This document shows positions 1-64,000 of a DNA stretch of 64,000 nucleotides, in pieces. The position numbers were made by a program, and so were the translations under genes. The DNA comes from Chaetoceros tenuissimus (lineage: Eukaryota > Bacillariophyta > Thalassiosirophyceae > Chaetocerotales > Chaetocerotaceae). The notes under the pieces are model-generated. The model did not search any database. It saw nothing but the letters and a program-made list of their open reading frames with translations, and was not told the origin of the DNA. The stretch lies in assembly GCA_021927905.1 (NCBI GenBank), contig BLLK01000045.1, positions 186,001 to 250,000 on the forward strand, given 5' to 3'. Numbering within the stretch: position 1 is the first letter of the stretch; every line of letters begins with the position of its first letter.

Positions 1-3000
1 TTCAGTGGGTAAACTGCAAACAGATCATCTCGCTCGAGAGAGAGAAATTGAAGAAAGGCAAAAGAAGCGTGAATTGAAAGAGATTGCAAAGACTAATCGT
101 ATCCATAGCGCTCTTGGTAAACTGAATATGGGAGGAACCGGTCGAAGAGTTACATCTTCTCTGATGGGACCAGGTGGAACAGAAAGAAGTGGTCGTCCAA
201 ATAAGCAAAATATTGCATCCCATGATGCGACATATGTAGAACAGCTGGACTTTATCAATAATCATGTCATGGTCAAGAGTTTCATGACTTTTGGTGAATT
301 GCGACACTTCCATAGACCGATTTTACCGCGGAAGATTTTCAAACCAGAGCGTATCATGCCATGGCAATTTCAAGTTCGTATTTTTCCAAGTAATAACCTC
401 ATGGAGAAAAAGAAGGGAAGGAAAGTTGGTGCTGATGGAGCCTTGATCAGTTCCTATCAAAGCAATTTACCAATAGCGCAAAAGAAAATTAGGAATGGTA
501 GTGATCTTTCTCCAACTGAGGGTTCACTCGTCATTATTGAGTATAGTGAGGAAATGCCACCTATTCAGATGACAAAAGGTATGACCAGTAAAATTGTGAA
601 CTATTACCGAGGAGATAGATCAAAGTGCCCCGTGTCAGCTGGTGGAGGAGATCGGCCTCTACGTAAGAAAAAGCATGGAAATTTGGTGGAAGATAGCAAC
701 ATTAAAGCTGGCGGTGCGAACAAAATCGAGAGACCGCCGAGATTAATTTCAAATGCGGATGACACTGTGATAGATTTGATTGGAAAAATTCCTAAAAGCA
801 AACGTAGTAGTGACCACAGTCATAGCAAGGAGCCAAAATACACCATTTTACCGGAGGGAACCACAGAAATTTTACATGCTAAGGATCAGGGGCCCTTCAT
901 CGGACAAATCAAAGATGGAGAAACTCAGACAGGCTTAATTTCTAACTTGTTCGCAGCACCACTATTTCGCCACGAAGCAAAGAATACGGACTTTTTACTC
1001 ATAATTGGGAAGATCCCTACCAAACCTGAGGAAGGCTCTTCTTCTATGAAGTTACCTGTCTACATACGTCCAATGCCAACAAGTGTATTTGTTGCAGGTC
1101 AAGTAGAAGCTAAAACAAAAGTTCACCCGCCTGAATCAAAAGATGACAAACAATTCTTTGAGAAATTTGCAAAATATCATATTGCGAAAGCTTTGCAGAA
1201 GAAGCAAATTGGACTGAGGCTTGACGATATTACACAAGGTCTCTTCCCATTATCTGGATTACCAACTGCTAATTTTAGAACAATCACAAAAAAGGTAGCA
1301 CATTTTGATACTGTGAGTAATATCATGATTTGATTATGTTTAATTCTTCCTTTGTCGACATTCTGATCACCCTCTTTAGACTACCAGTATCTGGACATTA
1401 AAAGAAGAACCGGATAAGGATTTCGAGAGCGTTGAAGCCTTGAGTAGAGCAATGTCACCTGAAGGTGTAGCAGCATACTGGACAGCACAATCTACCATGC
1501 TTAGGCTACAAGACTTGGGAATATATCATCTTTATCGAACTGCAAATGGAGTCTCAAATCTTCATGCAGCTTTAACCTATCTCAATGGACAAGTCTCTGC
1601 GGCAAGAAAAAGACTCAACCATTTGAAAAAGAAGAAAAAGAAAGGTTTGATTCCTAATGATAGATTGACAGAGTACGAAGAAGTTGAGAAGAAGTTGACA
1701 GAACAGTATAATAACCTCAAGAGAAAAGGTGAAGTTGCCACATTCATCTACGAGGAGTTGCAGCTTGCTTCGTGGAAAATAACTGGTGATTTTATTGATG
1801 TTCACAAAAAGGGTAATGGTGAGATGCAATTGACAGGATTGGGAGATCCATCCGGTATCAATGCAGCCTACAATTTTGTGAGAAAAATTGATAAAGAGAA
1901 GAAGATTGCTCCGAATTCAGATGGAGCTCTAAATGCTAGAGTCAAGAAAATTACTGGTACTCAAAATGATCTAAGAAAGCTGAATATGAAACAAATGGCT
2001 GATATTCTTCGTTCATATGGAATGGAACAAAAGCAGATCAAAGAACTGAAAAGATGGGATAGAGTTCATTGTATCCGTGATTTATCGACGAAAGCCGCAA
2101 GCGATAACATGGGAGATGGTCTTGAAAGATTTGCTCGTGGTGAAAAGCTTAAATTGAGAGATCAACAAAAGATTTACAATGATAGAATCCAGGAGATTTG
2201 GCATAGACAAAAAGGTGCACTTCAAGTTTCAGATGATAGTCCTGATATGATTGGTCGAGATGGAGTTGATCGAAATGAAGAAACTCCAATGGAAGAAGAT
2301 GATGATTTGAAGAAACCTGCTGATGAAGATGAGGATGACGAGGATGAAGAAGACGATGATGATTTCTTGTAAGTACAGCGTAACTAATTATTCTATTATG
2401 TAGGGAGCTCAGCAACTAACCAAATAATTTTAGCAACGACTTTCAAGATGAGTTCGATAATACTGGTGCTGTGAACGAGTTGGTATCGAATCAATTAAGA
2501 AGTGAAGGAGGAAAGGGCAAGGGAATTCGTATGCAAGGAGATACCCGTGATGCTATGGAACTCGCTGCATTTAAAAAGCAAGAAATGGAAGATAGAAGAG
2601 AGCAAATGAACATGGATGCTATTAGTGATTCCAATTCTACTAGACCTGCAAGTTCTCTTGCAAGGAGAGGCGGGGTGGTCATTAGGAGAAAGATCACAAA
2701 AACCAACCCTGATGGGACTCAGACTGTGAAGTTCAAATTCTTCATTGAAAAGGACGAAGTCGAGAAGGTTATGAATGAGAAAAAACCTACCACTGCTCAA
2801 GAACCCAAGAAGGGAAGGCGAAAGGGTAGAAAACCAGCTATTGAAGTTGTACATCGTCATGATGGAACTATTAATCCAGTAGGACATGCCCTGTTTGAAG
2901 AAGAATACGAGGATGGTATGTTCCAAATGCAACGAAAACGTCGTGGAGGACGTGGTCGATCACGAAAGCAATCCGAAGATGATGATTTCTCACCTATGAG

Positions 3001-3736
3001 AGCAGGGAGAAAGGGAAAAGCAGGAGATAAGAAGTCTAAGAGAAAGCGCAGTGAGGATGACGAGTATGATATGCTTGTAAATACTATACGCAGGAAAGGT
3101 ACAACTAATAGAAAAGAAAGAGGGGCTGCCCGTGAACGAATGCCTCATGTCATGTTTGCTGACCGTTTGGAGCAGATCCGACTTGAAGTTGAAAAACGCC
3201 CCCAAAGCGGTCCTTTTCACCGTCCAGTTGCACGGAGTTTCAACAAGTACTACGAAAAGATCAAAAAGCCAATAGACCTTTCGAAAATTAGAGACAAGAT
3301 TCAGAGGTACGTTTTCAATTTTATCACCTCATACTTTGCCATGTTTCATTGCTTGTGTATGTTCCTCATCCCTCAAATTTGCTTCCCAAGATACGATTAT
3401 AGGGCTACCTATGATTTCATGAAGGACTTTGAGCTAATGAAGAACAATGCTATAGCCTTTAATGGAATTGGAAGTCATCTCGCTAAAGAAGCTACCAGTA
3501 TTTACGATTACGTGAAATTGACTATTGAACAAAACAGAGCTGATTTTGACCAACTTGAAGTTCTTGTTGAGGATCAAATGACCACAGGAAGAAGATCTCT
3601 TTCGGGAACTACAACTCCTCATCTTCCATCCAATATGCTTGGTGGACAGACAGCGAATGTGATGATTGATGGAGAGAATACGACACTTAATCTTGGAAAT
3701 ATTCAAGGTCTTTTTAATCACGATGACAGTGACTAA
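1..3736 (+). CDS. TAF1: TFIID subunit TAF1 (3' part, start upstream of window)
   Basis: The largest TFIID subunit, a scaffold for RNA polymerase II pre-initiation. Four exons are seen: <2-1312, 1380-2368, 2434-3306, 3391-3736, giving 1172 residues in the window; the frame is open to the left edge. Exon 1 carries the TAF1 core, including an FHRP-containing stretch just after residue 100. Exon 2 holds the conserved LRKLNMKQMADILRSYGM block and a KRWDRVHCIRDLSTKAA block. A strongly acidic D/E tract spans the end of exon 2. Exon 3 has basic R/K-rich tracts and begins a bromodomain (VEKRPQSGPFHRPV, then KKPIDLSKIRDKIQ) that exon 4 completes (AIAFNGIGSHLAKEA). Only one bromodomain is present; human TAF1 has two. 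The last intron (3307-3390) is 84 bp and stop-free in frame, but it falls inside a conserved helix region, so removal is expected. The gene ends tail to tail with the hydrolase, 54 bp away. Confidence 0.9.
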
Positions 3737-3790
3737 ATTTATTCCTCTATATCTGAAGGCATTTCTCAAATCTTCCTAACTAAATCTAGA

Positions 3791-4921
3791 TTACTTTGCG
3801 AAAATGCTATTTACAAATTCTCCAAAATTGAAACTGGAAGATTCAACTTCATTCCTTACTGGTGCAAATTTGTCGGACAAAAGAAAGTTTGCAATCTCGT
3901 TCGCAGTTTGCTCACTCTGTTCGAGATGTGGTACATGTCCGCATTCTTCAACCCATTTCAACTCTGCATCAGGAAGTGTGTTTAAAAATTTCTCTGCGAA
4001 TTCAATCTCCAAAATAGTATCTTGACGGCCCCATAGAATAAGACTCGGACTCTCAATTGTAGGAACTTTCTTTGATGGAGAAAATCCTCCAGACAACATG
4101 AAGTTCACTAGGGCTTCAGACCAGCCTTCCTGTAGACAATGTAATCTTCCAACCTTCAAAGCATCTTCTGTAGCATAAGTTTCTGTATCAAAGTACGACA
4201 TTTGATTAGCTGAATTTCTCAGTGGTACGCTCTTTAAGACTTGAACTCCAGCCTCTGCGAGGAAACGTGGCAACATTTGCATAGGACCAACTCCATCAAC
4301 AAATCCTTGCGCGTCTATGAAAACACATCCTTTCACAATATCTTGATTTGCAGCTGCAAATTCAATTGCTGCTGCTCCACCAAGAGATGCACCAGCTATT
4401 GCAACTGGCTTATTGTCTCCAACTACTTCCCAAAATCCTTTAAGAGCGTCGACTTTTGCTTGAGCAGAAAATGATTTTACTTCTTGCAATTGACTATATC
4501 CCCATCCAAGTAAACAAACAGAGTAAACATCAACACCTAGTGCTGCTAGCTTAGGACCAAGTCTTCTATATTCTAGACTTGAAGAATCAAATCCATGTAC
4601 AAGAATAATTGGAAGTGCAGAAGTTTTCTTCTCAGCTGGCCAATGTATGAATGAAACTCCAACCTCTCCTGAGTCGCTGACATATTCTGGGACAGGTACC
4701 TTCACTCTATTCATTCTCATGGCTGCGTCTGCACATGCTTGTTCTGTAATTTCGCCTACTCCCATAGTGTCAGGAGGAGTAAATGTCTCATCCAACAATG
4801 AAGATACTGCCGGTGACAAAGCATCGAGGGCAACATATGTGCTTGAAGACTTATGGGTGACAAAAGCCTCGGACGACAAACCAAGAAAAGCAACAATGAG
4901 AGCACTAGTTGATAATTTCAT
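3791..4921 (-). CDS. plastid-targeted alpha/beta hydrolase
   Basis: Single exon, 376 residues. The N-terminus is a signal peptide (hydrophobic residues 5-16) followed by SSEA and Phe20, the cleavage pattern of diatom plastid pre-proteins, then a Ser/Thr-rich stretch. The body is an alpha/beta hydrolase fold: oxyanion HGF at 109-111, nucleophile elbow GASLGG with Ser179, acid Asp301 in WGRQD, and His329 in CGHVPH. All triad residues are intact. The substrate cannot be told from sequence; relatives include esterases, lipases and chlorophyll-metabolism hydrolases. It is transcribed away from the RING-FHA gene across a short shared upstream region. Confidence 0.85.
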   Translation of the reverse strand: MKLSTSALIVAFLGLSSEAFVTHKSSSTYVALDALSPAVSSLLDETFTPPDTMGVGEITEQACADAAMRMNRVKVPVPEYVSDSGEVGVSFIHWPAEKKTSALPIILVHGFDSSSLEYRRLGPKLAALGVDVYSVCLLGWGYSQLQEVKSFSAQAKVDALKGFWEVVGDNKPVAIAGASLGGAAAIEFAAANQDIVKGCVFIDAQGFVDGVGPMQMLPRFLAEAGVQVLKSVPLRNSANQMSYFDTETYATEDALKVGRLHCLQEGWSEALVNFMLSGGFSPSKKVPTIESPSLILWGRQDTILEIEFAEKFLNTLPDAELKWVEECGHVPHLEQSEQTANEIANFLLSDKFAPVRNEVESSSFNFGEFVNSIFAK

Positions 4922-5269
4922 GATGATGACGAGTATATTATTTGCTAGTGGAGGAATGTATCAAAGAGAAAAGCAAATCCACACATAAAAGTGGAAACTG
5001 TGGTTTTCTTTTTCTTTGGTTCAACCTGTGCAGACGTACTTACGTAGAGTTTACGTCACATGTTCTTACTTACTAAACTATTTAATCCCAACTTTGGCAG
5101 TTTTCAGGCTTTTTAGCTTGTGGGACTAATTCGATCGCTGAGAAGATGTCCAATGTGTCTTTCTTCCATCTCGTTTGAATTTCTTTCTTTGACACAAAAT
5201 CTTATCGAACATAAACGAAAGGGATCGACATTCAAGTCTATTGTAAAGCTTCAACCTCATATTGATACA
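4922..5269. promoter_or_regulatory. shared upstream region of two divergent genes, with three ACGT cores
   Basis: This stretch separates the hydrolase (minus) and the RING-FHA gene (plus). ACGT cores lie at 5034-5037, 5042-5045 and 5053-5056; the last is part of ACGTCA, a CRE half-site similar to the CO2/cAMP elements described in diatoms. Function is an inference. If the RING-FHA protein starts at 5153 instead of 5270, part of this stretch is coding. Confidence 0.35.
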
Positions 5270-6355
5270 ATGACAGACATTTGCGGCATTTGCAGTAGCC
5301 CAGTGGCGTGGTATAATCGTATGGAGCAGCCATGCAAAAAACATGTGTTCCACAGAGATTGTTTCACCAAACGACTCGAGTCTACAACCCTTTCCATTGA
5401 AATGTTCCGCTGTCCTTCTTGCCCTGGACAAGCTTCAGCACAAAGAAGTAGAGGAGGAAATCCATCTTCAAGCTTTTATGAGGATGTAAAGTGGACCAAA
5501 GCTCGAGGAACTCGCCATCCATTTCCAAATCAGTTTAATTCCTTTGCTGCATCTCAAAATGGAATTGGGAGCAACCAATTCCGTCATGAGTTTCAAGAGG
5601 GCAATCGCCAAGCACATGCAGCGGAACATATGAACTCTTTCTACATGAATCAGGGGATGTATCATCCAAGTCCAGACTCTGTAATTCAATTCAACGATCT
5701 AACCAGAGCTGTCAAATCGTTGTCTGAGGAAAACCAACGTCTTTACTCCTTATTGCATCAGAGTGTACAAGAAAAGGAGAGAATTCATCAGTCACATGAT
5801 GAATTCATCAAGTCCTTTAGAGGAAGAAAGACTCAGCAGTTTGATGGCTTTGAAACTCCCAGTGAGGGAATGGAATGTGACTTTGAAGAGGATGTCAAGA
5901 TTGCAACCAGTAGTAGTAGTAGTAGCAGCAGTAGCGATGTTGAGGAGGTCAAGACTGCTTCTACCAGATCTACCCGAAAGGCTTCCAACGCCAAGACCTC
6001 TTCCAAGACTTCGTCCTCCTCCAAGGTCAATCTGGAATGCATCAAAGGTCCACACAAGGGTCAGTCCTTCCTTCTTACCAAAACTCTCATCCTTGGGAAG
6101 GGTGGAACTTGGAAAGAGCCAGTCGCTGACCTCTCACAAGATCTTTACGTATGTCCTAATCATGCCAAGCTGACCTTGGTGAAGAAAGGTCCAAAGTCAA
6201 AGCAGGTCCTCATGGTCGAAGTTGTTGATTTGAAGTCTAAGAATGGTACCAAAGTGAAGAACAAGAAGCTTGTTGGATCTACAAAGAGAATGGCGTTCGT
6301 GAACGACACCATCACTGTTGGTAGCTCTGTCCTTCTAATTTCAAAAACGAAGTAG
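5270..6355 (+). CDS. RING finger plus FHA domain protein (putative E3 ubiquitin ligase)
   Basis: Single exon. I start it at 5270, immediately before the RING, giving 361 residues. An in-frame ATG at 5153 would add 39 residues that look like 5' leader. Residues 4-50 form a RING-type zinc site (CGIC, then PCKKHVFHRDC, then CPSC). The middle is Gln/Asn-rich with a short coiled-coil stretch (SLSEENQRLYSLL), then a Ser run encoded by AGT/AGC repeats (about 5909-5935) and a Lys/Ser/Thr-rich linker. The C-terminal hundred residues look like an FHA phosphothreonine-binding domain: LILGKGG, NHAKLTL and KNGTKVKN. The usual FHA arginine (GR) is replaced by GK here. RING with FHA suggests phospho-directed ubiquitination as in CHFR or RNF8, but the order is reversed, so orthology is not claimed. 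Confidence 0.75.
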   Translation: MTDICGICSSPVAWYNRMEQPCKKHVFHRDCFTKRLESTTLSIEMFRCPSCPGQASAQRSRGGNPSSSFYEDVKWTKARGTRHPFPNQFNSFAASQNGIGSNQFRHEFQEGNRQAHAAEHMNSFYMNQGMYHPSPDSVIQFNDLTRAVKSLSEENQRLYSLLHQSVQEKERIHQSHDEFIKSFRGRKTQQFDGFETPSEGMECDFEEDVKIATSSSSSSSSSDVEEVKTASTRSTRKASNAKTSSKTSSSSKVNLECIKGPHKGQSFLLTKTLILGKGGTWKEPVADLSQDLYVCPNHAKLTLVKKGPKSKQVLMVEVVDLKSKNGTKVKNKKLVGSTKRMAFVNDTITVGSSVLLISKTK

Positions 6356-6528
6356 TGGAAAAATTGAAAGACGACCATATACCATATGTGCATACTATTG
6401 TCATGTGCCTCACCAATTATGGGTTGTAAAAAGGGATACGAGAATTGAAAATGTAGAGAAGTAAAATGTGCAAACTGAATTCTAATTGACCCCTTTTATT
6501 ATACCTACCTTCTATTTAGTTTTTTAAT

Positions 6529-7944
6529 TCAGCCCCCAGTAAGAGAAAGATTTGACAGCTGACTTTTGATCTGTTCCATCTTCCTTCTACGATCGGTATT
6601 TTTACTGTTTCTCTTTTTCATTTTTGAAGATGTTTGTGTCTTTCGGCAATCAGCAGACGCAACTGTGTTTTCCATTTCCTGTTTTTGGTGCTCCCTTACA
6701 ATCTTTGCCTGTTTGAATTTCATGTACAATTATTATAAAAACGTTTGAATGATGTTATGAAAGCATGACAATCACAAGCTTACCAAGTTTTGGGCAGCAT
6801 TTCGGTATCGATCACACTCTGCAGAGATGTAACTCTTTTCGGATATCTCCTTGTTCAAATTCATTTCCAATTCCACTACTTTAGTTTTCAAAGTTTTTAT
6901 CTCGTTTTCAAACTTTCCTGTATCTGATGATTCATACCTCTTCTTCTCAGTCTGCAAGTTAGTTTCAAGTTTCAAACATTTTGCCTGCGAATCTTGAAGA
7001 TCCACTTGGAATGATTTTAGCTTGGATTGAACCATTTGCGTTTTACTCGCCTTTGAGTAGACAACATTAGATTGTGACAGATTTATTTAGGAAACAATAA
7101 TAAAGACTTGTCCACTTACTTCTGCCTCAACCAATCGCTTTGATTCTGCAATTTCTCTCTCAAATTCACTTGCCTTGGTCTCCAATTGTCTTTTAAATTC
7201 CCGTTCCTTCACTTCTATATCACGCAACGACTTCTTCAATCGAGACTCTAGTGTTTTGTATTCTGTTTTGCAAATATCCAGTGTCTTTTTATGTTCTTCT
7301 GCTTGATGAAGGATCTGCTGCTCCAAGTATGCTCGTACCTTTCTTTCTTTGGACTTGAGGTGCTTTCTAAATTTATGTTCCTCCTGTTCGCGATATGATT
7401 TCCAATCATGTTGCTTCCGTTCCAAATCCAATCTTGCAGCATTCAGTTGTTTCAAGACTACCTGTACTTGCCGAATGTCATTTTCGGCATGAATTGGTAT
7501 AGATTGTAGCATTTGATTCATGCTCTTTGTTTCTATTGAAGTCTCGGGGACTTTATTCTTGTCCAAGGCTTGATTATTTGAGGTAGTTAAAGGTTCCATA
7601 GAGAGGTTGATACTAGGTTTTTCTCTGCAAAAGTCAAAAGAGGTCTCTTTTAATTTGAGTTGAGCATCCACATGGGTAATTCCCTTTGCAAGAAATGAAT
7701 CAATATCAACTTCAACAGACCCTATTATCCTTTCCACGGTACAAACAAAGAGCACCAAGACGGAACCTTCACTCCAAATAAGCTCAGTACTATGAGGGAC
7801 AAATGTAGTACTCGAATTGAACTTGCAAGTCTGGATTACCTCATTGTTATATTCGAATGAGAGCCATATTGATTCAAACTTTCCGAAAACCTTTTCGAAT
7901 TGATTTATAGTTCGAATGCGAATAATGAATTTATTGGAAGTCAT
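6529..7944 (-). CDS. CEP120-like centriolar coiled-coil protein
   Basis: Three exons on the minus strand: 7120-7944, 6784-7050, 6529-6708; 423 residues, all junctions phase 0. The N-terminal 110 residues look like a beta-rich C2-type domain. From about residue 155 to the end it is charged coiled coil. The block LESRLKKSLRDIEVKEREF, then ENEIKTLKTKVVELEMNL and the final VREHQKQEME order follow the C-terminal third of CEP120, a centriole-elongation protein. It is less than half the length of animal CEP120, so only one C2 domain and the coiled coil appear kept. Coiled coils match many proteins, so the name is provisional. A centriolar role fits an organism with flagellated gametes. Confidence 0.6.
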
Positions 7945-9419
7945 TCCATTACTCTTTTAATGGACAGTTTTCCAAAGAAGAAGAAGTTATTTGAAGACGG
8001 AGTTTTTTTAATGCGATTTTGTTCCAACATCAAAAATCAAATTACATTGTACCATACAAGAGAAGGCTACACGTACGCTATGCTGAATTGCCAACGAAGT
8101 ACTTCAATGCTACAGCTTCTGGTCTTATTATCTGTAAACTCGAGATTCCTTGCTATCTACGAGTACTCTCGTTTGCAATCTCAGAGTCCATTCTCAATGC
8201 TCATAGTATTGCGTGGACCAATGTATGCTCTGTCAGTAGTGTCATAAGTTTATCTACTAAGTTTGCAACCAATCTATAAACTGCAAAGGAATTATTTCAA
8301 AACTTGATGAAGCTGGAAAAGTAGTAAAAAGAAGTTATATCTCATCTATCGATAAAATGTTAGACGTACTAAGAGACATTGAATGTAACGATTTACGAAC
8401 TACCTCGAGTGAAAAGTATTGTGAAAGCAGCTAGCCTGAGCTCAAAAGTTTGGACGCGATCGTTCTAACATTGAACCCTGATGAGGACCTCCATATGTGA
8501 ATAGGAGATATTATGGCATGTAATATGTATGGGAGAGACTATGTGAACATGAATTCATAAAAGGGGAAAACGACATTGGCACGAAGATGCACTCGCTCCT
8601 CATTTTGAAATGGATCTTGACTCAAAGTGATACGAATGAATAGAATTCTTTCTGTATTAGTATCGATATCATGATTGAAATGAAAGTGATTGTATTAAAG
8701 GTAAGCTTTATGAGCGCAAACAAGCCCTGTCTCCAATATACATCATACACTCGGCTTATGCTCAAGGAAGCAAGACTATTTGTTGACTTTTGACTGGGAG
8801 GAAGAAATAAACATGGGAGGAAAGGATAGCGAAATCGACATACAGAAAGAAAGCGAGGTTTCAACATCAGTCAACAGTGAATCGTGATGAATAGCCACAT
8901 CAAGCCAAATTCATAATTCTGCTTTTTATAGCTATAGATTTTCTGAAAGGGTTGATAGAAATTCGCTGCCACTTTAGGTCTAGAGAATGATGTAAGAATC
9001 AGGCCACCCGCATTAAATCGCTACTGCATCAATAACATGAGTGACTGACAAGGGACACGGGCTATAGAAAGTAAGGAAAGTCTATATTCCACCAAAGGCC
9101 TTGTGCCACAATCACTCTGACTGATTTTTCAGATGAAGAGATGTTTTGATTAGTTTAGACCGATGAGATCTCGAACTTCTAGCTTGAAAAGGTAATGTCA
9201 ATACCAAGAATCTAATTTCATTTAGAAGTTTATTTTACAATGTTGATTTAAATGTAGCAGTATTTTACACTTCTATTTCTAGTAAGAAAAAAGCATTGAC
9301 AAGTTTCCCTAAACTATTACTCACTACTACTTTGGGAAAGACAACCTACAGGTGGAGAAGTATAATTACTTTCGTAATTTCTACCACCATTGTCGTTCTT
9401 GTGTGTATTTCAATTTCGT
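7945..9419. other. gene-poor stretch with a possible decayed gene
   Basis: About 1.5 kb without a gene I can defend. On the plus strand, 8019-8279 and 8261-8434 are open in two different frames and read like continuous protein if one frame change is allowed, the second part containing KLDEAGKVVKRSYISSIDKM. I do not recognise it. The remainder to 9419 shows scattered stops, no repeat array and no RNA gene. Confidence 0.4.
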
Positions 9420-9800
9420 TTACATGATGTTCATCATGAGAATAGATCCGATCGCCATTGCAATACTGACAGATACTATGATGTTGTCATTAGTTGCAGA
9501 GTTAACAATATTACCAGCAGAACCAGTCTCTGAATGCTTGGTCTTAGTTGACTTGGTTGTCTTCGGACTCTTGCTAGACTTTGGACTTTTGGATGACTTT
9601 GGAGCTTTGGTAGAACCAGGAGCCTTTGAAGATGGAGACTTGGTTGAATAGCCTTTGCCTTTTCCAGGTGCTCTACTGGATCCACCTTTCCCCTTCGCCA
9701 GAGGACCAATAGTTCCAGAAGGAGTCGCTGCGGTGAAGTCGAGGTTGCTCAAGGCAAGGAGTACGGTAAGAGTGAGAAGAAATACCTTTGGAGAAAACAT
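9420..9800 (-). CDS. silaffin-like secreted Lys/Ser/Pro-rich protein, possible GPI anchor
   Basis: 126 residues, single exon. I start at the ATG at 9800 because a clean signal peptide follows (MFSPKVFLLTLTVLLALS, with a small-residue TAA site near 29). The frame is open further upstream, but that part has no protein-like character. The mature part, about residues 30-95, is almost only K, S, P, T, G and A, with repeats of the type SSKSPK and KAPKS and many KxxK spacings, as in silaffins that direct silica deposition. The end is a small-residue site (NSATND) and a hydrophobic tail of about 15 residues, which suggests a GPI anchor or a single membrane span. Silaffins are recognised by composition rather than homology, so this is a candidate only. 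Confidence 0.6.
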   Translation of the reverse strand: MFSPKVFLLTLTVLLALSNLDFTAATPSGTIGPLAKGKGGSSRAPGKGKGYSTKSPSSKAPGSTKAPKSSKSPKSSKSPKTTKSTKTKHSETGSAGNIVNSATNDNIIVSVSIAMAIGSILMMNIM

Positions 9801-10612
9801 GATCAAGTGAGTTACTGGAAAAGAAGTTTGGAGAATATAATTTTTGTGAGTTTTCGACGAATGATAATTATGAATGATGTGTAAAATACCGACAACTGAC
9901 CAATCTTGATGACCTTGATTGGTAACGACTGGTACCATTGACTGACCGATGGGCATGGACAGTGTAAAAAGTGAGGTCAAAGGACAGATGATCCAAGCAT
10001 TAGGGGGAGGATATGACCAGTGAAAACAAATATTTCTAAGAAGGGTTATCATTAGAAGTAAAATCATACTCACTTCAAGACTGAATGGTTTAAGGAGGTA
10101 GATGTACATTAAAAAATTGTTATTGTGGTAAAAAAGGTTGTGTTTCTATCAGTATCTTTGAATTATAACTTTTTAGAACAATTTTTAATACAAGTTTAGT
10201 ACTTATATTAGAAATACAATACGAACTATTGCTACCTAATACCTTACTTCGATAAGACAATCTACGGATGAAGGAACAACTCAGCTTGACAAAGTCTAGA
10301 AGGGACGTAGTTCCTACTAGAGACAGGGAAGTGAAGAATGAGCTTTTGTATTGAGGGTAGGTGAACGTTACATTTTGAGTCAAACATGATTTTCATCCAA
10401 CTTCTACTTCGTAAGTACTACAATCGCCAAAACTACATTTTCAAGGCCAAAGTTTGCATCCTCAGTAGGCCAAAACAAGGATCAATATTATTATTTCCAC
10501 AGTAGAATACGTAAGATGAATATGTTCAGGATACATTCATGCCCAAGAGTCAATCTTCAATCCGACGAATCTAAGAGAAATAAAACATCCCCTTTTTATC
10601 AATTTATTCTGA
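9801..10612. other. non-coding stretch upstream of the silaffin-like gene
   Basis: AT-rich, with only short random open frames on both strands. The part next to 9800 presumably holds the promoter and 5' leader of the silaffin-like gene. I see no repeat, RNA gene or further coding region. Confidence 0.4.
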
Positions 10613-10798
10613 TCATCCTCCGATCATCCCCAATTCATCATCGTCCATTTCTTGTGAGTCATAATCCAATTCCAGTAATGAATCCTCAAAAGATCTCAAC
10701 TGACCAAGATAGTTTTCTCTCGCTTCTCTTGTATTCATTCTTTGTAATCTCTCATTAAGTCTATCCAAGATCCTCAAGACTTCATTATTGCTTTCCAT
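10613..10798 (-). CDS. doubtful small acidic helical protein (61 codons)
   Basis: An ATG-started frame of 61 residues. The first half is a predicted helix with heptad-like Leu/Ile spacing (VLRILDRLNERLQRM) and the second half is acidic (DYDSQEMDDDEL). An in-frame stop lies 45 bp upstream of the ATG, so it is either a complete micro-protein or a last exon. There is no recognised family and no intron, and it sits in a gene-poor stretch; chance is a real possibility. Confidence 0.25.
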   Translation of the reverse strand: MESNNEVLRILDRLNERLQRMNTREARENYLGQLRSFEDSLLELDYDSQEMDDDELGMIGG

Positions 10799-11649
10799 AT
10801 CTGGATCTCTCTCTCTCTTGGTTCTTGTACTCTGACACGAGGGTCATTTTTTCGTTTGGTCATTGTATCAGTACAACTAGATATATGTCTACAATTCAGT
10901 AAAATCTCCATTAGTTTCTAACTCGTAGGAGTAGAGAGAAAAATGCTAAAAGTTTATAAGGTGTACCTTACCCGTAAAACTTGGAGTTATGTGTATGAAA
11001 TCTGTTGAAACAATGACGGTGATTATTGGACCAAACATCATGCTCCTTCTCACCATCGGCAATCAGATCTCGCTATGTCGTAAATCATTCGCCTTCTGCT
11101 ACTGCAAAATTATCTAGTTCTTTTATATATGATACCATCTACACTGCGCTCCGCGCCTTTCCAATGCTATAAGCTTCTGATCCCAACTGCGAGGGTGTGT
11201 TGATACTCCGTGTATGACACTATCCTTATCCATATCCAGTTGGGACCATATCTTGATATCCAATGACAGTCGAATCCAATTACCAGTTACTTATCAAATC
11301 AATTCACCACAGGATGAGCACATCCATGCAATTCCTGTGATCTCATTAATTTACTTGGTAATCTACTTAATAACTACTCATTGACAAAATCAAGTCCAAT
11401 AATACAATGATGATTACTTTTAGCTTTTAGCGAGGTCAAAAACCGTATCGCAGCGGTTATATCTACGTTATCAATTGAAATTTAATCCGACCGTTAACAT
11501 CGAGAACCCGAACACTACTAGAGATGAGCCCTGCCTTCTTCCACTCTTCTCAAAACTGAAAAGTGATAAAAAGTCTCGAGAGACTCTAATAAATAATAGT
11601 CTATCTAGTTTTATATTCTAAAAGCGAAACAGACTTGATCACTTATACA
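10799..11649. other. upstream region of the prolyl hydroxylase gene
   Basis: Non-coding. A CT run at 10806-10818 is the only simple repeat. No open frame of interest on either strand. Confidence 0.4.
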
Positions 11650-13185
11650 ATGAAGAGACTGTTACTGGCATTCATCTCGATGCTTCTGAGCTACGTGGCT
11701 GCTGAAGAGGCCCGTTCCATCACAATCCAAAACGACTCAGGGACCAAAGTCGAGATCTATTGGATCAATCCGGTAAGTGTAAAAGTAGCTGATTCATTCT
11801 GCTTATTCTCATTTTGTTAAGCTTTATATCCCATTAATTTAAATGATATATATGCATATAATAGTCTACTGGCGAGGGTCTTCTGCAATCTTCTCCATAC
11901 ATTTACAATGGTGCTGCTTTGAATTTGAACTCTTTTGTCACCCACACCTTCGAAGCTAGGGAAATGCCCGGTAAAGGAGGCACTTGTCTGGGTCAAGACC
12001 AGACTTGTAGAATTGGATACTTTACTGTGAACAAAAATGATGACCAGCGTAAGTTCTTTCAGTGTCTTTTCTTGATGAAATGGAATATCTTTTTGGAACA
12101 ACACATAGTTTATTGAGTGCATTATTTTTTTTAATTGGACGTAAATAGAGGTTTTCATCGACTCAGAATTCAATGTAAAACATCAAGACAATAAGTCTAT
12201 TGCAAGAGAATCAGCTGCAGAGCTTCTTAATGACTGTGAAAAGCAAGTTCAAGCTGATACAGAGGCTGAAGGTTGGACAGCAGCTGAGGCAATTTCAGAA
12301 TTGAAGAAATGTGTAGCATCGGGAGTAGCTGACGAAGTAGAGAAGGCAAACGAAGAAATTGCATTTCAGTCCCAGATTCGTAAGGCTATGGCTGAACATT
12401 GGGAAAACTACACATGTGCAGACTATGATTTGGCATCTTCTGATGCAGTTCGTGAAGAGGTATGGGACCACGATAATAAAGAATTTGAAGTCCAAGTATT
12501 GCTTGATCGTCCTGCATCAAGGATTCACGTTGTGAAAAATTTCATCACCGAGGAAGAATGCGCAGCAATGGAGGAGCATGCAAGACCAAAGCTTCATAAA
12601 GCCACTGTTGCTGATGGTAAAGGCGGTAGTGAATTGAGTCCAAATCGTAAAGCATTGCAAGCAGGAATCAGAATTCCATGGAATCTTGAAGAAGAGGGAC
12701 ATCCATTGACAACCATTTCCAGAAGAGTGTATGATTACACTAACCATGTCCTTGGAATGGATATTAAGGAGCATGGACAAGAAGATTTGATGTCTATCCA
12801 ATATGAAGGAAGAGGAGAGGACGACGAGACTCCAGATAGATATATGCCACATTGTGATGGTGACTGCAATGGAATGCAGCACAAGATAGGGAATAGAATG
12901 GCAACAATGGTTATGTATTGTACTGTTCCAGAGAAGGGAGGGTCTACAAATTTTAGAAACTCCGGTGTGCATGTCGTTCCAGAAGCTGGAACTGCAACTT
13001 TCTTTTCATACATTGATCCTGAGACAATGAAGATGGACAATGGTTTTACAGAACACTCTGGATGTCCCGTCATTGCAGGTGAAAAGAAAATTGTTACTCA
13101 GTGGGTAAGATATGGTGTAGACGCTGAGAATCCATGGGACTCATTCAATACTCTCGGTATCAAGATTAGTGCTGAGAATGATTAA
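11650..13185 (+). CDS. prolyl 4-hydroxylase with N-terminal VHL-like domain
   Basis: Exons 11650-11772, 11865-12048 and 12149-13185; 447 residues. Residues 1-20 are a signal peptide, so it enters the secretory pathway. Residues about 25-103 resemble the VHL beta domain (ITIQNDSGTKVEIYWINP, then NSFVTHTFEAREMP). A charged helical linker follows. The C-terminal 2-oxoglutarate/Fe(II) dioxygenase domain has His337 and Asp339 (PHCDGDC), His405 (EHSGCPV) and Lys415 for 2-oxoglutarate, so it looks active. The family hydroxylates prolines, for example in collagen-like or cell-wall glycoproteins; the substrate here is unknown. A VHL-like fold joined to a prolyl hydroxylase is unusual because VHL binds hydroxyproline in animals. 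Confidence 0.85.
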
Positions 13186-13416
13186 TAAAAAAGTAGATTA
13201 ACGCGCAGATTATTGTTGTTCGAATTTAGAGACAATAATTAAATTTTCAATTGATAGCAACCTACTCTCTCTAGCTAGTATGCTTAGTTACAATTTTGTC
13301 GGTTAGTGACGATGAATAAGAGATAGCATTTCTTTGACAAAGTAATCAATATCATAAAAAATATAGCAAAGCTCGTATGCTTTTCTGTTTCAGTAGGTCT
13401 TTCTCCAATTCTTTCT

Positions 13417-14154
13417 TCACGACCCAAAACATGCTTCATAGCAAGCTGGTTTCTTCCATTCCAATTGTTCAAGATAACTATGATCACATTCATACAAAGC
13501 CTGTGCAGCAGGTGAGTCCTTGTCATTGATTTTACCATAGAAGTCACCGTAAGTGATACCCTTTTTCTTATCTGAAGCATGGACTACGAAATTAATATCA
13601 TCCATTGGAACATCATCATAGCAGTAACCAAAACAGTTCCGTCTCTTCATGATCAGTAGAGACTCATATGGATACAAAATTTCATCTGTCATATCTAAAG
13701 GGGACTTGTCAACCTCACAATCCATTCCATAAGCCTTCATAAGTGCTTTTGTTTCTTCATCAGGCTCCTCAAAAGAGGGAGTATTGGAAAATAGAAGCCG
13801 ATTGGGAAACTCCGGGGCATTCCATACTATGCACGGTTTTGCCGTATTCGTAAGTAAGATTTTTGGTTCTTGATTATCACGGATAATTTCACCATCTTCT
13901 GAGTCCTTGAGAAATTTCTTCCCTTCTGATTGCGACTCTGCAAAAAGCTTACATGGTTTTTCGTGCTTGACTAGATGTAGCTGTTCACATTCTTTGGAAC
14001 AATACAGGACTTCGTTGCAACCACCGCATTTGTAGAGAGTGCCAGTATTGGTCTCATCTTTGCAGTTCATGCATCGTTTTATAATTTGAGTGTTGCCAAT
14101 ACCTCGCCTTAATTCTGAAAGCATTGACTTGGAATTACGAGTCTGCTGATTCAT
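13417..14154 (-). CDS. MYND-type zinc finger protein
   Basis: 245 residues, single exon, start at the ATG at 14154. A MYND finger lies at about residues 28-68 with the full ligand set (CMNC, CGGC, YCSKEC, H, KHEKPC). MYND fingers are protein-protein modules. The rest has no recognised domain: there is no SET domain, so it is not a SMYD methyltransferase. The C-terminal part is acidic and rich in aromatic residues. It runs tail to tail with the prolyl hydroxylase and head to head with the small coiled-coil gene at 14446. Confidence 0.7.
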   Translation of the reverse strand: MNQQTRNSKSMLSELRRGIGNTQIIKRCMNCKDETNTGTLYKCGGCNEVLYCSKECEQLHLVKHEKPCKLFAESQSEGKKFLKDSEDGEIIRDNQEPKILLTNTAKPCIVWNAPEFPNRLLFSNTPSFEEPDEETKALMKAYGMDCEVDKSPLDMTDEILYPYESLLIMKRRNCFGYCYDDVPMDDINFVVHASDKKKGITYGDFYGKINDKDSPAAQALYECDHSYLEQLEWKKPACYEACFGS

Positions 14155-14434
14155 TTTGACCACAAAATTAAGTATCTACTGTTATCTATCTATCTACGTA
14201 TGTACTTTTTAATTTACGATGATAGTTACGACTACAGTAGATAATAGTACACGTATTGAGAATGAATGATGAGATGTATGATGCACCCGTAACCTGTTTC
14301 TTTCATCGCCGCATACTTTCTCCGAGAGGAGTTGAAGTTGCGAGTTGCTGTGGGAGTTCTATTAATACTATCCGAACTGCTATTACCAAATACCTAAGAA
14401 CCAACCAAACAATCTAATAGATAGATAAGTATTC

Positions 14435-14446
14435 ATGAACGAATAA
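14435..14446 (+). promoter_or_regulatory. three-codon upstream frame whose stop overlaps the next start codon
   Basis: ATG-AAC-GAA-TAA, where the last base of the stop is the first base of the ATG of the following gene (TAATG). Such an arrangement can allow termination and re-initiation, or damp translation. The effect here is inferred. Confidence 0.4.
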
Positions 14447-14805
14447 TGAGCGAGGAACAGAAAAGCAACAACGCACGAGTAATAGATAGCGCACAAAACA
14501 ATTCTGCTGTTCCGCAACCTAGTGCAAGTAGCACCACAGCACTATCGATACCACAGCTGATTGCTTTGCCATGGACAATCTTTATCAACTTATTGCAAAC
14601 AATACAAAATATGATTGAAAATCTAAACTATCTGAGTAATGAAGACACCGACATTTTACAGAATATGACAGAGGATAATGACAGGATGAATGATACAATT
14701 GATGAGGCGTCGAGTGAACAAAAGAATATAAGAAATGATTTGATGGACTTGAAGGCTAGATTAGATCGTTTAGAAAGAATGCAAGGAGGTGAAAAGCAAG
14801 ATTGA
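14446..14805 (+). CDS. small coiled-coil protein, unknown
   Basis: 119 residues, single exon. The first 35 residues are polar and Ser/Gln/Asn-rich, then comes a short apolar stretch (LSIPQLIALPWTIFINLLQTI). The remaining 70 residues are a strongly predicted coiled coil with regular heptads ending in LKARLDRLERM. No family recognised; t-SNARE-like or adaptor roles are possible but unsupported. It is divergent from the MYND gene, with about 290 bp between them. Confidence 0.55.
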   Translation: MSEEQKSNNARVIDSAQNNSAVPQPSASSTTALSIPQLIALPWTIFINLLQTIQNMIENLNYLSNEDTDILQNMTEDNDRMNDTIDEASSEQKNIRNDLMDLKARLDRLERMQGGEKQD

Positions 14806-15388
14806 AGCTATGATTAGTATGATTTGTGGCTAATGATTTGGAGGATATTATATGGTGTGTAGAATTTCTCTTCCTATTGAAAATTGAGAGAATTGTTATG
14901 CGGAACTTGTATTACGGTTTGAACACTAGCTACCGAAAGACGAAACAATACGTATTTGGATTCAACGTTTGCTCAATATGGAACCATCATCTCTATTTCA
15001 GTGATGAAACTTGTACAAAATCGTCGATACTGGTTACCAACAAATAAGCAGAATATAAATTTCCTGCTACACATTATGAAACTCAAGCCAACATGAAAAT
15101 CAAATGGTTGGTATCTAGCGCTAAGATGAATATAATGTAAATATGGTTGGTAATGTAGCTTCTCTGATTGGAAAACTTGGAGCAGTTCCTCAATGTGTTT
15201 TCTTTTTAACTGGAAACATCTGATCTTGAGTCTGTGTCGGCGAATACATATCTCGGCAATCTTGAAGAGAGTGATATCACATGGTACTGAAAATATAATC
15301 TTACAAATTAGTTTTTGATTATTTCGATGTGTCCAAGAGTATTGGACTTTTTTCTACAATCTTACTTCACAAGTATAACGAACACCCC
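14806..15388. other. non-coding gap, with a possible gene remnant
   Basis: No gene I can support. At 15143-15295 two short plus-strand frames read like a protein with one frame break (LGAVPQCVFFLTGNI, then SANTYLGNLEESDITWY), which may be a remnant. The rest shows nothing. Confidence 0.3.
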
Positions 15389-16060
15389 TCACTTTTGAGC
15401 CCATGGAACTGGATGTAACAGTACTTCCTTTTCACCTTTTTCGTCGATCAAAACCATTCTCTGTTTGTATTCGGTTTCACCACTAAGGCAACATGTCAAG
15501 AGCCTTGTAGCAATACTTGTTACATGCCCAGTTCCCTCCCATACAACCCCGATTCCGTCCTCGTTAACCTCTTTGCACACGAATTCATCATATCTAGTAG
15601 TTTTAGGCGAAATAGTTCCTCCTACTACATGACGAACAAGAAATCTTTTCGGATCATTTGTTGTCTCAATTTTAAGCATATATTTTGTCATGAACCTTTT
15701 TTTATACCAAGAAGTAGGAGGACTTCTAGAATTTTCGACAAAAACTAGGTTATCATCACTTCGGTAAAGGGGACTCATATGCAAAAAATTTGCCAAGTAC
15801 TGCTCAACTTTTGAAAGCTTGTTACCATCAGTGTCTGTACATTCAAAAGAGTATTGACAAGAAGCATTTGGGAAGATCTTCGCAAAAGCAGGATCCTCTT
15901 TCTTTTCCAAAAGATTTGTGTTCTCATTCTTCGCAATATGGCTCATCTTTTTTTCGACTACTCTACTGCTAAATACTATTTCTGATCTTTGCTTAATTTG
16001 GTACCGCTTCTCACTATGCAGAAGATTCCTCTTGTACTGAAGTGCAATTGGAATACGCAT
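15389..16060 (-). CDS. conserved-looking protein of unknown function
   Basis: 223 residues from the ATG at 16060; a second in-frame ATG at 15946 would give 185. Residues 1-38 are basic and lack acidic residues early on, which could be a mitochondrial presequence. The rest looks beta-rich and globular (QYSFECTDTDGNKLSKVEQY, KKRFMTKYMLKIETTNDPKR, GIGVVWEGTGHVTSIATRLL). No catalytic motif recognised. It is divergent from the PPR gene, so the two may share a promoter region of about 250 bp. Confidence 0.5.
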   Translation of the reverse strand: MRIPIALQYKRNLLHSEKRYQIKQRSEIVFSSRVVEKKMSHIAKNENTNLLEKKEDPAFAKIFPNASCQYSFECTDTDGNKLSKVEQYLANFLHMSPLYRSDDNLVFVENSRSPPTSWYKKRFMTKYMLKIETTNDPKRFLVRHVVGGTISPKTTRYDEFVCKEVNEDGIGVVWEGTGHVTSIATRLLTCCLSGETEYKQRMVLIDEKGEKEVLLHPVPWAQK

Positions 16061-16307
16061 AAATTGAAAGAAAGATCTATGTAGTTGGTTTCATGTTACA
16101 TGTTACTGCTACGGGAAAAAGAATTGAATTGATAGGAAAGGACCTTGAAGTTTTGACGGAGAAATGGCCTAATAATTAGGCAGCAAGCTTTCTAGCCATG
16201 ACGAAAATGGGACTGACGCTGGTAGCTGAACTCTCCCCAGCCACTGAAAGCACAAGCTCGTAGTAGTCGCTGTTCGATCGGTGTAACAAAAGCTCTTATT
16301 TCTTTTG

Positions 16308-18824
16308 ATGTTCTATGCAACCAACAAGCACTTCATTATTCAGTTAACACAAGTAGTGACAGGAAAAAAAAATAGCTCTGATATGGATTTGCGGAGATTG
16401 ATTCTTTGTCTGATTGCAGTGTACCAAAAAGGAGAGGCACTGTCTCCAATAAAAACTTCAACGACCAGACTCTTCGCAAGCGACCCTACACAATTGTTCA
16501 ATACAGATATTCTTCGAATAGCATCGAGAACTTCTACGAAGCAAGGTAGCTTCAATCCAATACATGCTGCAGATCACTCGAATAGAATGTTGAATCAAAT
16601 GTTGGACATGTACGAATCATCAAATGGTAAAACTGCAAAGCCAAATAGTGAAACATTTCGCATCGTTTTAAAGGCCTTTTCAAATTTAGGTGGACAACAA
16701 TGGGAAGATATAAACACAACTCAAGACTCTGAATCAAGTAGAAAATCCAGAGTTAATGCAGTAGATAGAATAGAAAATATTATGATGCGATGGAATGAAT
16801 TCCAACATGAACATGGAGAAGATCCTAGTCTACAATTGAATACAGCTCTCTTGAATCAAATATTGAAGGCATATGCACGTTGTGGTCATCAGAAAATACC
16901 ACATAAATCATTCCAAAGCGATACAATAATAGAAGGATGTTTGCCATGGTTGGAGCCCCGGAGAGATCGGGGATCTTGTGCTGAGAGAGCTGAAAAGTTA
17001 CTCATGTACATGATTGATAAACAAGATGAACTTCCATCTCTACGTCCAAACGCACAGTCATACGCGTTTGTCATAGAAGCTTGGTCGAGGCAGCAACCAA
17101 GTGCCAAAATGTTCAAATCCAAACTAAAGGTGAAGAATGCCAAATACAACAATGTATGTGCATCGAGAGCTACATATTACCTTCGTGATATGGAACTCCT
17201 TTCAGAGAAAGATATAGTACATGATGAAAGTGCGACCGGAAAGGATAGAAGGAATGCTAGGAGAATTTTAATATGGGCATATAGTGATGTATTAGATGCC
17301 TGGGCCCGAAGCGATGCTATTGGTGCATCAAATGAAGCAAATGAATTGATCCAAAAGATTGAAGATATCAGTTGTGATGATGTGGACGACTTAAAATCAA
17401 TACAAGATACTTTGAACTTAACAGAAAAGGATGAAGATGAGGATGATATGACAGGCTACAACAGAAATATTGGATATACCCAGCTGAACATGGAAATTTT
17501 TGATTCTAAAGACTCGTATCTAGATTCAAGTAGTGCACTTTATCCCAGTGACCAAAGCTACACAAGTGCCATTCTTGAAATATCTCGAGGTAGAAATGCT
17601 GCAGCAGCTCAAAGATGTCATCAACTTCTCAACAATATGCTACAATTATATGATTCAGGGAAATGGATTAAGAATAGACCAAGTCTCTTGTGTTTCAATG
17701 CAGTTATAGCTGCCTATGCAAAGAGTCCAGAACCAGGATCTGCAGACAAAGCTGAAAATATATTAAACCGTCTTCTCGATCTATATTTTGACGAGGACAG
17801 ACCTCATTACAACTATCTTAGACCAGACACTATTACTTTCAATTCGGTTGTCTCTGCATGGGCAAAGAGTACAGAAGAAGCATCTGTATACAATGCCGAA
17901 GAGATTGTAAAGAAGATGGAGAACTTTTCCAATGCAAATGGAAGCAAGTTTCTGCCTGTAGAGCCAGACAAATTTACATATACATCACTGCTTCAGGCCT
18001 GGATTAGGAGTGGCCTAGGTGCTACCTCTGCTGATAATGCGGAAATCATTTTGAAAACAATGCTAGATAAATATTACTCTGGAAATGAAAAGTTTCTTCC
18101 AAATCAGAAAGCCTTCACTCAAGTTATTAACGGATGGGGGAAATGCTCTGCAGATGGCAATGATTTTGCTGTCAAGAGAGCCATAGCAATCCTTGATGAA
18201 ATGGAAAGTCTTTACAATGACGGTTGTAGCGACCTTAAGCCCGATATTATCACATATTCTTCTATCATTGACACCATTGCAAAAAGTCGGCTTCCAAATG
18301 GCTCTGATCTTGCCCTCAGTATTATTGATAAAATTGAACGTCAATATCAGGAGGGAGATTTGGCATTATCACCAAATGCGAGAACGTATTCTGGAGCATT
18401 TCTTGCAGTCTTACATTCAGATGAGAGACAAAAGCATATCAAGGCAAAGTCTTTGCTTGAACGAATGGAAAAACTAGGAGTGGAAGCAAATTCTTTTTCT
18501 TACAACTATGCCATTAACTGTGCTGCCAGCATCAAAGAGACGGAAAGTGATAGTGTAAAAACAGAGGCATTTAAAGTCGCCCTGAATGCATTTACCAAAC
18601 TACGAAAGAGTTCCTACGATACTGATAGTTTTACATTCAACTTTTTTCTGAAAGCTTGCAGATTACTCCCTGCGTCAAAAACTCGTTCAAAAATCGTACA
18701 AGAAGCTTTCACGGAGTGCCTTCATGAGGGAAAGCTCACAAAAGAAGTTACATCCAGACTTGATAGAGTTTTAGAACCCGCAGAAGTGAGAGAATTAATC
18801 AGATTGAGTAAGACCATTACTTAG
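16308..18824 (+). CDS. pentatricopeptide repeat (PPR) protein, probably organellar
   Basis: Single exon, 838 residues from the ATG at 16308. An in-frame ATG at 16383 begins MDLRRLILCLIAVY, a better signal or targeting sequence, and may be the true start (813 residues). At least ten PPR units of the type xPDxxTYxSxIxAWxxS are seen between residues about 90 and 760, for example LRPDTITFNSVVSAWAKS, VEPDKFTYTSLLQAWIRS and LKPDIITYSSIIDTIAKS. Several are longer than 35 residues because of GSADKAE-type insertions between helices. PPR proteins bind organellar RNA for processing, editing or stability. No DYW, SMR or other catalytic tail is present, so an RNA-binding role is inferred. Confidence 0.85.
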   Translation: MFYATNKHFIIQLTQVVTGKKNSSDMDLRRLILCLIAVYQKGEALSPIKTSTTRLFASDPTQLFNTDILRIASRTSTKQGSFNPIHAADHSNRMLNQMLDMYESSNGKTAKPNSETFRIVLKAFSNLGGQQWEDINTTQDSESSRKSRVNAVDRIENIMMRWNEFQHEHGEDPSLQLNTALLNQILKAYARCGHQKIPHKSFQSDTIIEGCLPWLEPRRDRGSCAERAEKLLMYMIDKQDELPSLRPNAQSYAFVIEAWSRQQPSAKMFKSKLKVKNAKYNNVCASRATYYLRDMELLSEKDIVHDESATGKDRRNARRILIWAYSDVLDAWARSDAIGASNEANELIQKIEDISCDDVDDLKSIQDTLNLTEKDEDEDDMTGYNRNIGYTQLNMEIFDSKDSYLDSSSALYPSDQSYTSAILEISRGRNAAAAQRCHQLLNNMLQLYDSGKWIKNRPSLLCFNAVIAAYAKSPEPGSADKAENILNRLLDLYFDEDRPHYNYLRPDTITFNSVVSAWAKSTEEASVYNAEEIVKKMENFSNANGSKFLPVEPDKFTYTSLLQAWIRSGLGATSADNAEIILKTMLDKYYSGNEKFLPNQKAFTQVINGWGKCSADGNDFAVKRAIAILDEMESLYNDGCSDLKPDIITYSSIIDTIAKSRLPNGSDLALSIIDKIERQYQEGDLALSPNARTYSGAFLAVLHSDERQKHIKAKSLLERMEKLGVEANSFSYNYAINCAASIKETESDSVKTEAFKVALNAFTKLRKSSYDTDSFTFNFFLKACRLLPASKTRSKIVQEAFTECLHEGKLTKEVTSRLDRVLEPAEVRELIRLSKTIT

Positions 18825-18948
18825 CCTTACGACTCTGTAAAGATAAATGCATTATAGAATCTTCACAACTTAGACTTTACGTATTTAATCAAAAAGAAAC
18901 TAATGATTTACCCGAGTTGGGTTTCCAATTGGCAATATGGGATATTAA

Positions 18949-19964
18949 TTACAAACCTTGCTTCGCAATAGTACATTCACAGGCATTATCACAATCAACA
19001 TGGATTGAAAACTCCCCATCAACTTCAAACTTTCGTTCAGTTCCAGTTGGGGAAACGACTGTCAAAGTACTCTTATTCTTCTTGCCTTCACCATTGTAGT
19101 ATGTCTCAAGTTGAGTGTTGGAGTAGTTCGTAATATCCATTGTATAGTGCCCGTTTGACACATTAGTGATGACAGCAGACTCTGCAGAAGATTCGTCATA
19201 ATAATCAGGTCCAGTCTTCCATAGATATGCATCACCTTCATGCTTGCAACCCCATTCAGTTTCTCGATTGTCCCATGCACACTCGCCACTTGCACCTTCT
19301 TTGGAAATTCTCATTATATCATTTTTGTATCCATAGTAAGATGCTGTGGATGGGTCAGGAAACTTGAGCGTAGCAATAATATCACAGTTGTTTGAAATAC
19401 TGCTGGTATCAGAATCTGGACAAGTTCCACAAGTGACTATGATGAAAATTAAAACTTATGTAAGAATGGTTTCAAAATATAAAAAGATTTCAAATCAACA
19501 GAATATTCAATCAACTACATACCTGGACAATTTTCCTGGAATAGATTATTTCGACACTTGATTGGATTTTGCTTTGCTTGCCAACAACTTACTAACGCGC
19601 CTCTATTGTTCTCGAACTTCATTCCATTATCTCTGCACGCACAGAGGCCACATGTATCTGGACAATGTTCCTTCACATGCTCGTCTGCGCACAATTGTGG
19701 ATCGACTTTAGCTTCCATACACGAATGCACTTCTTGCTGACTATCGAGAACAAGGTCCAGATCGTCTTTGTCATCAAGGCAGCATGCATTGCAAGATATT
19801 GGGCATTTCTCCATGAAGATCTTTTCTTGGCAGACTGATGGTTCATTTTTTGCATACTTGCAAAATTCTACATCTTGGTCTGCACAAGCATCGCCTAAGT
19901 TCACGCCGTGACGTGAAGATGCACTGACACGTAGTACAAATAGACTGAAGCAAAGCAACTTCAT
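18949..19964 (-). CDS. secreted protein with three ShKT cysteine domains
   Basis: Exons 19523-19964 and 18949-19436 with a phase 1 junction that rebuilds a conserved NCPVTCGTC; 309 residues. The start at 19964 opens a signal peptide (MKLLCFSLFVLRVSAS). Three ShKT-type six-Cys units follow, each ending in a CPxxCxxC signature (CPISCNAC, CPDTCGLC, CPVTCGTC). The C-terminal 150 residues are a Cys-poor, beta-rich globular region with no recognised family (SYYGYKNDIMRISKEG, then GEFSIHVDCDNACECTI). ShKT domains are common in secreted and extracellular-matrix proteins of algae and animals; here an extracellular or cell-wall role is inferred, with nothing to suggest a toxin. Confidence 0.75.
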
Positions 19965-20390
19965 TGTATTTATATTAGTTCTGATACAAACAAATTGAAA
20001 TGTTGAACTGTGTACAATAGAAATATGAGATTTTGCGATGCAGACGTCGTAGGACATGGCGACGGCAACGACTTTTATTTGGCGATTGAAAAAATTAGAT
20101 GCTAATTGACAGTATATTTTACACTTATTTTTGTTAGTAGATTTAAGCCCCACAAATAAATCGTGGTTCAAAAGTCGCTGATTATTATAATTCACTTCCA
20201 TTTTTTCATTTCGTTATGGTGTTTTTTTTTTAATAAGAAGTTCTAATAATAAACATATGATTAGACAAAGCTTCATTTACAGTTGTATTTACACATGAAT
20301 TAATTTTTTACTTCTTTATCTTTATTGCTACAATTATGTTTCCTATGGTAATCATAGTAGATTACAATGAATAATAAAGCAAAACATTTT
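19965..20390. other. AT-rich spacer
   Basis: Upstream of the ShKT gene and downstream of the carrier 3' part. It contains a T run near 20221-20231 and no coding signal. Confidence 0.4.
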
Positions 20391-20861
20391 TCAAAATATC
20401 TTCTTCATACCATTTCCAAATTCAAAACCAAAATCATAGTCTTTTTGGGAAACATGTCGTAAAATCTCATATGCTGAACTAAGGACAGTTCCCCACAGGC
20501 TCATGCTTGCTATCCTTGGAAATGTGCCTTTGAAGAATCCCTTCACACCTGCACTAGAATATAATTGACGCGCAATATTCGCATATGTAATTTTTTGTTG
20601 TAATTGAATTTGTGACATATTTTGAGAAGGCAGGACCGGTGCAATACTGGCAACTTGAACTCTAGTTTTCACTACATCCAATGGCTGAGTTGTTGTTGCA
20701 GCCACAACAGCTGCAGTTACCCCAGAAACTACTTGCGTAAATCCTCGCACATAAATATCTTGCATTTCAAATCCTTCCTGGTGTAATTTATTTTGAACGC
20801 AATGTTGCATTCCACTATAGACAAGAGAATAAAAAGATGGTGGTGCAAATGAAGGGCAACC
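20391..20861 (-). CDS. mitochondrial carrier, C-terminal part (SLC25A44-like), detached
   Basis: The final third of a mitochondrial carrier. After SFYSLVYSGMQ (from 20837) come the fifth and sixth membrane helices with the third carrier signature QPLDVVKTRVQV (PxDxxKTR) and the C-terminal GFFKGTFPRIASMSLWGT. It is the missing end of the part at 24357-24923: residue order and length against SLC25A44-type carriers fit if the two are joined directly at GGAAC/ATCTTT. In the reading frame a TAG at 20864-20862 blocks further extension, and the only nearby acceptor (TTTAG ending at 20862) gives the wrong phase. I read this as the 3' half of an interrupted gene. Confidence 0.7.
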   Translation of the reverse strand, partial: GCPSFAPPSFYSLVYSGMQHCVQNKLHQEGFEMQDIYVRGFTQVVSGVTAAVVAATTTQPLDVVKTRVQVASIAPVLPSQNMSQIQLQQKITYANIARQLYSSAGVKGFFKGTFPRIASMSLWGTVLSSAYEILRHVSQKDYDFGFEFGNGMKKIF

Positions 20862-21149
20862 CTAAAGGAAGTTGAACCTTGACTTACTGCTACTGCCACT
20901 TCAGTTGCTATGCATATCATAGCTTATTGCCATCACTTATTGCTGTGACCGAGTAAAGTGCATTACAAGTCTAGACTCTATTTCTTCAGCAACGGTGACA
21001 AGATAGTATTAGCAATGACAAAAGATAGTGTTAGTGATGGTGACTGGTATGAGTGAATAGAGAGCATCACAAATAAGAGAGAAATGCAAGCATGTCAGCA
21101 TTGAAAATAACAGCAAAGGAAACTCAATATAAGTATGATGTTATTAGTT
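20862..21149. other. right flank of the inserted segment
   Basis: Non-coding, between the orphan gene stop and the detached carrier end. No terminal inverted repeat partner of the other end (near 24360) was found by eye. Confidence 0.35.
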
Positions 21150-22538
21150 CTATTTTAGGCCAAGTTTCTTCTTATCGATTGTCTTGAGTAATTGGACTTT
21201 TTGATTTGTGAATTTTGTTTGTTCCTCTGCCATGTCTTCTTTTTCTGGCACAATAGCTCCAAGACTATCTAATAGTTCATACTTTTCTTTGGACGATAGA
21301 CCATTGAAATGTTTTGTAGCTCGTTCAAAAAAACTTAGAAATTCGATTTGAAGTTCGGTCTCTTCAGATGGTGGCTGTGGATCTTGGACTATTGTTCGTC
21401 GATATGGATACTTTCCATGCCTGAGAGAATATTTATATCTTCTAGAGATCGCATCCATTTGGGTCCTTGAAGTCCGAGAAAAACCTGACTTGGAAATGTA
21501 AATAATTCCGATGTATTTATTCAAATCTTCGTTTGAACCTTGTAACTGGAATCGAGTGTGAAAAGAGCAGTCGATGTTATGAACGGGTGCTATTCCATTA
21601 TACTCCATGAAAGTCACCATTGCCAAGCAACAATTTGGATTATGCGAGAATTGAGATAATGTTGCAGGGACTCTGAATGAATACCAAAACCTCATATCAC
21701 TTTTGGTTTTTTGATATTGAAAAAAGAAGTTATATCCACCTTTTCCATTTTCCTCAATCTCAACACAATTCAAAATAGTATGCGGTAGCTTCACATTACG
21801 AAGTACTTCCCCAGACTCATCTTTAATATCGTCGATAAATGTTGCAAGTTCATTCTCACCTACAGTCACGTTTTCAACTTTCTTCAAAAAGTGAGGTGTG
21901 TAGGATTGACTTTCTTCTCTTAACATGTGCTTCGACAGATTCGGTGCTTTTGCCATTAATGTTACTGCATTGAACAATTCAGTAACATGTTCCTCATTAC
22001 CCGGAGAAACAAGTATTGATGCTGATGTACTTACAAACGATTCTGCGTTAAGGACACGAGTGTTTCCATTTCGGAGATTCAATTGTACTTGATGTTGAAG
22101 AGACACAAGCTTGCGTTCTTCGATTGAATCAATGATGCGTCTTGCACCTTGTACATCACCATTTTCTAGATTCTCTAATGCCTTGTTGAGAAAGGTCGCA
22201 AATACTTCCATGAAAACAATTGGACAACCAGTGGCCTCATCAATTTCTCCTGTTGGGATACCCCCTGTATTTACATCACACGTGTGTATCATGTAACAAT
22301 TATGCTTACTGTCTAATCCGGATGTGTTGAAATCATATACCGCCTTCAATAAGGCAAGAATAGCACCCGGTGGATAGGTATTCCAACTTTTTGCATTCAA
22401 TTGTTTAATGATTCCATCAAAAGTGTTTCGAATGGATTGAGGTAGAGCAGCATGATCAGGGTTGGTAATGACTGGCATTTTTACCCGTGCATATTCATTT
22501 GGTAGTTTTTTATCAACAGTTGGGTTAGCATGATTCAT
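21150..22538 (-). CDS. orphan 462-residue protein inside the split carrier gene
   Basis: Single exon without introns, ATG at 22538. No family recognised. Visible features: a soluble, mixed alpha/beta composition; a conserved-looking CDVNTGGIPTGEIDEATGCP segment near residue 90; NKYIGIIYISKSGFSRTSRT near 345 followed by a basic patch (SRRYKYSLRHGKYPYRR) that could bind nucleic acid; and a Lys/Glu-rich C-terminal helix. There is no signal peptide or membrane span. Its position within the interrupted carrier, beside the four-repeat gene, suggests it belongs to the inserted cassette. It shows no DDE, HUH, tyrosine or serine recombinase motif that I can identify. Confidence 0.65.
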   Translation of the reverse strand: MNHANPTVDKKLPNEYARVKMPVITNPDHAALPQSIRNTFDGIIKQLNAKSWNTYPPGAILALLKAVYDFNTSGLDSKHNCYMIHTCDVNTGGIPTGEIDEATGCPIVFMEVFATFLNKALENLENGDVQGARRIIDSIEERKLVSLQHQVQLNLRNGNTRVLNAESFVSTSASILVSPGNEEHVTELFNAVTLMAKAPNLSKHMLREESQSYTPHFLKKVENVTVGENELATFIDDIKDESGEVLRNVKLPHTILNCVEIEENGKGGYNFFFQYQKTKSDMRFWYSFRVPATLSQFSHNPNCCLAMVTFMEYNGIAPVHNIDCSFHTRFQLQGSNEDLNKYIGIIYISKSGFSRTSRTQMDAISRRYKYSLRHGKYPYRRTIVQDPQPPSEETELQIEFLSFFERATKHFNGLSSKEKYELLDSLGAIVPEKEDMAEEQTKFTNQKVQLLKTIDKKKLGLK

Positions 22539-22913
22539 GTTTCTTCATTCGTTGTTTCTTTTGGATAGTATCGAATGGAAGAATTGGAAATGATTTTGGA
22601 TTGGCATTGGCAGTCGAAGTGGTTTAGTCACATTTTCAAATTTAGAATTTAATAAATGGCCTCTATAAATCTTGGTGTGTGACTGTTATAACTGTAGATC
22701 AATACACAATGTCTGCATTCGAGAAACACATTTTAACGAATGTTTAAACAATCATAGAAATTGTGTTAGATATACTAGGTATTATCCAAAGGTTCTGTAG
22801 ACTTGCTTGATTATTATTTACTTGACAAAATCATACCCCAAATGTTTCTAGTCATGTATCTAATCTCTGCTTGACGAACTGTCATTTGTGCAACCTTTTT
22901 TGACTCACAAAAT
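22539..22913. other. spacer between the two cassette genes
   Basis: About 375 bp upstream of the orphan gene. AT-rich, no coding signal seen. Confidence 0.35.
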
Positions 22914-24346
22914 TTACGCTACTGTGTTTTCCCTTTTCAATTCTTTTCTGACCGTGTACAATTTGTTTTTGATCATTGAATCATTCTTATCACGAAGGAT
23001 TCCTGTATCAGTACGGAGCTCTGCTACCACATCGTCACATTTCAACGTTACATCGTTTTCATCCTTCCAATTACGCTCATTCAGTTCTCTGACAATATGG
23101 CGAATATGCTCAGTCGCTTCTGGATGCCATTCTTTTCTGAATCGTACGTCAATCCATCTACTATTCTGTTTGATTCTACACTTAATTTTTTCAAGTGTTT
23201 TGTCACCAAATAAAGGATTGTTAAAGATCTCGACTGCAAGCTGGTCAGCAGTATACAACTTCATTTCACCATTGGCATCTGGTTGCCTCCAGGCAGTTGT
23301 AGATCCGTTGTTTCGGAGAAATCTGATTCTATTTGCAAGGTGCTCGTTCTGGTCAGGATGCCATTCTGGAATAGTCACACGTTCGGTGTTGAGGGCACTA
23401 GCATTAGATGTATCTACTGACACCACTTCTGGGACAATGTCATTGGTATTGCTAGTTGAATCACTTGTGGTATCCTAAAATAAAATTAGTCAAACTTCAA
23501 ATGTAAACAATATTGTATGCATGAAGGAACTTACAATTGTAGTACCTGTTGCAACATTTTGTGATACTTCAATTTCTTTGCAAATTTTGTAGATTTTCTT
23601 ATGGATTTGGTTGAGATCTTTTTTTCGGAGTTCATGATCTTCTTCATGTAGTCTTGCCAAGTCTTTCTTTTGTACTAGGGTTCCTGACTTGTCTTTCCAT
23701 TCACAGTCAATCATATCAGATACAATGCGACGTATGTACTCGAGCTCTGGTTTAGACCATGTTGGTGTAGTATCTTCATCAATCCAAATTGATGACCGCT
23801 CAATCCTGTCATAGATTTGTTGCTTATTCTTGTCATCAAAGAACCCACTCTCTTTACACTCTAGCACCAAGTCATCCCAAGTAAATGCTACATTTTCCCC
23901 AAAAGCATTCGGTTTGGACCATTCCCGAGTTGGACCATTTCTCAATTCTTCTATTCTTGTCTTGAGAAAATCATCTTGATCTGGAGAAAAAAAAGTATAG
24001 GGTTCGGTACTGCTTTTCTCGTCTTCGGCTTTATTTTTTGCACGTTTTGTTCTTTTCTTTTTATTGTTCGCAGCTTTCTGCTCACTTGTACGAGTTCTCT
24101 TTTTATTGTTCGCAGCTTTCTGCTCACTTGTAAGAGTAGCTTTAGCACGAATTGCACCAGACTGTGAAATTCTAGTACCTGTATCAGAACACACTTGTCT
24201 GACACGTTTCTGACAAATTTGTTAGTGTATATTTTTAAATAAATTAATTGTAGCTATAAACTTACCATCACGTCATTAGGCACTTCGATATCAGATTCTT
24301 CTGATTCACCTGATTCATCTGATTCATCCGATTCACTATCAAGAAA
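22914..24346 (-). CDS. four-repeat basic protein, novel repeat family, inside the split carrier gene
   Basis: Exons 24266-about 24346, 23535-24209 and 22914-23474; junctions phase 0 with GT-AG introns of 56 and 60 bp. The 5' end is uncertain: exon 1 encodes an acidic SDESDESGESEESD tract open back to 24370 without an ATG until the last codon before the first intron. Exon 2 starts with a Lys/Arg-rich region holding a 14-residue tandem repeat (TSEQKAANNKKRTR). Then come four related units of 65-75 residues in an A-B-A-B order. A units: SPDQDDFLKTRIEELRNG and HPDQNEHLANRIRFLRNN, each ending in a Trp-Ile-Asp motif. B units: SKPELEYIRRIVSDM and HPEATEHIRHIVREL, then WKD and a final helix. Each looks tri-helical, in the manner of Myb/SANT DNA-binding domains, but I do not recognise the family. 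Confidence 0.6.
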
Positions 24347-24356
24347 TTGGTAGTGA

Positions 24357-24923
24357 TTACGTTCCTATTGGCAGGGATGAAAATAAACTCATTCCGAATC
24401 CTCGATAGAAGCCTCTAATTCCATCTTTTCTCAAAATGTCATTAATTACATACAAGGCACTACCTCGGCGAGAATGAGCTGGTTCATTCATTACCATTTG
24501 TCTTTGTGATACAACATCCATAGGAACTATCATACTTTGTGCTACTCCAGATGCAAATCCACCTGCTATGCTACCGCTGATTGATGCAATAATAGGTTGT
24601 TGTTCAATACTGAAATTTGATTTCTGAAGATACTTTTGTAAATAATCTTTGGAATGCTCCAATGTTCCAATGTAAATACCACGAGCTGGTACAGCCATTA
24701 CTAATACAATACCTAGTCCTCTATACATTCCTCGAATTCTTTGTGCAGAAGATTTATTCAGTTGTCTGACATTAGAATCGGAGAGTACTTGTTGTCTCGT
24801 CTTTAGTACATTGATTGGATGGAGCGCCATTGTAATTAGTGTATACATTCCAGTTCCAATTCCATAGAATCTAACTTTATCAATGTCATCCCATTGTATA
24901 CCATTACTTGAATTCTTTGGCAT
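24357..24923 (-). CDS. mitochondrial carrier, N-terminal part (SLC25A44-like), interrupted
   Basis: 188 residues from ATG 24923. It begins with the SLC25A44-type IQWDDIDKVRFYGIGTGMYT and the first carrier signature HPINVLKTRQQV, then RGMYRGLG, the second signature VPMDVVSQRQMV, and GIRGFYRGFGMSLFSSLPIG at the end of the fourth helix. There the homology stops at GGAAC (24361) and a TAA follows. The missing helices five and six lie about 3.5 kb downstream (20391-20861). SLC25A44 relatives carry branched-chain amino acids into mitochondria. As it stands the product would lack a third of the carrier and should not work unless an unusual splice restores it. Confidence 0.75.
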   Translation of the reverse strand: MPKNSSNGIQWDDIDKVRFYGIGTGMYTLITMALHPINVLKTRQQVLSDSNVRQLNKSSAQRIRGMYRGLGIVLVMAVPARGIYIGTLEHSKDYLQKYLQKSNFSIEQQPIIASISGSIAGGFASGVAQSMIVPMDVVSQRQMVMNEPAHSRRGSALYVINDILRKDGIRGFYRGFGMSLFSSLPIGT

Positions 24924-25391
24924 TTTTTTCTCGTAGTAATTTTTTGAATAAAATCTGCAATATGAAAGTTCAAGATGGAGTGATTTCTTAGCAAGGCACA
25001 CTTGTATAGGAGTCCGCAGATATCAGTGGCGTTGATTATTTCTTTATTCTATACTAGTTGGGTAACTATGTACCAAGTCTACGTATTCTTTCTTCATCAA
25101 GCAAGCAAGAAGAAGCAAGAAGAAAATGAATGGAGAGAAGAACGCATTTTGACATGTCCAGTATGCAGACCCAACTTGACCGTTGAACTATATCGGCTCA
25201 TTAACGGTAATATTTTTCCTCACATTATTATATGGGCGGATGGAATACCTACGGTAAAATTTCAATACGTTGTCTTCTTTTATTTTTAACTAAAAATTAT
25301 TTCCATACTTAGTACACAATTCATGATATGAATATATTCTTCCAACGACCCATTTACACGTAGCCACCCTACCCTAGCATTCATTCAATTC
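24924..25391. other. spacer upstream of the carrier, downstream of SIN3
   Basis: An open frame on the plus strand (25002-25289) lacks any protein-like pattern and has no ATG at its start. I see no gene here. Confidence 0.4.
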
Positions 25392-28300
25392 CTATCTCTT
25401 CACCTTTTTGGTAGCTGGCTCACTTTCCTGAAAACTAACCATGGAGTCATCATCGTCATCCTCTGTAATACATCCTAGTAATTCCACATGCATAATCGAC
25501 CTATCACTCTTTGGAATGTGACAATATTGAAATGCGAAAACATTTTCCCCGTCAGAAACCATTGATGCATCCTGCTTGAAAGCTAATGGTTTGAAACCAC
25601 CGGAAGAAAGTTGTTTCTTAAAAATTTGAACCATACCAGTCATAGTGTCATCATTAGCTAGATTTTGCATATGTTTCAAAATATGAGAGATAAGCTTGTC
25701 CATAGTTGCAAGCTCATATGCATTGTGGCCTAGAAGACACCTTACACGATCTTCGTATTTTCCTCCTTCAGCAGCATTTGATGGGCTAACACCAGCATTA
25801 CTGAAACCCCCATCTAAGAGACCATACACAAGACTGAGATATGCCTCGTACCTTTTTTGACCGATTGGAGAAGACCCATCAGGCTCTATCTTTTCAATCA
25901 GAGTGGAGAGACTTTGGTCATTATCAACAGAGTATGCAAGTTTCTTGGCAATGTTCAAACGTCTAATGAGCACCTGGTGCAGACGAAAGAACAAATACAA
26001 ACTTTGAGGTCCGAGGACGAACTTATCATCATCACGTTCGAGTGGCTCTTCGTCTGTTTCAATTGTATGTTCTAGCTCTTCAAAGGTATCAACAGGAAGA
26101 ACTGTACATAGGATAGCCTTTCTATTCAAGTATGCGGTTGCTCCGAATGGCAAGCTTACGATAAAAGAAGCGTCCGATGACCTGTATCCAGTTACTACGC
26201 CTTCACCATAAATAGTTGAAACAGCACATCCCGATGGAATTGGTTGATCACTTAGCAAAGTGAACTCTGCATGTTTTTCTTTGCTACTAGAAGTCTCTTT
26301 CATTTCTTCTTCAGTAACCATCATATCTCCTACCATATCATTCTCCTCTTCTGCGCTGCTGTCGTCATCATCGTTTCCACTCTCTTCGTCGTTACTAACA
26401 ATAGATGGGGTATGATGTGGAAGAGCAGCATATGATACTGCTGGGCTTTGCATCCAAATACTTCCAAGGTCAAAGAATTGAGCAAGGAAATCAGTCCACA
26501 ATCTTTGGCATTTCTCTTTGTCACCAGGAGAAATCGACCCACGCTCTAAAGCAAAAGATAGAATACGGTATGCATCTCTTTGTGCAAAAGAGTTATTTTC
26601 ATATTGCATACTAAAGTGAGGGGTGAACATAGATGGTGATGGCTTCGGAAAATTAGTGAGATCCATCTTCCTTTCAAGAAATTGCCCCATTGTGCGCTCG
26701 TAAAAGCTTCCAAACTCTTCCTTAGCTTTGTCCCTTTTAGCCATTACAGTCACCTCACTTTCGTAACCATTGTTTGCTGCACGATCTTTGATTTCAGACA
26801 CAAGAGTTCTTGTGCTAGTTGCACGTTTGTCGACAGTTCTCCAACTGAGGCAACGATGATCGATACTCTTGTAATAATTAATCTCAGCTAATTCCTTCCA
26901 TCGTTGATTCAAAACTTCTCTTGCTGCCTTAAAGTCTCTTAGTTTTTGCATCAAACGTTTAACAACCACAGGAACTGCTACAACAGGATTCTTGCTCATC
27001 AAGTCAAGCATCTCTTGACCAGCGTCACCGTAAATACGAGTAATAGCGTGTCTATGAATTGTATTCAAGATACTTTTATCAAAGGAGTACTTGATAACTT
27101 TACCTCCCATTCCTCCTTTATCCACAGCACTCTTTCCTTCAGAGAACGATTCCTGTTCCTGAAGCATAGCAATCTCCTCTGCAATAGGCTCTAATCTTTT
27201 CAAACAAGTAGCAGTACTATCAATGATCATATCAATTTCGAATCGCTCATCCTCACAACGGAACAAGACTTCTTCATGCTGATTCTTTCTCATATGCCTA
27301 AATGTGTAGCTTTCTTCACTTCCATCTGGAAGACTGATCCAAATATCATTCAGCATTTTATGCTCTTCTTCACTTCTACCACTGTATGGAGCAGCTGGGT
27401 AGTCTCGGGGGAGTGCCCTGTAGGATGGAGTACAACGTCTACAACGACTAAAATCAATTTCAGACAAAGGTACAGAATGCCAAGCATCGTCATGGTTCGG
27501 TACACCAGCTGCACCTGCGGCTGAAAGGATTCTCTTGAATTCCTCAAAAAGATCTGCATGATGTTTTCCCAACAAGTCTTCCATATATCTAAGCATGTCA
27601 TTCTTAGAAAGAATCTCCTGAGCATAAAGGTCCATACATTTTAAGAATTCAGCCCATGCCAAATCTCCTTCACGAGAAGAAGCCCGAAGTGATTCTTTTG
27701 CCAAATCAAAAAATTGTCTTTCAACCCCAGCGTTGTAGATCATAGTTTCTGGCATCATTGGATACTGAAGGGTAGCAGAAGGACTGCTTGGTCGTTTCTT
27801 TCCAATAAGTTGCTGTTTTTCAGCATGTTTCTTGGTCATATCAATTGTAACTTCCTGATCATTTCCACGCTCATCCCTTCTAATAGACACTTGAGCCCGT
27901 TTTCTCTGTGAAGCTTGTCTAGCTTCTGCCTCAGCTGCGGCTGCATGAAGTCTTTCCTTCGCCTGTTCCTGAACTGCCTCTGGTAAAAAGTATGTGAACT
28001 GCTTCAACAAATCTGGATGATCTGCAAATAGAGTGGAAACTTGTTCCAACACCTCCTTGATTCCTCTTTGTTCTTTTTGATAGGTGTGGAGAATCTCAAG
28101 AAATTGTTGGTAAGTTTTTGGTTCGTTTGAAAACCTCTTTTTGATAGTGGTGACGTAGGAAATAGCATGGTCAAACTCGATAGCAGGATTTTCCTCCTGC
28201 CCCCCTTGCTGCTGGTTATTCTGCTGCTCGTGTTGAGGCGGAGGTGCCTGAGCCTGCTGTTGTGGCTGAGGCGGTGCTTGTTGATGTTGAACTTGCATCC

Positions 28301-29821
28301 CCTGGCCCATGCCTTCGTTTCCACCCATACGACCTTGCATATTATTCCACTGGCCTCTATTGTCTTGTGGTTGTTGATTCATCTGTTGAGCATTAGGTTG
28401 GAATGGCTGATGTTGTGGAGGACCTCTTCCCATCTGTTGGTTCGTGTTATGATTCCTATAAGATCAAGTAAATGAGATGAATGTAAATTCAAAAAATCAA
28501 TACATCATAAACCTCGAGAAACTTACATAACTCCAGGTGGCAATGGCTTCTTACTAGCATAGCGTCCACCTTCTACTAAATCCTTGATACTAATCTTAAA
28601 CCCATCTGGTAGAAAAGTGTTGAATCCCAAAATCAAATTATTGTACCCACGGAACAAATCACTGACTCTCATAATAACCCCCGGAGTATCAATTTCATGT
28701 GCCTTAAAGTTTTTCATAATTTCCAAGAATTCATTGTAGATGCGTGGACGGTCTCCAAATTCAAGTTTAACTTTGTCAAGGTAGTTGAGAGCATCTTCAA
28801 CCTTTAATTCACGCATGACAAAATCTCCGGCTGGTGCAGCCGCTGGTGCAGGCATCTCTGAAGGTGTACCTGCACTTTGTGCTACTTGCGGTTGACGAGC
28901 TTGAGGCGGTGCCTGTGGTGAAGCTTGAGGAAACTTTGGCTCAGAAGGCGGCTTTGCTGGAGCTTCTTCTGTAGCAGAAGGCTTCTGAACCGCAGGAGAC
29001 TGCACACGTTCCTGAACAATATTATCTTGTGGTGGCTTTGTAGCTTCTTTATCTTCTTCAGCAGTCTTTTCCACAATTTTTGCGTCTTCCTTGGATGGTG
29101 AATCAGTAGGAGCTGGCTGTGCAGGTGCAGGAGCTGGCTTTTTCTGATTTTGAAATTCCTGGACAGCACGAAGAGCAGCTTGTGCAGCACTAATTGGTTT
29201 CTTTTCTACAGGAGCTGCATCAGTTTCTACCGGGCTAACTTTTTCGACTTTATCAACATCCATTGACTCTTTAGCTTCAACAGGTTTTGGGTCTTTTTCC
29301 TGTACAGGCTCAGAATCAGTTGGAGGAACAGGTTTCGGAGCTTCTTTATATGTTTCTGTGACAGGAGTTTCTACCGGTGCTTCAGGCTTCATTGGGACTG
29401 ATTCAGGCTTGCTCACATCCTTCATATCCACATCATTGGATTCATTATTTTTATCCATATCTGCTAATGCTGGTGGTTTGACAACTGGTTGTACCATAGG
29501 TATAGGTGCAGCCATAGGTGGCCTAGGCATGTGATGACCTTGCATCATCATTGGACCATTGTTGGGATGTGCGAGCTGAGGAGGTCTTGCTTGTGGGAAG
29601 CCAAACATGGGATTCAAATTCATATTCATCCCCATCGGATTAGGACGATTAGCTTGCGGAATGGAAACTGCAGCTGAAGAAGGAAGTGAATGTGGGTTTG
29701 TATGATGAGGCATGCCCTGATGGTTCATGTTCGAAGGCTGATTAGGATTGCTCCCATTTCCATTGTATCCTTGATCAGGCTTAGGCTTCTGAGGGTCTCT
29801 AGGAAAGTAGTTGGGGTTCAT
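25392..29821 (-). CDS. SIN3: SIN3 transcriptional corepressor
   Basis: Exons 28527-29821 and 25392-28455 with a phase 2 junction in a Gln/Pro/Asn-rich linker; 1452 residues. It is the scaffold of histone deacetylase complexes. Order: low-complexity Pro/Gln/Met N-terminus; PAH1 about residues 342-410 ([20 protein letters not shown]); PAH2 about 523-600 ([19 protein letters not shown]); the HDAC-interaction region ([16 protein letters not shown], then [20 protein letters not shown]); and the Sin3 C-terminal region. Fungal and animal SIN3 have three or four PAH domains; only two are evident here. Start at ATG 29821 because the upstream open frame has no ATG. The gene is divergent from prefoldin 4. 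Confidence 0.93.
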
Positions 29822-30389
29822 GGTTGAATCTAGAACCGAAGATGAGGGGAAGAATGTTGTTTTGGAGGTTTCTGATCCGTTCTTCAATATGTCTCGCAAA
29901 AAATGTGCAGGGTGATTTCAACGCCCAGAAATCGCACCAACTGTACTAGAGATGTATATGGTTCTTCTCTAGCAACTATGGAGAAGAGTGTTGATGTTTA
30001 GACAAAGTTCTAGATGGTGATACCACTTGTCCAAGCTGAAGTTGTGTTGTGTCTTGCTAGAGTTATTGCATACACGGCGCTGTTGCCCGACAACTAAAAA
30101 CAACCGCGAAAATTAGTTCGAAGAAGTCAACCAATTTTAGCTTTTTACAATTGCCCTTTTTAACAGCATTTAACAGCATGTCAGACATTTAAGAAAAAAG
30201 AGGAAGGGAAGGAAAGGGAGAGAGATCGACAAAATTTCCAAATTTCAAACCATACCTCTTGATCTGCCCTCTGCCGCTTTTGCACAACTTTTTCTACGGA
30301 AAAGGTAGAGGGTAGTTACTGTACTACTTACTTTCATAACACTACGCACTGCAAGCAACCGAATAATTCCCAGTTTAGAATTTTCAAAT
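29822..30389. promoter_or_regulatory. shared upstream region of SIN3 and prefoldin 4
   Basis: 568 bp between two divergent genes, non-coding, with purine-rich runs near 30197-30224. No specific operator recognised. Confidence 0.3.
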
Positions 30390-30855
30390 ATGTCAAGTAG
30401 TGGAGGAGCAATGCTCACAAGAGAAGAAGAATCTGAAGCAGAGGTTCGTCGGGAAGATCAAGAAAATATTAATAAATTCGGTAGACTAAATGCTCGACTT
30501 CATGACTGCCGAGAAGAACTAGCAAGTCTCAAGGTACGTCATTTCCTTTTTCTTCATTTGATTTTTGAATTGTTTGACCTAAAATTGCAATTAGAAAAAA
30601 TTAGAACAAATGGACGACGCATCAACGGAACTCATGATGGGATCAGGAGACTCGGTCATGCTCAACCTTGGCAATGCATTTTTTGAAATTGAAGAAGAAG
30701 AGGCTACTGAATTCTGCGAAGAAGAAGTAAATACGATGCAAGAAATCGTTGATAAATTGGAGGAAGAAGAAAGTGATATCCTTGATGAGCAAAAAGTATT
30801 GAAGGGACTTTTGTATGGTAGATTCGGCAAGAGTATCAATCTTGAGGATAGCTAA
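30390..30855 (+). CDS. PFDN4: prefoldin subunit 4
   Basis: Exons 30390-30533 and 30595-30855; 134 residues. One of the six subunits of prefoldin, the cytosolic chaperone that delivers nascent actin and tubulin to CCT. The beta-type layout is visible: an N-terminal helix (VRREDQENINKFGRLNARLH), central hairpin around GDSVMLNLGNAFFE, and a C-terminal helix of acidic heptads. The 61-bp intron interrupts the first helix between codons. Length matches the family. Confidence 0.9.
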
Positions 30856-31118
30856 ACTTAGAATAAGTTTGATGATGGATTCATAGGAAGTTGAATGTGA
30901 TTGATCATGGCGAATGCATGGAATAGCTCTTTTAATTCATCAAAAGTGGTCATAGCTTTGGTACTATCAGAAGAAAAAAATGAAGACACTATTACTTCGA
31001 AATATGAAATTCACTGTATTCAATAATAAATATCTACAACAATGTCTTTTCTAGCTCTCCATGTCTTCACTATTATTGCCTATACACAACTTGACCAAAC
31101 TTGATAGGAAGAACACGT

Positions 31119-31850
31119 CTAAAGCGACTTACGCATGCACAAGATACTTGCGCTGACTGCACTTATGCCCCCACTTTCATTTACTCTCATGACTTGACCA
31201 TTCAAATCCTTTGAAATAACTCCATACCCCATCTTCTTGTAAAGCTTTACAGCAGGTGTATTAGATTCGTCGACATACAAGTAAACACTGTTGCAATCCC
31301 ATTCCTCTAGAATAAAATCATGCATGTACCGGACCAAATATTCAGCAAGTTTCATTCTACGAAAATTGTATCCAACCACTACATTGCTAATCACAGGGGC
31401 TTCAATCGCAGAACCGTCATTCTTGATTTCATCAATCTTTGACATTTGGACTCCAATGCATCCACATATTTCTTTTTCTTTAGTACGACAAACAAAGAGT
31501 TTTGACTTTTCGTTTGAATTACTACCATAGGTCATAAATGACTTTTGAGTTGGATAGCTTTTTCTGAATTCAGATATTTGCGAGCTATACACTAATTGAA
31601 ATTGAGAATCAGCAAGTGCTTTTCCACCCTTTCTTGTCCAAAAGGATTCCGTGAAAAATTTAGCCACTTGTTGAATTTCTTGATTACTTTTGACGCAAGA
31701 AGTATAGTCAACAATATCAGGTATTTTATTTGGTACAAGTGCATTCTGCAGAAATGATAATGGATTTTGTAACACTGAAAAACCATTACATTGCTGAAAG
31801 ATTGATGCATAGATTATCAGCAGTAGAAGCCGTCTTTGGAAAAGCCTCAT
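31119..31850 (-). CDS. GNAT-family N-acetyltransferase, plastid-targeted
   Basis: Single exon, 243 residues. It opens with a signal peptide (basic residues, then LLLLIIYASIF) ending at CNG and Phe24, the plastid cleavage pattern. The acetyl-CoA region is SNVVVGYNFRRMKLAEYLVR, an RxxxxA-type pyrophosphate loop in somewhat altered form (R-R-M-K-L-A), followed by VDESNTPAVKLYKKMGY, the classic GNAT motif B. The substrate is unknown: plastid members acetylate protein N-termini, lysines or arylalkylamines. Confidence 0.75.
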   Translation of the reverse strand: MRLFQRRLLLLIIYASIFQQCNGFSVLQNPLSFLQNALVPNKIPDIVDYTSCVKSNQEIQQVAKFFTESFWTRKGGKALADSQFQLVYSSQISEFRKSYPTQKSFMTYGSNSNEKSKLFVCRTKEKEICGCIGVQMSKIDEIKNDGSAIEAPVISNVVVGYNFRRMKLAEYLVRYMHDFILEEWDCNSVYLYVDESNTPAVKLYKKMGYGVISKDLNGQVMRVNESGGISAVSASILCMRKSL

Positions 31851-32277
31851 TATTCTGTTTGAGAGATCGTGAGATGGTAGTCGAGTGCATCAGTCTTCTC
31901 AACTTAGATCATTTACTTTTCGTCTTCTATTTCCCATAAATATATGTAGGTTTGCAGACTTTCGTGAATGTAATTTCAATTGAACTTAATTATCAATGGG
32001 TGATACATTAATACAGGAGGCGATACAGAAGAAAATTGAAGAATCTTCTCATGTGGAAGTGGAAAAGATACTTCAAACTTACAAAACTTTTTGTGTACCT
32101 CTATAATGTCAACTAATAGGTTCTAATCCTACTTGCATGGATCGCATCACCTTTAGTACCAATGACGTCCATTTTATATCTTTTTTCACTTCTTTTCCGA
32201 AATTGAATATCTGGATCAACTATGAAACACCACAAACTTCAAAAGTCCAAAAGCAAAGGCATAGAAGATATATAACA
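31851..32277. other. divergent upstream region between the acetyltransferase and GRASP genes
   Basis: Non-coding; the open frame at 32137-32277 is upstream of the GRASP start ATG and reads as 5' leader. Confidence 0.35.
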
Positions 32278-33540
32278 ATGGGTAACGAACCATCTCATGA
32301 ATATGACGGCTGTGCAACACTAGGCTATAGAGTTCTAGGAGTGCAGCCAAATAGTCCTGCGAGTAGAGCAGGCTTGGTATCATTCTTTGATTTTCTTGTA
32401 GGAGTGAATGGACAATTACTCTTTGATAATGGCGAAAGCGGAGATTCGGAATATTTTGAAGATTTGGACTTTGTAGCATTTTTAAAAGAGCATGTTGATC
32501 AAGAAATAGAGCTGTTGGTTTGGAACATCAAGAATAAAACTCAGCGTTTCATCAATTTGTTTCCGACGACGAATTGGAATGGTACAGGTCTGCTTGGTGT
32601 AACCATTCGTATGGACGATTATATTACTACTGAGGAAAATTTGTTGCGTATCTTGGAGATACAACCTGATTCACCTGCTCAAAGAGCTGGGCTTTGTGCC
32701 AAGAATGATTACTTGCTTGGGACGACTATGGAATCATTTCATACTGAAGAGATTCTTGGTGACGTTCTTTATGAAAATGAAGATCAGGAATTGGAAATTT
32801 ATGTTTATAACACGGAAACAGATGTGGTAAGAGTCGTTACGCTTTTGCCCAATCTAAAATGGGGCGGACAAGGTTTATTAGGGGCAGAGGTTGGAAGAGG
32901 TTACCTACACAGATTACCGCAGACATGTAGAAAAACTCTGGGAACTTCATTTGAACGAAAGATATCGACGAGTGATCACGATCATTTTGTAGAGATTGAA
33001 TCTTTGAAAGATCCAGATAATTACATGGAAGATGATTCTATTGCAACCGATAGTGAAGCAGATGAAACCTCAATTGTAAGCAAAAAGTCAAATGATTTGA
33101 CTGTAGATACTTCAGTCAATGGTGAATCTTTATTGAACATAGAAAAGAGTGAAGAAAGTGAAGGTGACATTGCTGAAGCTTCCAAAACAGAGGAATTAAA
33201 TGATGTCGCAATATCAGCTTCTCAATCAAACGATCAGAACGAAATTCCTCCTCCACCACCTGATAGTGGTAATATCCCTCCTCCGCCACCTGATGATGAT
33301 GCAATCCCTCCTCCTCCATCTGACAAGAATATTCCACCACCACCAGCGGATGAACAAAAGGAAGCTTCCATCTTACCTACAAATACAGACGAACAAGTTT
33401 TATCATCCCAGCCTCTTCAATTTGCGCCACTGCCGTCATTGGGAAATGGAATGAATATTGGAAATCAAAATTTTGATTCTGATTTGCCTCCGCCTCCAAT
33501 TTCCTCTGCTGTGGAAGATGATGATGTCGATTTGAAATGA
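32278..33540 (+). CDS. Golgi reassembly stacking protein (GRASP)
   Basis: Single exon, 420 residues. Start at 32278 gives MGNEPSHE, an N-myristoylation site at Gly2, as in GRASP55/65, which anchors it to Golgi membranes. Two PDZ-like GRASP domains follow: the first with GVQPNSPASRAGLVSFFDFL, the second with LEIQPDSPAQRAGLCAKNDY. The C-terminal half is acidic, Ser-rich and carries repeated IPPPPPD segments that may bind EVH1, WW or SH3-like partners. The role is Golgi stacking and unconventional secretion in the family. It ends 63 bp from the stop of the dynein gene, tail to tail. Confidence 0.9.
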   Translation: MGNEPSHEYDGCATLGYRVLGVQPNSPASRAGLVSFFDFLVGVNGQLLFDNGESGDSEYFEDLDFVAFLKEHVDQEIELLVWNIKNKTQRFINLFPTTNWNGTGLLGVTIRMDDYITTEENLLRILEIQPDSPAQRAGLCAKNDYLLGTTMESFHTEEILGDVLYENEDQELEIYVYNTETDVVRVVTLLPNLKWGGQGLLGAEVGRGYLHRLPQTCRKTLGTSFERKISTSDHDHFVEIESLKDPDNYMEDDSIATDSEADETSIVSKKSNDLTVDTSVNGESLLNIEKSEESEGDIAEASKTEELNDVAISASQSNDQNEIPPPPPDSGNIPPPPPDDDAIPPPPSDKNIPPPPADEQKEASILPTNTDEQVLSSQPLQFAPLPSLGNGMNIGNQNFDSDLPPPPISSAVEDDDVDLK

Positions 33541-33603
33541 ATTAAAACGCAGAGTTAGGTCGTAATAGATATTTTTTCTCGTTATAACAATCCATTTCTA
33601 GAT

Positions 33604-36600
33604 TTATTCACTAGTCATTACTTCTTGCACAATTGAAACCTTCTTCAGTACGGACTTGGCTATTGCTTCTGAACGCGCGACTTCAGCTGCTCCATCCAAA
33701 CCAATCCAGGTCGGAGGTGTGTATTCGCTAAGAGACTCAATCCAAGAAAGACATTCAGCCATGGATGTGTTATCTGGAAGACAAGGAGCATCATCAGTGT
33801 CTACCAACTTGAAATTGACATCGAAACTGTTTGGTACAAAGAGACTCGAGACGAGATTATCAAGTACCTTTTGATCAATATCCTTAGTGATTCGGCCTCC
33901 AAAAATACTTTTACATAATGTACTACGAAGAGCATCCCAAGGTAGCTTATCAGGGTCTGTCGTAGACTTGCCACCAGATGCCTTATCTAGAAGCGAATCA
34001 ACCACGTCTAAGGCATGGAGAGCATCAGCCTCTGAAAATTCGTAGGCTTCTGTCCACCCGGTTGGGATGTATCTCAATCTCTCTTGTATGACAGCATGCG
34101 TCCACCCTAATAGCATATAGAGGCGATTTCGTACTGGATTGACATATCTCTCGCTTGGAATGTTGGATACGAAACGAGTGAGAGATGCTTTCACACCAGA
34201 CGGTGCCTCTGCGACTATGACGTCACTCAATCGAAGAAGAGATGTAGGAAGCTTAGGATTGATCTCACTAGTCATGAACAATCTGAAGTTGTCATTGACA
34301 CTATTTCCAAGGCTTTGTAGCTTTTTGACAAGAACATTCTCTAGCCATTCAGTACAAAGGTGACAGTTTTTCAAAAGTACCCATGTACCTCTCTTGGAAG
34401 CAGTGAGTACCATGCGTTCGGCAGTTGAAAACCCTTCAGCAGAACCCATTGCAACACTTGCTAATTCGTTTTTACCTTTTCGTGCCATAGCCTCGATACG
34501 ACCACTCACATCATGACCAGGAGCACTACATAGTAACAGAGGATGTTTTGAATCAATCTCCTCTTTTGTTACTTGCACAAGATCATTCAAGCCTCTTCCG
34601 TGCCATGGGAATGCATCTCCAAAAGCATTAGTGATGAATTCCGAAATAGACTCGATATTCAGATCATCTTTAGGTAGCTCATCTTCACAACCATGAAGCC
34701 GTGAGAGTAACAAAGCAAAGACCATCTGGTCCTCTACAGTAAGTGCACGTCCAAAGCGTGCCGCAATCTCGACAAAGAGAGCAGATTTAATACTTCCAAG
34801 TCTGTTCTCTCCAACGTTCTCAGAGAGTACCTTCTTCTGTGCACATTCTAATGCCTTCATGAAAGCCTCAGCGCTGAATTCATACAGAAAACTGAGATCG
34901 CGAAGAGACACCAGTAGAACAAATAGTGATCTACATAGTTCACTGAGTGGCTCGTACTGTCCAATTGCTTGTTGGACCTTTTTCATCACTGTTGCGCTAC
35001 TAGCAATCTGCTCTTCTACTTGAGCACCCTCTTTCATGAGGAATTCCATCCCATCAACTACTCGGTCGTCATCTAGAATACTTCCCTCTACTGCACTGAT
35101 CTTGGAAAGCATCTGCTCCTCAAGCTCTCTCAATCGTACTTGCTGTTCGCCCTGAAGCTTTAACAAGTTAATTCTTTGTTCTTCAATCTCTGGCTTGTCC
35201 ATCTTTAAAATCAAACTTAGACTTTGGCTCTCAAGACTTGCAGGTGTCACAGTGAAATTGATCAAAGTAACACGACTACAAATATCTGGTGTTAATTTCA
35301 CCGCTGGATTCTTAGTTGTAAGAATAATTTTGAACTTTGGACTAAAGTCGACATCTTCAGTTCCGATTCTTACTAAAGATCTCCCTCCAGTTCTCTGAAT
35401 TTCCTTATTCAACAAAGGATTCAGTACAGGATCGATGTGTTCGACATTTTCAACTAATAGAGTGGTTCCAAAACGAACAGCGCCCGCAAGAGTTTTCATG
35501 AATGCATTGTCAAGGAAACTTGTCTTTTGGATCTTCTCATTTTTGAATTTGTTCATCAAAAAGTCAATGGCCTGTCCTGATGGGTCGATGATTAATGGAA
35601 ATCTCACACAATTTTCCAAGATAACTCCATTCTCTAAACTGAGAGAATCTGATGGTATGCCAAGGGATTGCCAATGAAGACGCTCAGAAGCCTTACTCAG
35701 CACATCCACCATAGACAAGTTAGGTCTGAAGTCTATACCAACCAAGTCAATGGTCTTTTGCCATTTCTTCATAAGTGTGATTCTTGATTTGAAGTCAAAG
35801 AATCCAGAATACGTCAAGAAAGCTGCCATGATAAGTCCATCTCCAATCAAATTCTGGATTTCATGTTCGAAACCCTCTGAGGACTTCGACCATCTATCGC
35901 TCTCTTTGCTTAAACTGTTGATTAAGCTCTCAGCTCTAGTGACTTTTTTAGTAACAAGTTCCATCTCTCCTTTGAGGGATTCAACATCACGAATCAATTT
36001 GGCGTAATCATTCTTGTAGGAAGAAATAGACTTTTCCAAATCTATGACCTCTGCTTCTAGAACTTCCTTTCTATGCACAGCTTCCTCGGCCTCAGACTCC
36101 AGCCTCGCTACTTCTTCTCGTAGAGGTTGCACTCTATTGAAGACTGTAGAATATTTCACTTGAGATTCTGCCCATTTGTAAAGAGGTCCACATGCTTTGC
36201 TCGACTTCATGACCGCTTCGTAAGAAAGGGAATCATTACCATCTAAATACTTCGAAGTGACTATTTTCACTTGCTTTGGACTCAAAGTATCCGCTGCAAA
36301 ATTCAAAATACTAGGAATGAACTCTGTTTTACCCAGTAATTTACGAACACTTTTCCATTCGAGATCCTTTTCTCCCAGCATGATAGCAATACATTCGAGT
36401 GTAGACTTTACATTTGGTGGTGGATTCAATAGATTTCTGACCTCGTCTAGATCTCTCTTCTTGATCCCTTTCACTGCAGCTTGAGCCGATTTCAAAGCAG
36501 GCTCTGCTTCATCCAGATCTCTTTGTGCTTCTGCTTTTCGAAGAGCAATTGCTTCACCTTGCTTTGCAACTTCGAGGCTAGTTTTCTCTGCTTCTCCCTT

Positions 36601-39600
36601 TCGCTTTTCGGCCTCGTTCTGATCACTGACCATCTGTTGTAGTTTTTGGTTGGCAAGTTCTTCCTTTTGACGCAACTCTACTTTCTTCGTACCCAACGCT
36701 ACCTTAAGTTCAGCTACACTTTCTTGTGTTTGACGAAGTTTTCCAAGACCGGCGTTGACGTGTAATTGTTGATCCTCTATTTGTTCTCTCATCTTTCTGA
36801 CATTTGCGACAAAATTATGAATCAGTGCGAGGAAATCTCTTGGAGAAACAAAGGTTCTAGATTCTGAATTGTGCATCCCTGCGGTATCCTTAGCGACCTG
36901 CTTTGCCCTGTTATGAATATTCACAAGAGCTGCAACTACCGCATGTCTGATACCATTTGTAGTATTACTATCAAAAATAGAACCTACTTCATTCATGATA
37001 ACTTCGCCATCTCCAATACCCCACGACCCACCTGAGTTTTCACTGTCGCCCATATCAAGCGTTTTTGTAAATTCTTTACCTACTTCGCCAAGAGCTTGAG
37101 TAGACCAAGTACCGAACCAATCCACGACACAACGGTTGAAAAGAGCTGGACTAGTAGTTGACCGAGTCTTCCAGTCTCCACCACTTGGATTCATTGTGAA
37201 GACGACATGAAGATTTCTCTGAACAATAGCCGTAAATCTGCGCCACAACTCCTCTTCGCTGTCGATAATCACTCCACTTCGACTTTGACTATCTCGAAAA
37301 TTGTTGATTAATGCAGTGTAGTCGTCGCCTTCAAAAAGACCTGGCACTTCTCCAGATGCAAGAAGCGCATTCATTGCTTCAAGGAATCCACTACCAAGTG
37401 CATTGGCCTCATCAAATATGAAACAGATCTTTTCACCATCAATACCAACTCTTCTCATGACTGTTTTAAGATCTTCATTGAAGTCGTCAAGGTCGTACTT
37501 AGAATGCGCTTTGATCTGAAAGATGCTCAAACCATTCATCCAGGCTACAAATTTGCTCAGTACTGTCTTTCCCGCGCCTGAGTCTCCAACCAAAAGGCAA
37601 TGGCCCATTGGTTGTCTCAGAACACGATCAATCTAAGGATAATAAAAAGGATTTGATGAGTACATCATGAATTCAGCTATTTCTAATCACAAGTAGACTT
37701 ACTCTCAAAATGTGGTCCAGGACTTCATCAAAGACAACAAGAGGAACGTCTAGCTCCTCTTCATAAAATACGGACAATCGAGCTGCAAGGAATGCCTTCA
37801 ACTCTTCTCTCTCTACGCGACGAGTATCTTTGCTCATCCAAGAAGAATATAATAGAGGTCTTGCAAGAGCAGATTCAAAATTAACACCAGCAAAGTGCTT
37901 CTGAGCAACTTTATCAATTTCCTCTTCGCACCAGTCCCTCTCTTCCTGTTCTACTAGTCGATCATGAAATAAACGAAGTGCCTCGTGAGCCCAGATGCGA
38001 ACTAACTCATCCTTTGTCAAGGCGTCTATGTCGACAATTGCCTCATAGATGCCTCTGACCCACCTACTTAATTCTCTCGGTGAATAAAAGTACTGAGGTT
38101 GCATATCTGGTCTGAACTTTGCTTGAGTTTCACAATAAAGATCAACCATAGCGTTAGTTAACGCATCTGTTTCTCCACGAAGATTTGGGAACAACTTCAA
38201 CATTCCTCCATTGAAGGTCCTGTAAATTTGAAGTAGTGAGTCTCTAGCCGGGAAATCGACCAATATAAGAGGAGCATGACGTAAAAATCTTGAGCTCATT
38301 ACAACTCTTCCAGCATCCGTTGGAGGATTACATGCACCAACAAATTGGATACGATTGATCTTAATCCATGTATTGTCTTCTCTCCAATAGCCACCCTGCT
38401 CAACTAGCTGCCTCATAAACATAATTACTCGCTGTGTTCCATACGCATCATTCTCAGGAAGATTTATTTCGTCACAGAAAACTACTAGCCAAGTATTTGT
38501 GCCAAGACTTTCGCTTGGTTCTAGAACAATGTCCTTGCCCTTTCTTACAGTCTGACAATATTGCGAAAACGTTTTTAGAATAATTTCAGGTGTGGTTCTA
38601 CTAGAAAAATTCAAGTTCGCCATTACAATTCCTTGCACTGACTGTAAAACGGATGTCAAAGTCATTGTTTTACCTGAACCCTGGGTTGAAAGAATGAGTG
38701 ATGTTATGAGTAAAATAACAAAATAAATCAAAAATGAAACGTACCGGAGGTCCACATAAAATCAATGGCATTCTACTTGACAACCAAGCTTCTAATACAT
38801 CGGAATGACGAACAGTATCAGTAGTTGTAATGACAACATCACTGGCAGTAACTTTGTGACTTTCGATCTCCATTCTTGGTACACTTTCTGCCCACATTTC
38901 GTACTCGCCATCTTCAACTCGCACACGATAGTCTGAAACACTGCTGACTGGACTTGGAAGTGTCAGTCCACTTTTTTCAACGAGCATATCTGAGAATTCT
39001 TGTCTAGAAGACCATGGAGTACTTCCTGCAAATGACCATAAGAGAGAATGTAGCAACCAACGCTTGGAAAAGTTATCCATGTGATCACCAGACATTGGAA
39101 AGTCAGGGTGATTTTCGTCATAATCAATTGCTTTCGCAATACCCTTCGATAGAAGTGCTTTCAAAGAAGCGAGTAGTCTCTCCCGAGTCGGGGTCATAAT
39201 GTGTGTTTGAGCCATAGAGAAAGTAACAGCTTCCTCGAGAAGGGAAGGTTCATCTGCATCTTCTGTAACCAAGTAGCTTCTAATTGACTGCAGGAATTGA
39301 GTTTGTGCCGCAGGAATTTCTGTATTAATGCCTGAAATATCTTCCTTGCTCAAGGCAAGATACAAATGTTTAGCTGCCATTGATGTAGTTACAGTATGTT
39401 CACTGAAGTAAACCATTCCGCATCTGGAAACAGTTGCTGGTGTAGCTTGTTGAAGACTATCTACCTCTAGCAAAATTCTCATATTATCAGGAATGCTGAG
39501 ACGCTCGCCGCTAGGAAGTGTCAACAATTTATTGTCGTCTAGTACACTGTTGAGATTTTCAGCCCACTCTGGGTCGACATCTCCATCAAAGACGATGTAG

Positions 39601-42600
39601 TGTCTTTTCTCAGACTCTCCCTTTTGGTTTGCTAAAATCGTTCTTAGAATACTGGTAAACACTCCATCAGTCCATTCCATAGTCGTCCCATCAAGGACAC
39701 CATAAAGACTATTCTTGTCCATTGCCTTGGCATCAATGATGTACTTTTCGTTCTTGATTCCATCCATTTTTTCCAATCCTCTAAGAAGGACAGTGAACGC
39801 AGAACTTTTGCCAACTCCACTTGGACCGACAAGCATGACACCATGCCTCATATCAAGAACTTGCTTCAGCTGTAGAATCTTTTGAGACCAGTCGTCCTCA
39901 GGTACATAATTCAAAGATTCACAGATCGCCTGTAAATGTTGTTTCAAGTTCTCGTCTTCCATTTTAGCAATAGTACATCCAGGGAATACTTCGTTCAAAA
40001 TAGATGGGAATACATCTAGATCATCTGCGACAAGCTTTGGCAGAATATTGTTACAAGCGATTTCAACCATAACCTTCGTTTCGGTTTCCGCAATATCCTG
40101 GACAAAAGAGTCACCTTGTTCTTCAATCAATTTACGCTTTAGACCACCAGCACTAATGAGAAGAGATTTCAATGCACGTAGACTAAAATCGTAGTGACTT
40201 TGACTCGTCATCTGGTCCTGGCATAAATTGAAAAGATGTACAACTTTACTTGACAAGTTTTGCGCAGTAACGATACCTTGAGAGTACAACATAACTTGCG
40301 CGATGAGCCTTGAATCAGGCTTGACCATTGCTACTGCACGGAATAAGCTTTTGAGATTGTCTGGCAAGTTACTTCTTCCTGCATACCCAGGATTCATAGT
40401 AACAAAGATTCCAACATTTTCGTGGAGTCGAATATCTCTACCAAGGAGTTCAATACTCTGTTGACGCTCTATGAGTCCACGTTGAATAGTGAGAATCTGC
40501 TGCGATACTGCAGACAGGATTCTTTCTTCGAGACGGTTAAATTCATCGAAACAACCCCAAGCTCCAACTTGACAGAGTCCACAAAAGATTCTACCCATCG
40601 CACCGAAATCAAATGCCTCGTCACCTGCAAGTATCAAGAACGGAGCGATTAGCATTTTTAAAGTTCACATGTATTGGAAATGAAAATATGGCACACTTAC
40701 AGTTCATGACAACAACAAATCTACCAAGCTGTGCACCCAAAGCTTTTACTGTTTCAGTTTTACCAGTTCCTGCCGGACCAAATGGATTACCTCCCATCCT
40801 GTAGTGAAGGGCCTGTGTCAAGGTTAGGTAGCATCTGTCTGTCAGCGGTGTTTGAACCAGTCTATCACCAATACCAAGATATTCAAAACCATAGTGAAAG
40901 TTGGCATTAGAAAGAGAAATCTGGAGTTTTTCGGTAAGCTTCTCTGCATCTGGATTATACTGAAATCGTAGATGATAGAGCCATCTGAAATCTAGAGGAT
41001 CATTGACCCCCTCATCGATCAAAGTACGAGTAACATCACGCTGATGAACCAATTCAGTAATCAACTGCTCAAACTTCTTTCTTGAATCAGCAGGTAAGTC
41101 AGTCAAAACAGTCTCAGCCATAATCTCGAGTTTACTTTCGATAGTTGAAAGGACTTTTGTGAGAGCTTCTTTACTCTGTCCATCCTCATGAAGCGCAGAG
41201 TCGACACTCATACTCCAGTTTACCAAGGAAGCAAGAATCATTACTTGAGCAGGGAATTCACTTGCCCATTTAATGAAAACTGCTTTGCTACTTTCGTCTT
41301 GAGATGACAGTGAAGAAGAAGAGTCTTTCTGGACAGCATCGAAGAGAAGATGAGCAAGAGTCTGTTGCATACCATCTTCAAGTTGCTTCAACCAATCTTT
41401 CACAGGTGATTTTGATACAACTTCAATTGCATTGTGAAGAGGTACAACTTCACCATCTTTGCTAACCATAGCATCAAAAAACGCCACAACTCCTTCCTTC
41501 AACTTTTCTGTATCCATACGGAGACTGGAAATACCAGCAAACATCTTACCAACATGAGCAAGAACTTTGCCCGGTTCACCTGAATTCCCAATAATTTCTA
41601 GCAAATCGTCGTCTCCAAGAAAGTAAAATCTACTGAAGTCAGAGCGTTGTTTTGCAAGGTAATCTCCAAGAGCTCTCTGAATAGCTACCATCAAATTTTC
41701 AAGTCTTTCAAGTGTTCGTTGAAGATTTTCTATGTTCAGTGCTTCCATAGCAAATGGACGGCTTGACACCCGCCTCATCAGAGCAACAAATTCACTGTCA
41801 ACATTTCGGAATCTTGACCATTCAGTTGGCAGTTGTGCTTTTATATCTGCACTTCCGAAAAATATACCTTCCAGATAAACCCATCTTCTTTGAACATTCA
41901 CCCAGGAGTCGAATGCACTGCGGAGTTTTGTCAGCCTTTCTTCCCATAGCTTTCCCTCTTCCTGGAATTCTCGCACTGCTCTGTAATACGGAGAGCTCTT
42001 CATCAGAACAAGTCCACCAAGATGATCGTCGAGGGAAGTGAACAAATTGTCCCAACCCTTGATGAGCCTGATGCGATTTTGATACAGAACAAGCTCCAAT
42101 TTTTCCTTCATCCACTTATCGCTCACTTGGCCCAAGAATACCTCAAGAGCCATTTCACCTTGTGCGATAGCCAGGACTTCATGCAAATCTTTCTTTCTGT
42201 TGACTACCCCTCTATCCCAGAGTACTCCAAGAGTTAAGTCATTCAAAGTGCAGTTGACCCCTAATTTGGTAAAAATTGTTTTCCAATGTCTGTCTTTCAA
42301 AGCGTCTGTTTTAAGATCATTGATGATCCCATATCCAGAAAGGAACTGTTTGATTGTATCATTAAGACTAGAAAATGCATCAAACTGGCGCACTTTGTTC
42401 GGAAATGAACGCATTTCTACAAAAGAAAAAAATAAGTGGTGAGGTTAAGTAATGAGACCAATAATAGTACGGCAGATAATTTGTTTCCTTACCTTGCATA
42501 ATATCTTCAAGCTGTTTCCGAATCTTTCTTGCACTGACAGAAGCCCATGGCGTTTCTTTCACTTTTTCAAGCGCTGCATATGGCTCATTCATTGCATTCC

Positions 42601-45600
42601 AAACTTCTTTCAAATCAACTAATTCTTCATAGCAAGTACTAATTGCACTGTTACTGATAGCAACATCCAGATTTAGAGCATCCTTTGCTTTTAACAAGTT
42701 ATCATCATCGCTTTTCATTTTCTTCATCGTAAATTCATACTTCGATAGTAACTCTAGAGCTTCAGAAGGTGGAACATTTCCACGAAGAGGTTTCTCCTCT
42801 TCCCAATTTGCAAGTAGCTCTTCCATTCGTTTGTCAATCACCTTATCTTCAGAGACAATGCGTGTTTGAAGTAACGGAAGCTGGTCATCCATAGCACGAC
42901 TTCTCTTCTTGAGAATCTGCTCTAGATGCTGGTATTGACCAATCAGTCTGCTACCTTCTAACCAATTTGAACCAAAAGAATGGCGTTGGCGTTTCAGCAT
43001 TCTTTCAGACTGCAACAAACTATCGACATCTTTCCCCCATTGTTCTATCTTTTGTCTGGTGTCTTGTACGAGCGTGACCCCTAACACAATATCTTCAGTG
43101 GAAGCTGCTCCATCAAGTACAATATCTTCCAGTTTGTTCTTGGTTGTGGAAACTTCATCATGAAGCTCAACAATTTTCTCTCCGAGTACCTTGGCGTAAC
43201 AAGTTTGGAGTTCCTTCTGCCACGAATCGTACTTCAAATTGATTTGAGACTGAACCTTGTCAAACTTGATAGCGATTGGACCAAAATGAGATAAAACATT
43301 TGTGGAATCTAGTGTACTTCTCGCTTCATTTGCCTCGTTAAGGACAGACTGCCAAAGATCCATGTCACTACCGATAGCACTGGCAACATCCACGACACGG
43401 GTGTCCCAGAGGGTTTGATATGCAAGCCACTGACCCACAAAATCTGAAGCAGAAGTCATGTGTATTTCAATCGCACCGTACGCACGGGCAAGCTTGTTTT
43501 GATCAATTTCATGTACCAAGTGACTAAAGGTTACATTACCAGAGCTTGCTTCTTCTGAAGCACTGAACACTTCAAAGCGACCACTTTTCGGACTCTCAAG
43601 AGAACAAACAACTCCCATATATTGATGCAATTCTTCTAGAAACAGTGTTCTGACATGTGGGAGACAAGGCGAAGCTGCTATTTCTTGATTCTTTAAAACA
43701 ATATCGACCGCGATTGCACCAATTTTGGCTTTTTGGGAGTGCTCTCTATCCTCCTTCTTCTCCTCCTCACTTGCGTCAGATTTCCTTTCATCAAAAGTAG
43801 ATATCCAGATATCCAGAGCTAATTCTAATCTCTGGCATAGTACCTTGTTCATCTTATTCTTCACAACTGCGACCCAAGAATGGAGGTCAGAATAACCAGC
43901 TAAACTAAGTTCGTCGACTATCTGCTGCATGTTGCTTACAACAGTTGCAAACGCCTCTCGTTCATACTCTACTTCAGCCAAAGACATCAAATGATTTTCC
44001 ATTTTGTTACATGCACGAAGAAGAACCTCAACACGCTCCTCAAAACGAGAAACAAGCTCACAAATGCTTGCCACCCAGTCACTCAATTCCTTTGCACCCC
44101 AACGAACTCTTCTAGAAGTTGAAGATCTAGGATTGCCTGTTAGTGATACACCGAAAGCTTCAGCAATGGAATCCTTGATGCTATTCAAGTGAGAAATTAC
44201 AAGTGGTTCCAACTCCGGAGTGATAAGTTCTCTAGCCACTGCATATGATCTCAATGCACCCTTTAAAGCCATTGCGTATGGATAGCGCTCTAAATTTTCT
44301 TCGGATGCTAGTGCAAGAGTACGAGGAATATCGCGCTCGAATCCAAGCCATTTCAAATGCCTGATTTCTCTAAATAGACATTCAAACTTCTCATCATAAT
44401 TGACCTTTGCCACAAGCATTCCATTTGCGTTATCCCTCTCCACAGTGATTGGGTAGGTACTAAGGCGTGTATTTGCTGATGTCGCTTCCATTCGCATTGT
44501 TTTTTCCCAGTCAGAAACCCAACTTCGGAAAAAAGACTTAGCATCAAGTTTACTTAAGAGCTCATCACCACTACGACGAAGTTGTCTACCTTCTAAATGT
44601 TGACCCCAACCTTTCCCAAGAACATTTTCCATACGCTTCATAAGTGCAATTACCTGTCTTTCAATTTGCTTTGCCCACAATATCTTTCCTGAGACAGGGG
44701 GGATTAATCTCGCTTGAGAAATTCGAGATGCAGACGAAGATTCATATTTTTGAGTGAATTTTGTCTGTAATCTTTCGATGGCTTCAGTGACGGTTACAAT
44801 GAGTTGCATCTGAAATTCTTTCACAGCATTCTGCACTCTGGTACGTGCAAGAAGAGGATTAAAGCGACCAAATACATTGAACATATCCTCGGCATCCTAT
44901 AGCGAGAGTTTTATCGGTTAGAAATACCTTTCAGTAACAAGGTGAAAACTATGAATGAACATACTTACTTGACAAGCAGTCAATTTTGAGCGCAACAATC
45001 TAGCCAGACGCTCCTCAACTGCGTCGATTTTGCGTTCGTAGCTCTCAAGTGCAGCTTCAAATGCAACTCTTCCATTTTCAGAAAGATCCAACACATCAAT
45101 AGTCGCAAAGATAGAAATAGGGGCATCTTCTACATCACGTATTGCCCCCGCAGCAGAAAATCCCTCTTCACCTTCGCCGTCAACATCTTCACCAACCAAA
45201 ACTTCTGTGACGACAGATCTAAGCTTTTCATGTTGGGAGCGAAAAGCATGAATAGCCTCAAGTCTTTCCTTAATATCCAAATGATACAACTTCAGATCTT
45301 GAACAATCTGCGCTGGGGTTTTCTCTCCACCCAGCCCTCTCTTTCTACCGAAATCAAGAACAAATTCGACGAATCGACTGTGTAAATCTTCAAACCTGAT
45401 GAAGATATCTTGAGTAGGTCCGTATATCTCAGCCTCGTATTTGTCGTAAGAAACCATAATGATCCCATTTGCTTTGTATTCATTTCTCAAAGTGAAATCA
45501 ATTCTATTCGCCAATGTAGCAGTACTTGCTTCTAACAAATCCACAACTTTGAAATCGTAATATCTTGACTGTCTCACCTTGGGCAAATGATCAAAAATTT

Positions 45601-46804
45601 GTTCCATGGCACTCATGATCTGATCCCAATTTCCAGCTGATGCAAGGCTTTCAGCCGGATAGCCCTTCAGGAAATTATGAACATCATTGACGATAGCCTC
45701 TGCTGACTCCAAACCGGTGTTATTCTCCAAGGCAATTGTTGTTACAAAACGTTTTGCGGACTTCAATAGCATGATTGTCAACACAGTTGAAGGTTTCGAG
45801 AGTTCATCACGGATGTGTTGCAAGGCGGAATTCAAATTAGACCAATAAGATACCTCATCCAAATCGCTGGAGCTAAAGGTGTGAGAAGAAGGCAAAGTAG
45901 TCACTTTGCGAATCAAATTGATCCAGGAATTAACTTTTGCCTGTACTTCATTGAGAAATGTATCGTCATTCAAATAATCACTGAGACCAAGAGTTTCCAA
46001 ATCAATCTTTGTATCTACGCTCAGATCCATGGCTTGAAGAACAGGATGTGTTTGCAAGAATATCTGCGGGATCGAATGGAGAGTAGACTGACGAGCTCTA
46101 GAGAGCGTAAGATCCAATTCACGAATCTTAGTTTGCAAATTCGACAAAACATCTGATCCAGCAGCTACTGTACCAATTGCGTCGCCGTCATCACTCTTCT
46201 TTTCCGCAGACATTGCTTGGATAGTTGGAGCAAAGCAATGTCTTGCATACAGCTGCAATGTAAGAAATGTATCAGATGTATTATTGCCTTCTGACCCAGA
46301 ATTTTCCTCTTCCATATCTAGGTCACCATCAACACCTTCTTTGCTCTTCTCCTCTTCCAACTTGAGAGGTGAAATGGTCATACATTGAATCTGATGAATA
46401 TGTTGAATAGGTCTAGAAGAAGAATTTACAAAGACGATAGCACCCAAGTTATTTGCATCAAATGCTTCTGTAGACGCAAGAACATTTCCTGACGACTTTT
46501 GAATCCAACAAAAAAGTCTTGGTGCAATTGGCTTCAGTGTTTTGTTATCATCAGAATTTTCAGGAGTTTGTAAAAAGTCATTTATAGCCGTTTGTGATAC
46601 ATCGTCTGAAGATATCTCTTTCTGAAGATGCAGTTGGCATGCCCCTCTGCATTACATGATGTAAAAATCCAAAGTTAGAATAATACAATTTATAATTTCA
46701 CTATAGATGTGCTGTCTTTGTTGACATGAAAAATAGACAATTCGAGCAGATCCACGCAAGAATTCACAGACTACTCACCGAATATAATCCGAAGGCAATA
46801 GCAT
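33604..46804 (-). CDS. cytoplasmic dynein heavy chain, short C-terminus
   Basis: Exons 46779-46804, 44969-46646, 42493-44896, 40701-42416, 38745-40624, 37703-38680, 33604-37632; all junctions keep frame; 4236 residues. It is the minus-end microtubule motor. The tail and linker occupy roughly the first 1900 residues. AAA1 has GPAGTGKT near 1920 and the Walker B CFDEFNRLEER. AAA2 has VGPSGVGKSS near 2210. The AAA3 P-loop GPPGSGKT is split by an intron near 2568. AAA4 has VGDSGAGKT near 2910. The stalk and microtubule-binding region (DEVRNLLNPPP, ACGPLYKWAESQVKYS) and AAA5-6 follow. GRSNLPDNLK and the AAA1 sequence are of the cytoplasmic, not axonemal, type. The protein stops soon after TPPTWIGL, so about 300 residues of the C-terminal domain of animal dynein are missing. 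The first coding exon is only 26 bp. Confidence 0.93.
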
Positions 46805-47794
46805 GATGGAAAAACTGCGTTACTTCAATATGTTATAAAGAGGTTTCTTCAATGACAATGAAATATGAAACTCGTTTGATGAAACCTCTTTTTTGCTTGT
46901 TGCTTGTTGCCTGCTGCCCGCTCATGCATTCACATACATTACCCCCGACTTCACATTATTAACAAGGGGTCTTATCTAAAGCTAGAAGATAAAACATTTA
47001 TGAAGCAAGGTACATAGCTACATTTATATCCAATTACCATGATGATTGATGATCCTCTAGTAGTAGTTAAAATTATACGAGTATACTTACAATTAATACG
47101 AATACTTACATCAAGTATATGAATGAGAAGCAGTTAGAAGCTATTGTTTTGGTACATATATTGGAAAGCTACCGTAGGAGGCAGAAAAGATTTATTACTT
47201 GATGGTTTCATTTCTTCTCTATGATTTGGAAAATGCTACACCTGTAAGTTTGTAAACTTGCATCTATTAAATTATATTTATACGTTGCAATCATCTTTCA
47301 TTCTTTCATTTCTAATTTCAGGTTGCCTCTTTGGGCATTCCATCCTTTTCATGTTTAAAATACGTCTCACAACTTCATTGTTCTTATGACGTAGATATTC
47401 TTCATTCTATGTCTAATTGTATTGAATGTAATACGTAATAGAAGATGCACGAAAACATCAAAAGGAAGTTCCTTACTACGTAAGTACAATCAATCAACAA
47501 CCCCTCGGAGGAATACTTGAGAGTTGAGATACAGATGCAAATGCAAATAAATGGAAACTTCACAGAATAAAATAATGCCAGCTGCAACACCAGCCATCTA
47601 AAACATTTGGAAAAAGACACTTCAACGTCAGAATCTTTAAAAAGGCCTTTTTAAAGATTCTTGGCAGATCGAACTCAGCTCACCCCTTCAACACAACAGG
47701 AAGAAACAGGCATGAAGAAGCATGGGAAGATGTGTCAACACAAAAGATCGGCTTTGACCTTTCTATTATCAGTACACTACTCTTCAAAAACACC
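46805..47794. other. divergent intergenic region between dynein and the kinase gene
   Basis: Nearly 1 kb, AT-rich and non-coding. Its one notable element is the 32-bp palindrome at 47630-47661. Confidence 0.45.
47630..47661. repeat. perfect 32-bp palindrome upstream of the kinase gene
   Basis: Each half is AGAATCTTTAAAAAGG and its exact complement, meeting at GGCC, with no mismatch and no spacer. It lies about 130 bp before the kinase ATG. It could be a dimeric protein-binding site or form a hairpin in the 5' leader; function is inferred. Confidence 0.8.
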
Positions 47795-49249
47795 ATGCCA
47801 CAGAAGTCAGAAGAAGAACTAAGATCCAAGGCTGCTAGATATGTTCTAGCAAAGACTACAGAGTCGACCTTTTTCAATGAAGATGCAGAGAGCAAAGTGC
47901 CTCGTTTCAAGCCATGTGGTGAGTTGACAACGCGAAAGTCCCAATTGGGCCTTTATCCGTTTCGTTGCACTAACCCATTTGCATATGTAGAAATTAGAAC
48001 AGACACTTTTCTAGGAGAAGGTGGATTCTGTACAGTCAAGGAGATTGCTGAAATCACTCTAGCAGCGAAGGAAGAGGCAAAATCAAATGGCGGAATTCTT
48101 TACGATGACTACGGAAAAATCATTCAAGATAGAACCTTCATTGCGACCCATGCTCTTCGAGATGACTGTGCTAGATATGCTATCAAAAAATTATCACCAA
48201 AGCTTAAATTGCGCTCTAATGGAACATTTGTGAGTGGAGTGATTGATCTAGCTATGGAAGTCAAATATCTTTCAGTGATACAAGTAAGTTCCCACTTGTT
48301 GTGTTATATAATTTAGTTTTTAATCGTAATTTTGCACAAAGCATTTCACTGACACACATAACAAATCAGCATCGTAACATCATCAAGATGCGTGCAATTT
48401 CAAGTTGTCACCCATGTAGTGATGATTTCTTTATTGTACTAGATAGATTATACGAAACATTGACGGATAGACTCATCGTGTGGCAAAAGATGATGAAAAA
48501 GCAGCGCGGTTTATCTGCCAAATTCAAGAGACTGAGCATAGGCGCTAATGCAGATCCAAGTATGGATAAAAGTGCATTTTTAGCAGAAAGATTATTAGTT
48601 GCTCATGACGTCGGAAGTGCTGTCGGATTTCTTCATTCAAATCGAGTAATTTATAGAGACATCAAGCCGGATAACATTGGATTTGATATTCGTGGTGATG
48701 TGAAGATCTTTGACTTTGGTGTAAGTGATTTCTTTTTATTTTATTAATAATTGATCAAATGACTGAATTGACTCATTTTCCATTCATTACATGTACATAA
48801 ACTAGTTGGCTCAAGAGCTGAATGAAAAGCACCGTGTACAGGGGACTGATACGTTCAAATTGACAAAAAGATGCGGAAGTCCGAGGTACATGGCACCCGA
48901 AGTATTTAAGGGGTTTCCATACAATCAGACAGTTGATGTTTATTCTTTTGGATTGTTACTTTGGCAGATTGCAACATGTGTAACACCTTTTGAAGATTTT
49001 GACTACCAAATGTTGTCGGATAATGTCATGTATGGTACACATAGACCAGCAATGAATCTGAAATGGTCTACTGGAATTCAAAAGATTGTTGCGTCGGCGT
49101 GGCACTCAGATCATAATAAGCGTCCGGAATGTAATACAATCTGTACAGTTCTCAAGAATGAAATTGCTGGGCTATGTGGAAGTGATGTGTCTGCGGAGAT
49201 GGACTTCACAAGTCGTACCGAGGCCTCGGTCAAGGGAGAAAAGAAGTAA
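47795..49249 (+). CDS. protein kinase (TKL/STE-like)
   Basis: Exons 47795-48283, 48370-48720, 48806-49249; 427 residues. Glycine loop GEGGFCTV at 74-81; catalytic Lys131 in YAIKKL; catalytic loop YRDIKPDN; the DFG Phe-Gly ends exon 2; activation segment GSPRYMAPEV; then VDVYSFGLLLWQI. All catalytic residues are present. About 50 residues separate the glycine loop from the lysine, far more than the usual 15, and a second basic insertion follows DRLIVWQKMMKKQ. It has no transmembrane or accessory domain. Introns of 85-86 bp lie between codons. The substrate is unknown. Confidence 0.85.
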
Positions 49250-50263
49250 AAAAGAATAGGCGAACTTCAGGAAGGACTTATTTTTCAAAAATCTGTGGTA
49301 CTTCACTTTATTGCAGGAAACGATGTAGTAATTGGCAATTGTTATAAGATGCCCGAATGGGAAGAGAAGAAAAAGATTGACAGATACACAAATGAATTTT
49401 GGAAGGACATTTTTACAAACATCTCAAGTCTATCCAAATGAGAATTACTAGCAACTACAATAAAATAATTTACAAAACTATGGGTAGTACGTTGTGAGAA
49501 TTTGGATGAGGAAGTTGTTGGATGGAGGGAACAATCTTGTAGGTACTTACTAGGATTTTGAAGTTATAGACCGTAATTTTCATTGCTTCCAGTGCCAAGT
49601 TGGTATAAGTAAGTTGAGCAATAGTCAGAAGTAATAAAGAAATAACGGACAAAACAATATGATATCACAATGACTTTTAGAATTAATGGACAACTCAGAC
49701 ACCAGAGTTCAGCTTAGATATGATGGTTTTGTAGCCACTTTACATCAAAGCAAATTCTTCTCTTCAAAGAAAATTATACTGAGATCGCAACCTCGCAGGC
49801 CGCAGACCAATATACGGGTAAGGACCAGGTTCTAGACCATTGGGACTGAGTTTCAACTCATCATCATTATTTGGCACTGCTTGTTTCCATGTCATTTGCT
49901 CCAGACTTATTATAGACCAATATTATTTTGAATTTTCCTCAAAGTGAACCACTTTTTTATAAAAATTGAAATTCTTCTCAAAAGGTGAATGAGCTAGTCT
50001 TATTTCAATGTTTGAAATTATTGGCGCGCAAATTTACTAACTCGCATAAAGCAGGGTTGTGCAACGCCATATTTAAAAAGTTGCATGATATTTAACTACG
50101 AGTACATGTAATGCTACTTGAAGCTACCACTTGAATCCCCTTCATCGTATTTGGCGTTCATTGTAAAATTATAGTAGCGTATCTATACACTGAACGCAGT
50201 AAGATTAGGGAAGGGTGGGATAAGATCAAGAATAGAAACGACTAGGCGAATACAAATTAGGAA
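49250..50263. other. intergenic kilobase
   Basis: Between two plus-strand genes. Only short, unconvincing open frames; no RNA gene or repeat array seen. Confidence 0.4.
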
Positions 50264-53200
50264 ATGAAAGACGAATTACAAGAACTGTTGCAAAAGCTAA
50301 GACCTTTTCAGAAAAAGGCATTTGATGTTGCTACCACTGGTTCTAACAGAGGTAGAATGCTCATTGCGGATGAGATGGGACTAGGGAAGACAGTAACTAG
50401 TTTGGCAATCATGCTGTCATTCAAAGAGGAATGGCCTCTGCTCATTCTCTGTCCAGCATCACTGAGATACACTTGGCCTAGTGAAATAGAAAAGTTCTAT
50501 CCTCACCTTCCATCCTCTGCAGTTTACGTCGTGAAGGGTTTTGATGATTGTGACTTCTATTCCAATCCTGTAAAAAGAGAAAGAATAAAAATTGTCATTG
50601 CAGCTTACTCGTTACTGCAAAATAGGTCAGCATCAGCTCGGGTATTGGAACAGTTTAATTTTAAATGTGTTATTGCCGACGAGTCGCACAATTTGAAAGA
50701 GAAAAATTCACAGCGATGTAAATTGGCCATGCCTTTGATCATGAGTGCAAGACGGGTTCTTCTACTATCTGGTACACCATCATTGGCTCGACCTGTAGAA
50801 CTTTGGCCTCAACTTTATTGCATCAATCAAGACCTTTTTGGTTCATATACAAATTATACAAAAAAGTATTGTAATGCTCGTAAGAGTAGATTTGGTTGGG
50901 ATGTAAAAGGAATATCAAATGCAGATGAGTTGCACAAAAAGTTGAAGACAGTTATGATTAGAAGACTTAAAAGTGATGTTCTTACTGAGCTTCCTGCAAA
51001 ACAAAGATGTCTGGTACCTGTCACTATACAGAAATCAGAACATATCAAAAACTGCAAACAAATAATAACTCAATTGAATGAGACAAGACAATCTATATCA
51101 TCACTGGTAGGTGAAGAAGCAAACGACGCAAATTTCGAAGCAAGGAGTCTTTTAATGCAAGCTTACCAAGCAAGTGGTATAGGAAAAGCTCAAAGCGTAG
51201 CAGAGTACGTGTTAGATTGGCTAAAAGGATCAGGGACGCAAAAGGTTTTGGTCTTTGCTCACCACAAGGAAGTTCTTGACACAATCGAAGCAGCAGTCTC
51301 GAAGCACTTGAAGGGAGTAGGTCATATAAGAATTGACGGTTCGGTGCCTTCCATAGAAAGAGCTGCACGTGTAAAGAAATTTCAGAATAAAGCGCAAGTG
51401 CGACTAGGTCTCTTATCAATCACTGCTGCAGGAGTTGGGCTCACTTTGACTGCAGCTAGTAGTGTTATTTTTGCGGAGCTGCACTGGACTCCTGGTGTCC
51501 TTGCTCAAGCCGAAGATCGCTGTCATCGCATAGGACAAGCACAAGCAGTTAATATCATGTTCTGCGTATGCAAAGACAAAGAAATAAGTGTAGACATGCA
51601 ACTATGGAATATGTTAGGAAGAAAAGTAAATAATGTTGGGAGGATGATAGATGGTGCAAAAGGATCTGGAATGAATGCTGAAATGTCAGAAAATAATGCA
51701 TCATCCGAAGAAGAACTAGCATCCTTCTTCTCAAATTGTCCGAACGAAACAAGCAAAGGTAGTATACAAAGTATTTCAAAGGGTTCTATACAAAGTTTCT
51801 TTATGAAATCCTCTAAATCAGCGTCTACAGAAAAGAATATAAATAAGAGACAAAAGGCGAGCATAAAGCCAAAGGACTCTGAGATTGTCATTCTAGATGA
51901 CTGCGATGAGAACCACTGTGAGCAGGGGGGAAAGTCGATCAAGCCATCTTTCTTCACAAACTCAACCAAAAAGAGAAACCACTTTTGCATGACTAATGGT
52001 GCTTATGAAGTATCTAGTAAGGACGAGAAGGGCAAGTCAAAAGATTCTCTAGAATGCAAAACGTGCACATTTCTGAATGCGTCCTCTGCAACAAAGTGTA
52101 AAATATGCCATGCAGCATTTCCAGAAAGCAAAATATCCAAAGGGATGACTAACGGTTTTAAAGCGAAAATTCTCCCCGAAAGCAAGGTTTCGTGTTTAGA
52201 ACATAAGCAGACTAAAATTGATGGGGTAGAGTGCAAGACGTGCACATTTCTGAACACTCCGACAGCATCTAAATGTACAATGTGTAATTCCAAATTGCAA
52301 GAGAAGATTCCTTCTACAATGTCAACTTCAGTCTCTAGAACAGATTCAACACATTCTCTTGGTTCACCAATCCCAGACATACCATCTCAAACTTCGGAAG
52401 ATTCAGAGGTGATTGAACTATTAGACGATAGTGACCAAGAGGATAGTAATGATACTGTAAAGACGGCAAGAAAGATGATGACTGTCCAGGAAAAGCAGGC
52501 AAATGCGCCCATACTTTCTTTTTCAGTATCCCAAAATAGCGGACGTTTTTCTGTATATAAAACTTACAATTGCCAGAATCTTTTCTTCAATTTTGATGTT
52601 GAGCAAATTATAAGTGAAGAGACTTCTGATGAGATATTAAAACAGCAAATTTGTAGAAATGGCAACTCCAAATACACGGGTATAGTCAACGTCAATTTTA
52701 ACGATGAGACCCTTGGCAAAAGTAAGTGTGATAATCTGATACGATATTTTGGAAGAATATGGTTTCTAATTCAATTTCAGTTGCTAGTGATATCGTTCGT
52801 AGAGCATGTTTTGATGTATCTTCACTGGAGACAGTGATAGAGGAATTGCAATCTTTTACATCTTCGTATCTTGCACTAAGAGAAATCGAGAAGAAAAAAA
52901 TACAGAACTTCGAAAGGCCTATAGAAGCGTATGGGATCAGGCAGACATTAAGAATAATAGCTTTGAGTGAGTGTCCACGCGTGGAAACAACAGAAAGATA
53001 TGGCGGTGGAAGAAAGGAACAAGCTATTGAAAACGAGAAAAATGGAATAGCCAGTGCTGAAGATAAAGCAATATTGAATGGCGAGGCGTGCGCTTGGTGC
53101 GGCGAATCACTACAAAGCGTTGCCTTTCGTCGTGGAGTTCAATCTACTTATTGCAGTCAAGAGTGTGCGGAAGAAGGGCGACTAAAAAGAGGTGGGATGT

Positions 53201-53836
53201 TTTCTTCTTCTAGATTGCGAGCACAACTGTTTAGTCTTGAACAAGGAATTTGTCAGTTATGTGGTCTCGACGCAAATGGTGAGTTCTACTTTTATCAATA
53301 GTCGTCTTTCCTAGAAATCATTTGTTCTCCACTAACCAGGATTTTTTTATTCCAAAACAGCACTTTTTCTTCGGATAAATGCATTTGCACCATCAGAAAG
53401 ACTCAGCGCCCTCATGACTGCAAAATGGAGGCTCCCAAAAACCTCCAAAGCTCTACAGAATTTTCTTCAAAATCCTAAAGAAGGAGATTTTTGGTAAGTT
53501 AGGCCTCTTTGCTTCTTTCATATTATTTCCTCACGAATATAATTCTCTCATTGATTGACTTCAATACTTAGGCAAGCTGACCATATCAAAGCAGTTGCAG
53601 AGGGAGGTGGTGATGCTTCTCTTGATAATTTACGAACACTTTGCACTCCTTGCCATCAACATCAAACTGAAAGACTACGAGGACGATTGAAGACTATTGA
53701 TAAAAATAGTATAGGAACGGGGAAAAAACTTGGAAGCACAATGGGTGGTGACATACGTCATCTGTTTTCACAGCAGACACAGTCTTCTGAGAAGAAAAAT
53801 ATAGCTGTTCGTAAGAAGAGAAGATGTGCAGACTGA
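50264..53836 (+). CDS. ZRANB3: ZRANB3-type annealing helicase and HNH endonuclease
   Basis: Exons 50264-52721, 52781-53278, 53361-53493, 53572-53836; 1117 residues. SNF2 motor: Walker A DEMGLGKT at 36-43, DESH box near 139, LLSGTP, and motif VI QAEDRCHRIGQ. Two NZF/RanBP2 zinc fingers follow near 596 and 654 (each ECKTCTFLN...KC..C); human ZRANB3 has one. A SIQSFF segment before them resembles a PCNA-binding PIP box. The C-terminus carries a zinc-bound HNH nuclease: CQLCGLDAN, then GDFWQADHIKAV, SLDNLRTLCTPCHQ. ZRANB3 restarts stalled forks, binding polyubiquitinated PCNA, remodelling and cutting DNA. Splice joins rebuild the conserved FWQADHIK exactly. The domain order matches animal ZRANB3. 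Confidence 0.9.
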
Positions 53837-53912
53837 TGGAGATGTTGCTATGAATACTTATAATGATAAATGAAGTTGTTCTTAATACGAATACACATCT
53901 TTCGTATCACAT

Positions 53913-54737
53913 CTATGGTGTAACATCTGTTTTCTCTCTTGTCAAAACGAATAATGATCCCTTGTTTCCTCTTCCAATTCGAATTCTATCTGATAAATAA
54001 GTAGTTTCCAACCATCCACTTTCATCAGTTCCAACAATTTTTGCACGGATATCAAACAAGAAACCAAGATTGAGCTTAAGCCCAATGTTCAGATTTATAT
54101 TGCACTCTTTAAACGAGACAACAGCCCTCTTTTCATTATTTTCTGATAGACGGAAATTTCCACCTACTCTTACAAAAGCATTCTCTAGTGCCACTTCATT
54201 GAACACAGTTGATTGATCCAAGTCGAATATTTGCTTCGGTGGGTCTTTGGAAACATCGACATTGATACCTCCTGCTGATACACTCCCTTTTGCGTTATAT
54301 TTTTGAGTTGTGATATTTTCTTCTGGATTCTCCACTTTCCAGCTAATGTCATTTTCCTCTTCATTATCATCGCCATTTTCTAGCTCACTAGGTTGAGTAT
54401 ATTGTAAAAACCAAGTGCCATCAAGTTGGGAACGAAGAGTATCTTTCTCTAGAATTTCAGCAAGTGGCAATGATGGATATGTTGTCTCTAATGCCGATAC
54501 AATCTTGAGCACTTCTTTTTGTTGTGGCAGAGTTGCCCCCTTTCCATTCTGGGTACCACTGACAGCTTCTAGTAGAGTTACTTCCTGCTGCTTTCTAGAT
54601 GGGGAAGCAACAGACCCAGCTATTGTTGCATCGCCCAATAGCGGCTTGAATATATTCTGAAAGCTAGAGAATCCAAAGACTCCTTGCTGGAAGTTGCAAA
54701 AGACCACTGCTGAAGCAAAAAGATTTCTGAGATACAT
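53913..54737 (-). CDS. plastid lipid-associated protein (PAP/fibrillin)
   Basis: Single exon, 274 residues. Signal peptide ending in GVFG and Phe23, the diatom plastid pattern. The fibrillin core begins LLEAVSGTQNGKGAT, then LDGTWFLQYTQP, and ends with the family signature SDRIRIGRGNKGSLFVLTRE, a lipocalin-like fold. Fibrillins bind lipids or quinones at plastoglobules and thylakoids. An acidic insertion (GDDNEEENDI) follows the first strand. It lies tail to tail with the ZRANB3-type gene, 76 bp apart. Confidence 0.88.
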   Translation of the reverse strand: MYLRNLFASAVVFCNFQQGVFGFSSFQNIFKPLLGDATIAGSVASPSRKQQEVTLLEAVSGTQNGKGATLPQQKEVLKIVSALETTYPSLPLAEILEKDTLRSQLDGTWFLQYTQPSELENGDDNEEENDISWKVENPEENITTQKYNAKGSVSAGGINVDVSKDPPKQIFDLDQSTVFNEVALENAFVRVGGNFRLSENNEKRAVVSFKECNINLNIGLKLNLGFLFDIRAKIVGTDESGWLETTYLSDRIRIGRGNKGSLFVLTREKTDVTP

Positions 54738-55433
54738 AATATAAGCGTATGAGAGATAATCTATTGAAAAATCTGACTAAAGCTAAATAATGTGGTAAGT
54801 GTGCACATTGAACATACAGACGACGTAGTTGAATGACCTCATTCCCACTATCGTCATCACCTTCATGCGTCGGAAAGGTGAACAGATCTCTTTCCGTTAT
54901 ATATGAAAAATAGCGGTTAAAAATTGTGGCTACTCGATAGCCAAAGAAAACAATGATGCCCTTCTTCAACGGAAGGCCAGCACTTTTTTCTTTTTTTGTC
55001 GAACAGCAAAGATGCACTGATACATACGCTTCCCACACAATATAGCTAAGTATCATTAGATCCTCTATTTTCCCTTCATCAATTACTTAGGTAAGTAGCT
55101 GAACACACAGTTAAACCGATTTGAGTAGAGCTTAGTGGCAGAGTAGACCAATGCCAAATGTTGATGGAATTGTGCAGTCGCAAAAGATTCTGTGCCTATG
55201 GAGAAACACGATCCAACACAAAGCCAAAGTACTACGTCTAGGGAGTAATGTACATCTTGGTATTTTACATATGTATCAAATAAAACTGGCATAGACGGAT
55301 GTATCAGCATTAAAACAGAGGGATGTTTCATACAAGCATCATTTGAAAATTATTCCGTCATATTTCTGAAACTATGGGTTCTAACTTTCATATTCTTCTT
55401 TCTCACAAAATGCTACTATAGATAACTTTTAAA
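54738..55433. promoter_or_regulatory. divergent upstream region between fibrillin and Rab11 genes
   Basis: About 700 bp, non-coding on both strands, presumably holding both promoters. No element recognised. Confidence 0.3.
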
Positions 55434-56075
55434 ATGTCCGCTAGAGTAGACGAAGAATATGATTACCTTTTCAAAGTAGTTCTCATTGGAGACTCTGGAG
55501 TTGGAAAGTCTAACCTTCTTTCCCGTTTCACCCGTAATGAATTTAACCTCGAATCCAAATCTACAATTGGAGTAGAGTTCGCGACCAAATCTATTCAAGC
55601 AGAAGGAAAGACTATCAAGGCTCAGATCTGGGATACTGCAGGTCAAGAACGTTACCGTGCTATCACCTCTGCTTACTACCGTGGAGCTGTTGGAGCACTC
55701 CTCGTTTACGATATCAGTAAGCACTCTACTTTTGAGAATGTTGAACGCTGGTTGAAGGAGTTGAGAGACCACGCTGAGGCTAACATTGTTGTTATGTTGG
55801 TTGGAAATAAATCTGATTTGAGACATTTGAGAGCTGTTGAGACTGATGAAGCTATGGCATTTAGTGAGCAGCACAACCTTGCTTTCATCGAGACAAGTGC
55901 TCTTGATGCAAGTGGAGTTGACACCGCTTTCCAGAGAATTTTGACCGAGATTTACAGATTGATGAGTCGAAGAAACATGGCTGCTGAGGAGGCTGCTAAC
56001 AGTCCGAACTTGTCTGGAGGACAAACCATAAGCTTGGGTGCAGATGCTGGAGGTGATAAGAAGGGATGTTGTTAA
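55434..56075 (+). CDS. RAB11: Rab11 small GTPase
   Basis: Single exon, 213 residues. P-loop GDSGVGKS at 19-26, switch [19 protein letters not shown] and ETSA guanine motifs, and the C-terminal CC for geranylgeranylation. The effector region [12 protein letters not shown] and [20 protein letters not shown] are typical of Rab11/RabA, which drives recycling-endosome and post-Golgi traffic. Codon use looks more GC-rich at third positions than in its neighbours, consistent with high expression. A long open frame on the opposite strand is a by-product of this. Confidence 0.95.
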
Positions 56076-56657
56076 ATACCAACAATGTGGTACCTACTTA
56101 CTACTTTCCAGAGTGTCATTTGTTTCGTGCGACTGAATGTTTGACAAGATGGGATTTTCTGAATTTTTTGTATCATAAGTAGAACATTTTAAATGGAAGT
56201 AATATTCTAATATTGTCTACTCAAAGCTTACTCAATTCTAGTTCACATTGAAGTATATTGCAAGTATGGACTACTTCTTTTCGCAAACTTTGTTCTTACG
56301 ATATATTGCAATATCGTTGTGATAGTGCAGGCTTCGTTTAATCTACGGCGGAAGTTTCAAAGCCCCGGAGAAGAAGAATATGTAGAGCTGGAGTTGTATT
56401 CAAAACTTACCACCACTTTCATTCTGCGAATAGAATTGTACTCGTAAAGATTCTTTCCTCACCGAAGAAACAAGTGGCACAAGGAAACGAAATCTCGCTT
56501 TTACAAATTTTGGATTATTCTCAAGTTATTTTGCCTATCGAAATCGACATGACAAAGGATTATTATGAATTCTGCAGATCGAGATGTTTTTCACAATAGT
56601 ATTTCATTATGATGACAACTCTGCGTTTAAAACAAATTTTGTTAAACATTATCTTTT
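56076..56657. other. 3' spacer between Rab11 and SEC11
   Basis: Convergent genes; non-coding, AT-rich, nothing recognised. Confidence 0.35.
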
Positions 56658-57212
56658 CTAACCTTCCTTTGATGTTAAAACGAATAGACCCATCATTCCC
56701 ACTAATACATATTTTAGGACTGGATAATCATTCAATGCAATTGTCACCATTCCTACATATCTCAAAGTACCAACAGCCTTTCCTAGGATATCTTCTCTCT
56801 TTAGCCAAAGCTGACCTGGGGCATACAATCCTCTATCGTCTACACGATTGTTATCTCCCTTGGTCAAAAGCTCAACTGTATTATCTGGCTTAGTATGAAC
56901 CTTGAGAATTCTATGCACAATTGGAATATCTCTGTCTTTAATTTTGAATACAACGACATCCCCAACACCGACCTGTTCAACTGCATTATTTAGAAACAAA
57001 ATGTCTCCACGTTGAAATGCAGGTTCCATAGATCCCGATAATACGACAACCACTGGTGATTCTGATTTTGTCACAAACATTAATCCTTTCCAGATCATAA
57101 GAGCAGAGAATACAATCATGGCAAGGTTGAGGAGTTGGAAGAGTAATTGGCGTTTGTTCATCCAGAGCTTCTTGAGCTCTAGGACTTGCTTGTCTATCAT
57201 ATCCTTGATCAT
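56658..57212 (-). CDS. SEC11: signal peptidase complex catalytic subunit SEC11
   Basis: Single exon, 184 residues. One membrane helix at about 24-46, then the catalytic Ser61 in SGSMEP, His100 in IPIVHRIL and Asp120 in TKGDNN, the Ser-His-Asp set of eukaryotic type I signal peptidases (bacteria use Lys). It cleaves signal peptides in the ER and so processes the secreted and plastid-bound proteins encoded nearby. Length matches the family. Confidence 0.95.
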
Positions 57213-57522
57213 TTTTCCTTGCTAAATTTTTCCGTCTATAATTTCACTCTTTTCGAACTTTTTATTCACGTTCACGTTATGCCTGCTTTCAATAGCTGTA
57301 TACGTAGTATGTAATCAGATAGATATCTTCTTTATTTGATGAAATAGGTGGAAATTTGTTAGTTTTGATGAGTGGAACTACTCTATCCTGTCCCACTCAC
57401 AAAATAGAATGAAAGGGGGAAAGGAAGGGGAAGATACATCTGACTACTGTCCCTTTATTTTTGAGCGTTTATTGGAAATGAGAAAGAAATCATGTTACCT
57501 ATTTAGATTTAAGGCTTTCATA
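57213..57522. other. spacer between SEC11 and the PCID2 gene
   Basis: 310 bp, non-coding. Confidence 0.35.
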
Positions 57523-58800
57523 TTACTTCACAACTGCAGACTTAGGGAAAGGATCTTTCTTACTGAGCACAAGTATCTTTTTGGAATGACTTATGTAGCC
57601 CTTAATCGCTCCCCGAAAGATCAAGTTTGCAAGAATACATTCGACTTCATCCAAGTCCATATCAATTCCTAACCATTTGATTGCCTTCACAACATGCAGA
57701 AGTGGAAGTTGATGCAATCCAGTGATCAAATGTACTCTCTTGAATAAATTTCTATGGCAAACAGTCTTACACTTCTCAAGCAAAAGATATGTTCCTTTTC
57801 TAATGAATTCATCCTGATTTTCTTGAAGTGTCTGATGGAATGTTCGCAAGTCTCCTCTACGAATAGCCATCACAAATGGAATAAATTCAACCAAATTATA
57901 TTTCTCAAGAAGCTTGACGGATGGTAATCTTCCTCTCAAAAGCTTGACAGGGATCAAATAATTTAAAATTCGCTTCTTATTCGCAACCGAGTTCTTGTGA
58001 CAATGTTGTAATGCATAGCTTAGATTTTCTTCTGCTAAATCATACATATCTTCAAATAGATTTAATCTTCCCACAAAATATCTATATGTCACCATATCCC
58101 CTTTATTACCAGATTTATGAAGATTGCGAGACTCCACCGGTCTCAACAAGTTCTTACACAATCGAAGCGTGTTCAATCGAAAATACATTGCAAATAATTG
58201 ATTGACAATATACAACACTCCAATTTTCTTAGACCCTTCACTTGATAGCGGAGCATTTGGAATCAGTTCTTTACGATCATTCAATGTTTTAGAAAAAGAT
58301 TCCTGTAGTAATGTTACAGCAGACTGCAAACGTGCGTGATCATTACGCTGGGTCTCCAGTGCGTGTGCATAATCAGCTTTCGCTGCAAGATGGTGAGTTG
58401 ATCTACAGCATACATGGACAAGCGGAATAAGAGTATTTCCAGGTGATGAATTGAGAAGATGATTCAAGGTAGAGTGATAGCGTGATTGTGCTTCATAAGC
58501 TGTAATGAAATCACCCTAGATGTTGTTATTTAGAAGTATGTGAGATAATTTTTCAAATGTTCTATTCAAGAAATACATAAGGATTGTAATACTCACTGCA
58601 ATAGCATGGTCACGAGTTTCAAGGAAAGCATTCAATACAGGACTCCAGTCCACTCCTTCTATGGTTAATCTTTCGCTGTAAGATCGATCTTTTCCTGAAG
58701 ATCTTTGATATTGAGGTGGAAGCGGTGGCAGCGTCATGGCCTTTGCTATCTCATATGGATCTTTTGTCTTGATGCACGCCTTAATCTGATGGACATTCAT
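57523..58800 (-). CDS. PCID2: PCI-domain protein PCID2/Thp1 (TREX-2 mRNA export)
   Basis: Exons 58597-58800 and 57523-58515, phase 0 junction, 398 residues. The family joins Sac3/GANP and DSS1 in the nuclear-pore TREX-2 complex. The diagnostic run is present: GRLNLFEDMYDLAEENLSYA, LNYLIPVKLLRGRLPSVKLL, and in the winged helix DEVECILANLIFRGAIKGYI. Length agrees with animal PCID2. The first exon holds the N-terminal helical extension. Confidence 0.92.
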
Positions 58801-59166
58801 ATTGGAAACTCTTCAATTAAACTACAAACTCTAATTTTGAGGAAGGTTTCTATCAACCAACAACATCAAAAATGTTTGTTTGTGTGGTGTGCACGTTGTT
58901 TTCATCTTCTACTTCTCGCTCTTTGCAGCAGTACATACTAACAGGATACGTATGTCTTCGTATGGTTTGACATATTGTGACATCTGATGTTATACTATGT
59001 AGGACGTACCTACTATATTGGTCGGACGATGTTGATGTAGTGATTGAATTAAAGAAAAAGTTCCTGCAGTAATTCTAATAAAATCGCATATCTCTATTTA
59101 TGGTCGCATTCATTTATTATTCTTTAAACCTATCTATGCTTTTGATAATTATAATCTATTATAAAT
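58801..59166. other. spacer upstream of PCID2
   Basis: 366 bp between two minus-strand genes; no coding signal. Confidence 0.35.
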
Positions 59167-61745
59167 TCAAGCTTCTGCCTCTACAGTGATTGCTTTTTGC
59201 TCGATAAAATCCTTGACTTCCTTTTCTTGACTCGCGTCCAAATCTGTCATTGGTCTTATTTTTTCACCTATCTGTGCAACGAAACCGCACGCGCGTCCCA
59301 TTGCGCCATAGTATTGATCTTCCATATGATGGCTTAGTGCTTCTCCACTTACAATAGACTTGATAATCTTTGTTTCGCGGTCAACAAATGTTTTGTCGAT
59401 ACCAACTATGGAAGTGAGATCAGACGCTTCAAAGTTGGAGAGACGGTCTTTCATCACAGATGACAACTTTGAAAGACTAGATGCCGCTTTGAGAATACCT
59501 TGCTCTGAAGTATCTTTTTCTCCACTAACACCTGAAACAATATCACCCAACAAAGAACCTTTTGACAGAGGACTGGTTAATGGGGTTCCATCTCTAACTG
59601 GACAAGTTCCGCTTGATTTTCCTTCGATCCAAACTAGTAGTTGTGCATCTTCTGCATCATCAGGAGCAGTAATCAATACAGTTGGTCCACAATGCTCATA
59701 GCCTACAGAGACAAGATTTAATGCGTTCACGGTGCGAGGTAAACGTGCAACGACGTCTTCTCCATTCACAAGTCTATATGCCTCATCAATTCCATTGCCT
59801 ACTAACGAGTCAAACTTTTCTACAAACTCTTTGTTTCCAACACGTGGAGATCCAAAGTTGTACATTTTCAAACTCTTCGGACGTGGAGGAGGTGTCTTTG
59901 CAGCCGGTTCACCCTTTTCGAAAAAGTTTGATGCTAAAGAATTCCACCAAGGCTCCGATGGTGCGAGCGTTGGTAAACTGCGACCTGCATCTATACCATA
60001 TTCTCCAATGTCTGCAGTGAACAGTGTTGACAAAGCCCCACCAAGACTATGTCTAATTCATGAAAATATTAGCAATGCAGTACTACAAAAGTCCCCTAAG
60101 AAAGACAAAGGAGTCAATTCACTTACCCGGTGACTATCAAATCGTAGTCTGAAATACTATCCCCTGGTTTCACGGAAGCAAGTACCAATTCTTTCAATCG
60201 ACGAGAAATGGATTCCAGAGATTTTCTAAATCCTACATGAACCTTTGCAACACCATCTTCTTTGACATCTTCTCCTTTGACCCAAGTTTCTTGAATGATA
60301 GATGCATCTGTAACTAGATCAATCAGCTCACAAGTTCCTCTAAATGACACTGCAATAAGTTTCTTTTCCAGAGATCTGTAAATAGCACATGAACAACCAG
60401 TTTCCTCGTGGGTCACAAAGCAACAAAATTCTAAATCATCACCAACTAGATGCGGGTCTGGGGATCCTTCCGGTAGCTGTTTTCTAACTCTTTCTACTTG
60501 CTTCTCGTAAAGATCACCCCAATCAACTCCATCAAGACCTCCTTTTACTTCATATTTCTTCCTCTTTTCTTCACCAACAATAGGCATGTACTTCACTTTT
60601 GCATCAAATCTACCTCTCACTTCTCCTTCGTAAAGGCTTCCGATCAATCCACCTACTGCTGCGCCCATTGGACCGGCTACCATAGCTCCTGCAGCTGCAG
60701 CTGTTGCAATTTGGCCATTCTTATCTTTCTTCCTTGGTTTGGAAGTCAGTTTCATAGACCCATCCCACTCCTTAGATATGCTTTCAATCAAGCTTTGAGG
60801 GTCGTCTAAATCTACTTCTTCTCCTCTTTTCATTCTTGCGAGTACTTCATTCTTCAACATCTGAACTGGATCATCTGCACCCACTCCTGGAAAAATTTGT
60901 TTTAATTTTCGACTAGTTGATCCAATGGGACTACCCCTTCCAACAACATCGTCATCCATAACAGTGAAAACCAATCTAGCCTCTTTGGGATCTTGAACAT
61001 AGAGATAGAATGACTGATCGTCCCAAACAGCTTGGCCTCCCTTTCCCCAAGAACTTTTTATGTGATAAGAACCACTTCCTTCTCCCTTTTCTTTCATACG
61101 TTTTGCTTTTTTCTCATCTACATTTGACCATGCAGTTGATGATCTTCCCACGTGGGCACAGCCTTGGAGATCTAATACACCATTGTTATAGGTCTCTTTT
61201 TCAATTAGCTTAATATCTTCCGTCCACTTTCCTTCTGCAACTGCTACAAGAAGATATGCATCTGTACCCGATCCAGTCATTAGCCCCTCTGCAGTATCAT
61301 CTTCATCGGGCAAATCAATACACTTTATAGGCGTGATTTGTAAAAGACCTTTATAAAGAGATTTTGTGAATGCATTTGACTGAAAGGCTACCTGAATACC
61401 ACTACTACCTTTCTCCCATCGAGGGCTGTTCTTGTCAGGTTCTGAATATGCATCGAATGCCAATCCACCACAGAAAAGTGCAGTTGTGAGGTCAAAATCA
61501 CCATTTTTACTGCATGTTTCATTTTCATCTATCTGAGATGCAAAACGAGCAGAGCTTGATACCCTATCTACTAATACATTTTTCTTTTGACTGTCTTGAT
61601 TTAAAAAGGATGGATTTCTTGAAGTCGAATGCACATTTTGATCTAGAGAGGATGAATGCAAAATATGTTTCAAAGATGAAGGGCCCTTTGCTGGCACAAA
61701 GGCCATTGTAGATGGCAGTAAATACAGGCAAAATGCCAATCTCAT
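59167..61745 (-). CDS. plastid class 3 lipase with C2 domain
   Basis: Exons 60127-61745 and 59167-60052; 834 residues. The start is a signal peptide with TMA and Phe16 (AFVP), a near-perfect diatom ASAFAP plastid motif. A C2-like domain spans about 130-280 (LLQITPIKCIDLPDED through YVQDPKEARLVFTVMDDD). A Gly/Ala-rich short hydrophobic stretch (AAAAGAMVAGPMGAAVGG) may insert into membrane. The lipase core has SFRGT, the nucleophile elbow GHSLGG split by the intron within its first Gly, NFGSPRVGN, the acid in NGEDVVARLP and the His in YEHCG. It likely cleaves galactolipids or triacylglycerol of plastid membranes; the exact substrate is not visible. Confidence 0.87.
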
Positions 61746-62109
61746 TTTCCAGTGTGATAAATACGAATGATGAGTATTACGGCTTTCGTTGTGTTTCTTC
61801 TGTTCTGAGTCGATGTGAATGAATTGAATCTCATACTACCGACTTCAATGTTCAATGAAAAGAGATAGAGAGATGAGAAGGATGAAGAAAAAAGAAAAGA
61901 TGGATGGAAGATCTCAAGTCAAGGAGGCCGCGTCAGTCACATAAATGGCTATGTACCTAGATTCATTGCCCTCCGTCCGTCCGTCCCTGTAATAGGTTGT
62001 GATCAGTAGCTTTGGGCTTTTCATAGTAATGTCATTGTGCAAATAAGAAGTACATTCTTTCAAGTAAAAAATATGCTAACATACACATAAACTATGAATC
62101 TGACTGCAT
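61746..62109. other. spacer upstream of the lipase gene
   Basis: Purine-rich at 61857-61905, with a short CCGT microsatellite of three units at 61973-61984. No coding signal. Confidence 0.4.
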
Positions 62110-64000
62110 TTAAAGTTCATTAACTCCATTTTGCATTTTCAAGGCAAAATATGATACAATTATCCCCAAAAGAAATGCACCAAAGAAAGCCAGTGATGAA
62201 TTAATGGTACTAGACTTCTTCCCCTCTTCTAAATTAAAGTCGAATTCTTCTGCTAACCTTTTGTGTATCATATAGCTCTCTCTTCGTCGGGTTGCCTTGT
62301 GTTCTTGTAGCCTTTCTCGTGTCACCTTTTCTTTAGCAGTAGGAGCAAGAAGAAATGTATTCATCAAACCTTTCCCCTTCACCTCCAATGATCCTCGAGG
62401 AATGACAATAAATTCATATGGGTACTTGATCGCTTCAGTCGCAACTGCGGTAGTACAATGGATACAATTCTCGATACCACTTGATTCCATTCGTGAAGCA
62501 ATCTATAGATTTATGAGAAAGTTAGAGGCAGCATCCTAAAAATGTAAAGCAAGGACAAAGAACTTACATTGACTGCATCGCCCCAAAGATCAAAGAATCT
62601 TCGTTTGGTTCCTACCACCCCAGCGACGACTGATCCAGTATGCAAGCCTACACCTATTGGACATTGATATAAGCGAATTATGAGATATTTTGAATCAACG
62701 CCAGCAAGTACGTTGAACGGTACAAATATTGAACAGCAGATATAAACGAATGTGCTTGAATTTGAAAACTACTCACGTATACCGAACTTATTGTTACCAC
62801 CATCATCATCTTTGGAGATTTCTGCGTTCAGTCTTTTCACTGCATCCAACATGTCTAGTGCAAACTGTATTGACTTATAAACATGATCTGGATCACCATC
62901 TAATCCTGCTACTGCCATGTAGGCATCACCTATTGTTTTAATCTGTAAAAAGCAAAGACATGTTGAGTTTATTCGTATAGAGAAAAAAACCTGCAACGTA
63001 TTCGTTTTACGCACCTTTTCAAGATTGTATTTGTCAACTAGCATGTCGAAATCTCGAAACACCTTATTTAAATAATGAACTACCTCCATTGGAGTTCGAT
63101 CAGATGCAAACTGAGTGAACCCAACAATATCAGCAAAACAAATGGAAACATTTTCATAATTATCGGCAATTTGAATACACTCTTGACCTTTCTGAGCCTT
63201 CAATCTTTGACAAATATGATGGGGAAGAACATTCATTAATAAGGCCTCAGACTTTTCTCTCTCGAGTTCGGAGGTCGCAGCTCTTTCTTTGTCCTCCATA
63301 TCTCTCATGATTCCGATGAAGCCATGCCGATTGCTATTTGTAGAAGATACTTCGAATTCGGAAACTGTTAACAATATGGGGAATGTGCTTCCATCTTTTC
63401 TTTGCCCTGTCACATTTCTACCCTTCCCAACTACATAGGATTCTGACTCTCCACTCATTGCTTGTTTTCTTCTGTTACTTGCCATGTATTTATCCAAGTA
63501 ACTTTGATGATGAGTCGCATGAGAATTTGGCATTAAAAGTGTCACAGAATGCCCAAGTAATTCTTCTTTGGTGTATCCAAAGACTTCAGTACATGCTGGA
63601 TTACATCTTTCGATAACACCTTGGGTAGTTATCACCACAATGGGGTCGACACATGAATCAATCATGGCCTTTAAAACTTGTCGTTCTTCTTCTTCTGCGC
63701 TCAAAGATCGCATAATACCGTTGAATACTTTTTCACCATTTAAAGTTGCTTCTGATAGTGTAAGGAACATCGGAAACGTTGTGCCATCCTTTCTCATTCC
63801 AGGCAACGAGCGTCCTCTTCTACCTTGCTCGACAACCTTTGCAACTCCTGAGATGAGATAATTTTGAATAAATTGAGAATGTCTCGAAGCAAATGGCTCA
63901 GGCATAAGCATTGATATGTTGTTGCCTACGAGTTCTTCTCTTTCATATTGAAAAAATTTACAACAAGCTGGATTAGCAAGTCGTATAGTTCCATCGCAAC
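62110..64000 (-). CDS. PAS-domain class III adenylate cyclase, tail-anchored (5' part outside window)
   Basis: Exons 63015->64000, 62777-62942, 62568-62653, 62110-62502. Two PAS domains are seen, the first cut by the window edge (DGTIRLANPACCKFFQY) and the second with VIERCNPACTEVFGYTKEEL. A signalling helix precedes the cyclase (SEALLMNVLPHHICQRLK). Metal Asp residues lie in FADIVGF and GDAYM. The base-selecting pair is Lys (EKIKTIGDAYM) and Asp (FFDLWGDAVN), which favours ATP over GTP. IRVGLHTGSVVAGVVG and IASRMESSG complete the fold. A single membrane span (FFGAFLLGIIVSYFALKM) lies near the C-terminus. It likely makes cAMP under PAS-sensed control; the PAS ligand is unknown. Intron 62943-63014 is 72 bp and stop-free in frame. 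Confidence 0.9.

Follow-up and report, generated by a model that had tools for sequence, protein, structure and literature searches.

Gene movement by filler DNA in wheat and other plants is reportedly the subject of Wicker et al. 2010 and 2011. More generally, genes have been proposed to move by way of filler DNA at repaired chromosome breaks (PMC3445842, in extract), and introns to be gained from filler DNA inserted in break repair, with end joining judged a possibly uncommon route of intron gain in Drosophila (PMC3296678, in extract). The locus considered here lies in a window of 64,000 nucleotides from the small marine diatom Chaetoceros tenuissimus, where a mitochondrial carrier gene is split by a segment carrying two other genes. 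No account of this insertion was found in the titles and abstract openings returned by a literature search, which does not imply its absence in print. It is rather probable that microhomology-type break repair placed a gene-bearing fragment in the SLC25A44-like carrier and disabled it; the insertion and the loss of target sequence rest on comparison, and from these we infer break repair. The main parts are the following.

24361..24923, reverse strand: 5' part of the SLC25A44-like carrier, 563 bp, ending GGAAC inside the PIGT... motif (open frame, Mito_carr match and alignment A1)
20821..24360, reverse strand: inserted segment, about 3540 bp (about 3.54 kb), left edge +/- 2-3 bp, right edge uncertain by a 5-bp overlap (C27 paralog and relatives continuous here, C54-like fragment reaching to 20816)
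20391..20814, reverse strand: 3' part of the carrier after the candidate splice, running to the stop at 20391 (Mito_carr match)

As a preliminary description of the locus had stated, the carrier is open from 24923 to GGAAC at 24361, and carrier sequence is found again up to the stop at 20391. Both halves match Pfam Mito_carr (E 5e-24 and 1.1e-16), and the assignment as SLC25A44-like is based on these repeats and on homology to proteins named SLC25A44. The break was thought to follow the first four helices; it falls instead within the stretch that we take to be helix 4.

At this site, the closest relatives of the carrier in alignment A1 (94% and 91%) and the intact C27 paralog (66%, a 404-aa open frame matching over query 4-326) are uninterrupted and read PIG-x-[LF]WWGSYSGMQ. 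WW is present at the break site in 26 of the 27 relatives in A1, the remaining one (P0006) being a 196-aa ORF that has FWF at the site and stops there, and the W, W and Y columns of the motif are nearly invariant (90% or more). The C27 paralog has CCAATAGGTGCTCTGTGGTGGGGTAGCTATAGTGGAATGC where the window has CCAATAGGAAC, the insert and CTATAGTGGAATGC; compared with this paralog and the relatives, about 15 bp encoding the motif (counted by hand) are absent from the window. The carrier is thus left without codons of the near-invariant [LF]WWGS motif, and neither the window nor the single spliced product that stays in frame contains the conserved WW..Y after P-x-G. Continuity in the relatives and the paralog, together with the lost motif, bears out the earlier suggestion that an insertion breaks or conditions the carrier. 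A micro-exon preserving the motif inside the insert was considered and rejected, as no LWW, FWW or IWW occurs in the six frames of 20701-24500. Two [LFI]WF strings lie in the same range, both on the + strand and in unrelated context.

The right edge of the insert is marked by a scrap of a third gene.

20816..20952, reverse strand: decayed remnant, in antisense, of the gene at C54:800245-801342, aligning in two blocks separated by large deletions (DNA match)
20816..20820, reverse strand: CTATA, present in both carrier and C54-like fragment, a microhomology where insert and carrier meet on the right (compared by eye)

Aligned in antisense to the C54 ORF, the two blocks have 47/52 and 60/75 identical columns (genome-wide E 7.7e-11). 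Carrier DNA had been thought to restart at ATCTTT (20838), within this fragment; because 20816-20952 matches the C54 ORF, it resumes only at CTATAG (20820-20815), and the carrier-derived DNA of the 3' part probably starts at 20820. For the same reason, the family-like reading G-T-S-F-Y-S obtained by direct joining is coincidental; relatives have [LF]WWGSYSG at the site. Past about 20952, no C54 homology rises above chance, and a longer match was rejected (20961-21160 scores 36.5, below the mean of 38.5 from 200 shuffles, whose maximum was 65.5).

The insertion site shows a small target deletion (about 15 bp) with no visible target-site duplication. GGAA and ATAG are present on both sides of the insert, but they represent native codons and not a duplication, since the insert-free C27 paralog has both (ATAGG on the left, TATAGTGGAATG on the right). 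No terminal inverted repeats or target-site duplication were found in the junction sequences and the repeats listed (at least 12 nt), and no repeat joins the two edges among the best 20 of 24 direct families and the best 25 of 34 inverted pairs. A DNA search of the 41-Mb genome, which skips simple repeats and very common words, gave no second copy of the 3.5-kb unit, the only matches being the segment itself and the C54 scrap. These results weigh against the undescribed mobile cassette put forward in the preliminary description, as do edges made of a target deletion and 5-bp microhomology with one end formed by a scrap of an unrelated gene. An undescribed moving element of which the two inserted genes are cargo or machinery is considered quite unlikely.

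24266..24360, reverse strand: first exon of gene 1, or what remains of it, with the open frame ERNHYQFLDSESDESDE...NDVM (translation)
23535..24209, reverse strand: gene 1 second exon, with a lysine-rich part and the first of two copies of a repeat unit (about 150 aa)
22914..23474, reverse strand: gene 1 third exon, with the second unit copy and the stop
21150..22538, reverse strand: gene 2, single-exon ORF of 462 aa

The two same-strand genes announced between the carrier halves are both there. In gene 1, the second copy of the repeat unit is 35% identical to the first, and the two introns are ordinary (56 and 60 bp, GTAAGT donors); their retention speaks against a retrocopy. The first-exon frame runs up to the insertion edge with no start codon ahead of it, and its sole Met is the last codon. 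Genome-wide, a single distant paralog exists for each gene, and C14 is the only other place matching either of them: the two matches lie side by side, about 2.4 kb apart, where adjacency within 4 kb would be expected by chance about 2 times in 10,000 (8 kb of 41 Mb). The assembly yielded no donor copy of the pair, as would be the case after cut-and-paste; this also counts against copy-type filler repair, which would leave one. The C14 pairing and the lack of a donor copy are the only points favoring mobility. Against it, the relative orientation of the genes at C14 differs from that in the insert, no near-identical copy was found in the genome, and no recombinase or transposase family came up at a curated cut-off, sub-threshold matches being the only ones seen.

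Matches below threshold were treated as chance, falling below curated cut-offs where these exist: DUF6033 (E 0.0035) and NSF_ATPase_lid for exon 2 of gene 1, Pox_RNA_pol (E 0.074) for exon 3, the PHROG family phrog_9474 of a replication initiation protein for gene 1 (E 0.02), and Integrase_DNA (E 0.61) for its C14 paralog. Gene 2 has no Pfam or PHROG match listed, and its profile gave four matches to designed armadillo repeats among PDB sequences (best E 0.0029), with no single stretch passing. A viral or bacterial origin was rejected, as scans for relatives sharing chosen peptide patterns gave none in viral_contigs for either gene and, for gene 2, none in genome_contigs. The two large protein searches run with gene 2 catch only relatives with short exact words in common. 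Genes 1 and 2 appear to be lineage-restricted, gene 1 perhaps being cut at its 5' edge, and the insert indicates a small pair of gene families not described so far.

Whether the carrier could still be expressed depends on splicing across the insert, for which one pair of sites is available.

24359..24360, reverse strand: candidate splice donor AAC/GTAATC, weak, with T for G at +5
20815..20816, reverse strand: candidate splice acceptor ...TCTTGTCTATAG/TGG, pyrimidine-rich and in phase with the donor

Among 45 GT-AG pairs near both ends, only 24360/20815 gives an open in-frame product, PIGT-GMQHC, of 328 aa, in which seven residues (LWWGSYS) are dropped. The earlier view that no in-phase splice exists is corrected by this pair; the TTTAG acceptor, already described as failing, is indeed not among the open pairs tested. 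A new giant intron could thus be proposed, a 3546-bp GT-AG intron (24360 to 20815) with two same-strand nested genes, the carrier working without seven residues of helix 4. The single in-frame pair sits at both junctions, an arrangement obtained in only 3.2% of 2000 shuffled inserts, which counts against break repair; however, some in-frame pair within wider ranges is obtained in 67% of shuffles. Both carrier halves are free of stops and frameshifts, and residue changes confined to the window (11 of 327 columns) do not clearly exceed those confined to P0003 (7) or P0004 (16), so that either the insertion is recent or the carrier is still constrained; both observations speak for the intron and against the main reading. 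On the other side, the nearly invariant W, W and Y are among the residues lost, and the donor GTAATC is unlike GTAAGT, which leads the donors of the 369 intron candidates picked mechanically from the window (28 cases). Transcription would also be expected to stop prematurely at two genes lying inside on the same strand. Altogether, a functional giant intron is regarded as unlikely. A combined form of the intron and mobility readings is highly improbable: genes 1 and 2 would be an unrecognized diatom pair traveling as a unit and entering genes with usable splice signals as a giant gene-bearing intron, while the host gene may survive.

The insert could also come from elsewhere or from one haplotype, through an assembly or haplotype-merging artefact in which an intact allele was dropped. 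The assembly is a MaSuRCA hybrid made haploid with HaploMerger2, at a heterozygosity of 1.56%, and its authors saw no huge insertions when haploid sequences were compared (PMC8613185, in extract), although 3.5 kb may not count as huge. A false join would require two separate errors in one gene with about 15 bp lost between them, and such an artefact is very unlikely. No second carrier allele is present among the 8 carrier matches in the assembly (the two C32 halves, the C27 paralog at 66% and five carriers at 26-31%). A heterozygous insertion is possible.

Under break repair, a chromosome break within the carrier gene would have received a 3.54-kb genomic fragment with two genes and the scrap of a third, joined by end joining via the 5-bp microhomology with about 15 bp of target lost. 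The carrier is most likely non-functional, yielding at best a rare spliced protein seven residues short, and the intact C27 paralog may cover its loss. Within a compact diatom genome, the locus provides a clean example of a gene that harbors a gene-bearing fragment, and both the cost (a lost transporter motif) and the possible escape (one in-frame splice) can be read from its sequence. Should splicing occur, the insert would be a giant intron of young age that contains genes, and could inform the unsettled question of intron origin.

In the same species, the EVLF viral fragment is likewise inserted in the nuclear genome, but it is flanked by a LINE-type target duplication (PMC8613185, in extract), whereas neither a duplication nor a viral relative was found for the carrier insert. 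The filler-DNA intron gains that have been proposed resemble the locus in that inserted DNA is bounded by usable GT and AG; here, however, the insert is 3.5 kb long with two genes inside, the splice is only a candidate, and seven host residues would go (PMC3296678, in extract). Proposals that filler DNA moves genes in wheat and other plants (PMC3445842, in extract) also describe a genomic fragment that carries genes and has reached a new position lacking the hallmarks of a transposon; the present case, in a diatom, differs in having an exon as its target and in that the search for a donor copy gave none.

In the genome searched (41.03 Mb, 68 contigs), the SLC25A44-like mitochondrial carrier gene of the window (C32:186001-250000) is split by an insert of about 3.54 kb (about 20821-24360) into two parts:

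24923 (start) down to GGAAC at 24361, minus strand: carrier 5' part, open frame
after the insert to the stop at 20391, minus strand: carrier 3' part, open frame

Both pieces match Mito_carr in the Pfam search, neither contains a stop in translation, and the first named relative among the matches listed (P0013, 51%) is named solute carrier family 25 protein 44. The uninterrupted site can be read from an alignment of the carrier with 27 relatives, picked from the best 120 of 392 found, in which 26 of the 27 carry WW at the insertion site. In the closest two, compared as predicted proteins rather than DNA (P0003, 94%; P0004, 91%), the site reads PIG-[LT]-[FL]WWGSYSGMQHC, and a paralog on contig C27, compared as DNA, is a single open frame with CCAATAGGTGCTCTGTGGTGGGGTAGCTATAGTGGAATGC. 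Because the insert instead separates CCAATAGGAAC from CTATAGTGGAATGC in the window, about 15 bp of the target have been lost by hand count. GGAA and ATAG are present on either side of the insert, but a target duplication was rejected since both are native in the C27 paralog, which has no insert. The 27th relative, P0006 (196 aa; 7 differences from P0003 over 193 aligned columns), ends as PIGSFWFIWKLQ at the position of the break. A frameshift or another lesion there may be the cause, or the sequence may be incomplete or carry a sequencing error.

The insertion noted in the preliminary description is real but was partly misread. Positions 20816-20952 match, antisense and in two blocks (47/52 and 60/75 columns identical, with large deletions between them), a gene at C54:800245-801342 whose protein has a single match in the genome, itself; past about 20952, alignment against shuffled sequence gave no C54 homology above the shuffles. 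The supposed carrier restart at 20838 falls within this fragment, and the G-T-S-F-Y-S join therefore comes from reading codons of another gene in antisense. The match ends TCTATA and the carrier resumes CTATAGTGG, an overlap of 5 bases. On C54 (excerpt L012, C54:796500-806000), the gene is flanked by two ORFs that closely resemble each other and point in opposite directions, an inverted gene pair identified by eye:

L012:894-2057, minus strand: first ORF
L012:5396-6982, plus strand: second ORF

Removal of the insert by splicing was considered using 45 GT-AG pairs (donor within 24320-24440, acceptor within 20780-20980). Only one, 24360/20815, gives an open product, of a predicted 328 aa, which reads PIGT-GMQHC and lacks LWWGSYS relative to P0004. 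Some open pair arises easily, being present in 67% of 2000 block-shuffled inserts, but a pair located at both junctions was found in 3.2%. The candidate donor, GTAATC, differs from GTAAGT, the commonest in the window (28 of 369 mechanical intron candidates, many of which must be false). Since a near-invariant motif is gone from both the genomic frame and the sole predicted spliced product, loss or strong impairment of the carrier appears the likelier outcome. The stop-free halves and the counts of residue changes over 327 alignment columns (11 window-only, 7 P0003-only, 16 P0004-only) fit a young insertion and are also compatible with continuing carrier function. If function is impaired, the C27 paralog may compensate.

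Two minus-strand genes lie within the insert. Gene 1 (22914-24360; introns of 56 and 60 bp) contains a unit of about 150 aa twice, the copies 35% identical and each divided, by eye, into two halves with many conserved W residues. The frame of gene 1 extends to the insertion edge with no start upstream, the sole Met of the first exon being its last codon, and it may be complete or cut; completeness is possible because its paralog on C14 likewise seems, by our reading, to start just before an intron. Gene 1 also holds a 42-bp tandem duplication (24053-24136, 95% identical) repeating the segment TSEQKAANNKK and, close to the insert's left edge, about four GATTCATCT-like 9-bp repeats (24294-24338) coding for an acidic DES run in the first exon. 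Gene 2 (21150-22538) is an ORF of 462 aa, aligned with P0002 (35%) and a C14 copy (34%); a search with a profile against 5.77 billion proteins, which reaches relatives sharing short exact words, matched only these and itself. Neither gene has a Pfam or PHROG family at usable score (sub-threshold matches only, for gene 1), and searches of PDB sequences and viral contigs gave nothing explanatory. Each family matches only two places in the genome, the window and C14, where some 2.4 kb separate the paralogs, which diverge in orientation. The association of the two genes is thus old, but the window pair is not a recent copy of that on C14. These distant paralogs (excerpts L019 and L020, C14:1602000-1619500) are accompanied by other, unassigned ORFs and by the following:

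L019:3514-3924: histone H3-like ORF, by eye

A 375-aa ORF nearby (L019:4612-5739) looked Ulp1-protease-like by eye, a reading without Pfam family support.

The main interest of the locus is a possible newborn giant intron together with an undescribed gene pair. The insert combines a target deletion, a 5-bp overlap, retained introns and a single copy found, with no visible target duplication and, among the repeats listed, none connecting the two edges. An ordinary repair event is the best explanation: a chromosome break would have been closed by end joining of the microhomology type, a genomic fragment serving as filler. Counting against such filler repair, no donor copy of the fragment was found in the assembly; loss or excision of the donor, or its absence from the assembly, may account for this. 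In the relevant parts of two published accounts, filler DNA in break repair is proposed as a route of intron gain, with little statistical support in Drosophila according to the authors (PMC3296678), and as a route of gene movement in plants (PMC3445842).
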